Origin: Tomocerus qinae | Taxonomy: Eukaryota; Arthropoda; Collembola; Entomobryomorpha; Tomoceridae | Reading direction: 5' to 3' | DNA length: 64,000 bases | Assembly: GCA_020055645.1 (NCBI GenBank) | Contig: CM034548.1 | Span: 22,102,701-22,166,700, forward strand | Shown here: positions 1-64,000 of the stretch, piece after piece | How positions within the stretch are numbered: position 1 is the first letter of the stretch | Layout: the number at the start of each line of letters is the position of its first letter | The notes under the pieces: model-generated | Told to the model about the DNA's origin: nothing | Databases searched by the model: none | What the model saw: the letters and a program-made list of their open reading frames with translations, nothing else | Translations under genes and position numbers: made by a program

Positions 1-3000
1 TACACATAATAATTATACTTCATTAAGCTCCATGCATACCACTAGCATCTCATTCAACGCAATTGCTATAAACGCGACCCTGAACTACAAGTATGACCAA
101 TTGTAATAATAGAATGTATCCCTCGACGCAGCACTCTACATACACATCATATAATTTTACCCACTTTCTTTGAAACTGTATTATTCTTTCTTGTCAATTA
201 TAAAACTACCAATTTTGGACACGCTATATTGTGGATATTAACATTAAAATTCTGTCAGTGTTTCTAAATTCGATTTTTCATTTTTTAATGAGATATTTGT
301 ATTAACATGTTAAGTATAGTTTGTTTGAAAATAATTTCAATTTCCAACTAAAGTATTTACAAAAGTAACATATGAAAATTATTGGATTTTAAATGTATTT
401 CACAACGTTATAGGTAGCCCTGTAGATGCTATAATATGAGTCGTAAGAATACTTTGATATTACTAGAGGAGTAATATTCTGTGTGTAGTAAATAGATGGA
501 CTTATGTACGCTGTACTAAGTTTACTACAGTTGTAACTATAATAATATACGAAGGATGTAGGTTTAGTTACTCTGGTACTCTGTTCTCCAATCTATTTCC
601 ATTATTGCAAGAAGTAAGAGTAAAGGCACAGCTAAAGACTCCCTCAAATCCTCTATTGATCGGTGAATAGGTCTGGTGTGATGCACAGGCAGGCAGGAGC
701 TGGCAGCGTTGACTACGGCTCCAACCAACACAGTCGGAAAAGATTTCTGGGGGCTTCCCGGGTAGTTGTATTCTGTCACCTCCTTCGATCCGATCCGAAT
801 CGGGACTTTCCTACAACGCTGCCTCTACTTCCTTTCCGTCCACTCGCTCACTACTCTATTTCCAACCCCTATTCTAAGTGTATCTATGCTATACATAGAT
901 GTAGCTATATATACTCACCCTCTATAATGTTATCCTCTACACATTACATATTAAATACATCTACCAGAGCTCATAATACAACACATGCTTTATATAAGTA
1001 TCCTACTTATATAAATGTCACTACTGCATACATCCCTACCTACCATGATTATACATGCATCATCCATCTACCATGTTCATAAAATAAGTAGACTACTGTT
1101 GTTTTCCTCTCCTTATGTAACTACTATATAGTAATATGCACTTCTCATATCATCGTCAGTCTCTTCCTTCCTCTTCTCTTCTCTCGAAACTTAATAGGCA
1201 TAACCATATACATGCACAACAATGCCCCAGGACGCTATGATTTTAGCTCCCACGTCTTTCTTACAGCTCTTCACCGTATACCGCACATGGTCTCTAAAAT
1301 GTGCGATTCATTTTCATACGGAAATTGCTACATTGCAAGTAAAAATCAAATTCATATGCAATTTATGCCATTAACTTACAACTATCCACTGGGGTGATTT
1401 CCCCATGACCTTAGCCCATATAAGACATTCTGCGTTCTAACGGTATGTTGTGAGATGACATTGGAGATTATAAAATTTGTCGCAGCATATAGTACCAGAG
1501 TATTATGTTTTACAGTATGTGTCCAAATATTTAAAAAGTTTACTTAAACTAAGGAGCCTTAATATAAGTGCATGAAAATAATGGGGAGAAAAATACTTCA
1601 GTTTCAAAACGAACTTAAAGCTGTAAAAATATGCATTACGTCTATTTTCTCTTTCATTACCTCTGATGACATGATGACTGCAGAATTGGTCCTAAAGCAA
1701 GGACAATTGAGCCTCAAAATTGATGACACCGAAATAATATGTGGCAATCATTCTATTATTACATCTAAAACATTCACTGTCAATTACATATTTTTTAGGA
1801 TAAAAAAATTGAACCATTTTACCATCTATACCACTAACGGTGCCATTCACCATAAATACGAAGGTCAGTAGGTCAGATTATGATTGACAAAATGATCCTC
1901 TGTCATTAAATGTGTCATTCTATTTTTTGGCAATAAAGTAGGTAGGTAGGTATTAACTAAGTATAGACACATTATTATGGTAGCATGGGATTATTTTTGA
2001 TTTGCTCTTCAGACCATTGACAAACATCTATGCCGAAAACCAAAATGAGCCAAATGGGACTCAACAGACGTTAGGTGAACAGAAAATGTTTGTATGAAGC
2101 TTATCAAAATTTCGCGTTGATGCCATAGGTAAGTTATGATTTTATATGCAGCCCAATACTCGTCCGAAGGCGTGGGTAAACTCTTTAGGGTAGAATGTAG
2201 CGTGGCTTATTATATATGCACAAGCATCATGGTAAACATATATGATATATGTACTATATATGCTAACATGTATTTATATTTCAAGATTGCACTACTGGTA
2301 TAAAGTTGAATCTATATTACAAGTAAAATAGCAATGTTCTAAACTAACTCTTTCTCGTGTATTCCATTGTTAAGAAATAAAGAGCTTCGGTATGTAATAT
2401 TTGCTATGGTTCTCGAAATGCAATATGTTATGTGACATTTATATTTAGATATACTCTTCATATATTCATACTAGATAGTAATTTTTCATATTATTGTACC
2501 TACATTACATCTCCCTAGTTTTCATCTTCGTTATCTAACTAGACAAGCTACCTATTTTAGAGTATCATGGTAACAACATTATGCGGGTCCTTACATTAAT
2601 ACGAAAGAACCATATTCATAAATACTACATTAGTCTACACGCCGTACTTTTAGACTACATGCATATATTTACCTAAAAGGACCGAAATTTTTTCCCTAAT
2701 TTTGTCTATTAGGGAATAATTTCTTTATATTCAAATCTAAAAAAATGTCTCTCTAAACAAACTAACTTTTTATAGTACGATGTTAGAATTAATGCATGAA
2801 AACCACAATATCGTCAAGGATTTAATTCAAGTGAAACGTAGATTTCCTTCTTTTCAAACTTGGATGCCAAGAAATTGCGTCCTAGAACAAAGAAAATAAA
2901 TAGGACCTAAAATTAATCCGAGAGATGAGTAGAGGGGTAGTAACTTAATAAAAAGTACAATAAACTACACACGTCTAAATATCCTTCGGCACAGATATAT

Positions 3001-6000
3001 GAAAGTGTATGACATCAATGTAAAAAGCCATAAAAATTCATGCTTTGAAATCAAGTGAATATATTTATAATGAAAATGTTCATATCCGCTCAGGATTTTC
3101 AAGAACAGCATTTTTAACCTTTTGTAGAGTTTTCATAGGTATCTAAAGCTTGACATTAAGAGAATCGTTTTGTTTAATTCAAAGTTACACTTAAAATTAT
3201 TTTTAAAACTCAACAATTTCCAAATTTTGCATCCTTTTCCATTTTCTTATGAGGAGTTAAAATTTAATGATATAAGGGGTTAAAATTTAGTTACAGTATT
3301 TAATCTGCAACAATTATTTAAACTACAGGTCCGCCGAATCGATCCCTCCTTTATGGCGAGAACTATTTCATACGCTGCCTTTATTTCGCAAAGATATAAA
3401 TATAGACCTACATATATACATTACCCACATATACATGATATTTGTAGTTTCTGTAGTAGCACAAGTAAATATCCAATTTTCTCTTTTCTTATTTGCTCAA
3501 GCGAATATTATCATAATATATCAGTATTTACTTTATACTTTCCCAGTTTTAATTCCTTAGTCAGAAGTATGTATTTGTATGACCATTTAAGCTAGCATTT
3601 ACATTTCCACTGTTGGCCACACAGTTTATCATTTTGGTATTGTACTTTAATATCCTTGACGATGATGCTCCTGTCACTGGTTCCTATATTTGTGTTACAT
3701 CATACATGATGAAGATCTTATATAGCTACTCCTTTCACCATTTTATGGTTGTAGGTTCCCCGCAGCAAATTCATGTTATTACTGTTGTGCCCTTAGTTAG
3801 TTTCAGCACTCTGAGAAAGTTGACGTACATGGTTTATAATATCATACGAGTGGATAAGGAAAGGAGAGATGTTGCAATTATATTAGAGAGCGAGTCCAGT
3901 GAGTCTAGTAGTACTTATAAAATCAATAATACCTACGGATGCAATAGCAACCCATACAAAACACACACACTCACATACGAGAAGTCAGTTGAAATGAAAT
4001 AACCATGCATCCTTTAAACACAGTTAGGTACATTTTATACATTAATGGGTATTACGATGGGACAATTTCCATGCTAGGTTGTCAATGTCAACTTGGATAC
4101 ATGAAAGTACTTTCATGACTCCTATCCACACACACGGGTTCTATTCCCAAGTGTATGTCCCTCTTATCTATATGTAAAATTCACAATATTATAGTCACTC
4201 ACAACTCAGAATCAGGCCTAGTGTTAATATAAACGGAGAAATCGGTGGCGTAGGGAAGAAAATAACTGGGAAGCAGAAATGCTTCCTAAAAATGTATTTA
4301 TTTACTTTCCCTTCATAAATTTCTCAAAGAAACTACTTATAGAATCCTTTAATAAATTGCAAATGAAAGGAAGCAATGTGCAAAAAAAGTATAGTTGTAT
4401 AAAAGACTTGTGTCTGGTAAATTCAGCCATGAATGCAGGAAGCGTGTGAACAGGGATAGAAAGGACGACGGGTATTTGTGTTATTAACCCTCCCGAGTAG
4501 GACGTGCCTGGGTGCATTGAATAAAAGGTAGGTATTTATCAGTACATGGGAGTATCCTCTCTCTGTGTGCACTTGTGACTGCTTTCATCTCCAGGACTCT
4601 CTCTCTATGCACATTGCACACTTCCTACTACTACTAGGTAGTCAACTAACTTTACCTATCATTCTTTAGTAACTTTGCAGTCGTATGTCGTATTTTGGCT
4701 GACCTGGAGTACTAGTAGTGCTTACACACTCCTATCGTGCATACATACGCTGCTGCACTAGACTCGCACTTCTTTTTTACTGTATTGCTCCTGGCAGGGC
4801 TGACACACTCTTCCTGAAAGTCTCTCTTGTTTTTCATAAAAAGGAAGCACACCAGTAGCAACATCGCACACTAGTCATTCTTCTCCGCACAATTCACATC
4901 CCGACGAGTTTCTCCTCCACTCCAGCTGCCTTAACTCCAGTGCAGGACTTTCCTCTCCAGATAAAGGTCCCTACTTGTTCCTTTCCTCAATTTATATGCA
5001 CTTTCTTTCATATCTCATAATAACTATAAACTCGCTCGGCTGTAGTGTAATGCTTTCTACTATAGTGACGTCCAATGTGCACCATATACTACTAGAAACT
5101 CAATTCCCTATTCTTAAGTGCTAACTATAATTCAAAAAGATGTGTGATTGAAGAGAATCTTATTCTGTAGTAACACTCTATCCGATTTTTCACTTTTTAC
5201 TAGTGTCTAACAACAAATTGCGGAAAGATTTAAAAAATTTATCAACAGATGAACTTTTTACTTGTGTACTATTGATAGGAGTTCATGTGGAGAAAGTGCA
5301 TGCAGGATTGTGAGAGCCAAATTTGCATTAGTATATTTTTGGTTAGCTAACAGGTATTTTTTAGTGTGTGTATGCAGACATTATAGTTAACAGCAGAGAT
5401 TAGGTTGTAAATGTTGCTATTATTACTATCAGAAAGCGCGTTGCGTGAATACTTTCCCTTTCTTTCTCTTTACTTAGTATCCCCAGATAGAATTGATATA
5501 TTGACTTGCTCTCGTCTCACTAAATACACAAATGGCAAATAGACTCTCCGCATTGACAGATTTGTATGACTTGTAGTAATAAAACTTTTGTTGACACAGA
5601 ATTGTACAACAACACAGACCAGATTAGAAATCCGCCAGAAAACTAATTAAAAATAATCCGATAATGAAACAAAATCCAGCTCAGTGTTGTGGATCAATAT
5701 AGTGAATCAATCTGTATACGATACTTGCGCATCTTGCCAATTTTATTAAACGACATATTACGCAGTACTTAAAGGTATAGTTCACTTCAATATGGATACA
5801 ATAGTTTAAAGGCATTTTCTAATGTAACATGATAGTAAAAGGTCTAAAATTCCTGTAACTCTATTCTCTACAGGTTTCTGTTCTGGAAGCAGCAAACATA
5901 CTTTAATACTCACATTACGATCTCATACTCGCGAAACATTGCTCTATATAGTGTGTAGTAGGAAGTATTGAGGAAGAAGTCGAACGAATCCGTCCTATGT

Positions 6001-6176
6001 TCACTTTTTACTGATCTCATTGTCAGTTCATCTAAATGCGGTGACAGTCGAATCAATAGTAGTGCGGTGGACTCTCAGAAGTGTAGCATACATAACAGTG
6101 CATTGTTACCTTCTGCTTCTCCACTCATCTTTAGAATAATAAGATACAAATCCAAATCCTACAGTATACGATCACA
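1..6176. other. intergenic / upstream DNA, no gene recognised
   Basis: A+T-rich DNA. The open frames here are short, compositionally random and lack convincing splice partners or family motifs. A few GTAG/TACC tetranucleotide runs occur, for example near 1938-1951. The last few hundred bases probably hold the promoter and 5' UTR of the Ly6 gene starting at 6177, but I see no clear TATA or initiator element. Confidence 0.6.
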
Positions 6177-9100
6177 ATGGGTTTCGCTCGCTACGTAATT
6201 TCCATCTTATTTGTTCAGCTACTCATAATCTCTCAAAACGGTAATTTTTCCATGCATTTCTGAAATTTCATTTTTATCCTAATTTGTCTAGCTAACTAAT
6301 ACAATATTACATTCATTGATTTATAAGTTATATATTTCTATAAAATCTACATATTAAACGAAATTAAAGCATCTAAAGGGGTCTTGATATAAAATCAAGT
6401 TTTAATTAAGTTTTAAATGACCTATATAATTGTAATTTATTTAAGTATAATAAGTACATGGTATTTATTACAGCATACAAACCTATATTTCGAAAACAAT
6501 ATACTTATTGTCCGTTGATATTGTAAGAGTAATACGTAATAAGTTAGGTACGTATGGTATTTTAATATAGCATGAGGAAGAAAGATGATACGCAGCAATA
6601 CTTGAAACAACTTTTAGTAAGGTGCACTGTATTGCATGTAAATGACATTTTAATTACTTTGTTTATAAGCCAGCAGCTGCATGTTTGCCACTAGATTAGG
6701 TAGCTACAGCGAATTCTCTTTCGATTCGCCAATAAGGCAGAGAAATATAGATTTTCTAACTGCGTACCGTTTTCATTGCTGACGAAACAGGAAACCACAG
6801 TTAAATTTTACTAGACTAGACCAGACTAGAAAACTAATTAACAAAGGAATGTTTTATCTCCATTCATTTATAAATATCCTTAAAATTGCCAAGCAAACTT
6901 ACTAATTAATAGTATTAAGAAACTAATTTGATTTGGGTTTACTTTGCAAAATCAATGAGACGAAAGGGAATGAGAGTTACAGTTAAACATTTGGCGACAA
7001 AATTACATTTGGCAATAGTGTCATTAATCTCATTAAGTAATGTAAACTCTCTAGTGTAAATAATATGCTTATAGGCTTTGATGGTAAATGTGTTTATTTT
7101 ACCTTGATTGGTGTTAATTCTATTTGTGTTCATGCACTGGAATTTGATTAGGTTAATAACCAAGCAAATAGTAAATAAATTTATTATGAATGGTTTACTA
7201 GGGTTTCCGTTGAGTAGCAAGCTTCCAATTATATAACATGCCCCAAGCTATGCAGGCAGCAAAACTAACAAGTGCAAGTGCTAGGTTAGCATATTAATCA
7301 TGTGAAAGAAATGCGATACTTTGCGTTTTCAATAATTGATGACGATAAGAACTATAAGGTTAACACAAATGTCAACTCAGTATTGCATTTTGCACTTGGT
7401 AAAGTTAAGATCATAATATCTAGAGCAGTATGAGCCAGTCACCCTACCTTGTACATTCCGTATTACTATACAGGTCTTTACATATCCCTATACAAGAACT
7501 TAGCCAAAGCATCATTTTACTAGTAAGCTCGGTCAGCATTCTGCACTTACTCAGAAGATAAGAATATACACGAATCAAGAATAGGAAAACTGCTTTAGGT
7601 ACTTCAGTTGTACACTCCAGTTGTTAAGTGAGGGTTATCATAAATACACGCTGTTCGTGTTATTTGAAGACCTTACACAGAATGCTATCTGCATGAGGGA
7701 ATGATGTGAATGTCATACGCATATGCAAGATTTCCTTTCGGATGTGGCATGTTAAGCAACAAAGTACCACTAAAATTTTCTTTATGAGCATTTTTCAACA
7801 ACATTTTGGGGATGCTTATTTTTCTATACAAAGTTTGCAAACAAGGGCTAGAATAGACTCATCATTTAAGTTTTCTATATACAAGAAACGTTTCCGAGTA
7901 TATGTACAAGTAAATAATATATTATGTTTGATGTTTGAGAAAATATTTGGCATAGGCAAGAGAAGATTATGACAAAAGCACTGCGGGCTGTTAAAATATT
8001 TTGTTATAAATAATCGCAGACCTTTTGACATGAAATAAATGATGAAATAAGCCTTTATTTGTAATGCTTTGCAGGCTGTTTAGGCACCATCAGTTGTTTC
8101 ACATGTTCATCTCGCAATCACAGCGATGTCGATTGCGAAGATCCATTTCATCCAGGCAACAATACTTACACGGAAAGATGTAAAGTGCCAAAAAGAGGAC
8201 ATAAAGGAGAATTCCCAGCTCATTTCTGCATCAAAATCATTGGAACATCCTGTAAGTTTCATGCTACCATAAATATCGTTATTTACAGTGCATAAATGGA
8301 AGAATATCGTATGTGCATACTAAACACCAGATGTGTAATTCCTGTAACATGGCCATGTATTTGTATTATGCACTTTTTATGTCTTCTGCTATAATTGGTG
8401 ATGGGGAATGGAGAACTATATAATATTTCTTCTCCAGCCACCAATATTGTTAATACATGATGATGATATTTGTTATTGGAAATACTTTTTTGTTCCAATA
8501 TTGATAGGCATTTCTATGTAATGAGAAAAAATTATTGAAAATTATAATATTTAATTATATGTCCAATATTATATATTTATTCTGTGAAATCTCATGGCCG
8601 AAATTGTTTACAACTTCTATTTAGTTCTGAAATTGAAATTTTAATCTCTGACTTTGAACCATGATTTTTCCTATTGATAAATACCATTTCGGGCTATTAC
8701 AAATTTTCAATATATTTTTGACTATTGTAGTCTTATTGTACACTTCGGTGTATGTAAATTACCCAAAAGGAAACATTTTGTTTATAGGTCCCAACTTTCC
8801 TGCCTAGTTGCTTGTCAATTTCTTGTTTCATTAAGTCTTTTTTATATGTATTAAGTGCATTGTGACATCCAAATAAAATATATTTCATGGATTGTTTTAT
8901 TAGCATCGTAGCTGAGGTGATAGCTACCTACTACTCAATAACATATTTTAACTTATAAGGACTACTTTTATGCATATTATTGCACCTAAATAAATATCTT
9001 AATGAGCAAATATAATATATATTTTACAGATATTACAAAAGAGAAGCTGTTAATTCGAAGATGCGTTATGGAGAATATGGATTCGCAGTGCGGTAATTTC

Positions 9101-9499
9101 CGACTTGGAGAAGATGTCCTACATGGATGTATTCTGACTTGCGATTTGGATGGCTGCAACTCCTCCAGCAACTTGTCATTATCCCATATTCTTGTAGTCC
9201 CAACGCTTTTCTTGTTGGTCAGTATTTGCTTCCCGTTTCTCTCGAGGAGTCTAGAGTCAGTGACGACCCATATTCAGAAGAAACGACAAGATTTGGCTGC
9301 GAGGCACTCCGAAGAGTACGATGAAGATGAGCCCATAACTTTCCCCTCTACAGAAAATAGAAATTTCTCCCTAACAACGAAAAAGAGTCGAGACCTGGAA
9401 CTGGAAGCCATACCGTATCTACAAGGTGACAGTGTACAATTTTACAAAAGCACCTTCAAGTGCTTTAACCGTATACATCAAAACAAATCTCGTCTGTAA
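6177..9499 (+). CDS. Ly6/uPAR-domain (three-finger) membrane protein, 3 exons, 236 aa
   Basis: Exons 6177-6240, 8075-8251 and 9030-9499. Introns are GT-AG with donors gtaatt and gtaagt, both in phase 1, and the frame stays open. The ATG (6177) begins a hydrophobic signal peptide (residues 1-22, ending SQNG). Residues 27-124 carry ten cysteines in the Ly6/uPAR pattern, opening ISCFTCSS and closing HGCILTCDLDGCNSS; the terminal Cys-Asn is diagnostic. The domain resembles the insect quiver/boudin-type Ly6 proteins, which act at the cell surface in channel modulation, septate junctions or traffic; the role here is not known. Residues 133-151 are hydrophobic. Most family members end there and receive a GPI anchor, but this one continues for about 85 residues with a basic then acidic stretch (SEEYDEDEP). 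That suggests a type I membrane protein or an unseen splice variant. A possible poly(A) signal is AATAAA at 10105. Confidence 0.85.
6241..8074 (+). other. intron 1 of the Ly6 gene
   Basis: A 1.8-kb intron between donor CG|GTAATT and acceptor TTTGCAG. No nested gene or clear repeat seen; open frames on either strand are random. Confidence 0.75.
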
Positions 9500-12048
9500 A
9501 ATCCTATTGCTACTGATCAAGTGCTTATATATAACATCTTTGTCTGTATTTAACTATATAGTAATTATTGTGTGCTTTCATGTCACAACAACAAAAGTCG
9601 CTTTAAGCAAAGATACGATTTCGACAATTGTGTTTTATTATTAACGTACTTTTATAATGATTATGATAGTAGATTGATTACAAATTATCAATAGTCTCTG
9701 CTACAATTCCATAACTCTCCAGTCTTTTCATTGGTTTATAATAATACTTCTGAACTAAAATAATCTCATTCTTTTTATAAATATCAAGTCATTGACAAAA
9801 TTCATTCAAGTAATAATTAATTGCCTTTACCACATGTGAATGTTCTGTGCCGAAATGGTATATTAAAACATCGAAACGGTAAACTCGGAAATAGTCGGAA
9901 ACCTACTAAAAAAGGTTAAGCGTTGATCGCGTTTTGCTCTTGCTGATGTATTTGTGACCTTAAAAGTTAGAACTACACAAAACTCTAACTTCAATTTCGT
10001 ATGCAAACTCAATCTTGAATTCAAGAGATTCAAATGGTTAAATCAAAGAATAATGTATTACTGAAGCCCAGTTTTCCCGTTTTCAAACAAATAATTATGT
10101 AAGCAATAAAAACCTACTATAAGTACTATTGACAAACTACTTTCTAAAATAAATATTCACGTCTCCATTCGTTAATTAAATGGGCGCACATTGAATACCA
10201 CTAATTCCAAACTAATAAGTGAGTTTTGGGGTAATTTATATAACGGGAATTGCACATAGTCGAGAATATTTAATTTTTTTATTGCAATGATATTTTGTGG
10301 GCTCTGGCTGGGACTGCAGCTGACAGAAATTTCATAAAATGAATCAAAACCATATTGCCTCATGCCCTTTGCTTGCTTATTAACTCCACTCGATGTAAAT
10401 CAAATGGAAAAGAGTCGTAAAAAGATTTGGAGAGTTTTAGTGGGTATAAAGCAGAAGAAATCTGTTCTATTATAAATATTATGCTGCTAATTAGCTAACA
10501 TAATAAATATAACGCATAAGTAACAGATTTGAGAATTGAAATTTCATATGATGCCTGTGAATATAGTAAAAAATAAATTGTAATAAATTCTCGAGTCTTA
10601 TTATTGTAGATATAGTTTTTAGAAAGATGTACGCCTTCTAGATAAAATAGAAAGCGAAATGCGTATTGGAACCGACATACCACCTATTTACATGATAAAT
10701 AATAATAAATTATATTAAATATATGTAATAAGGTATAAATTATAAAATACATGCGTAGGGACATGTATTATTTATTCTAAGTTTATGTCTATTAGTTCTT
10801 AAGTTGTCCTTGTCCTTATTAAATTTTACTATTTATTTGATTAAGTTTCTAAGAAATTGGTGCATTCCTGTGACTCTGTAGTCAATTATCTCTTCATAAA
10901 ATTGAATAAATATCACAAAGTAAATATTAACGAATACTAGTTTTTCTCGGGCTTATCTTGCTTTATTTTACGAAAAGAACAGTATCACATCGAGAAGGAT
11001 TTATTACATTACATATCTTAGTGTCAGTATGATGACGATGTAGCAAACTCCTCATTGAACCAATAAAGCCACAAATAAAATTAACCAAGATATTCAACTT
11101 TGAAGATACTAAATATTAATTATTGGATTTAAATTAATATACCTAAGTAAATCGATGACTGAAGTTAATATGAATACCGAATAAAGTACATTACAAATAA
11201 TATTATTACATGCAATTTACGACAAGGGGATTTGTGTTAGCAGAGAAGCAGTTATTAGTGTTCTTTTGGATTTCAGAAATTCATGCACTGCTTATACTTT
11301 CAGAAGCAAAATGATTTGACCATAATATTACTAATAGTGATGGCTCTTTATTGTGACAAAATTTCATAAAATCAAAGCATTTGTTTTCAACGTGATGGAA
11401 GCAAATTGGTTATTGTAGTGTGGAACTCTCAAATTAAACTTATTTCGACCTTAAAATAAAGTTCAGCCATCATCTAAATAAAGATGTTTGCACCTATGTC
11501 TTACAAAGTATATTACATAAAACAAAAAGTATTAAGTTCATCTCGAGTCATGAGTAACAAGTTAAAAGTGAAATATGCAAGCGCATAACATAGAGTTAAT
11601 ATGTTTTGAGCTCATAATATTGGTCCTCTCCTCATTACTCGCATACTTAAACTATAATTTTAGGCGTTGGTATCGTTCTTATACTATGCCAAACATTTGG
11701 TTTTGACTTTTTGCATTCATCATAAACGTTATGTTTGGGCTTACTAATCAGTTTTCGTCTCATATTCTATGTATAATATAACATGATTTGTAGTTTGTAT
11801 GCATACTTGGTACGTACATATAAATATCTACACATTAATGTACCTATAGTACCTAACCTAAGCAAAATGTAGGCCTTCATTTGTTTGTCACTGGGCAAAA
11901 AGTGCAAAGATTGCAATAGGATGCAAAAATGCAAGTTGAAAAAAATTTAGAAAGGGTTAGATGTCAGTTTCGGAGAAATCACGTACGCAATGAGCAACGA
12001 ACTCTGCTTATTACCCTATCAAGCGATCTTTTCCAGCTCATTTTTAAT
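9500..12048. other. Ly6 3' UTR and intergenic DNA
   Basis: After the stop codon the sequence is A+T-rich, with AATAAA candidates at 10105-10110 and beyond. No gene, RNA or clear repeat recognised. Confidence 0.5.
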
Positions 12049-12605
12049 CTTAATAAACCATTGCAAAACGGAAACATAACGGCAGAGAAGTTCATCCCCT
12101 GTCATGGGCCATGGGATGCTGTAATTTAATGTTTAGTAGTGTCCGCGGACCTGTCAGCTGTCAATCGAGCTATTAAACGACCGTGCAAGACGAATAGAAC
12201 TGGCGTTGTATCGATTTTCAGTTATTTTTATGGTTTTCAACCACCTTCCATATCAGGGGAAAGTTGTAACCTATTTAGTAGTGTTCGCGGACTTGTCAGC
12301 TTTCAATGGAGCTATTACACGACCGTGTAGGACGAATAGAGGAGTTGTATCGATTTTCAGGTATTTTTTAAATTTTAAACCCCTCCCCCGGTCAGGGGGT
12401 GCGACCGATTTTGACCATCTATAAACTCCGCCTTTCTATTTACCTGTAGATTGCACCCTGAAAATTTCAACTCGCTAGCTCAAATTGTTTGAAAGTTATC
12501 GCGCACAGGGATTTCCAGACGGACAGACAGAAACAGTATTCGCATACATACAGAGAAGATGGACTTCTCTGAACAATTGGCTGGTGAAGCATTGAGCTAT
12601 CGAGA
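12049..12605. mobile_element. dispersed non-autonomous repeat with degenerate internal monomers, copy 1
   Basis: It starts with an ATAAACCATTGCAAAACGG-like head, carries at least two degenerate monomers (TTTAGTAGTG starts at 12132 and 12274, spacing 142 bp), and ends in a CGGACAGACAGAAA-type tail followed by CTTCTCTGAA. The same head, monomers and tail recur at about 20709-21402. No coding capacity. Similar monomer-plus-GACAGACAGA repeats are common in insect genomes; I cannot assign a superfamily. Confidence 0.6.
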
Positions 12606-12817
12606 TATGCACTATGCACCCATGTAAATGTATATTCCCAGCGATAAATCCACCTAGTCTTGTGTGTATAGAAATCAATTGGATGACCTATTGTTCTCCA
12701 GTCACGATCACGATTCCTTCAGAGCACACTGCTTCGCCGGCCACGAACAAAAGACCAATAATTATTATTAGGATTAAAAATGAGCTGGAAAAGATCACTT
12801 GAAGGGTTATATGTGTA

Positions 12818-13103
12818 TTATAGTTTTGCTCTCACCTTTCCTCTATTCATGAGGAAGACAATGGTCATGTGGTACATTATCTTCAGCGAGAACTTGGAGA
12901 GGAGAACATCAACGTGGGGTGAGACTGCAGTTGTACCTCCCAGTCGACTGGGAGGTACAACTGCATTATATATAGTGCAGTTATACCTCCCACGTTAATG
13001 TTCTTTGCTTCAAGTTCTCGCTGAAGATAAGCCTATTGTAATGTACCACATGATTCATTGTCTTTCTAATAAATGGAGGAAATGTGAGAGCGAAACTATA
13101 ATA
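12818..13103. mobile_element. foldback / MITE-like palindromic element, 286 bp
   Basis: The left arm (12818-12918, including TTTTGCTCTCACCTTTCCTC) is the reverse complement of the right arm (12989-13103) apart from a few substitutions and an 11-nt insertion. The middle holds a perfect 40-bp palindrome at 12926-12965 centred on CAGTCGACTG. A third copy of TGCAGTTATACCTCCCA lies at about 12977-12992. The RNA would fold into a long branched hairpin. It looks like a foldback element; no coding capacity. Confidence 0.75.
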
Positions 13104-13149
13104 GCTACAAACTGTAGTTACATGCTGATTTAGATAAATATTTATTGAT

Positions 13150-13400
13150 AGTCTGAGTCAGAGATGACTAATGGGAGACTAGGCCATTGGCGGTATTTTA
13201 AATGTTAAAAGTTATCTGAGGTGATTATAATTTATTATGAATTTTTCACTACTGAGATGACTTTTTAAAAGACCACATGATTGAGATGACTTCGGGGATT
13301 ACTTATTAAGAATCGTTTACTAGAGATGACTTTAGATGACTTTTTAACGAGTCAAATGATTGAGAGAGAAATTTGTAGTATTTTTCTAACAGAAGTCATC
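13150..13400. repeat. scattered GAGATGACT(T) short repeats
   Basis: The motif AGATGACT occurs repeatedly in direct orientation (near 13162, 13255, 13285, 13325, 13337) and in inverse orientation near 13395, and again at about 14088. Such clusters are typical of subterminal repeats of a DNA transposon, here flanking the nested palindromes that follow. Confidence 0.4.
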
Positions 13401-13440
13401 TTGCCTAAGTTGAGACTAATTAATGTTTTCGATACTGTAC

Positions 13441-13555
13441 CCCAAAGCAGTTTACCCAAAGTCCAACACACGTAACGTGCCTATGTCGGGTGCCTTCCAA
13501 AGTTACCCGATATACGCCCATTGCGTGTGATGGACTTCGGGTAAACTGCTTTGGG
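13441..13555. mobile_element. 115-bp hairpin MITE
   Basis: Near-perfect terminal inverted repeats of about 30 bp: CCCAAAGCAGTTTACCC at the left and GGGTAAACTGCTTTGGG at the right, extending inwards through AAGTCCA/TGGACTT and CACACG/CGTGTG. The loop is about 50 bp. Its last GGG is shared with the start of the next element, so the boundary between the two is uncertain. Confidence 0.7.
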
Positions 13556-14048
13556 ACCGTCCATATATTATGTCATCAAAAAATCGCGATTTTTCGGACC
13601 CCCTCCCCCCTTATGTCATCACATGTCAACATTTGCCTGACCCCCCCTAATATATTATGTCAACATTGCTCTTACCCCCTACCCAAAAACTTTGCAAAAT
13701 AGATATCGAATTTAGAAAGTTTAAATTTTTTAAGCCGGCAAGGTACAAAATAAAAACTGGAACTGAATTGCATAATATTATTTATTTTAAGTTTATAAAA
13801 GCAATAATTAGGTAGCACTAAAAGTAATATTTAGTGGCAATTATCAAAATTAGAAATTGATTTTTGGCTTGCATCACAATTCAAGTATTTTTTTGCAACC
13901 GTTTTTTGCTAAGGTTTATTCTTTTTTTATTTATTTTTGTTGACATAATCATCAGCTTGTACCCCCTCCCTCCCCCTGTCAACAATTGTCAACATTTGCC
14001 TAGACCCCCTCCCTCCCTAAGGTGTTGACATAATATGTGGATGGTCCC
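13553..14048. mobile_element. non-autonomous DNA transposon with GGGACCGTCCA termini
   Basis: The terminal inverted repeats match at about 24 of 26 positions: GGGACCGTCCATATATTATG at the left, and the complement of CATAATATGTGGATGGTCCC at the right. Subterminal C-rich tracts (GACCCCCTCCC near both ends) and repeated TTATGTCA / TGTCAACATTTGCC are typical of this widespread animal MITE type. No transposase frame. Confidence 0.7.
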
Positions 14049-14689
14049 TTTGGTGTGCATTATCGAAAACATTAATCGGAGCATCGGAGATGACTTGAGA
14101 TGAGCCCGCGCCAATCATTGGTGCACGATGCACGTACACGTATCCAGTCCTGTCCTACAGGTTATATGCATGGACTTCATAATGCGTCTAAAGCAAGAAC
14201 CTCCATTTCATTTCATTCAGCGACACGTCAGGAACACTAGGGAACTTCTAGCTGGTTACCGGCTATAAGTAGCCGGGCTAGAAATAGCCGCCGATCGGCA
14301 TTAGCTGATTTTGATCTCAACCGGCCAGAAGTGGCCGGTCAGTAGAAAATATGTAGACGAAAACCGGCCAGATGTAGTCGTTCTAGCACTAATTTACAGT
14401 CTAAAGGTTTGGACTCTAAATCCCATCGTACGATTTCTTTGTAACCAACACCATTAGAAAGAGCGTAAAAAAGTCTATAAGATAGCCTATGGGAATTTTG
14501 GTCCACCTAATATAACAGAATCTATGAACGCGTCTTCCTAAACTCCTATCATATTTTTAGCTACTGAGTTACTATTGTGTTATGCTAAAGAGTTCAGTCC
14601 GGAACAATCGTATGCAACAAATAAAATTGATCGCAAAGCCAAATTAAATTATATGTATTCAGTTTCAATCTAATTCAAAATTTTGAATT

Positions 14690-14960
14690 TTATTTTAATT
14701 ACACTACATTGTCAGGATATCAGACTGTTAATTATGTATTTAATTTTGACTACGTAGTCAGATTTTTGGGACATTAATTTTGTATTTAATTTTGACTACA
14801 TAGTTCGTATTTTTGAAATTTTAACTTTATAATTAATTTTGACTACATTGTCAGGATTTTGAATGTTAATTTTGTACTTAATTTGACTACATTGTCAGAA
14901 TGTTAATTTTGTATTTTAGTTTGAGTACATTGTCATTTTATTTCTATCGCATAGTCACTA
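14690..14960. repeat. degenerate tandem repeat (TTAATTTTGACTACATTGTC)
   Basis: About five imperfect units of roughly 45-65 bp built on AATTTTGACTACATTGTCAG followed by a TTTTGTATTTAA spacer. It lies within the TIR element at 14227-15498. Confidence 0.65.
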
Positions 14961-15129
14961 AAATATTGTCAACGTTTGAGTAATTTATTTTGCAGCTTAA
15001 TTTTCTGTCAAAATGCACCAAAATATGTATTACATTTATGACTCAACAAACCTTGTGTGTACTACTTACTTCTGCATTATCTGCGATTTTCTGTTTCGGA
15101 CTGCACTCTTAGGATTAATACATATTACA

Positions 15130-15383
15130 AACTAGTTGAATCCTAGCACACAAAGTGTGCTAGAAAATGTTGCAATCAGTAAATTTCTAGCGACTGCGCA
15201 TCGGCCCGAATTTCATAGACCGTTGATTGGACTCAGTAGTCTAGTCCTTGCTCATTAATTACAAAATATTACCCTTACTCATTAATTACAAAATATTACG
15301 GACATAGATACAAACATTTATTCAAGAATAATGAAAGAATCCCATGCGCATGCCCCACTTTATGTTTATGTAGAGTAAAGATA
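15130..15383 (+). repeat. arm 1 of a ~250-bp inverted repeat pair
   Basis: This segment is repeated in inverse orientation at 16700-16933 with a spacer of about 1.3 kb. It includes the 21-bp palindrome CTAGCACACAAAGTGTGCTAG (15143-15163), GCGACTGCGCAT and CATAGACCGTTGATTGGACT. Arm 1 also holds a 29-bp tandem duplication (CTCATTAATTACAAAATATT twice) that arm 2 lacks. Confidence 0.8.
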
Positions 15384-16699
15384 TACAGATGGCACTTAAA
15401 ATTGTCCGGCCAGTTCTAGCCGATCGTCAACCTAACTTAGCCTTTTGCCACCGGCCACTTCTGGCCGGTAACCAGCTAGACTCCTTAGTGTTCCTGACAC
15501 ACACCACACATCACTCATCACTGCGAAGCTTGCTCTTTCATTTGTCTGCAATTTGTTTGACAAAATTCTAAGAAATAAACTGCGATCAAGTGGAGTCAGT
15601 GGAGTGTACAGTACTACCGACTAATTTTATTTCTTTTCAGTCCTATAAACGGGAAAAAGCACTTCTAAAGAAGTAGACGGAACCTTTGGTAAGTAATCAT
15701 TTCATTATCGATATGTATATTTCAGATAAGACTACATTTACAAGTATTATATCCTCGCCTTTTTTAATTGGAATTATTTAATCATACTCAGGCATTTGGA
15801 GTTAATAATTTTCTTATAATTGAAAACAAATAGTGACAGTCTAAATTAAAAATAAGTGATTATATTAAATAGCAATACCTAATTTCGTTTAGTATATCTT
15901 TTGGGGCGTTAGGACAAAAGCCCTTAGAGCACACATATACACATACATAGACTACCACAACACGACACGAATACACAATTTCATCGGGATTAAAACCCCT
16001 ACACTGACCTATAATTGTCCTTATTACGTAATATCTGAATGTAAATGCGCGGCTCACAAACCTTTTATTACTAACTTTTTGAGGATTAGGATTCGGCTTC
16101 ATTTGCCAAATTGTGTACTGTCTGTTAATAAATTAAGCTTTGAACAATGATGTTTAATGTCAAGTCAATGTCAGTAAATCTTTTAAAAACCTAAAATTAA
16201 CAACCATTACTTCAGCTAAAATTTCCAATCTTAGAAAATTTGCATAAAATGTTTACCTTACCAAAATCATTCATTCATAAACTTAAGCGCAGCGTTTAGA
16301 TACATTTCCTCCAAAAATGTGTCACTGGATAAAATTCGACCAGAAGCAGGCCACATTTAACCGTTAGACTGTGTTTTCATGTTGAGATTATGAAATGGCA
16401 TATTTTTTAACTAATTTTAATGTATCCCATTCATGCTAAAATCTGACTCGGCGTAATTTTTTTAAAGGGCTGGCTCAGCTCGCCCTGAATGGGAACGAAG
16501 TGGAATAGCGTCAAAAGAATACTTTCCCTTTTTAAAAGACAATATGAAGAACATTTTTTGTCTCTTTATTTTTTTCAATTAGGTTAAAATGGCTTAAAAG
16601 CTTAGCTTAGCTATTAGCTTAAAAGCCTTTGGGAATTGAAAAATGTCATAATTAAAATTAAAATTTTCCCGCACATGTAATAATGGGATACTTATAATC

Positions 16700-16933
16700 T
16701 TTTCTTTACTCTACATAAACATAATCTTTTAAACATAAAGTGGGACATGCGCATGGAATTCTTTCCCCATTCTTGAGTAAGGGTAATATTTTGTAATTAA
16801 TGAGCATAGGACTAGACTATCATTAGAGAGTCCAATCAACGGTCTATGAAATTCGGGCCAATGCGCAGTCGCTAGAAATTTACTGATTTCAACATTTTCT
16901 AGCACACTTTATGTGCTAGGATTCAGCTAGTTA
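16700..16933 (-). repeat. arm 2 of a ~250-bp inverted repeat pair
   Basis: The reverse complement matches 15130-15383 at most positions. Differences include a TTAAAAGATTATG insertion near the outer end. It could be a second insertion of the same family or the far end of one larger element. Confidence 0.8.
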
Positions 16934-17683
16934 TCTTATAATTAGCTCTTAAATCTTATCGCATCAGAATTATTGAAATAAACACTTACAAAATAGGATA
17001 CCCAAAGTCCCTAAAAATGCTAACGTTACGCTGCTCGGTAGTTGGCCGATGGTACAACTCCGATGGCTGATGGTATTTTACCACTGACATATATATACGA
17101 TTGTACGTCTAGGTTTGCACTTTATAGAAACAGAATGAGTTTTTATCTGTTAAGCAAAATTTCTAATTTTTGTATTTACGTTAAATTGATTATGAGTAGG
17201 TGACTGGGTAAGCTATCCAAGCCACTTCACCGCAACTCTTTTACATCCTTCAACAGGCTTTTACTGAGCGGGCCAGGATAATTCTATCAATTACTTGAAG
17301 TACCTCTTTCTAATCAACGCCTGAAGAAATCTTTAAGCGTCAGATCAAAGGCAAGTCAAATCAAATAACATGCTAAATCCCGTTTATTATGGTACTACTG
17401 CAATATATTACCTGTGAAAAGTTTTCATTGTGAACTAATTTGAACTTAGTAAGCAACGTTTAGGTTTAACATAGATTGGTATAGAAGAGAGATTCTGTTG
17501 TGTCAGTCAATAGTCATTAGAAATTCCGGTTTATACATTGATATACTGCAGGTAAGAGAACTCGGGACAAGGGACTACGAAAACGAAAGTAAGTTTTTGT
17601 AAATGAGTTTATTAGTCCAATGTTCAATCAAATACAAATTTTCTGTCACATTAATACTGTTAATTAAGACTTAATTAAGTCTT

Positions 17684-18040
17684 CCCAAAATCAGAACCTC
17701 CGAAACTCAGCAGAAAGATAAGTTCTCCCAAAATCAAAAGTCCTCCCAGACTCAAACACATAGGGGATACAAGTCCTCCCATAAGTGGACAAGTAACGGT
17801 CCTCCCTAGTCCGCCCAGTCGGTCACTTGACTGAATTTGAATACTTCCTTACTCCAAGTCCTTCAGACCATGCAAAAGAAACTACTCTCAAAACTCCTCT
17901 CAGTCACGTGACCGTTAATAAATTCCTCCCAAAATCTATTGGTAATAATTAAGTCCTCTATATAGTCCTCGGCAACTGTGAAAGACGAGTCTGGGACTCG
18001 TCTCACACTTGTTCATCCCAAAATAAGTCCTCTCCTTTAC
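17684..18040. repeat. cluster of irregularly spaced AAGTCCTCCCAAAATCA motifs
   Basis: At least seven variants of AAGTCCTCCCA(AAATC) occur over about 350 bp (17684, 17722, 17740, 17771, 17800, 17926, 18010). The segment also holds two self-complementary sites: GACGAGTC..GACTCGTC near 17983-18001, and CAGTCGGTCACTTGACTG near 17817. No coding frame. The irregular spacing argues against a simple satellite. Confidence 0.5.
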
Positions 18041-19645
18041 CCATACTGCTATATGGACAGGTAAGTCAGGTGAATAAATAATGGAGGATGATTTATTGAT
18101 TTTGATGCTTGGCTCTTGGCTTTGATGTTCTACTCCCGTACTTTACATTGCTTTGCATGGCTATTACTAAGATTGAAGGCAGCATCACGCATCATCTCTA
18201 CATCAAAGCGCCTGCTTGTCAGGAATCTATCTGATAGTAGTCGCACAAAATCCACAAAACATAGAAATATTATACACGACACACTTGTTAGACATGCTCT
18301 GAACTGACTCTTCCAAAGTATTTTTTATGTTTTTGCTGACAGTATAGTGCAGTGTTTAGATCGGAACAGAGACCTTGAAATCTTCTGTAGTCCATCTTGA
18401 GTTGAGATGCCCGAAAGAATTTTTGAAAAGAAGCTTTGAGATTAGTTGTAAATGTGAACTGTCAATTATTTTATTAGCAGTAGACTATTGAAATTTTTAA
18501 TTGAGAACATCTACGACAATTTATTTTGAAGCCCCTTCTAATATTAAATACATTGTACTACTATTTGTACTACTAAGTGTAGGTAAACTTTTAATTTTCG
18601 ATGATTGTTTTCAAGACTTAAATTGTTATTGTTACTATTTGTTACTCAGTTTTACAGTAGCATTTTAAAACTTTAAAGAAGTAGTGCTGCCGCGAATATC
18701 ATTATTCGAGTAATTTTTGAATACCTAATATTCGACCTAAATTTTTGTTTGATATCGAATATTCGAATAGGTGCAACAGCTGCATGTATGGTTTCTTTCG
18801 AAACCACATTTCTTAGTGAGTTCAATGATACGTAGAAAAATGTCCAAAAAATAATAAAATTCGAAGTCTTATTATAACACTATAAAATGTCAATAAGTAT
18901 AATGAACCAAATACTATAATATTATAGTAATGAATCCTATCTTCTACTATATAAACGTACTGTGTTGACCGTTGTATGTATCTCCGTATCGTTTTGTTGT
19001 AAGTTTTGTTAGATTCTAGCCGATTTAGGCCAATCAAATTAGGCCTAAGTGGAAAACGCACTTAGGCCAAACCAGAAAATCTAAAAACCCAATTAGGCCA
19101 AAAAAGTGACCACTTTATTTGCGCAGGAATTCATCTCAGATAGTACATAATGAAGAATTTCGATTCTCTTCTATTCTCCCCCATGTCAAAAAAGGTGTTT
19201 TGGTAAAATGACAATAATTTGAGTTATAGACATCGTAGAAAGTTGTGCTTTACAGATATGCGAAACTGATAAAATTTGCCAACTTCGACTAGCTGACATA
19301 TGCCACTTTACTCTTTTAGATCCGAAGTTACAGACAGTTTTGCCCAAACGAGTTTCTCTGAAAGGGTTAATTTAAACAGTTCACGATCAGCCTGCATCTG
19401 CACTATAAAAAATTGTCATGTCCTTATGTAACAGAAAAATTGAAATCAAGATAATATGTATTTACATTACAGGCAGAAAATAGCAACCGCACCGCGAACC
19501 GTCTCCATACTAAAACCGGATTTGGCGTGAAACTGGCTAAAAGTTCCATATAGAGAGGACATTTTAACAAGAAATCACATTTCTGTAAAAGGTCGTCTCG
19601 CATAGCAGTCAAGAATCAAAGAAAGGTATAGTACAGGCATAAAAT

Positions 19646-19729
19646 AATTGGACGAAAAAAAGTCCTATCGTCTCACGCTCCATGTTGAACTAGGCAAAAT
19701 TGATGCACTGGATTTTTTTTCGTCCAATT
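19646..19729. repeat. 84-bp hairpin (AATTGGACGAAAAAAA arms)
   Basis: AATTGGACGAAAAAAAGTCC (from 19646) and GGATTTTTTTTCGTCCAATT (19710-19729) are inverted copies with one mismatch and a loop of about 45 bp. The size suits a minimal MITE. Confidence 0.6.
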
Positions 19730-19880
19730 TAAAAATAACTCATCTTGTACGTATAACTGTCCCACCGAAAGAAGAAATAAGTTCTCATAGAACTGTGAAG
19801 ATAATGATGCACTGTATTGATTTAGTTCACCAGGGAAACTTCCATTTGGAGACCATTGTTTGGTCAAAAATACTCTTATA

Positions 19881-20545
19881 GTTCCCCACATGGGGAATTA
19901 TTATGATATGGCGAACTATATTTCGAATGGTAAATTAAAAAATTTCAATGTGAAACTTTTGTATTATTTTAAATACAAAATTAAATTATAAATATAGTGA
20001 ATGAGTATATTAGAAGGAATTTATTTTTCAACGTATAGACGAATGCATAACGTTTCGTATAGACGTATTTCAGAGGATAGAGATACGTCTATAAGTTGAA
20101 ATATAAGTTGAGCAGTCAATTTGGGACAACAATTGTCAGCTGCAAAGATGTTTTTTATGTATTCGAGGCGAATTTTATTCAAAATTCTTTACGAAATTTA
20201 AATAAAACTATTTTACCATTTCTTACCAATTATACCATTTACCAGCCATTTTAGGTGTTGGTAAATAGCATTAAATACCATTAAAAACCACTTACCAATG
20301 GTAAGTGGTAAAAGGTATTTTGTACACTGGTTTGCACTTATGCACTGACGGGGTACAGAAGCACTGGCCACTGGCTAAGAGCAGATTTACGGATTTGATT
20401 TGTATATGGTTCTTAAACCTTTAATTTAGGATTTTAGGGTGGAGAACTATTTCGACAGGGGGAGCTAAACATTTGGAGAGTCATATTTTCACAAATTTAT
20501 TCATTTACTTTCCCAACTGGGGAATTATTGTGATATGGGGAACTA
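19881..20545. repeat. direct-repeat pair GGGGAATTATT(A/G)TGATATGG
   Basis: A roughly 36-bp sequence at 19881-19917 recurs with few changes at 20508-20543. The DNA between holds TTACCA repeats and a perfect inverted site ACCACTTACCA-a-TGGTAAGTGGT at 20288-20310. This may mark the edges of an old element. Confidence 0.45.
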
Positions 20546-20708
20546 AATCGATTAATACTACGGTAACTCATTTCGAGACCAAAAGACATACATGGCGGTC
20601 GTTTTAATCTAGGCACATCCACTTCATTGTCTTCGTACGTTGATAATTTACAATAATATTACTTAAGCATTATGCCATAATATATAGCTACAACATATAA
20701 AACCACAA

Positions 20709-21402
20709 TGCTAATAAACCATTGGAAAACGGAAAAATTACAATTTTCTTTTTTGTTTTGACCAACTTTCCCTTCAGGTAACCTAGGTAATAGTGTCTCA
20801 GAACCTTTTTATTGCTGTCTAGCTATTACACGGCATTGTACGATGAATTGAGCGGAAGTTACATTGACTTTTAGTTACTTTTAAAATTTTCACCCACTTT
20901 CAGGGGATGAATGTAACCTGTTTAGAAGTGTCAGTTGACTTGTCAGCTTTTGATATAGCGATGGCTATATGGAATTACTTTGTGAAGGCTATACTTTGTG
21001 CGATAAATACTGCTAAAGTTATGATTTTCATCTATTTTTAAAATTTTCACCCACTTTCCTCGTCAGGGGATGATTGTAACCTATTTAGTGTCTGTTGAAC
21101 TTTCAACTTCTAATCTAAGTATTGCAAAACTTTCTACGATGAACAGAACCAAAGTTACATCAATTTTTAGTTATTTTTTTAAATTTTAAACCACTCCCCT
21201 TGTTAGGAATTTATGACCGTTCTTGATCGATCTTACCCCTAACGGACTCTTCCTTTTTACCATAAGAGTATACCTTGAAAATTTGAACACTCCAGCTAAA
21301 CCTGTTAGACAGTTATTGTACACATGGATAACCTGACGGACAGACAAACAGAAATAGGACTTACATGCATAGAAGATAAATTTCTCTGAATAATAAACCC
21401 GC
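20709..21402. mobile_element. dispersed non-autonomous repeat with degenerate internal monomers, copy 2
   Basis: The same head (AATAAACCATTGGAAAACGG), three degenerate monomers (starts near 20785, 20921 and 21084, each ending in a (T)AAATTTT(C/A)A-rich stretch and CAGGGGATGA-like text) and tail (GACGGACAGACAAACAGAAA, then TTTCTCTGAA) as copy 1 at 12049-12605. The copies differ in monomer number and length, so the family probably expands and contracts internally. Confidence 0.6.
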
Positions 21403-21701
21403 TAAAACAAAGTTAATATTTCATTAAAATTTGATTTTCAAATTGACCTTTATAGGAGTACTTTAATCAAAAAGTTAGAGTTAAAATATGTTAAAAATAT
21501 TGAAAATTTAGTAAGTCATTGCCTTATTGTCGTTTAATGTTCAATGTCAACTCAAAGGTTAATTTGAGCTGTTTTCCATGGAACATAAATACATACGAAT
21601 TTGAATGCTTGTAAGCCGGTAAATCATGAACGACGAGAAATATCTTTTATCGTAATCTTGTATTTTAGAAAATAATATTTAAAGCGATACGCCACGAAGT
21701 A

Positions 21702-23584
21702 ATGGAAGCGTCACCTAAGAAAACTTTGCAAGAAACCGAATGCGAAACTTCGCCAAAAGCGAAAAGACAAAAGATGCAAACACCAGATCCTGTCACGGAG
21801 GGTCGGCCAGTTGCTGAAACTTCTTCTCCAGAAAGTGTTAATACATCTTTGACTTCGAATGAAACGTAAGTGGGTTTTACAATTTTATTGTTCCATTTAT
21901 GAAATCGGATAGTCTTTTAAGCGAGTAAATTAATTTAAATTGTTGAAGAACGGCAATATTATGTTATTTCAATTTGTTTGCATTTGAAAAGCTAGGAAAG
22001 AAAAAGTATTCTTAAAATAATATATCAAAATTTTCCATAGATTTTAATATGTGAACGAATTAAAATGATAATCATTAGAATTATCCAAAACGTATAAATA
22101 TTCACCCTCATTGTTTAAAGATGTTGATTATTAAACATAATACATGTTTTAAAATATTTGATTTTTTCAGTTTGTGCTGCGGACCCGAAGGTGAATATGA
22201 TGATTTGGATCTTGATTGGATAAATAAGGAGGAGTATATGTTGGAGGAGTTTAAGTTGGAGCAGTCTAAGTTGGAGGAGCAGTATAAGGAGTATTATTAT
22301 TTTCTTTCTTCATTATTTCCTTTCGCAGGCTTTCAAAATATGATAAGGTTTATCCTTACCGAAATGGTAATTGAAATTTTTTGTGATTGCAATTTAGATT
22401 GAAAATATGGTGTGAGGAGATCATGGCTAACTCTACTAAAGAAAGTGAAGTACTGCCCATTGTTGTTATGGAACCTAGCAAAAATTGCTGTGTCGTTTGC
22501 TTAAAGCCATTTGGAGACGAAGTTCCCAAGAAACAAATTAAAGCTCCTAAAAATGAAAAAATATTTCGAAAGATTTTTGACATTCCCCCGCTGGATTTAT
22601 TTCATATAGATTTCAACGAAGAGCTAAATGTGTGTCCCCAATGCTTTGAATATGTTGATGGTGCGGAAAAAGGCCCAGTGTCTGAAGATCCTGAATCGCC
22701 ATTCATCGTAAACAAAAATAAACTAGTATCCACGTTTTTTGATAGTGTGCTTGAGGACAATAATTTGCCCAAATCAGAAGAACGCAGTTATTCTAATTTT
22801 CGACTAATAGCCTTCAATAGTATGTACAATTTACTTATTTTCTTATGTATTTCATAGTAGTAGTGGCCTATTATTACATAATGAAATATTTACTATTAAT
22901 TAAGGGTGGATGCATGTGGAGCCTTACAGGACGCGTCATGAGGAATGGATGCGCCTAGAACATACAAAAACGTTGCTAGAAGCCGAATGCCAAACTTCAC
23001 CTAAAGCGAAGAGACGGAAGATGAGAACACCAGATGCTGATAAAGCTGGGAAGAAAGAAAGGCTTAATACATTTTTGGCTTCGATTAAACGGTAACATCC
23101 ATAGTCTGATCTGATAGTCTTTTAAGCGAGTAAATTAATTTAAAGCTTTGAAGAACAACAATATTATGTTATTTCACTTTGTTCGCATTTGAAAAGCTAT
23201 AAACGAAAAAGTATTCTTGAAATATTATGTCCAAATTTTTTATTGATTTTAATAATATGTGAACGAATTAAAATGATCATCATTAGAATTATCCAAAACG
23301 TATAAATATTTACCTGTTTAAAGATATTGATTATCAAACATTATACATGTTTTAAAAGTTTTGATTTTTTCAGCTTATGCCGCAAACCCATGTTGGAATT
23401 TGAGTTGGATCTTAATTGGGTGGATAAACAAGAGGAGTTTGAATCAATGGCGTTATCTTTGAGTGAATTAACTTTCAACACAATGGAGGAGACTTCGTTG
23501 ATACGGAATTGGAGTCGTAACGAAATTGACGAAAGCGGTCAAAACTCTCCCACCCAACCAAAACAGCCACGTTTTAATAACTGA
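21702..23584 (+). CDS. unknown protein, 364 aa, two-CxxC (ZAD-like) domain flanked by a duplicated module; 5 exons
   Basis: Proposed exons are 21702-21865, 22171-22281, 22398-22819, 22905-23091 and 23374-23584. All junction phases (2, 2, 1, 2) agree and the frame ends at TGA 23584. Exon 3 (residues 92-232) holds CVVCL, IFDIPP and NVCPQCF: two CxxC pairs spaced like a short ZAD zinc-binding domain, which in insects is a protein-interaction module of zinc-finger transcription factors. No C2H2 fingers follow. Exons 1-2 and 4-5 are paralogous: TLQETECETSPKAKRQKM versus TLLEAECQTSPKAKRRKM, then LDLDWINKEE versus LDLNWVDKQEE. SPKAKR looks like a nuclear localisation signal. The acceptor of exon 4 (TTAAG) is weak, and the two halves could instead be separate genes, with a start at 22423. 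I do not recognise the family; a nuclear role is only inferred. Confidence 0.55.
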
Positions 23585-23748
23585 GAATTAACTACCCCTG
23601 TCTCGTGTTTCGGGACATTGTTGTGTAGAAATGTAATCCATTTTTTTCTTTATAAAGTAAATAGTATAGTTTAGTTTTTAAAATATTCCTTTTGCTCAAA
23701 AGCTTATCTAAAGCAGCCATATGAAAGGCGATTTAAGGCCTTCCTATA

Positions 23749-23904
23749 TTGGATAATTTTTGAAGCCAAACGATTCAGAAAAATATACTACTTTATAATA
23801 TTGGATCATTTTTGAAGCCAAACGATTCAGAAAAATATACTATTTTATAATATTGGATCATTTTTGAAGCTAAACCTTTCAGGAAAATATACTGTTTTAT
23901 AATA
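23749..23904. repeat. 52-bp tandem repeat, three units
   Basis: Units start at 23749, 23801 and 23853 with TTGGAT(A/C)ATTTTTGAAGCC. Units 1 and 2 are nearly identical and the third is diverged. A partial fourth unit (TTGGATCATTTTTGAAG) lies apart at about 24123. It sits just downstream of the duplicated-module gene. Confidence 0.85.
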
Positions 23905-23909
23905 CTAGG

Positions 23910-26900
23910 CTCCCAGTACTAATGCTGAATTTCAAAATGATTAGGCATATATTAACAATGTTTAATTTTCGAAATAAGCTAATGTTCATTCATATTGGAC
24001 TACCTTGTTTTATGAAATATGCATTGTATATACGCGCATGGGCATTGCAACAAAAAGCTTCATTTCCCATGGTATAGATAGATACTTGAAACATTAATAA
24101 ACATTTTTATTAAGATAGAAGATTGGATCATTTTTGAAGGCTTATAATGCGTTTGAAAACTTGCTATCTATTCTACACGTTCAATTAGACAGAAATATTC
24201 TTTTACTACAAATTGTATACTATTACTATATATACATTAAAATACTATTACTATACCTATATAGATATACTAAAAATCTAATCTACAGAGAGGTTGTATT
24301 TCAAACGTTACATTTGCAAGCAGAATGTTATTTGGGTGTCGAATTTTAAGCGTGGTTAATACATTTATCTGCTCGCCATCAGAGTAAGGAAAATACCGAA
24401 AAATGAGATTTCATTCAATGAAATTCATTCAATGATTTAAATAATGATTCAATCATCTTCATGCAATCTTACAGAGAATCTTAATCTTAAAAGTTCATCT
24501 TCAGCGCTTAGGTTCATAGTGTAATAATAGTAAAACTACCAATCATAATTCCCTTTTATTATTAAATACTCTTCATTCACGACATTTAAATTTGTCTGTA
24601 TTTTCAAAAATAACCTCTGTATGTAAAAATTCTGCTTGAAGTCAGGGTCTAGGAAAAAATTAAATAAGGTATAGGTAAAAGGAATAGGTAATAGTAATAG
24701 GTAATTAATTATAACGGTGATGTGCATATGATAATTTAACAAACTTATGCATGCTGTAACTATAGTATTGTCCAATAATTGTTAGGAAATATGCATTCAG
24801 AAGTTGTCATGCTGATTATGTAAATAAAATCCATTGTGGTTTAAAACAAACAATATCATTACGTTACATAGTTTTTGTATTATTTTCTTCTTTGGTATTT
24901 CTTCGTGAAATTATTATTTACATCAACTTTTATTAATATCAGATAATTTCTACTAAAAGATTACAAGGCAACAAGGGCGAGTATAGCAATTTTTAGTGTA
25001 CTTAAGTTAGTTGGTGATCAATGGATATTATAGTAAACCTAAGAAAGGTGTAGATTCTTATTCAGATCTCTGTAATTTTTAATGAGATTTTTTGATTATA
25101 ACTATTTTGTTTTAAGTCATCTTTATAGTAAGTATTTACAGTTACAATTATATTAAATAAAACGCCTAAGAATTACATGAATTAACCTACTTATGTTCCA
25201 GTCATTAATTACCAAATTATAGTACAATACTAATTATTGCTTAGCACTAACATCGATTTACAATTTGACTAGATAATTATGGCATTATAATGTATTTCAT
25301 ATCAGATAACGCCATCAGCATTTGTTTAAAGTTTTTGATTCGGTCGCCGACAAATCAGAACAGAATTGACTATCTCAGTATAATAATACATTTCGTGATT
25401 GTAACCGAAAATTCAATGGAAGCTTATCGTTATCATTTGCATGGATCCCAATTTCCTCTAAAACTTAATTATCATTTAGTTTAAAAACACATGCCAGGTA
25501 CCTAAATATCGATTAAATCAAATTCTACTTTTTTACAATATTATTTCAGGTAATTACGAAGGTAGACATTTTTAATACTGTTCTGATGACATACTAGTGC
25601 ATACCAGTACACCTTTATGAAATGAAAATGAAATGCTAGTTAATTACCGGTATTTATATAGAAGACATCAATACTGACTATTGACTGACTACAGGCACTT
25701 TAAAACATCAAAATGTTTCAATCTCAAGCTGCTCGAAGTTAAACGTGACTAAATGCATAGTGTCTATTTTATTTGACTCATCAATCCTATACCATCACTT
25801 CCCACTATGTCACAACAATACACTAAAAATCAAAAGTCCAACACACGAACAAGTTCAATTCACATTTAAATACACATTTAAGAGATTCGGGCTACAATAG
25901 GACTACAAGTTCAGTATTCCGCTTTCCATATCAGTTATGGAGATAGAGGAAATCATATTATGTCAATAGTCTCATTGTGATATTGCGGTACTATAATATT
26001 TATTCATAATAATATCCAAGACTAAGTACGATATACGGTATATAAAATTTTCAAATAAATCTTGTCAGTCATTAAATATCAGCTCAAAATGCTATATATA
26101 GATTTGAAAGCAAAGAATAAAAATTATAAATCTAACTAACAACTAATTATTATGCACTTCGTGTTACTATATATATAGAGACAAAAATAGTTTTAAAGTT
26201 ACAATATAAAAGAATTCAAGAGAATAATTTCAATAATTATAAACGACTAAGGTATTTTAGCATAAGCTCTTCATGTAGGTACGTTATCTAAGACTTATTT
26301 GTATTACTGACATTTAAATCTATCGAAATAAAATCTCAATGGTCTGGCATTGAATAACTGACAGGATTTAGACAATTTGAAATTTTCTATATACTATATA
26401 ATGGTTTAAGTCATATAATAGTGGTCCGAAATATCACATGGTAACATATTATATTATGGTTGAATATTGAATAAGAGATTTACAATAACATATTCTAATT
26501 ATTACTTTCGGACCTAGCCATTTATCTCAATTAGAAACCTGTACACTTCGTTATTATTTTATTCTGTCGTTATAATGTCTAAAAGAGCACCAGAAAAACG
26601 AAATACTAACTTAAATTTTTGTAGGGTAAACATGGTTGGAAGATCGACAGATGCATAAGGCAGCCAATTTTCTTTGGTTGAATAGAGATTTGGAAGTCCT
26701 TGTTATATTGTTTGTCGTAATTATATTACACAGTTCAATGAAACTGAATTGAAACCAAGCTCATTGAAGTCATGGAAATAATCCTTAACTCCAGGACATT
26801 TACGATGTCTACAATTACGGACAATAGACATTGTAATTTGAAACGTCGACGTTTAGATAAAAAATGCGACCCAAAAACCTTAAGATTTTTTGCTTTTGTA

Positions 26901-28100
26901 AACAATTAATTAATATTCTTTAACAGTCAACTGACCGATTTCGTAATTAGTAAATTTATAAAAAAAATGTACGCTGACGCACAACAAAGAATCAAAGAGT
27001 GCCTTGTTTACAATGACAAGTAACGTAAATAGAATGTCCAACTATCATGTAGACATTTATGGATACATGGGTTTTGAGACTACCAAAATGCATTTCGAAA
27101 TAGCTTTCTTACTCGTGGATACTCGCATAATGGATTAAAAAATTAATGAATGAATTAAGAAGTCCTACTGCACGGTACTAATATACCACAAACTCACAAA
27201 ATTCATAATTACACAATGATTGCTTAGTGTGCTTATAATGAGCCAAGTCTCTTCCCATTTTGGGGAAGGAGGCGGATCTTGCCGTGTTGAGCAATTAGAA
27301 TGAGCTGCTATGGCTTCAATTTACATATTTCGGTATTATGAGGACCGAATAATTTCAAATTACAACTTAATTATAAATATTGGATGTGAAATCATTTTGT
27401 TTGGAAATAAATGCCCTCCTTAGGGTCTTTTGTGAATTGGTCGATACTTTTTTAAATTCAATTTAAATAAGAAACTTTACAGGTTATTAAAGTTAAATGC
27501 AATTAAAAAATCCTGACCGCTTGTGCCGATATACAGCGTCGGTAAAAGTTGTCGGTAAATGCTGTCGGCATTATATCGTCACATACAGTGATTAGCTGTA
27601 TGAAATGTCTAGAGAAGAATTTAGGAATATGCCTCAAGTTTTAAAATTGAGCCGTACAAAATTTTATAGTCCATAGAATATTGACTGTTTAGTGTCATTA
27701 ATGTATTATCAAAATGGCATATGTCGTCGGTAAATGTTGTTGGCATATTATTAGTTATGTTACCCAAATGTTGAGAGATAATATCTCCGAATTATACTAT
27801 TCAGTTAGTTATTTTTATGAACGGTAGATTAAGTCAAATTAATTATTATTTTTTTAAGGCATATTCTTTAAAAATTCATTAAATCTCAAGGTTAAAGCGG
27901 ATTAATCTTCAACTAAGCTTCTCCCAGATTCAGACTAACTATCATATAGACCTGATGCGCCTTTTCGATTTTAACACAAAACCAAGTCAGGTTTTCACAT
28001 CATCCGACCTACCTGTACGCCCGAGACTGTTATCAAGTTTTATACAAGGTATACTTTTAGAGAGAGAGAGTCAATATCATCACATCTTTCGAAACCAAGT
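23910..28100. other. intergenic DNA, no gene recognised
   Basis: About 4.2 kb of A+T-rich DNA. Minor features only: a short GTCGGTAAA(A/T)G direct repeat near 27538-27570 and again near 27725, and an AG dinucleotide run near 28060. No coding exon, RNA gene or large repeat seen. Confidence 0.5.
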
Positions 28101-28215
28101 GTAGGGAAATACTGATACATGTGCATCAATTTCAATTTACTTCTTAATAAATAGATGAGATCGATTCTGGTTCATTGTAAAGTAAATGAAAATTGATTTA
28201 CTTGTATTTCCCTAC
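28101..28215. mobile_element. 115-bp MITE with GTAGGGAAATAC termini
   Basis: GTAGGGAAATAC at 28101 and GTATTTCCCTAC ending at 28215 are perfect 12-bp inverted repeats. Similarity continues inwards (ATCAATTTCAATTTACT versus the complement of AGTAAATGAAAATTGAT). No clear target duplication. Confidence 0.65.
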
Positions 28216-28235
28216 TCCTGGCTTCTCTAGATTAC

Positions 28236-28541
28236 AGGTGTACCTGGTACCAACTTGGTATACGTTAAATCGACTACTCTAAATAAATGACATTAAAAAA
28301 TTGAAAGATGTTAGCAATTATACATCAAAATTCCTTTCGCCTTGGAATGACATGTAAAATAATGTAATTACTAAACCAGTATTTATGTATAGTGAAAATG
28401 ACAATTACTTATGACTAAATTAATAGCTTACTGTACGTTGAATTATTTTTAAATGATTTTCAATGTCATGTAATTGGCTGACTTCCGAAAAACAGATTTA
28501 ATAAAACCTTGATTGATTGATTGATTGAGGTGTACCTGGTA
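28236..28541. mobile_element. short retroposon (truncated LINE or SINE) with 14-bp target-site duplication and (TTGA)n tail
   Basis: The 14-bp sequence AGGTGTACCTGGTA occurs at 28236-28249 and exactly again at 28528-28541. The 278 bp between them end in AATAAAACC followed by TTGATTGATTGATTGATTG, a microsatellite-type 3' tail. A long exact duplication plus a simple-repeat tail indicates target-primed insertion. No reverse-transcriptase frame remains, so it is most likely the 3' end of a 5'-truncated LINE, or a SINE. The perfect duplication implies a fairly recent insertion. Confidence 0.8.
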
Positions 28542-28613
28542 AGAAACCACAACACCATTCTAGGTTCCTTCACTTTAAAGACAGAATTTAGAATATGGTT
28601 GTTACCTGGAGCT

Positions 28614-28619
28614 TTTATT
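28614..28619 (-). terminator. candidate poly(A) signal of the galactosyltransferase gene
   Basis: TTTATT on the + strand is AATAAA on the coding strand, about 78 nt past the stop codon at 28697. Confidence 0.5.
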
Positions 28620-28696
28620 GAATCTGAATTGGGGATTCAATTAAAGCTTCAATCTAAATAACAATTTAAATGATATTGAGCGAATGAGGGTAAATA

Positions 28697-30115
28697 TCAA
28701 AGTTTAACCTGTATGAGAGTATGTAGAGGATTAATAATGTAATTCAGAACGGTATAGCGTAGACTATTTATGCCATCTGTTCTGTACGAATCGCTGTTGC
28801 CCTGTTCAAGTATTTTAAATCTTTCGCCACTAGCTGCTTCTTTTTTATGAGGTAGCATTTGGTATGAGCTCACAAATGGAGAAAATCTTACTACTGTCAT
28901 ATTGTTGGCGGAAATCCGTCTGTAGAGGTCGTCATCTTCCCCTCCCCAACCAAAATATTGGTTGGAAAATCCATTGATTTTCTTAAAATGTTCTTGTAAA
29001 ATTGAAATGACGCCACCAAATAATTCTTGGTACTGTAGTAAATATCTATTGAAAACAAAAAAATTAATACCAGTTAGAAAAATGTATTAAACATTAAGCA
29101 GGCAACCCGAATTTTCGGAAACTCGGCAACGAGATGGCCCTAGAAATCGGACTTTGCCCCGCTCCCAAAGTTGGAAGAGTTTAAAAGTTTTAAATCAATG
29201 GGATGCCATAATACGAAGGGAGTGTGGCTTTGGACGGAACCAAAACTTGGAAATCGGGAAGTGGATGTTACCTTGCAATTTATGAAATTCAGGATGCCTA
29301 GTATTAAGGGATTAAGTTTGACTCACCTGAAGGTATTTACTGAAGAGCTCATATGACGGGGTTGCTTTGTGCAGCCATAAATATTACTGAGATTTTCAGG
29401 TAAAAGATCCACGTCGTGAAAAATGAAACAGTGAGACTTGTCCTGCTTCATAGCTTCAACGAATCCTATATTCAACAGCTTTCCCCTGTTGAATGGTTTG
29501 TCGTCGATTTGATGAACAACAATAATTTTATAGCTTATTAGTTGTAATTGCAAAAAAGGATGCATATATATTAGGAACTTCTTTAGCTGAGATGGCCTAT
29601 TTCGATATGGCACAACAATCACCACGTGATGAACTGGAGTACACGATTTTGGTTCCCAAATCCCTCCGGGTTGAATATCAAAATAGGAAGCGATATTTCT
29701 GTTTTCAGAATCGAACTCTTCTTCATCCCATGATGAGTAGTTTTGATTAATTTCATTCATAATATTGTAATTATCATCAGGCAATGGAGGACAGTGTGTT
29801 GGAACATATTCAGCCGCAGTATCGTTTTCTCTCAACTTTAAACTTAATTTGGATAATACTTTCGTAAAAGGAATATAGTTATATTCATATTCTGGAAACT
29901 CTTGAGGTTTCAAAATTGAAGAGAAAAAGAAGACGAGTAGAACGATCGGAAACCAAAATCTATTAGAAAATATATTTTTCCTTCTATAGCTACAGGTAAA
30001 TCTACGACATAATGCTGCCCTGTAAATCAATTAAACAAAATTGAAAATAATTATCAATCTTTATATTATTTGTGTATAACAGCAAAACTTACCACATAAT
30101 CTTTGCCATGGTCAT
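28697..30115 (-). CDS. beta-1,4-galactosyltransferase family enzyme (glycosyltransferase family 7), ~354 aa
   Basis: Coding exons are 30093-30115 (start codon; alternatives at 30248-30270 and 30392-30420), 29327-30019 and 28697-29045. The donor at the shared exon is CAG|GTGAGT. It is a type II Golgi protein: basic cytoplasmic segment, then membrane anchor FWFPIVLLVFFFSSIL (residues 29-44), stem and catalytic domain. Family motifs are all present: VVIVVPYRNRPSQL, the metal-binding HDVDLLPEN (DVD at 210-212), YGCTKQPRHM, FGGV, and acceptor-site FGWGGEDDD (270-278), then DGINSLRY. It should transfer Gal (or GalNAc, as some insect members do) from a UDP-sugar to GlcNAc ends of glycans. The GEDDD context excludes the GALT7 (xylosylprotein) branch, which has WGREDDE. 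Sugar specificity cannot be read here. Confidence 0.9.
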
Positions 30116-30139
30116 CGTCTATGCATCCAAGAAACGCAG
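30093..30139 (-). CDS. start exon a of the galactosyltransferase gene
   Basis: It runs from a strong acceptor (CTCTTTTTGTGTTTCAG, just above 30139) to donor TG|GTAAGT at 30093. It contains TAG-ACG-ATG, then codes MTMAKIM plus two bases that complete a Trp codon with the shared exon starting at 30019. The in-frame TAG just before the ATG shows the exon is 5' UTR plus start. It has two tandem paralogues upstream. Confidence 0.7.
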
Positions 30140-30247
30140 CTGAAACACAAAAAGAGAAATAATGATGCCATTTTTCCTGACGAAATAATAATTTCAATTT
30201 TCCTGATGAAATAATAATTTCAATCTAGTGGCTGTAATCAAAATTAC

Positions 30248-30301
30248 CAGAAAATCTTTGTAATGGTCATCTTCTAAACACCCAGAAAACGTTGAACGTA
30301 G
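30248..30301 (-). CDS. start exon b (tandem paralogue)
   Basis: Acceptor TTTTTTGCTTTAG, 54-nt exon with in-frame TAG-AAG-ATG, coding MTITKIF and ending TG|GTAATT. Same phase as exon a, so it can replace it. Confidence 0.6.
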
Positions 30302-30391
30302 CTAAAGCAAAAAACAGAAACAGAATGTCATTATTCATTATGCTAGGTAAAAATGTATAGAATCATTATAACTCTTGTGGTTAATAATTAC

Positions 30392-30445
30392 CAGATAATA
30401 ATTTTGTTGTAGATGGTCATCTTCTAAACATCCAAAATATAATAA
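30392..30445 (-). CDS. start exon c (tandem paralogue)
   Basis: Acceptor CTTTGTGTTTTAG, 54-nt exon with in-frame TAG-AAG-ATG, coding MTIYNKIII and ending TG|GTAATT. The phase is kept although the coding part is 6 nt longer than in a and b. Confidence 0.6.
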
Positions 30446-33400
30446 CTAAAACACAAAGCGGAGAAATAGGATGTCATTTTGTCATGTGAAGTTAAAAGTG
30501 CACGGAGTAATAAAAATCACATAAAAATCGAATAATTGATTAATAAATATATAGATGCAAGCTCAAATCACTAATAGTTTACTTTACGAAGCAAAAATAG
30601 AAAAGTTGTAAAGCAGAATATTTTTAAAGTTTAAATCTAGCCCACGCATAAGGGGAGACTAGTGGTTGGTTGAGCCGGCGATTCTGGTGGTTAGGAGGAA
30701 AAGGTAGGATAGAAGGTTTCCAAGTTAACAATTACAAAACCCTGTGCAAGTCGCATAAAGACTGCCAAGCAGATGTTTTGCCACGGCAATTTAAACTGAA
30801 GGTTCAGTGTTGTTTCGTTAGTGGAATAATAATGGTGAATGCCATTGTTTTGTTCTGGATTCTGAGTGACAGTGAATTTGATGGATTGATTGGACACCAT
30901 TGAAAGTCATGGTGACCTGTGACCTGGTTGTTCGTTTCTGGCTATTGGACTGTGACCTTTTTGATCGATGATTTTGTTTGTGATGTTTTTGAGGTAATAA
31001 TTAATTTCACGTTTTTAGTGTGTAGTTCAAGCCCACTTGTCCGATCTCTAATTTTTATTTATGGGAAATTTTCCTGCTATTTTGCCTTAAAAATCATCGC
31101 AACGGTAAGGCTACCGTTAAGTGAAAGTTTTTATTTTAAAGTAATCCTGTGTTTTAACAATAATGGTATGATTCTAAATGCCATGCAGAACAATAATAAT
31201 TACCAGAAGGCATAATATAGCATAATACCTATAATAAATGGCAGTAGTGCGGGTGCACTATAGTAAAACTTACAACATAACAAACGCAGAAGTGCACACT
31301 ATTGCTGAACTACACTTATTTATTATTGCACTTATTATTGTTAACAAAGTTATCTGTTCTAACTTACATTTAACCTTAGACCATAGACATAACTAGATAG
31401 TCATATAGGTATTAGCTATACTTCATACGTACATGTTGTACTTATTGTTGCGTTGATGCAGAGCAAAGAGCAAATAGAAAAGGATAATGCGTATTATTGC
31501 GTATAATATTATATTTTACAGTCAGTTTATCATTTATACATTTGGGAAGAATATACACATACCAGTAAGTTTAGACATCAATTTTGTTTTGACAACCGGT
31601 GCTAAGCTACATAAGGGGTTTTGCCGTAATGCTAACCATATTTTTGACAGTTTGTCAAAAATTTGAAGCTTAAGACATTCATTTAACATTAATCCTAATC
31701 ATGTAATTAGTAATTAAATTTATCTTGAAAGATTTGAAATAGTATTTTAGAATTATGTTGTATGTTAATTAATTTTAAAACTCAAAAATTTTGAAACGCT
31801 CTTTAGAGCCATTTTTATATTTTTATCAAACATTAAAATCTATTTATACCAGCCAGTGGTTTAAACTATCATAAAATATCAAGCCTTGGCATTTCAGTTC
31901 AAGTGTATAATTGCATTAATGTAAAAAAGTGACTGCAACATAATACTACATAAATCTGAGGTGTAGATGGATATTGACTAAGTAAAATTCCAAATTTAAT
32001 GCATCTGAAAATGTTAAAAATTGTTTTTCATGATCAAATAAAATAAATAGCTTTCAAACAGAATGCATATAATTTCCTAAATCAATTCTAAAGTAAATTA
32101 CTAACACTAGAAAGAAACGATATTAACACCTGCATCTGTACATGTAAAGAAATAAATAGGAAATCCTTTGGGTTATGCACAAGTCTATCAGCAAAAAATT
32201 TTATAAACCATTTAGATAATATTATTTAGAGTAGTACCGACCGATAGCAGGATTTGGGGTTTCGGTTTCACCACAAAATTTACATTTCTGTTAGCCGGCA
32301 GAAACTGGCTATAACATGATTTTAACCGGCTTAAAGTGGCTGAAACTGTACTTTGTTTCAATTTGAAAAATTATACCGGTAATAGTTTCAAAATAGTTAA
32401 TTTGATCACCACTTCGGATATGCAGTTAAAACGAAATTGTTCCGCTGCTAGAAGTAGGAAGACGGAAAGAATCTTATGGCCCGGTTTTATGGAGCTCTTT
32501 GGTAAAAACAACGTCGCATACGGGAAAAATGTTTTTGACATGGCACATTTGTAAATTGCAGCCAGTCTTTGCCACTAGATTTTGACAGCCATTTATATTC
32601 ATAGTGAAAACTACATAACTGGTTATTCAAAGCCATGCAGTAACCCTGATCGATAGGTTCCTTTAAATATATCTCTTCTTTCAAATCAATATATTATAAT
32701 ACACTTTATTTCATTATAGGATCCTCCCCAAATTCAGTTAGATGTAGTTTTACTATTATTCATGTACATAATTCTTTTGCATAGTAAATTAAATGTAGTG
32801 GTAGAGTAATTGGGGGTAGTTAGAGAGTCAGTGCCCCAATGAATTACCTTGTGGATACGACTCTGCTGAAGACAAGTAGGCAAAGGAATGAAAAGTGGTT
32901 AGTCCTTTTAATGTTATTGGTAGTTGTTGAATAAAGGCAAGCAAGGGTAAATGAAAAGTAGGGGATAGGGTAGAGAGTACTATACCTTTGTTTCTGTTAA
33001 TGACCAAGATCTCGTAATCTCATCTTACACTATGCACAAATGCACACCGGTTGTGTTGTCTCTGCATGATCTTAGTAGTTTATAGCCCACAGCACAGAAT
33101 ACATATGTATACAATATAGGTAATTATGTTGGTGGTTGTGTTGTGGTATATATGATTAGTTCTTTGAATGAAGGTAGATAGTAGATAGAAGTAAAAGAGG
33201 CTGATTTGTACAAGTTGGTACTTGTAGCTAAGACTTTACGTTTTGCAACTACTTATATAGCATGTGCACGTGTACGTTAACCTATATCTATCTGTCTGTG
33301 TGCCGTGCCGTGTGTGCGTATTCAAGCAATCTGTAATTCTTCGAAGAAAAGTATTATCTATTTACCTATACTAATAATCCTCAAGGGAGATATAACAAAT

Positions 33401-36400
33401 ATTATCTCCTTCATGTTTCATATACTATTATGAAAAGATTTGATGGGCCTTTGGCCATTGCTATTTTTTTAACGATTCTCGTCCAATGCTGCAATGTGAT
33501 GACTTGTATTCTACCTCTACTGTATGAGCTTATGAGAGAAGGATGTGCATTCGATGTACCAGTCAGTTTGAACTGGATTGTTGGCACTCTGGCAGTCGGC
33601 TATATAAATTGCCTCGTAAATAATTAATATTATGATGAATATAAGAAAGTACATGCCAGGAACATACTGTGCAACGTTTTGAAGTCATAACTAACAATTA
33701 GTTATAGTTAAAACTCAGAGCGAGTCGCTCATTAGTCATTCGATTGTTTTCTGCAGATTATCAGTTCCATCGTATTTACCATTGCAAATATTTAGAAGAG
33801 CGCCATCCTATTAAAACTGCATTTGTTGATTATATTTGTGACGCTGTGAAAGAAAAATGTTGACGATTGACCTGGCAGGATTTCATCTTAGATTTTACAT
33901 ACACTTAAAAATAGGCAATTTTAATATGGTTGAGATGAGAAGTGAGTGTTGGGCTATGAGCTCCATAGCTTACTTATATTTTATATAGTACTTAACTGTT
34001 GCAGATGGGCACCAGATCAAAATTAAGTTGTGACTAGATAAAAATGGTGATTGTGGTGCCAACAAAGTGCAACAGCGAGCAATTTTGGAGGAATCCCAAA
34101 TAGTTAACTCAACTGTCCCATGGAAGTGAGCGAGGTTTTCAGTTTTTCTTTAATGGTCGCATATTTAAATGAAAAAAACTGCGCACTGTGCTTTTACCAG
34201 CCAAGTATCATCATAATGCAGTACTTAATGTTCTGCTATAAATAAGACCATTAGATATTGACGACTGCATTATTGAAAAGACGTAAAAAGGAACGTATTA
34301 AAAGTTGAGTCAAGAAAACACTTTTGTCCTAAGTGCGCGGATTAGACTGTTTAAGTATATTTCTGTGAATTTTGTAAATATGTAAAAGTAAATGGTAGTA
34401 GATGCCCTTCTTGACCTAGAAAGTAGAGGAATAGAAAGAAAAGGATTAAGTGAGTGGTTTAATTTTTTTGAGAGCGAGAGAGATTCATAGATATACCTAC
34501 CTACGTAGGTAGTGCACAATGAAGGACAGATTACGACTTTCATGATTTGTACCTGGAACAGTGTCAATAATGTTTTTTAAGGTTTAAGAGCAGACTGACT
34601 TTCGATGTCTTAGTAGCAATGTTGGTGAGGATGTTCTGCGGTAGTTGAAGAGTTACATTTAGGTTATTTCGTTGTAACACTTGTAACCGGATTCTGTCCA
34701 ATAGGTACGTATATATTCACAAATTCAACGCAAACGTAGTTTCATCTAATATTTTGCTATGATATTACCTACCTACCTTCTTAAGTATACATATAGCGTT
34801 TATTTTTGGACGCTTGGCAGTCAGGAGACAGAGAAAACATCTCTCTCTGAAGATGTGACTCATGTCTCATGAGCAAGTTAAGTACTTTATTGGGTATACG
34901 AAAGATAGATGTACAAGTTTAGAACTCTTAAACAAAATACTAGAATTCCTCCTCTATAGCCACCACAACTACATGTGGATCCTGCAGAGATATGCAATTT
35001 GTTTGGGTTCTTTGGAACGGTTGAATATTTTGATGGCCTCCAGATTCATGCACTCCTTTTAAATACATTGATTGTTTGAGCCTCATTTCGAGTTGATATT
35101 CCTACAGAGACTTGCACTTCAGAAGAGTGGAACCAAACCAGAGCAGTCACTCACCAGTGTCTGTCAGTTATAGAGCCATACGATAACCTATGTTCAACTG
35201 TTAAGCGAGAGTGATTATGATTGTAAATTCTTAACTTACACTTTGTTAACTTAGAATTCAACCGTGATAATATTATATCTTGTGAGATAAACATAACTCG
35301 TTGGATTAAAACCACCTCACCGTTTGCTAATTGGTGTTAGGCAAAAGCAATATGCCATTGCAATGTGTTAGTTCATGCTACACTGCCTCAACATTGTGAA
35401 TTGTGAACTAACGATAACTCAACCATTATCTATTTCAGTAACAACAACACTTATTGTTACCTATATAAATATTAAGTGAGTACCTAAAAAAATTAAATTG
35501 TACCTGATGATAACTAGTCTACAAAAGTAGCAATTAGTCTCCATTCACATCTTGTGTTATCGTAATTGCTAAAAAATTACATTAAGTAAAGAGCCTATCG
35601 TTTATACAAATACTTATTATTATATCTACTCAATGACTATTCAAACAACTTCATATTCAAAACCCAAAGATCCCAAACATCTTTCATAGACTCCATTCCA
35701 ACTTTCCAATTACCATTCAACTCTTTTAAAAACTTTTTTGCCTTTGATTAAAATCCCAAGAAGTGAATTCAACAAAAGTTAATCAAGACGCCAGTTATTA
35801 CTTGTTTTAATCAAACTTCTTAGAACCGACTATACCATAGAAATAATGTGCCATGTTTCCAGTTTCAACCAATTTTACCGTTGACATTGTTGATTGCAGT
35901 AAAACAACATTTCCCTACTCCGGATATCGCATCGGCTACAATTACTTAACACTTCACAATGAGACATTGCAGTAAAGAAGACCATCGTTATTTATTACTT
36001 TTATTACTTCCAGACAACACTATTAGATCCAGTTAAATGTGAGTCTTCTAATTTCACTATATAAATTATTATTTAGTCGCATATAAATAGAATTTGTGGC
36101 CTTCGTATAATTGAAAAGCATGAAAGGGCGTGGTTATCAATAATCATATATGAACGACATTGAATAAATCTAATTTTTGGGTTAAAATAGCAAAATAGTA
36201 TATTTTGAGGACATTTTGGTATAGGCACAAATGATCATTCGTTTCGTTTAGCATTTATTTTGTGTACAAGGATGAACCTGATCATTTTTTAACCTTCCAT
36301 CTTAAATTACCCGTCGGAAGTAAACTCACTTACGAGCGAACTTTCTCCATCTTATTCTTGAAGGACAAACCTTTTTTCCCTGCAGTTGTAAACTTGTAAG

Positions 36401-38155
36401 TAACCCGAACAGGAACTATATAGTACCTAGCACCTATATTACTTGCATATACAAATACTTATTGCCTTGTTTCGGAATAAACTAGCTTGCGTGCATGTTG
36501 TCTCCTGTTGTAATTTTTTACGTGTATGGTTTGATAATTTTTACTGCTGGTATTCATTTGTCTTGGCAGAGTTATGTATTTGTGTCCCAGATGCTTGATT
36601 CAGCAGCCTTATAAAATTTATGCTAATTATTTTTCTTGGAATGTACAGTCCTCCAGGTATTATAAAGTTTGGTGATATCTTGTTTGTACTGCTTCCAACT
36701 GCCGATAAATACGATTTACATAAATATTATTATCTGTAATACAAACCATTGCAGTAGTTTTCTGTTTTCTTTCCGCAGCTTTGTCGCAGAGTAATCTTTA
36801 CATAGAGTTTCAGCTCAAAAGAGCTCTGTAGACACCAGTAAGTAGGTAACGAAAGTAACCAACGAAAAGTTATGGAAACATTAAACAGATGTATTAACAT
36901 GTTGATAAATGTGTCTTCAAGACAATATTAAGGCAAAAGAGTCTTTAAGACTTTTGGTTAATTACATTTGGAATTTATTGAAAGTAAAACCAAGAAATAA
37001 TTATTCATCTGCCATGGTCATCTTAATATGAATGGTGCTACAGGAAGATTATAAATAATTCCAGTCGTTTATTTAGTCATTTACATGCAGGCAGGCTGGG
37101 GACAGATACGATCCTCCTATACAATAGTTAGCTAAATGGAATACTGTTGGCTTTTCTCCTATTTTGAGATAATGCAAAATTCTCAATTTCTCGTGAGAAT
37201 TTTGAAATTCTTTGTAAGCCATGGCCAAAAATAAATATTTTGTATTGTATTTAGTATTTATATATTTTCATATTTTAAAATGGAATGCTTAGTAAAATGT
37301 TCTATAGTTTTTTGTGTCCTCAAGAGGTTTAGTTGTGCAGATAAATATTAATAATTTTTATCACAGTTTGTACTGGAACTCGGTTTGTTTTAAAACACAC
37401 CGGATTGTATTAATACTCCTAATTTTCACAAGTTTTTAACAACATTCAATGAGCACGGCAGAGGCTTTTAAAAGTGGGTATCAGAACTCTACATAACTAA
37501 AACTGAGATATTTATTTTAAAACCATAAAATCCACTATAAACTCGATATTAAAGTAATGCTATTCTATTACATAGCCGAATTTCTGTCTAAAAGGTGCTT
37601 TTGTTGAATTCTATCTGAAACTGGGGTCATCAAAACATATTTTACTACTTAATATGCATTTAGAAATCACGAGGTTTAATACAAACCAGTGTGTTTTAAA
37701 ACAGACTGATACGGACTTTACTTTAACATGTCTAATACTATACTTCTGGAAGATCTTTACATATGCATGATGTTCCTTTGGTGAATCATTCAAAAACAAA
37801 TAATGTGATTGAAACATACCTAGAAGATAAGAAATCTGCTGAAATAATATTACAATAAATATACTGATCTGGTACTACTAGTAAGGCTATTTGGGCGAAA
37901 TGGAATAAAATAGTTAGAGTTGTAACCATATACGTTGACGTACAATATTTATGCTTCCGAAAAATTGGTAATATTGTATTAGCTGTCCTGAAAAGTTGCA
38001 ATACAAATCGTCCGGATGCTTACATTTAAAAATAGAATTGTTCTATATTGGAGAGATGTACAATTTAGGAATCATACTATCAATGATGAATATCAATCTT
38101 TGTTTCCTTATCCTTTTGCGTCACATGAGTAAGTATAGTTATATGAATTTTTCAG
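30446..38155. other. intergenic DNA and putative 5' regions of flanking genes, nothing recognised
   Basis: About 7.7 kb without a recognisable coding exon. It should contain the non-coding first exon and promoter of the galactosyltransferase gene (minus strand, above 30445) and probably an untranslated first exon of MAST, since exon 38156 begins right after a splice acceptor. I cannot place either. A degraded CCGGC-repeat transposon fragment lies near 32290-32345. A hydrophobic 65-codon frame at 33430-33627 has no family match I know. Confidence 0.45.
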
Positions 38156-41100
38156 ATGAATCGAAAATCCAGTCCGATGATGAAGTCTTTTGACATTGAC
38201 ATGGGGAGTCGTAGCGTTGGTAGCAGTACTACTGCATTGTCAAACACCGTCGTTAGTACACCAAATCTATGGTTACTTCGTTCAATCAGTCGTCAGACTT
38301 CAGAAGATGCTCGTCGTCGACGGAGAAAGGATTCACCTTCGTTTCTAGGTAAAAACTATTACATTTCTGAACCAATGTATTTACGGAGAAAACCTTTTAT
38401 AGTGTTTTGATTCCTTTTCATAACTTCAAAGGCAACTTGATTGTCTGTATTATATCAATAGACTCCCATATACTACTTACATTTGTGAACATTTTCTTGA
38501 ATAGACACTGACATGCATTTCTTTTAGTGTAGAATTTGGTGTATGATTAAACTATTCTAATAAAAGCACATTCTTCTTTTGAAATAGTTAAAATCTGGGT
38601 TACATATGTGCTCAAAAATTGAGTTGATCCGTATTAAACAGACAATAAAAGACGTCATGAGTATAAATAAGTGGAAAAACGGAAAATCTATTTTAAGGAG
38701 ACTATGTAGGTGGTTCTGCGTGAGAAGGAAATCGCTAATTGTTTTTGTTTATTTATTTATTTCAGGGATTGACATGGGAAGTAGTTCCAACTTGGCAAGG
38801 ATGCGGAAAACATCACTGGGGCACTCTGCGCCTTCTCTTTCTCAGTCTTCGGTAAAATTATTTTCCGTACTCGCTTAAAGTATAATGAGATAGATATCAT
38901 TAAAACGTGGAGAATTGCCTGGGTAGCATTAGGTTATAAGATAACCTGACAAATTGGCCATCAGAAGCAGTAATGCTCCTATCCCATTAAATGATACACT
39001 TTATAGATAACCCTGAAATATGGAAGGTGAATGAAATAATTATAGACTATAAGTTTATACACACTCGTTTGGAATTGTACCGATCTTTTGATTGATAGTG
39101 CAACGAAGGTTGTTCTTTTGATCCTAATAATTGTGACATTACGTGTCTCACCATTTAATTACTATCGTGTCAAATATTGACTCTGATTAGACTTCAATCA
39201 AATGTTTGTGGTCACAATTGTTTGCCCAGGCAACTCTCTACTTCAATCAAACCTGTTATTTACTAAATGAAAACTACCGATAGTGATAATTTTACCACTT
39301 AATATGCTGACATTGCTGACTGCTGAGTTATTCCTATGTAAATATGTTATTTTGCTTCTACCTTATCCAGTCCCTGAGAAATAATAACCATCACTCACTG
39401 TTTGGTGCCAATTGTATATGGTAGCTTCTTGTTTTACGGGATGGTATCTTATTTGTATGTAAATAAAATTTTCTTACTACCTTTTATTCTTACCATTTCT
39501 ATCAATGACAATGAAATATTAAAATAAAACATTTTGTGTTTTGGTTGATTTCATTGATTTTTGTTAATGCACCCTTCTGTTGTATAATATAATATTTTCG
39601 AGTTATTTTCTATCCTCTCTCTCTCTCTCTTCTGACTCTGACCGTTTCTGCGAATGCTGATTACTTGACGACTTCCTGTTATCTTATAAATTATCATTTT
39701 CCTACCGTTTAGGTACTTTTAGTAATAAGTAATAATTAAATTATGATAATGCATTTAATTTTTAGTGTGTAAATATTGGAAGCCATAGCTTTTGTACATA
39801 ACCCTGTATCATAAATACAAGGATGTGGTTCACATTTAATTTATTTCCTACGTATGTATAAACGTGGGATGTGGGTAAACGTACTCCCATCAGGCATGGT
39901 AAATAGCCGAAAATGAGAGATAATTATCGCTTCTTGCCAATAGAATATGATTGGCATCCTTGAAAATGTTAAGGAGTGCGACGTACGAATAATTTTGGTT
40001 GCTACTATTTTAGAGTGTGTAAAATTAGATTGAGAAAGTGAAACGTAATTTGAAGTATGTAGGAACGACGACTTCATTTCCTCTCTATATAGATGCATGA
40101 ACTGTATATAATGCGTATATAATAGATATAGAGGAAGGAGCATAACGGTTTTCAAGTTCAGTCTGAAAATAGTGACCTCGACGTATTGTTAGTATCATGG
40201 TATGCTTTGTATGCGGAGATGAGATTGTATTTACCAAACAGAAAGGATTGGTAAATTAAAGGGCAAATGTAATAAGAGATTTCTTTTGTGTGATTCTAAG
40301 AGATGCTATTTGACATTCATGTCGGTATCTTCTAAGATTCGCGGAAGCCAACTACTTTCCAATTATTACTTCAAAAGACCTAATTTGTGGCAGGAAAAAG
40401 GTTATTCATCTTAGATAGTACAAAGTCGTCATTAAGTCATCATTATTATGATTGGTTATTTGTGGTAACATAAATAATTAATTATGGAATAAAAGAGTAG
40501 TAATATGTTAAACATATATTTATTCGGGCTGTCTAATACATTAAGTGGATTTCCCGAGTTATAGGAGTATGAGTGGAGAAAATAAGCGGATATTCTCATT
40601 GTCAGTGACAAGCCGTAATTTTTGTGAATGCACAAATCGTTGGTTTTTGTGAGAGGCAAGACTTGCGCGACTCAATAAATCGATGAAAGGAGTGGGTTGT
40701 TACAGAGCGGGTGGGAGCTCCAATTCTGAACACAAAGCAGGCTTGGCATAAAATGGAAATTCGGCTGCTAGAGAACTTACTACTCTTTGGCTTGGTTGCG
40801 GTTGTAGTAGTAGCCAAATGCATTAGATAAGTATACCCTATATATATGTATGTGAATTCTGAAACAAGACCCAAGCTACTTACTTAGTGGAGCATTCTAG
40901 CCTCGCTCTTTGTATTGTTATAGAACTAAACTAGTTATATGCAACGCGTAGAGTGAGTAGTACTAGTAATAACCTGCTCTGGATCTCCTTAGCTTAGTAA
41001 TCGTATCCTTGGCCGGGCTTTTTGCACTTGGTTGTTGTTGGAAGATGGGATGCCAGGTTTAGACGATATTATTATGGTTGTTCCTGGAGAAGAGCGCTAA

Positions 41101-44100
41101 GGCTTTCTGGAGACATGGCGTGAGCGCAAGTCTTGCTGTGCCAGTGAATTTATTTCGCAAACTGGATCGGCATGGATGCAGTTGATAGGAAGAGACTATG
41201 TAGGAAGTCTGAAGGTGGATTCAGTCGACTAGTTAAGTGAAGGAAAGCAGATTCATCAAAAAGTGCCCGTGTCCAAACTCATTTTACTGAGTAAATTCAG
41301 TGTAAACAGACAATGAGCACAGTCCTACTGTTATTTGGGTGAAGTGGAAAGAAATTCTGTTGCTGTCTTTTGTCACCCTAGCCTCCTCGTATCTAAGTAT
41401 ATTATAGCCTCACAAAAGACTTTCTTGGCTCAGGAGGCGTAAAGGCCAATGATGGCGCAAAGTGCCACGGTGTTTAGATTGTACCTTTCCTGTCATGGTT
41501 GGGAAACTTTTTTCTTTCCCATGCTCAGTCCTCAGTCTTAATAGCTCTCTGTCTCATGATGACCATTTCATTCCTGATAATTTCAACTAACCTCTCCACT
41601 TGTTTACTTTGTCATACTCAGCAATCATGTCGTTCCAACCTTATCTTTGGAACCTCGTTTCTCAATTGAGCCTTCCTGACACATAGTACCATACACACAC
41701 AAACAAGACGTCATACAATTATCTTTTTTACTTTCCTAAGTTCTAATCACTTTTCACTCACTACTCTTCTCTACTCTTCACATTTAATATTTCCTGTACT
41801 CTCTGCTGCCAGGTAAGATCTATCCATCTCTGCTCATCTATCTACTAAATCAATCTATATACAGAGGCGTAAATTATTCATATTTAAACCCACTGTTTTT
41901 GATGTTCAAACACTAGAAACTGAGAATTAATATTTAATCATGCAAATCAGGCCACGCGTCTTTTCATCTCATAGATAAGAAATGATTGGAGAAAATATCT
42001 CTATAAATTAGTATTTGAACATGCCAAATGCGAATTATTTCATTTCATGCATTCTATTGCTTTATTAGATTCAATATCAAGATTTGTAGGCCACTTCTGG
42101 GAAAAATTACTCAAAGTTACAAGAACATAGCTTTACTGTTAATCGTATTTGGGGCATACAAGTATGTGCAACTGCTTAGCATGAGACAGAACCGTGTAAA
42201 CATCTTGCGCTTTAAAGAAAAAAACAATTTATATTTATCGCCATTATCAAAGGCCGTGTCTCATTCCATTTTGGCGCCGGCTTGTCTGACTTGATATTTG
42301 TTACGCCTCTGTGTAATTACTTTTTATGAATCTCTTGGTACACATTTATGACTGGCATCTTGCATTCACATGTATTTAATAAATATTATAGTCTCTCACA
42401 AGACTTTCATTCAGATTCCATCTATATACAAACTGATACTGGGTATCATTTACATGTTATTTTGTCATTGAGACAGAATAAATATCTAGTCTAGTGCAAA
42501 ACTCTGTTACTACCTACTCACATTATGTAACATCAAACGCGTTTAATATAATTATCCTCTCAAAGAAGTCTATTTGTATTGTTGGTATACAATGGTTGAA
42601 AATACTAAAGACGGAAACTCCAAAAGCATTCAAGTCCCAAAATTTCAGGGCAATGTCTCACAATAGAGTTATGTAAAACGATGTATCCCAATTGAATTTA
42701 AAAGGTAAATTCAGTTTGAATATTACAGTATGTCTTGAAAATGGGAGAAGTTATAATAGTGCCTGCGTTTTGCATGTACCTAACATCATTGTCGTGGTCG
42801 TTATTAGATATGAAATACATTTGCTGATTTATATTGACTATTGTGTTGTCTAAGGAGCAACTTAACCTAGGCTTTATGTTGTAGCAGGTTTCAATGGCAT
42901 TGAATATTATAAACACAATAAAAGCTCATAGCAACTGGAATATGCGGAGAAAAGTATTTCAGCCACTTACAATTATTAGATAAGATATATACTTGGATAT
43001 TGCTATTATATTAATGCCAGATATATGAAAGCTATATCGATTTTTGATCTGAAGGACAAATAAAAAGAAACATTCTTCACTAGATTTAATTTCAATGATA
43101 GTGCAACGATGGTCGTCTCATAGCTAATTTGGATTAATAACAGTAAATTGGTAGCTATAGAATATTCCAATTAGGTGAGTAATAATATGAACGATTTAGT
43201 GAAACGTAAATAAACACTTCAGCTATTCATCCAAATTACTACCTTAAAGAACCTTGCAAACATTTGATAACTTTACCTACCGAATATTGCCAAATCAAAT
43301 TGATACTTACAGTATAAAAATCTAATTGCAATTTTCTGCCCTCACCAAAAGTTGTATTGCGACATTCGCAATAGGATTTCCATATCATTGTATTGTCTCA
43401 TATGCTACATCGTAGTAAGCCACCGATATCAGTCAAGAGTTTTCATAGGTCGTAGCATTTAGTTGTTACTTAACCAAAACTTTTAGGTATAGTTTAAGCA
43501 TGTCGTTTTAGGGAAGGCTTATTTCATGATTTTAATTAAATTAACAAATTAAATTGTGTAAAGGTTTTAGCCAGCTGTCAATCCGTCAGTATAGATCAAA
43601 TGATACCATGACACAATAGAGGTATTCCGTGTAAATCGATCCAACAACCAAACTAGTTTTATTCCATGGTTATATGTATCATTCCATCAAAGAAACTCAC
43701 TTATTTCAACTTCAATTTACTATCGAGCTATTGCATTACTTCACTGTCGGAATAAATTAGGAAATTTTAGCGAATTTAGTATTGTATAGTATAGTGGCAT
43801 TAAAACGAAACATGTCGGTGCATTTATGAATTGAATGTATGGCAAGGCGTGATATTTAGTATTTGCATAGATATCTCTCTTTACATAAGTGAAGATGACA
43901 AAAGCCGAAATTATGTCAAATGAATGCATGAAGGGACTCAAAGAGATAGGTTTAATTTTGTTTACCTTTTGCACAATGAGTACACTTCCGAAAAGCCTGG
44001 TTGAACATTTTCGGTTTTTCAGCTCATTGAAGCATTATGTTTTGCATTAGTACTAGAAAGTGTAGGTGAGATGACGTAAATGCTTGTTTAGCATAGTAAT

Positions 44101-47100
44101 AGTAGGGGGAATGATATAGTCTGTCAGTCTGTCCATATTTATTAATTATGTACGAGTTATCTTCTTCAGTTTGCTAACAGAGGAGATTAGAGATAGTTGA
44201 AGATCAAAATGGAGTGCAATAAAAAATGAAGCGTACATAAGTAAGGATTACCCATCACTTCATGATTTTCGTTTGTTATCATAGTTATCATATATACACA
44301 ATTCATATTCATATGACCATGGGTGGATGGTCGAACCGTCGTCATATGCTTTGCATTTTAAATGGTAATCCTAGCCATGTCGTAATCGTCAGTCATATGA
44401 ATATTACAAAGCAAGTCTATATAGTAGTAAATATATGCATATTCGTATAGGACATGGTTATTTCAATTATAATTATGACTTCGCAACACGAACTAGTCTC
44501 ACGGTACCATCATCGCCTCGTGAATTAATTCTGCCTAGCTGTAAAATATTTAACGATAGGAAAAAGGATAATTTGGCAAAGTATGCACACAGCATGCATA
44601 TCGATATGTCTAGAACATTTTCGCATATAGGGCTTGAATATTTTATATTGATTTTCTTTGATAGATATTCTGCACTGTCTACTATTGACGTACTCTAATG
44701 AGAGAATTAGAAATGGGCATATTGTGGAGAGTAAAACATCAGAATTTTAACCTTGCCAATTCAAATTCTTACAAGAAAATTGTGAGAAAAAAATATAAAT
44801 TTCCTAAGAGCTTTATCTCACGATGTAAAATTAACTTGAGACAAATGGCGATAAATACACTATTTTATTAAAATCCCAAATGCGTAGATAATTTCGTCGG
44901 AAAAGGATTTTTTTTATAAATTCTGCCCATTAGTCAAAACCTTGCTGTTCGAGAGTCTCTGCCCATCTCTAAAAAAATCAATGTCAATCACGTTTACTTT
45001 CACTAGTTGCGGTTCGGATGCCTTGCGTTTAATATGTTTGAAATGTATGTTTTGTTGGTAGCTGTGTTTGTGAGATGCATAAAAATGTACACTAAAAGTT
45101 GGGAGTTCTTGTATTTTATTGATGACTCATTAGTGAAGTGTATAGTTGTAGGCCATGGCCCATGAATAAAAGATTTGTCTCTATCAATTTAAACATGAGG
45201 GTTGGATTGATGAACCATACCATAAGAGATGACTATAGAGAGCATGGAATCTCAAAGTGGAAATGTAGGCATAAGATGTTGTCATGCCCTTTGTGGGAAG
45301 TAACGTTCGGAATGTACCTCAACAAAAAGTGGCTTAGCTCATATACATAATAATGCTTAGTAATAATATATTATTAGTTGCATAATCAAAGAGCTACAAG
45401 AGTTTCAACGATATATCAGCACAGCTTGCATTTAAAGTATAATCCACCTCCGTAATATGTCATAGTATTGTGCTCTGTCGGTAGACTTGTAATATATGCA
45501 CATGGTGCGGTAGTAAAAATTCTTAAACTATACAACAACCTATGTAGTAGCAAACAAAGTAATGCAATATTATGCAATATAAAAGCTGATAGCATACAAA
45601 ATATACGAGAAGTGGTGCATATTGATACTAACTGTGTGTACAGGGCGATAAGCTGAAATTGACGTGACAAGTGTGCGCACTAGTATTATACTCAACAAAA
45701 AAGGTTTGATAAAATTGTCGCAAATAGTGAAGCAAGTCTACATAGTACTATAGTTACTACTACGTACCTACTAAACTACTGCGACTAAGATTGCTACAAT
45801 CGAAAAGACTGCGACAACAGTATTACACTCTACTTTTGTAGCAGAAGTTGAAGCAGTTTTCAGACGACTATTTGGATAACAATATTTATTACGACGATAG
45901 AATTGTGTAATTGCGTACTAAGCTTTAGGATTGAAAAGTAAGATACTACTTGGCAGGATATAATACAGATATTACATGCAACGACCGATTTATATATTTA
46001 TAGGTACATAATTTAACATTTTCAGCATCGATTGTGCTACTGAATGCTGTAAGGACGATTATTTTATGGTTTAGTAAATAGTAATAAATTATATGCGTTC
46101 AAAAGGAGCAAGAATATTAGAGTAGTAACAAATGCGACTTATTGTTAGTACATACCATAAAATGCACCTGTTCCAACAATAATAATGGTAAAGAGGATTA
46201 TAAATTCGACTTTAACTCTAACTTTTACCATCTGACAAATGGGTTTCTTTGAAATGCACGTAATTTCATGCATCTTCCAATGCTACTCCCTATTTACATA
46301 CAACTTCTTGATACTTAGAACAACGTTAATCACAGATGTGGGTCATCTAGCTGTTGCGAATCTTATAATGAACCTGACACAAGCAAATATGCACACTACA
46401 GTAAAAATTTTATCGTCAATAATTAAATATAGTTAGGTACCTTATGCATATATGCTACAAGTGCAAACAATTTTTAAATCCCACGACAAGTCTCATCTAT
46501 TGTTATAATTTTTATTAGCAGCAGGAGCACGAGGAAATTGCGAGTAGATTAAAAAGTGGAGAGCCAATTATGCTCGCTACTGCCACATCATATACCTAAT
46601 TGGTTTTGATGACGTTTAGTTCCAAGTTGAAGTGAAATGAAATAAAATCTTGTCTCAATCTCAACTCTGCGCTTACTGCATACCGTTACCTGTGCTCTAT
46701 TTATACTGACACATTTTGTGTTATATCTTTTGTCCGAGTCTGACTCTGTTGTGCCATATGAATGTGTGATGTGGGTAAATAGCAACATGTGGACCGACAT
46801 TAAATATTAGTACTGTATTTATCATATTACAAAGTGTACGTAACAGAATAATCTGCAGAATGACGATAAGTTACCTACATTACATTATGCAGAATATTAT
46901 GTGCTAGTAGTAGTCGACGTAAACCGCACTACAAATGTACCTACTTTCGTTATGTATCAATTGTAACGGTTCATCGTTTATTCTCAGGCAAATAACTAAG
47001 GTAAGAAGACTTATTGTGTTAAGGGGGACTGGACACGCAGATTGTAATTAAGAATAGCTCTGCTATATCAGGAGAATGGCACATACTAATAGAAATATAA

Positions 47101-50100
47101 AACTTTTGTAAGTATATTTATTTTGAAACGAGAATAATAATTCTTTAAATAGAGATTACATTGAAAATTAAAAATTTAATGCTGTATTTGTTTTTTGGCT
47201 GAAATTCGAATTGCAACAAGGTTAAGAGGATGGGATACATTTTGAGATTTTGATTGTCTCAAAAATTTATTCAAAAATTTAGAGAAATAAAATGAAAAAA
47301 CTAAAACTAGTTTTTTCATACACTTTTAAGCAAGAAAATTAGGGCAGGGTTTAGTTCTTTGTGGGTAGCAAAGTGCGGAGTTCGCCTTAAGGTTTTATCC
47401 TGTCCATACTGCACTGCATTACAATAAAATGATTGTACCCACATATCAGTGTATATCTTTATAATTAGACGATACGATGTCTCTTTCATACATCTGCGAA
47501 TGTAGGCATTGCAAAACATTTTTATCCCCTATAATGGAGCGTTATAGGAACTATGAGCAACATTATCATATGCATAGATAACATATTGTAATAAGTATGA
47601 TGTGGAGTTACCTTGCATTAGATTTTGCATGGTATATTATGTATAAGCACATGGATCCATTGACGATTAATATTTATAGTGTAGGTACGTTTCATATAAT
47701 TATTTCAGAGTATACCTTTTATTTACCTTGCTCAGCCTTAAAAGTTGTAGTTGTGGTGCATTACTGCCTAAAGTCGTCGATTATACGTGTCCCATTATAG
47801 CTGTGTGGTTGGCTTTTGTTTTTATTTCAGTTTTCGCCACGTAGTGTGCAATACTGTCTTATTATGGCGAGTAACATACCTACACTAATAAACACTTATC
47901 TGAGACAAAAATAATAATTCATAATAAGCAACCACATAGTGCTGAGGTTGAGGCTTTATGTCAGCAGTGTATATTGTGTCTGGCTCTTTTTATAATAATG
48001 GTGCATTACTTGACTGTATAAGGCAATGAGTGATCAGTTCCATTTAGTTGGACAACAGCAACCATCGATTACATTTACAGTCGCACTTACCAAGCCACTT
48101 GCACGTAAATCTTAATCGTACTGTTATAGATAGTCAGTGGCAGTGATAATTCTGATAATTGCATTTGCACTATAAACCAAATAGGTATTCATATTAAAAG
48201 TTGCCTATAGACATTTTCAGTGATAGAGGATAGCACATTTAATTACAGTCGCCCATTCACAGGCCCAAGGTGTTCTTACACATAGATGTATACACATCAA
48301 GTAGGTTTTAGTGTCTAGTGGAGGACTCTGTGGGAACGTTCTTCTGAAAATAACTAAAGTGAACAAACAAACGGAAAATTGTATTTTATTTGTTCATTTC
48401 GAGAATACAGATTCACAAGATAAGCTTGAAAAAAGCAGAAATCAGGCCGAGTTTAAGGTTATCTACAGGGTTAAGGAATTTCCTTCACCTACACAGTTTA
48501 GTGACTATTGATTGCAAAAGGTTCACTTTATTATCTAGTTTTTTTGGAGTTAGTATTATCAAATTATTTTTATGAGTTAGACTTTTATTTTTTACATTCA
48601 AGTAGGAAATCAACTTTGAAAAAACTTGTAAAAATTGTTTGTCATTGTTAAAAGTCATCCTCCTTGATAATTCCCTTTTGAACTTACCAATTCTCGCGAA
48701 ATGAAACAAAAGTTTACTAGCAATTGTGTTTGTTTGCAAGTGCTCCAATTATCCTGTGTTCGAGTTCTCAAAATATGTACCGTTCAATTTGTGAGATAGC
48801 GGAAATTAACTGTGCCTGCACAGGGTAAATATTTTGTTAGATGAAAGTGGAGTTTTTTGGGTTACATGCAAACATTGCCTTTTAACTTGTGGTAGCTGTA
48901 GCTATCTATATAGTACAAATGCCCCTTATATTATTTGTATGCTATAAAATCTTTCTTTTCATTTCCAAATAGATCAAAGGGAACATAACTGCAGAAATAT
49001 TAAAATACCATAACTTTTGCAGATTTTTATTGCCTATACTTGTGTTAATATAGGTTCTATCGTATCGAATCGATGAACACATTCGTTGGAGTAATATTTT
49101 TTAAGAAGTCCTTAAAATTTAGCTTAGCATAGCATTTCCTCCAAGAGGCGTCTTGGAATTATAAAAATTGATTTTTCTTGGAGTTAGCTTTTATTTAGAT
49201 GAGACGGGAAGGTCTAAGAAAAAAGTGTTGGGCTGGCTGTGTCGAAAATAAAATGGTGTTGTAAATATTTGGAAGATGTGAAAGATCATTCGATTCGATT
49301 GGCATTTTGGCATGACTCATTGTGCTATAATTATCACGGGAATATTTATCTGTATGGCATGAATACATGTAGGTACCTATGTGAGACTGAGTGAGATGTA
49401 TACGTAGTGGGTAGTATAGCCTCAGCCAATAGTTTTGTCGAGTTTTCTAAAGAGTATACTCAAATGTCTTAGCATATATGGTTTGGGAGTTTATTATATG
49501 CATTGCCTTGAATGTATAGGGAAATGTATATTATGTAGTTAATAATGTAGGTGAGCAGTTCTCATGTCACTTATGATCCGACAGTCTTGAGTTAGTTTCA
49601 AGTTGGACTACCTATTGTAATTTCAGTCCGACTGTAAAGTGTGCGTCGGAGCAATGTGTAACTACATTATTGGTGTTATTACAAAAATGCTAATCTTGCA
49701 AGAATTATCTGTACAGAGTGACATATAATTGGAGAGTCTATTTCTCACAATGATTTACGTGTAAGTGTGCAACCTTTAATGTTATCTCCGTGCTCGTTCT
49801 GAAAGGTATTGCTTATTGGAAGGAGAAAACATCCGTCATAGTTGTCAGAGACTATAAAAGTGTAAAATTATTGTAGTCGTCTTGAGTTATTTAGGTTTGA
49901 GAGTTTTGCAGAGTGTGTTTTAACAGTAGGTACTAGTAAAGAGGCAATGTGGCAAATAAATCAGCAAAGTGTGACCTAGCTTGTTGTTATAGTACTATAT
50001 TGAATAATCAGTTGTGGTGAGACAGTGGAACAAACTCTAATTTTATGAGATACGGTATCCTGTCACTTAAAACAATGACGAAATGGAAAAGATTGTTGGA

Positions 50101-53100
50101 AAGAGATCAATGAGATCATCTTCTATTATCTCTTTTTAAAAATTGAAGCAATACTGTTATATTTAAGAGAGTGGAAAAATGTGTTTTTGGAGTTATAGAA
50201 TGTGGGATTAAGGTTAGTACTAAAGTGAATAATATATAAATATCGTGTTGGCTCGTAAAGCTTAATGACACTGATTGTGTGAGTAGCAACAACGACAATC
50301 GACATGACTACGGTACATCGGCACACATTCCCAGAGTGCACGGAATGTAGTGAGAAAGTAAGAATAATTTCTAACTAAGTGACTACTGTTGCAGTTTCCA
50401 TGCAGCAATCTAGCCCTGCAAATCGTTCGAATTCGAGTGATTCTAAAGATGGGCTTCAAAGCTCTTGTTCCTCAGAGATTTCCTCTTCATCGACAACCGC
50501 TCCAACTCCAACAACAGGGTTACCGCGTAGTATTTCTGACACCAAACTCCGACAGGGCAGACCAAATCTCACTTTGCCACTTCCTTCGGTAACATCTTTG
50601 ATGCACTTCAAGGTATTCCACTCATTATCGTCACAAACTACGTCCTTTTAATATTTATGCATTTTCAATACGCTCGTGTGATTTACATTGGATTTATTTT
50701 GCCTCAAAATGCAATTTATTTTCAATGCTGTATTTACTAGTTTATTTTTGTAGACAGTCATTTAAATACAATTAGGTTGGTATTATTAAGTGCTGTTAAG
50801 GTATCTATACACTTATCGTTCCATTCTACTAATTGAAAGAGAAATGCATAGAGCTAATTGTTAGAGTACCTGCTTCGATTTATTTATAACTCGAGCTTTG
50901 TATAGATTGATTTGAGAATATTCTTGGCTTACTATTATACTAGTAATTTGATGCATGAAGCTTCCAAGACCAACTTGTCATGTTATTTCAAAAGCTGCTC
51001 CAACAACTGCCAGCAAATACACGCACTGACTAAAACATTTCCTCTTATTATTACCTCCTGTAATATTTACTTGTCTTGTTATTACCTCTTGTAATATTTA
51101 CTTGTCTTCCATTATTGACTGTCAATGCCAAACCACGATATCCTTGTCCACTTGCTTAAATACTTGTGTAAATTAGATAATGTTTTCCTTATCAACTCCT
51201 TGTTCTTTGTGAAGCGATAATATTGTCATGTCACATAAATGTGAATGCGACACTACAGAAATGCCAAAAAAGTTTTACTTGTGGTTTAAAGACCTTTTTG
51301 CAATGTTTATTTGAGTGTTCACATCAAACTCTATATGCTAACCTTTATAGATTATTTTTCAATTGCTTCCTTTCCTAAGCTTTTCTTATGTATACTTAGT
51401 GCTGTAGAATCTATTCTGTAAAGTAGGCAAACAACGGAGAGAAACTTTCCAATAGCATGTGAAATTTGCGTCAATGGTGTAACTCAGCAATCTCCTTGTC
51501 TCCGCCAAAAGAGCCCAGACTTAACAAGTTCTGTTTTATGTGTATTTTAGAAGGAATTATGTCTCTCCCGTCGCAGCAGTCGTGTCCAGGAGCATCGCAA
51601 AAGTTTGATTTCCAACACATCACCAACATTACCACCAAGATGCCACTCGCCTATGTCTGGTACAATAATGTCTAACTATCTCAACATTTACAGCAATTAT
51701 CGTCAATAAATTATTACAAACCAGCCAAGACAATATTTGCTAGCAACATTCACAACTATACTTTGGCATCAATTATTTAGAGCTTTACTGCTTTTCAATT
51801 GGAACAAATAGATATCTAAAATCTCCTGGTATTCAAGCCGTTTCCATTTTATTATAGTTGTACCTAAAACAAAATATTATTTATCCATTTAGTTGCCTTG
51901 AATCCTGAGTTTTGATATAAATAAAAGGAGGATTTATATTTAATCCCTATTCAGTGATTATAACAATGATCTATGTAACGATATAGTTAAGCTGTTCTCT
52001 ACATTAATTACAAGGAATGTATTCCACAGAAAGAAAAGTAGATCTGAATTTACGAATTTTGTAATGTAATGCATCACTTAAAAGGGTAGCGACTAGGTTA
52101 CATTTTCATTTGCAATACTTGTCCTATTTATTAGTGCTGCGGCGAACTTAAAAGGAAAATTCTAGAGAATGTTTCATGATTTAATGAATGCAGAAATACA
52201 ATAGGATGAAAATTATTACCATGCCCTGTACAAAGAATGCCATGAAAATGGGAATCTCTAGAAAATACCAGAGTTCTACATTACATTTAAACTCCGTCGT
52301 TGTAATACAATTAGGAGCCATTTGCCCGTATTGAACTTTTGAAGCTTCATTGTTATCTATGACATATAGCTCAGCTTTTTTGCGTTGGTTTGCATTTTCA
52401 TTTGGGAAAAAGCATTAGTACTAAATGATACTTGTGACTAGTTAATGCTATAAATTGTAGCACGGTGTGGTATAAATACAGGTTTTCAGTACGTTAGGGG
52501 CAGTTAAATCTTGTTAGATTATGTCAGCATTAAATAAGCTGCTTTTATCTTACTTTATGTACTTTTAGAGAACCTTCGTGTGCGTATGGATTCACCTTCA
52601 GATAATAATAATCGGCGAGGCGAGCCTTTTTGGTGATTGTCCGATTAATTGTTAAAATACTTCGAAAGCGTATCATATAATTTGTGCGGCTGCGGTCAGG
52701 TGCAGTAGCAATAGTAACATGTAGCCATGTCATGTAACTAAATACATTGCATACTTAGATGCGATAATATTATTCTTTAAGTGTGTAGGTAGCGTGTCAG
52801 TGTAAGTATCTAGATATTGATTGATTATTACCCACTTATGTACAACAACTATTTACATTTGGAAGCATTTCTATGACAGGTAGCAGTGCAATTATCTTCA
52901 CGGGTAGATAACCCATTATTTTATGCATACTACGCAGTAACCTTATTTATAAACACTATTTCATGTAGAATACACAGTAAGATAGTTTTTATGAAGGACG
53001 TCTGAAATGACGTTTTGCCATTTTGCAAAATTTGGCAAATTATTATTTCTGCAATATGAATCCGAGGTAACCTATTTAAAATGATTGTTTCATGGGTTTT

Positions 53101-53957
53101 TAGTAACCATACCGTGCAAGGTACAATTGTAGTATGTATAACCTATAAAAGTTTCACCGGGTATTTATAACATGTAAAATATATCATAGAAAAGAAAAAA
53201 TGGGCGTTGATCCCATTTTGTTGAAAATGATACTGTGGTGCCTAGCAGGGTGGTCTCTTTACATATGAGGTAGTATCATTATTGAGGTTATGAGAGATGC
53301 ACAAAATGGAAGGATGGTCTGAATGATTGGAAGAGTAAAATGGAGTGAATTGGCTAAATTACAGGTGGGAGTCCTCTTGACAGTCCTCGTATGTCGCCGA
53401 GCCAGCATTTTGCGTTTGCATCGGTGAAACGAGCTGGGGACGGACGGCGATGGTCTGTTGCATCATTGCCATCATCTGGATATGGCACAACGCCGGGGAG
53501 TTCAACTGTATCGGTAGGAGTCCATTTCTTGCTGTCGGTTACCTTTTTAGTGCAGAATTTGAGAAGTAGAGAAAGAGATGGATGCATGCATATGAGGAAG
53601 GATTATGAAAATTGCATTACACTCTCCATTAGTGATACTTTGACGGCTGGACCCGTGCTGACATGTGAAGTCAGAGTGAGAGTTAGAGAAATTGATGTAG
53701 AAGTAAATGCTGTTAGGGTTTGACACTGATGTTTGGCATCGTTTTAACTGGATTGGATATTGTGGATTGACCTTTTAGTCTCAATGCTCAAGTCAAGAAC
53801 GATTACATCAATTGGCTGGAGGATGTCCAGCAGCTCCGGCAGCCGAGGACCGGGTGGGACTCCTGCCTCGACATTTTTCCTCTAACGAAAGCAATCCTAG
53901 TCTTGAAGAAGAAGGCCATAGATCTCCTCTCCTGCGTCCGCGATCTCGCAGTCTCAG
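38156..53957 (+). CDS. MAST: MAST N-terminal exons (Ser-rich regulatory region)
   Basis: Five exons give residues 1-238. Landmarks shared with vertebrate MAST are [15 protein letters not shown] (exon 38766), a [14 protein letters not shown] and HSPMS stretch (exon 51551), [18 protein letters not shown] (exon 53365), and SSQERLHQL with RPRSRSLS (exon 53779). The [14 protein letters not shown] block is the most conserved N-terminal signature of the family and contains likely phosphorylated serines. Intron lengths are 417, 12,699, 1,705, 265 and 2,838 nt. Confidence 0.85.
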
Positions 53958-56900
53958 GTAACTCATCCTTAATTAAATTCTCTTTATTTTAAGTAGATGC
54001 TGTTGGATCTGTTGTAGGATTTTACTTATCACGCTCATGTGGGATAAGACCGTACTGAATGTTCAAATTAAACTTTTCAACTGTTATTTTCATACGTAGT
54101 TGATTACGACTTTCGAATGACAACATTATTTTGCTCATTTTCTTAGTCATCATTTATTCATTCGTTTCCTTCTCAGTATAAATTTCGTCAGTTGAGTAAC
54201 GATAGTAAGATCCATCAACACTCGATACTGCTACGATACTACTCAACATTTATATACGAATATTGTGTGAAGTCATGGTGCAACACTGCGGTGCCTTTCT
54301 TTTTTCTCTAAACGTAAATATAGCTACCTTAGCTCTAGTACATACATAATTTAATTAAAGACTGTAGTGCCATTGCCAACAATGTAGGTCTTTCTTATCT
54401 ACCATGATATCAACCTTTGATTAGCGTTTAGATGCTCTACTTAACGTAGCACTTACTTTTGACGCCAACTTACACTAACACACATATGTCTATATCTAAA
54501 ACTTTTGTAATTCTAATGCATACCAAACCAACTCCTGCGATTATATATTTAATTAAGGACAGAGACACGGCATAAGCTACAGCTCAAATTCACATTCACT
54601 TTGTTCCACTGTTTTTCACGTTCAGTTTATGACCACCTGTACTGTACTTACACCGCGTCGTAAATAGTAGTGGCCTGACTTTAGTACTAAGCAATATCAA
54701 CCAACTTTAAAATGGAAATTGCAGTCAACTTTAACTCCACTATTATTTATAATTCACTTAATTGCATCTTTCTATCCATTTTCTTACTACTCAACCACCA
54801 CAAGGTTGAAAGTTAAAAACCCTTCTTCCTAAATACGACGTATATGCTGTGCTAACTGCAGATAACTATATAATACAGCTATACTATAAGCTATATTAAA
54901 TAGAAGAAGAAAAATGCAACTGAAGGATAGACAGATACTTCTTCAAAAGCTACAAAAATGGCAATTACACGAATTGCGAATCACTATCAAAAGCGTTAAT
55001 TATTTCCAAATACTTCACTGCTCAGGCTGCAATGCTTCATTATGCAATTTGCTTGATAAGTCCTAAACCAATTGCTAGGTTATCATTTAAAAATTACAGC
55101 ATTAACGATGCAGGATGTTTTTCAACCTGTTTGCATTGAATGAGTGACAACTCGATTGTTTTCGTGCAACTATATTACAAAGGTTGAATTTTGGGTCTAA
55201 ATCTTTAGTGCCCCTCCAACATTATATATTGGACTCAGCCAAAGACAAACCTATAATACAAGATCATACGACAGACACGTGAATTCACAAACTTTGGAAA
55301 GACATTGTCAAAAGAGAAATCATGTCCACATGAATAACTTCCATATGTTTCACTTAACAGTTTCCCATTCAAAGTGGCAGTAAGTAAATCTCGAACAAAT
55401 GACTCGGAAAACAAATCCCGTCAAAACCTGACAGGCTAATTTTAAAATGCCATTAACGGCGACATACTTAGAAAAGCTTTTATTCCTGACATTTTCTGGA
55501 AACTGTTTTAATACTAAAAACCTTCTTTAATGCTTCATTGGGGCAAACTGTTATTTCACTACAAATGTACTCATACAAATATTTACAAGCCTCTAGATAA
55601 ATATTTAGATGAATAATAATAATAATAGTGCTATGTACCCGATTCTACATCGTAAATAAAAAATCTGTTAGTACACCCAAAATCTTTTAGATTTTGTGAA
55701 TTTTAGGAAATAAACTAAATATTTTTACTGCACAATTAGAAGTTATTGAGAAAGATGCATAATAATATATTTTAGTCCCTGTATGTCATTGTGTGGGCTT
55801 CTAAGCCAGGGGAACGGAGTATTTACTTACGTAATGAAATATCTTTGAGCTCAGTGTTTGGTCGGCCATACTAATGAGGTTAACAGTGCGGTGATAGTGC
55901 ATTTAACGGTAGAATGATATTTGTGTACTTTGTGTGTGTTTGTATACATGACACTATAGAATGACTCTTGTTGATTACATGATATCGTGTGCGTATTTAC
56001 ACAATGCATCAAGAGATGCATATCACATTATAGACAGTCCTTTTATCATTTTTGATATTAATATGCGGCTGGAGGAGTATTACAAAGACGTAGGAAAGTG
56101 GGTGGGTTTGTTTCAAATATAGTATAATAATCTTAAACGCCCACAGTTGCTATTTACGTTGAACAAGCGTTGTCAATATAAATGGCTGTGGTTAGTCTCA
56201 CCCTCTCTCTCTCTCTCACCTTTGTCATCGTTGGCCTAAGGTCCAAGCTGATATGAAATGAGTTTACGAGGATAGAAATTCCAAGTGAAAGTATTACAGT
56301 GAACTAATACTATTGTAATACTAAAGTTTAGATAATTTTTGCCCTTATGAAGGTAGTCGCCGAGCTATGATGAAATAGTGAAGCAAGAGTTGAAATTAAA
56401 TTGAGACTAAAGGTTTGTGTCGCTCGTACTATAGGATATTTATTTGTCACATGTAAATGGCAAAATATCTTGTAGTGTTGCACCATCACAAGTACTCTTT
56501 GAATTTCATACTAAGAGTTGAAATGCGTAAAATTGTATAATTATGTAAACTATCATGAAATGGAATTATTCAATGCTCTCCCTTATACTTCTGAATTCTT
56601 AAAATTCATTCACGCTGCTCACAGTTTGGCATGGCTATGCATTGCTACATTAGAGTAAGCTCTATTCAAATTATGTAATGCATAAAATACACTTGGTTAC
56701 TCTTATGTTCATAATACTATTTACTTATTTTGACAACCTTCATTGTGGGAGATTGGGAGAGACGCAAATATGTAATGTAAGATTTGTTATTACAGTAGTC
56801 CAATTCGGTCACCAGTGATTGAGAATGAAATTGTGCTGATGAACACGATGTACAAAGAAAGATTTCCAAAGGTAAGAACGTCCGCTCTACTTTTCCTTCC

Positions 56901-59900
56901 TGGAGATAGTTATTAAGGATTTCCTGGAAACGAAGATTTGAATAGGATTATTGCGGAAAAAGCTTGTTATTAGAGCATAAAGGAAGGAGTAGTTGAATTA
57001 CTCACGCTTTTTTGAATCCGAATGAAGGATGTATATCACGGTTAACTGGGTTCATCATCTTAACCGATTAAGAAACGAGGTCTCAGAATTTAATTAAAAT
57101 GATTAACTCAGCGAGCCGAAATAATTCGTTGATTGAAAGTTAATGAAGCGTGAGTAGCTGACTCAATTATTTCTTGAATGCAGGATTTTTTTTCTTGCAT
57201 GATGAATGTCAAATGCAGAAATAGAATCTTATTATTCTTTTAAATAGGCAATTATATTTTGTACGTCTTTATTCATATCTGAATGAGTAGCTAGTAGTAC
57301 GTATTTATTGAATTTCCCGAACGTTTGATCTCATTTTTCTACCATATGCAGGCTACTCAACAAATGGAAGAGAAATTGAAGAATTTCATTGTGGAAAATG
57401 AAACCCTGGAGAGTATTGGGGGCTGCGAAAAACTAAGTCCTGATTCAATCGCCATTGCGAGATTTGTTCATCATCAAGTTATAGAAATGGCAAGAGACTG
57501 TTTGCTCAAATCTCAAGAAAAGTTGATTTCCAGTCGGTATTTCTACGAAATGTCAGAAAATTTAGAGAGACTTTTGAGTGAAACGAAAGAAAAGTCCCCA
57601 GAAGCAGCGACATACTTGACGGGGCTTATCAAAAAACTTTTGTTGATGGTGTCTCGGCCTGCTCGACTTTTAGAGTGTCTTGAGTTTGATCCTGAAGAGT
57701 TCTACCACCTTTTGGAACAAGCAGAAGGACAGGCGAAAGTCACACAGGGCGTTAAAACGGATATTCCTCAATACATTATCAGTAAATTAGGTTTAAATCG
57801 GGATCCTATTGCAGGTACGTTGACTAAAAGACTTTTTAGCACTCGAAATAAATTGTATATTATACCCGTCCTTAACGAGATTAACTGTTGCAAATTGTTG
57901 AAACTTTTCCTCTTACAGAACTGCAGCAGGAACTTAACACTGAGAGTAAAAGTGTTGCGAGTGGCAGTTCAAATGGCTCATCGGGGAAAACAGATGTCGA
58001 ATCGAAAGAAAGTTCTGAGAAAAAAATAACACTACCTTCAGAGCAGGACTTTGAAGTTGTTAAATTAATTTCCAATGGAGCTTACGGAGCTGTGTATTTG
58101 GTGCGACACCGAGAGTCTCGTTTACGATATGCCATGAAGAAAATCAATAAGCATAACCTTATGCTTAGAAACCAAGTTGAGCAAGTTTTTGCAGAAAGAG
58201 ATATCATGAGCTTTACTGATAACCCATTCGTTGTGAGCATGTATTGCAGTTTCGAGACTAAGGTACAAAACTTTCCTGACTTAATTACCTGTTAATTAAT
58301 TATTTACTTGCACACTGTTTTGCCATTAGTACTTTTCTTACACAACTAAATCTCTTTTTTATAACTCTACAGAAACATTTGTGTTTGGTGATGGAATACG
58401 TCGAAGGCGGTGATTGTGCCACTCTCCTCAAAAATATGGGCCCTTTACCTTCAGATATGGCTAGGCTTTATTTCGCTGAATCAGTTTTAGCCGTGGAATA
58501 CCTTCACAGCTATGGAATCGTTCACAGGGATCTAAAGCCAGACAAGTAGGACTCTCAATTAAAAATTTAAAAAAGTACTACTACAGGATTTATCAATTGT
58601 TTCTCAATTTTTTTTAGCTTGCTGATCACGGCTCTTGGCCACATAAAGTTGACGGATTTTGGACTCAGTAAAGTTGGACTCATGTCTCGTAAGCGAAATT
58701 ATTGATTTGTCATTGTTAACAGCCCTGCTCTAGTGGTAGCACTGGTTGGATCTTGGATCTAATTGAATTTCTTAAATCAACAGTGGCGACCAACTTATAT
58801 GAGGGATTTATTGATCGTGAAACTCGGCAGTTTTCTGACAAACAAGTTTTTGGAACACCAGAGTACATTGCTCCTGAAGTAATTCTCAGACAGGGTTATG
58901 GGAAACCTGTGGACTGGTGGTCCATGGGGATAATATTGTATGAATTTATCGTTGGGTGTGTTCCATTTTTCGGAGAGACACCGGAAGAGTTGTTTGCTCA
59001 TACTGTGAACGGTACGTGGAGAAAATGCTAATAAGATAATTACATTAATTAAACGTTGAATGCTAGTTCTAGTTTTGGCTGACGTCTTTTAAATAGATGA
59101 TATTGAGTGGCCTCCTGAGGAAGATTGGCCTGTGACACTAGAAACGAAAGATATAATATCGGCATTGCTTCAGCAGAATCCTCGTGATAGATTGGGCACT
59201 GCGGGAGCACAGGAAGTGAAGGATCATCCTTATTTCGGAGGAGTTGATTGGAATTCCTTGTTAAGGCAGAAAGTGGAATTCGTCCCTGCATTAGAGAACG
59301 ACGAAGATACCTCTTACTTCGACAGTAAGTGTCTTTCTCATTCCTTCTGTTTATCGCACTATGGACGGTTGACTACAAGTGTTTATAATTTTGTTGACAC
59401 AGCTCGTGTTGATCGATATCAGCACGACTTAGATGTGGAGACAGACGACACTGATGAGTCGCAGCCTTTGTTTGGCTTTTCCTCATGCTCTCATCGCTAC
59501 CGGAAAACACAAACCAGATCAAAATTAGGGGACAGTTCTGCTGATCCAGTTGATTCGAGTGGAACTGGAAGTGATGGATCTGTTCACAATTCTAAAGATA
59601 AACCAGACTGCTCCTCTTCTTCAAACATTACGTCATCCACTGCCACTGATCTTACGCTCGACAAATCCACTTCTGTGTCTCTGTTCACATCCAGTCAAAG
59701 TGTGGAGGAGGAAAAGCCGAAAGCGGATGAAGGGAAACTGACAACTCAACTTAGCACTCCAGATTCCAGTCAGACTGAAAGTGAAGAAGTCTCACCTCAA
59801 CTTCATCGAAGAAGAAAGATCCATCGGGATTGTCTTCCTAGATTTTCCATCTCCACAACTGCCGAAAGCCAATATGCTCTGATGAAAGCCGAATCCGAGC

Positions 59901-62767
59901 GCGCGGAGAAAGCAGCGGCCCTCTCATCAGACACTCCGGCGAGAGCTATGGTTCATCGTTTTCAGTCCACTCCCAATTCATCACTCCAAAACGAGACTGA
60001 CATTTCTAGGAATTTCGTCAAGAGTGCTTCTGCTTTTGGCCTGTCACTTCAAATTCCTGGTGACGAAACGCTATCTTTTGTTGTGGCAGCTGCCAACAGC
60101 CAGTCCATTCAATCTCCAGGAGGATCTAGCACAGCTAGTTCAAGAGATACTTCTCCATGCAGAGAACTCGCTCCAATTATCAACAGCCTCAAACCTCCCA
60201 TCATTATTCGCAAGGGGCCACGAGGTCTTGGTTTTACTCTCCGAGCTATTCGTGTCTACTTCGGAGACTCTAATGTGTACACTGTGCAGCATCTCGTGAA
60301 GGAAGTCACTGAAGGCAGTCCTGCCTTTGAAGCCGGTCTCAGAGCTGGTGATCTCATTACTCAGGTAATAAAGATAAAACACTCAAACCTTATTCATTAT
60401 GTATTAGAACCTTTTTGCAAATCTTAAACCACTGCAAAATAGGGAAAGTAAAGGAAAGCTATTGCTTGTCCCTTATGGCAAATTTACTTTATATCGTAAT
60501 TCACTAACATGATTTGCAATTGGCAACTTACTAATGACGTAATTAATGACATAAAATGTTGACTTACAAATGACGTGACATAACTAGATGCCGCGTGAGT
60601 TTCTTATTTAAATCCCCACCTCTGGATCTGTGATGTTTGCTATTGGCTCTCGTATACGTCGTCATCGTCAGCGCTGTATTTTGGTCATTTCAGGACTATT
60701 CCCCATTAAAATAAATTACTCTATCGAAAAACTTGTCATGTCATCTTCTCTGCCTTAATGTAGTCGATGTTATTCCCTCCTCATGTGTCACCTATTCAGA
60801 CCAAATAATGTGTTTGTATTTGTCCATTGCTGAAGCAGTATTTTTTTCTCGTGTGTGTGTTGTCTTTTTGATAGATGTGCTTTTCACTTGTAAAATGTAT
60901 CCCTTACATCCGACTTCCCTGTGCGCGGATTTGTGTGTGTGTGAAATATTGAAATGTTTACCAAGGAAAAATGTTTCTGATTGTAATTTCATTGTTTTAG
61001 GTTAACGGGGAGCCAACTCAGGGTCTCCTACATACTCAAGTGCTGCATCTGCTGATGGGCGGGGGTGATCAGTTAACCCTAAGAGCTACTCCTCTTGAAA
61101 ATACATCGATTAGATCCGGCGGTCGAAGGAGAGAGCCAGGACAGTCAAAAATGGCTCGGTCGCCACTTTTGAAAACTAGGAAGAGCAAGCGAGAAAGTGT
61201 TGAGAAGAGAAGGAAATCTTTGTTTTTGAAAACGTTGAGCGGGAAGAGGGCATCGGCGGAGATGCAGCATTTGAGATTATCTCTAGGAGGAACATCGATG
61301 ACTCCTAGTCGAAGTTTTCAATCGTTAGCCCGATCTGTCGAGAATGTGCAGCAGCAGCCCAGTCTGCCTGGGTCTCCGACTAAGACCCGCTCGTCTCAGT
61401 CGCCACCTTTGCCGAGAATCTTTTCGCTCTCTGACTCACCTCATTCTACAGCGAATTCCACTCCGTCGAGTTCTCCAGGCTCCTCCCTCCCCGATAGTCC
61501 TGCTACCCTTGGGCCAGTGGGACTCCTGGGTCCTCACTTTCAACGTCCGTCCAGCCTCCACGGTCTAAAGCATAAACTCCATCATCACCATACAACGAAC
61601 AAAAACATTCACTCGCCTAATCGTCGGAAGTCCGTCGGTCACATTCCATTGAGTCCCCTGGCCCGTACTCCGTCGCCCTCTCCAATTTCCTCATCCCCTA
61701 CTCGATCTCCGAGTCCTTTGGCTATCGCAACAGCCTCGCACTCACACTCTCAATCCTCATCCATTAATTTAAGTTCATCGTCCCTCTCCCCCGCTACTGT
61801 GGCTGCCAAGAAACCTTTCACTCGGACAAAGAACGCAGAGCCCGGGTCGCCGCTCCTTCGCCGAGCACTTTCCCCCGATCGTCACCACCCTCGAACTACG
61901 GAGATCAAAGCCATCTCTCCGTTGTGTAATCCTGCTCCAAAAGTCACCATTTCGTCTCCACCCAAAGTAACCATCACATCGCAAGTGACAACGCCCGTTG
62001 TCTCCGTGAAAACGCCATCGTCCACAACAACAACGACCACAAGCGCCTCCGCAGATGTCGTCTTGAGGCGGAGTCGTCGTGACGGTTGTCAATTCGAACA
62101 TCCCGTCGTGGAGGCGGCGAGGACTACAGTCAATGTGGGCGTGTCCTCCACGGATACGAGTCATAGTTCCACCAGTCTTTCGTCTATGGTGTTGCCACGC
62201 ATTGCAGAAGAGAAGGATTCACCCAAGGAAGACTCTAGCAGTGAACTTGGGGCAGACCCCGCTTCCAAATCGACACAAGCAGCAGAAAGCACTGCGGAGC
62301 AAGAACTGAAGAAGGCAGAGAGAAGTAAAGAAACTGAATCAAATTGTGACATAAATGGTGCTGTTCCCACTGAGACTGGAGACTCAAACATCAAGCCCTG
62401 TGCATGTCGACCGAAGACCTGTACTTGCAAGGCCACTGCTGGTGCTACTAGTGTCAAAACTAAACAATCGAGGGTGGTAGCCAAACCCGTCGCCGCCCCT
62501 TCTGCCATCATCGCTCCGTCGACGACCTCCGCAAAAGTCGAGGACAAGAGTAAAAGTAGTAGCGGAGGTGGAAATGCCAAATCTTCTCTAGGGGCTGTAT
62601 CTGTAGACAGTAGTGTCAGTGCGAAGCCAGCTGTGAGAGTGTCCCCTACCCCTCCACTCTCATTTAAACTGTCCCTGGTAAGCAAGGAGAAAGAAGCGGG
62701 CAGCTCAGCAGGGACAAAGTCCAAACCAGAATCTGCATGTTCAACGGCCTCTAAAAGATCTACATAA
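38156..62767 (+). CDS. MAST: MAST-family microtubule-associated serine/threonine kinase, 14 coding exons, ~1,675 aa
   Basis: Exons: 38156-38348, 38766-38851, 51551-51659, 53365-53513, 53779-53957, 56796-56871, 57352-57814, 57919-58262, 58373-58545, 58618-58688, 58784-59011, 59097-59324, 59403-60364, 61001-62767. All are GT-AG, all phases match, and the total is 5,028 nt. Domain order is that of vertebrate MAST1-4 and fly dop: Ser-rich N-terminus, DUF1908 (about 190-455), AGC kinase (462-about 735), PDZ (1031-about 1122), long Ser/Pro tail. MAST kinases associate with microtubules and, through the PDZ domain, bind partners such as PTEN; fly dop acts in dynein-dependent transport during cellularisation. 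The start chosen is the ATG at 38156, directly after a TTTTTCAG acceptor, which implies an upstream non-coding exon. Large 5' introns (up to 12.7 kb) contrast with a compact 3' half. Exon 2 can be replaced by exon 50395-50612. Confidence 0.92.
41862..42311. mobile_element. 450-bp TIR element with CAGAGGCGTAA termini (hAT-like)
   Basis: CAGAGGCGTAA at 41862 and its complement TTACGCCTCTG ending at 42311 are perfect 11-bp inverted repeats. A CAGAGGCG start is typical of hAT-type non-autonomous elements, but the flanking 8-mers match only at about 5 of 8 positions, so the target duplication is degraded. No transposase. It lies inside the large MAST intron. Confidence 0.55.
50395..50612 (+). CDS. 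MAST: alternative MAST exon (mutually exclusive with 38766-38851, or alternative first exon)
   Basis: Acceptor TGTTGCAG, then a Ser/Thr/Pro-rich frame with ATG at 50400 and sequence such as [10 protein letters not shown] and [18 protein letters not shown]. It ends at AAG|GTATTC, or alternatively TCG|GTAACA at 50588. Input phase is 1 and output phase 0, identical to exon 38766-38851, so it can substitute for that exon but cannot be spliced to it. An in-frame TAA at 50376 just upstream would also suit an alternative first exon starting at Met 50400. Confidence 0.5.
51050..51111. repeat. 31-bp tandem duplication
   Basis: ATTACCTC(C/T)TGTAATATTTA CTTGTCTT is present twice in tandem with period 31. 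Confidence 0.75.
53958..56795 (+). other. MAST: 2.8-kb intron of MAST
   Basis: Contains a CT run at about 56199-56217 and otherwise unremarkable A+T-rich DNA. No exon or repeat recognised. Confidence 0.6.
56796..57814 (+). CDS. MAST: MAST exons encoding DUF1908 core
   Basis: Two exons (56796-56871 and 57352-57814) give residues 239-418. The segment runs from [13 protein letters not shown] through [12 protein letters not shown] and [20 protein letters not shown] to [17 protein letters not shown], all close to vertebrate MAST. This four-helix-like DUF1908 region is unique to MAST kinases. Splicing is phase 0 in and phase 1 out. Confidence 0.92.
57919..59324 (+). CDS. MAST: MAST exons encoding the AGC kinase domain
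   Basis: Five exons (57919-58262, 58373-58545, 58618-58688, 58784-59011, 59097-59324) give residues 419-766. All catalytic features are intact: Gly-rich loop NGAYGAV (471-477), ATP-binding Lys492 in YAMKK, HRDLKPDN with catalytic Asp586, DFG at 604-606, activation-loop GTPEYIAPE with APE at 644-646, and the AGC C-terminal extension ending EDTSYFD. An active Ser/Thr kinase is expected. Introns are all short (83-110 nt) except none above 200 nt. Confidence 0.95.
59403..62767 (+). CDS. MAST: MAST exons encoding PDZ domain and Ser/Pro-rich tail
   Basis: Exons 59403-60364 and 61001-62767 give residues 767-1675. After a Ser-rich linker comes the PDZ domain (from about 1031: [19 protein letters not shown], with GLGFTL as carboxylate-binding loop) which crosses the exon junction at ITQ|VNGEP. 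Basic [18 protein letters not shown] follows, then a conserved [14 protein letters not shown] block, and a low-complexity tail with one Cys cluster ([11 protein letters not shown]). The last exon is markedly richer in G+C than its surroundings, which creates long antisense open frames. Confidence 0.9.
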
Positions 62768-64000
62768 ATAGCATACCTGTTCAGCTCTTTTTTCCCCAAA
62801 AGAATTTAAATGCAGTGTAGAAATCCCCCCAAAGGCCTAAATAGCTAGTCGGGGCCGATTTACGTAATTACGTATGGAGTAGAAAAAAATGATTTACTAG
62901 AAAAGTTTTATGTGACTCATATTTTTGGCATATTTGGGCCATTGTATACACTTTTATTGATATCTGGGGATACCCAAGTTAGGGTACAGGAAAACATGAA
63001 AAGAAATCCCAGACGAGCTCCATGGGGTAGCTGAACAGGTGTAATCAACGATTCTCCGTATGCGGAATTTTTTGCTCTATCCTAATGGATGATTGTTGAA
63101 AGGGCTCACAATCCTAACTGCGTTTTATACATATGGAAATTATTCCCGTAGAAAATCCTCTTGGGAATGAATGTCAAATGATGTATATGCAATGCGCATG
63201 GTTGGATATACCCGGGTTACGATATTGCGGATTTTTATTTGGATGAGCAGAGTTTTCGGGCAGAGAGACTATGGCCATCGGCCAAAAGTAAGAAAGACTC
63301 AGTAACTCTGCGTCGGCTGTTGGACATGCATAGTATTAAAATTTTATCGTAGTTTAGACTTATTTACATATTACAGTAAGGAAGTTTTAGTAATTACTGG
63401 GTATAATTTAATGCTCCTTCTGAGAAAATAATAGTTACTTCTAATAAAAAGATTGTTCATTCAAAGTAAGTCTAGTGAATATAAATCTGGGGTGGTCCTT
63501 TATTACAGGAATTAATAATAAGTAAGCTATTGTATTGATATTATTAGCCATTACCTCAATTTATTTGAAATTGGAAGGGGCAATATATAATACCCATAAT
63601 TATTATCATTGCTAGATTAGACTGAACTGTTTCGCAAGGCTTGAGAGGATAGAGGATTTCTAACTAAGCGTTATACTTACCCATGCCCTCCAGAAATTGT
63701 CTGCTAGTTTAATTCTTCTAGTGTGACATAATAAGTAAAAGTATTCTAACAATCTAACACATACTCCCACTAATCGGTGTACAAATTATTATTGGAGACT
63801 ATCAGATTTACGAATAAGTAACTATGCACCATAATTATTGCCATTAAATGGTATAAATATTAAATCTGAATTTTTCTCATAGCGCATAATTGAAGCAATA
63901 GAATGAAAGTTCAAATAACTTAGGTATTTCATCGAAAATTTAAAGTACTGTAGAGTATTCTGCATTTAGTAAAATTATGCTTAAGGTCATGGCTGTTGTA
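62768..64000 (+). other. MAST 3' UTR and downstream DNA
   Basis: Base composition drops back to A+T-rich right after the stop at 62765-62767. The first strong poly(A) signal I see is AATAAA at 63443-63448, followed by a T-rich stretch, giving a 3' UTR of about 0.7 kb. Nothing recognised after it. Confidence 0.5.

Follow-up and report, generated by a model that had tools for sequence, protein, structure and literature searches.

Arthropods routinely use clusters of homologous exons that exclude one another, and beta-4-GalT1 occurs in long and short forms that carry alternative cytoplasmic tails on the same anchor and enzyme. We know of no tandem start exons in its Drosophila relatives beta4GalNAcTA and beta4GalNAcTB. 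Of the invertebrate enzymes, these two come closest to beta-4-GalT1-6 of vertebrates, as far as the passages cited here go (PMC3362294). A second type II Golgi enzyme with a variable N-terminus on a constant anchor and enzyme is GM3 synthase, according to a citation in the parts of PMC12331695 used here. For exon clusters, the consulted sections of the WebScipio paper (PMC3228551) report that only 14 of the 101 terminal exons examined there shared the features of such clusters, that most 5'-terminal clusters represent alternative promoters, and that a true cluster may exist where the first translated exon follows an untranslated one.

Here we describe an arthropod glycosyltransferase gene with three related copies of its tiny first coding exon, which probably allow the protein to begin with one of three slightly differing N-termini, judging from the predicted exons. 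It lies in a window of 64,000 nucleotides, i.e., the whole stretch of DNA that was analysed. The window protein, too, has its best match in beta-4-GalT1.

The gene and its three start-codon exons

The minus strand from 30500 to 28697 holds the coding part of a GT7 glycosyltransferase gene, which is intact and is made up of the following features:

30392..30445, minus strand: unit c, 54 nt, ATG at 30420, N-terminus MTIYNKIIIW
30248..30301, minus strand: unit b, 54 nt, ATG at 30270, N-terminus MTITKIFW, GTG replacing the start of the upstream ORF (uORF)
30093..30139, minus strand: unit a, 47 nt, ATG at 30115, N-terminus MTMAKIMW, best acceptor and donor of the three
29327..30019, minus strand: exon 2, common to all forms, with the rest of the cytoplasmic tail, the membrane anchor and the start of the GT7 domain
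28697..29045, minus strand: exon 3, with the end of the GT7 catalytic domain and the stop at 28697

Exons 2 and 3 are separated by the intron 29327/29045. The predicted protein matches Glyco_transf_7N (PF13733; 144 bits, E 2.5e-42) and Glyco_transf_7C (PF02709; 92 bits, E 1.7e-26) and aligns with bovine beta-4-GalT1 over 230 residues (204 bits, E 3e-59), a better match than the one with beta-4-GalT7 (at most 115 bits). The hallmarks of GT7 are all present, namely the DVD metal site, the WGGEDDD motif, the Met and His of the metal site and a short type II anchor, whose hydrophobic peak is SNRFWFPIVLLVFFFSSIL. In the alignment, FHDVDLL, FGWGGEDDD and QMLPH of the window protein correspond to FSDVDLI, WGWGGEDDD and RMIRH of the bovine enzyme.

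Directly before FGG the alignment places Leu in the window protein and Tyr in bovine beta-4-GalT1. The residue that switches the donor we take to be this Tyr, Tyr289. According to the cited portion of PMC3362294, a single residue of the active site reportedly determines the donor, and both Drosophila relatives favour GalNAc. Given the Leu and the preference of the Drosophila relatives, beta-4-GalNAc/Gal-transferase is the safer name for the product, and the predicted enzyme is more likely a beta-4-GalNAc-transferase than a galactosyltransferase. An earlier note on this DNA had called the gene a beta-1,4-galactosyltransferase; it is better assigned to the beta-4-GalT/beta-4-GalNAcT family.

Ahead of the anchor, exon 2 offers no start that could serve. 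A TAA shortly before 30030 closes its frame, translation from the ATG at 30010 would run in another frame and end after 2 codons, and the first in-frame Met, at 29760, comes only after the membrane anchor. The Met that had been placed at 30030 does not exist, as the codon there is an intronic TTG. An upstream start exon ending in phase 2 is therefore required. Units a, b and c adjoin exon 2 on its upstream side, all within 430 bp. Every unit begins behind an AG acceptor, contains the start TAG-xxx-ATG-ACC and ends at a TG|GTAA donor whose phase suits exon 2; the units share the core GGATGTTTAGAAGATGACCAT. The distances from core to core between neighbouring units are 155 and 150 bp, in agreement with the period of about 150 bp first described for three minus-strand units of 47-54 nt. 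Joined to exon 2 at 30019 and to exon 3, each unit gives a single ORF, of 354 (a), 354 (b) or 356 aa (c). The outgoing phase is identical in all units, and their incoming side is untranslated.

Between 30020 and 40000 there are 11 phase-2 ATG-donor candidates of at least 6 bits, the three units and 8 others. With 8 further candidates in 10 kb, a start-exon-like stretch is by itself weak evidence. The anatomy and phases of the units, their duplication and conservation pattern and their uORFs can be read directly from the DNA: the tandem triplication of the start exon is real, and the gene is otherwise ordinary. The triplication is probably functional, as suggested by the patterns described below.

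Rfam and tRNA scans of the window gave no matches. On its plus strand, at 57298-62767, lie the exons of another gene, which encode a DUF1908 domain and a PDZ_6 match just under the cut-off; kinase-like motifs recognised by eye suggest a MAST kinase.

Kinship of the units

Local alignment from exon to exon gave scores of 38 for a/b, 45 for b/c and 31 for a/c. In 300 dinucleotide shuffles of 6 kb each, the highest scores reached were 28 with unit a, 31 with b and 34 with c. The exon-only similarity of a and c is marginal. With flanks, the scores were 70 (b/c), 56 (a/b) and 47 (a/c). In 5000 random pairs of 95-nt stretches of the window lying 152 apart, 27 reached 47, 20 reached 56 and 12 reached 70; local repeats as strong as the unit pairs are uncommon, though not unique, in the window.

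The similarity covers the exons, with 35/47 (a/b), 40/48 (b/c) and 34/42 (a/c) identical positions equalled in 0 of 500 shuffles, and the 38 nt upstream of them, with 28/35, 29/35 and 31/36 for the same pairs (at most 1 of 500 shuffles). In the acceptor flanks and the exons, 74-86% of the aligned bases are identical between units. When only the 5' UTR part of the exon is compared, the signal for a/b and a/c drops below that of the complete exon (6 of 500 shuffles each), and the 8 nt on the 3' side of the exon agree at 7/8, 7/8 and 6/8, equalled by 11, 24 and 89 of 500 shuffles. The conserved upstream stretches are as follows:

30446..30483, minus strand: stretch upstream of unit c, with a pyrimidine tract and a putative branch-point-like TGAC
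30302..30339, minus strand: stretch upstream of unit b, with a pyrimidine tract and a putative branch-point-like TGAC
30140..30177, minus strand: stretch upstream of unit a, with a pyrimidine tract and TGGC for the TGAC of b and c

The three pairs of spacers (44-65 nt) align no better than shuffles (383, 442 and 80 of 500). A second scoring of six spacer pairs, including the stretch upstream of c, gave 13, 17, 18, 24, 15 and 20. Random pairs, which were somewhat shorter, had a median of 12 and a 95th percentile of 18; two of the six exceed that percentile, slightly over background, and all are AT-rich. Since head-to-tail duplication copies the spacers too, their divergence next to retained splice signals suggests that splicing function was kept in all three units and that more than one unit is under constraint, an argument subject to local insertions, possible gene conversion and the view from a single species. 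The divergence may partly reflect insertions, given the 26-nt tandem repeat between b and a. This repeat occupies 30156-30224 in 2.7 copies of 26 bp and has two acceptor-like sites (30203 and 30177) that outscore the acceptors of the units. The 6-nt length change of unit c, whose kept phase had been read as a sign of selection, would preserve the phase by chance in one case of three.

Searching the 334 Mb genome for the 21-base core with at most 2 mismatches returned the three units and one 2-mismatch match elsewhere, and the reversed core, as a control, gave 5 matches under the same threshold; the lone extra match lies within the control rate, and no convincing copy of the core was found elsewhere in the 334 Mb. 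A genome query with the 97-nt cassette c, at E up to 10, found itself only and missed its siblings a and b, so it carries little information on more diverged copies. Run over the whole window, a sequence model built from all three units recovered the units and one 22-nt match (E 8.7) to the repeat beside a.

The two nearest paralogues, at C1:95.49 and 95.50 Mb, are open and unbroken from MANLRVL... through the anchor. A shared origin of the units with the start of these paralogues was rejected, as neither has a split start exon; the other paralogue pieces (C5 and C1:108.89 Mb) were examined around the catalytic exons only. The region C1:95487873-95512767 (L004, L005, L010 and L011) holds these two beta-4-GalT/GalNAcT paralogues, which lie close together and are very similar, each with a last exon of its own; the pair is probably a recent tandem duplication. 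Also in the genome, C1:36670928-36672268 with its flanks (L025) is a mitochondrial-like stretch in a chromosome-sized contig. Its cox1-, cox2- and atp6-like frames are open under code 5 (invertebrate mitochondrial), and the stretch is either a recent transfer into the nucleus or a mitochondrial genome joined to the contig by mistake. TTAGG arrays in the genome, with 279 matches counted over both strands and overlapping ones in an array taken separately, point to an arthropod.

Proposed use of the units and alternative readings

We favour, as an even call, the reading that a twice-duplicated start exon is spliced, one copy at a time, from an upstream untranslated exon to exon 2, with a as the main copy. 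Two tandem duplications would have copied a short start-codon exon along with the pyrimidine tract, the likely branch point and the 5' splice site that belong to it. A putative untranslated first exon further upstream would splice to one of the three copies and the chosen copy to exon 2, the unit last before exon 2 providing the start codon and the first 8-10 residues of the cytoplasmic tail. The anchor, the other basic residues of the tail and the enzyme would be identical whichever unit is used. Unit a, with the best sites and the position nearest exon 2, would probably give the main form, and b and c alternatives. In this scheme we infer exon use, the upstream exon, the branch point and the consequence; the list of donors in the window gave no decisive candidate for the upstream untranslated exon, and none was identified.

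Splice sites were scored with a general insect-like weight matrix that is not specific to the species under study. On this scale the acceptors reach 8.9 (a), 6.6 (b) and 4.2 bits (c); among 7135 scorable AG sites, a thus ranks in the top 0.7%, b in the top 4.3% and c in the top 15.0%. The donors reach 10.6, 7.4 and 7.4 bits, in the top 0.3% (a) and top 1.9% (b and c) of 7045 scorable GT sites. The word strong, which the earlier note had applied to all three acceptors, fits a, fits b less well and does not fit c, whose acceptor is mediocre. With the best-ranked acceptor and donor, unit a is likely the main exon, and the weakening of the acceptors from a to c means that c, and perhaps also b, may be minor or relic exons.

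Taken further, only a, or a with rare use of b, would be spliced in, and b and c, or c alone, would be silent relic duplicates. We hold this to be unlikely, though it is the most serious alternative: the drop in site strength from a to c fits it, and so does the ATG frame, which shows no protein-level constraint in a low-powered test; what weighs against it is that b and c retain AG, GT, the in-frame TAG, ATG-ACC and the phase while the spacers have mostly diverged, and that with flanks b/c score higher than a/b or a/c.

If one copy is indeed chosen, competition between splice sites favouring a would be the simplest proposal for the choice. The introns c-b and b-a measure 90 and 108 nt, lengths that are not too short for insect splicing, so size does not force the exclusion of an exon. 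A competing RNA structure was also considered as the chooser. Pairing of the c-b with the b-a intron (-32.8 kcal) was equalled in 8 of 1000 dinucleotide shuffles, with five intron pairs tested, and in 1 of 200 mononucleotide shuffles, with six; the idea was set aside, since 305 of 2000 random stretches of the AT-rich window pair as strongly.

The units also differ in their uORFs. Those of a (MHRR*, 30112-30126, minus strand) and c (MFRR*, 30417-30431, minus strand) have 4 codons each, with a stop that overlaps the main start as ATGA, and b has none, carrying GTG where a and c have the upstream ATG. When all eight combinations of units were enumerated, seven contained a unit, and in all of these the last one opened the main ORF; an mRNA that joins two or all three of them acquires uORFs of 16-18 codons. 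As the predicted tails are nearly equivalent, exon choice would more likely change the efficiency with which the mRNA is translated than the position of the enzyme. The full version of this thought, in which the start exons act as a translational selector of dose (a uORF in a and c, none in b), with c adding a Tyr-based sorting motif to an unchanged enzyme, seems quite unlikely to us.

It is very unlikely that the tails send the enzyme to different Golgi sub-compartments or alter its retention. Before the anchor, as placed here, the tails measure 28 (a), 28 (b) and 30 (c) residues and all have a net charge of +7; the variable part is confined to the far N-terminal 7-10 residues with one Lys each, and six of the seven basic residues sit in the common exon 2. 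The three phase-matched start exons with splice-like borders of the earlier note stand, and its tuning of Golgi position finds no support in the sequence. In the ATG frame, replacements make up 5/7 (a/b), 6/6 (a/c) and 5/6 (b/c) of the changed codons, and no amino-acid constraint was detected: of 2000 random placements, 531, 1018 and 1714 equalled the observed conservation, in a test of low power on 12 codons aligned by hand, six of which precede the ATG and are untranslated. The differences between the three N-termini look minor on these counts. Tail c has YNKI, which fits the Tyr-based sorting motif YxxPhi, as about one random tail in ten would by a rough estimate. A precedent is GM3 synthase, whose isoforms with differing cytoplasmic tails differ in ER/Golgi location (Uemura 2009, as cited in the consulted part of PMC12331695); its M1 form has the arginine ER-retention motif RRXXXXR, whereas the variable parts here have no such motif.

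Exon 2 itself contains LCRR, which fits the LxxR pattern named for GOLPH3 partners in the same portion of PMC12331695. The Golgi recycling adaptors GOLPH3 and FAM114A are reported, in the passages cited, to bind membrane-proximal basic residues (PMC8421267, PMC11441981), a signal that would here lie in the exon common to all forms. Of the six residues next to the anchor, however, a single one is basic. With this and the long tail, the fit to the described GOLPH3 clients is imperfect, and the enzyme, judged by its predicted tail, is no textbook GOLPH3 client.

It is more doubtful still that the units are first exons with their own promoters, or receive a trans-spliced leader, with no upstream untranslated exon. 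A trans-spliced leader occurs in some crustaceans, and the failure to identify an upstream exon at the locus agrees with such a view. Promoters usually choose alternative 5'-terminal exons, as stated in the cited sections of PMC3228551; every unit here has an acceptor with a conserved 38-nt flank, a feature for which a first exon under its own promoter would have no need.

Hardly credible is the last reading, that the conserved stretch codes in another frame (GCLEDDH / GCIDDDH) for alternative exons of another protein: this frame is open across all three units and more similar than the ATG frame (equalled in 60 (a/b), 159 (a/c) and 478 (b/c) of 2000 placements), yet the signal is weak given three frames tested, the 5' parts of a and of b/c differ by 1 nt in phase, and once the unit is spliced to exon 2, the sixth codon of this frame is a stop (GSIMS*). 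A conserved GCLEDDH peptide was rejected for the weak similarity and this stop.

Comparison with known exon clusters

Within coding regions, alternatively spliced exons that arose by tandem duplication are familiar; here the duplication has hit a mostly untranslated start exon, in the gene of a Golgi enzyme. This start-exon position was set aside as mostly alternative promoters by one exon survey, in the passages of PMC3228551 cited here. If all three units are used, the locus would be a compact test case for the question whether the far N-terminus of a glycosyltransferase counts or just the basic residues nearer the membrane, and for the choice of uORFs by splicing. The open-access literature searched yielded no description of a beta-4-GalT/GalNAcT gene with start-codon exons in tandem.

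Alternative promoters are marked by first exons that lack an acceptor, and all units have an AG acceptor with a conserved flank. As in a cluster, the exons are homologous, similar in length and identical in outgoing splice phase. The predicted gene fits the case of the first translated exon as given in the cited part of PMC3228551, the upstream exon and the exclusivity being putative. Like the clusters of Dscam and Mhc, it has homologous neighbouring exons of similar length and the same outgoing phase, with kept splice sites and one common downstream exon. Unlike in those clusters, the units carry a start codon and mostly 5' UTR, with no visible amino-acid constraint, and their mutual exclusivity is putative. 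The arrangement is thus of a known kind, in an unusual gene and at an unusual position.
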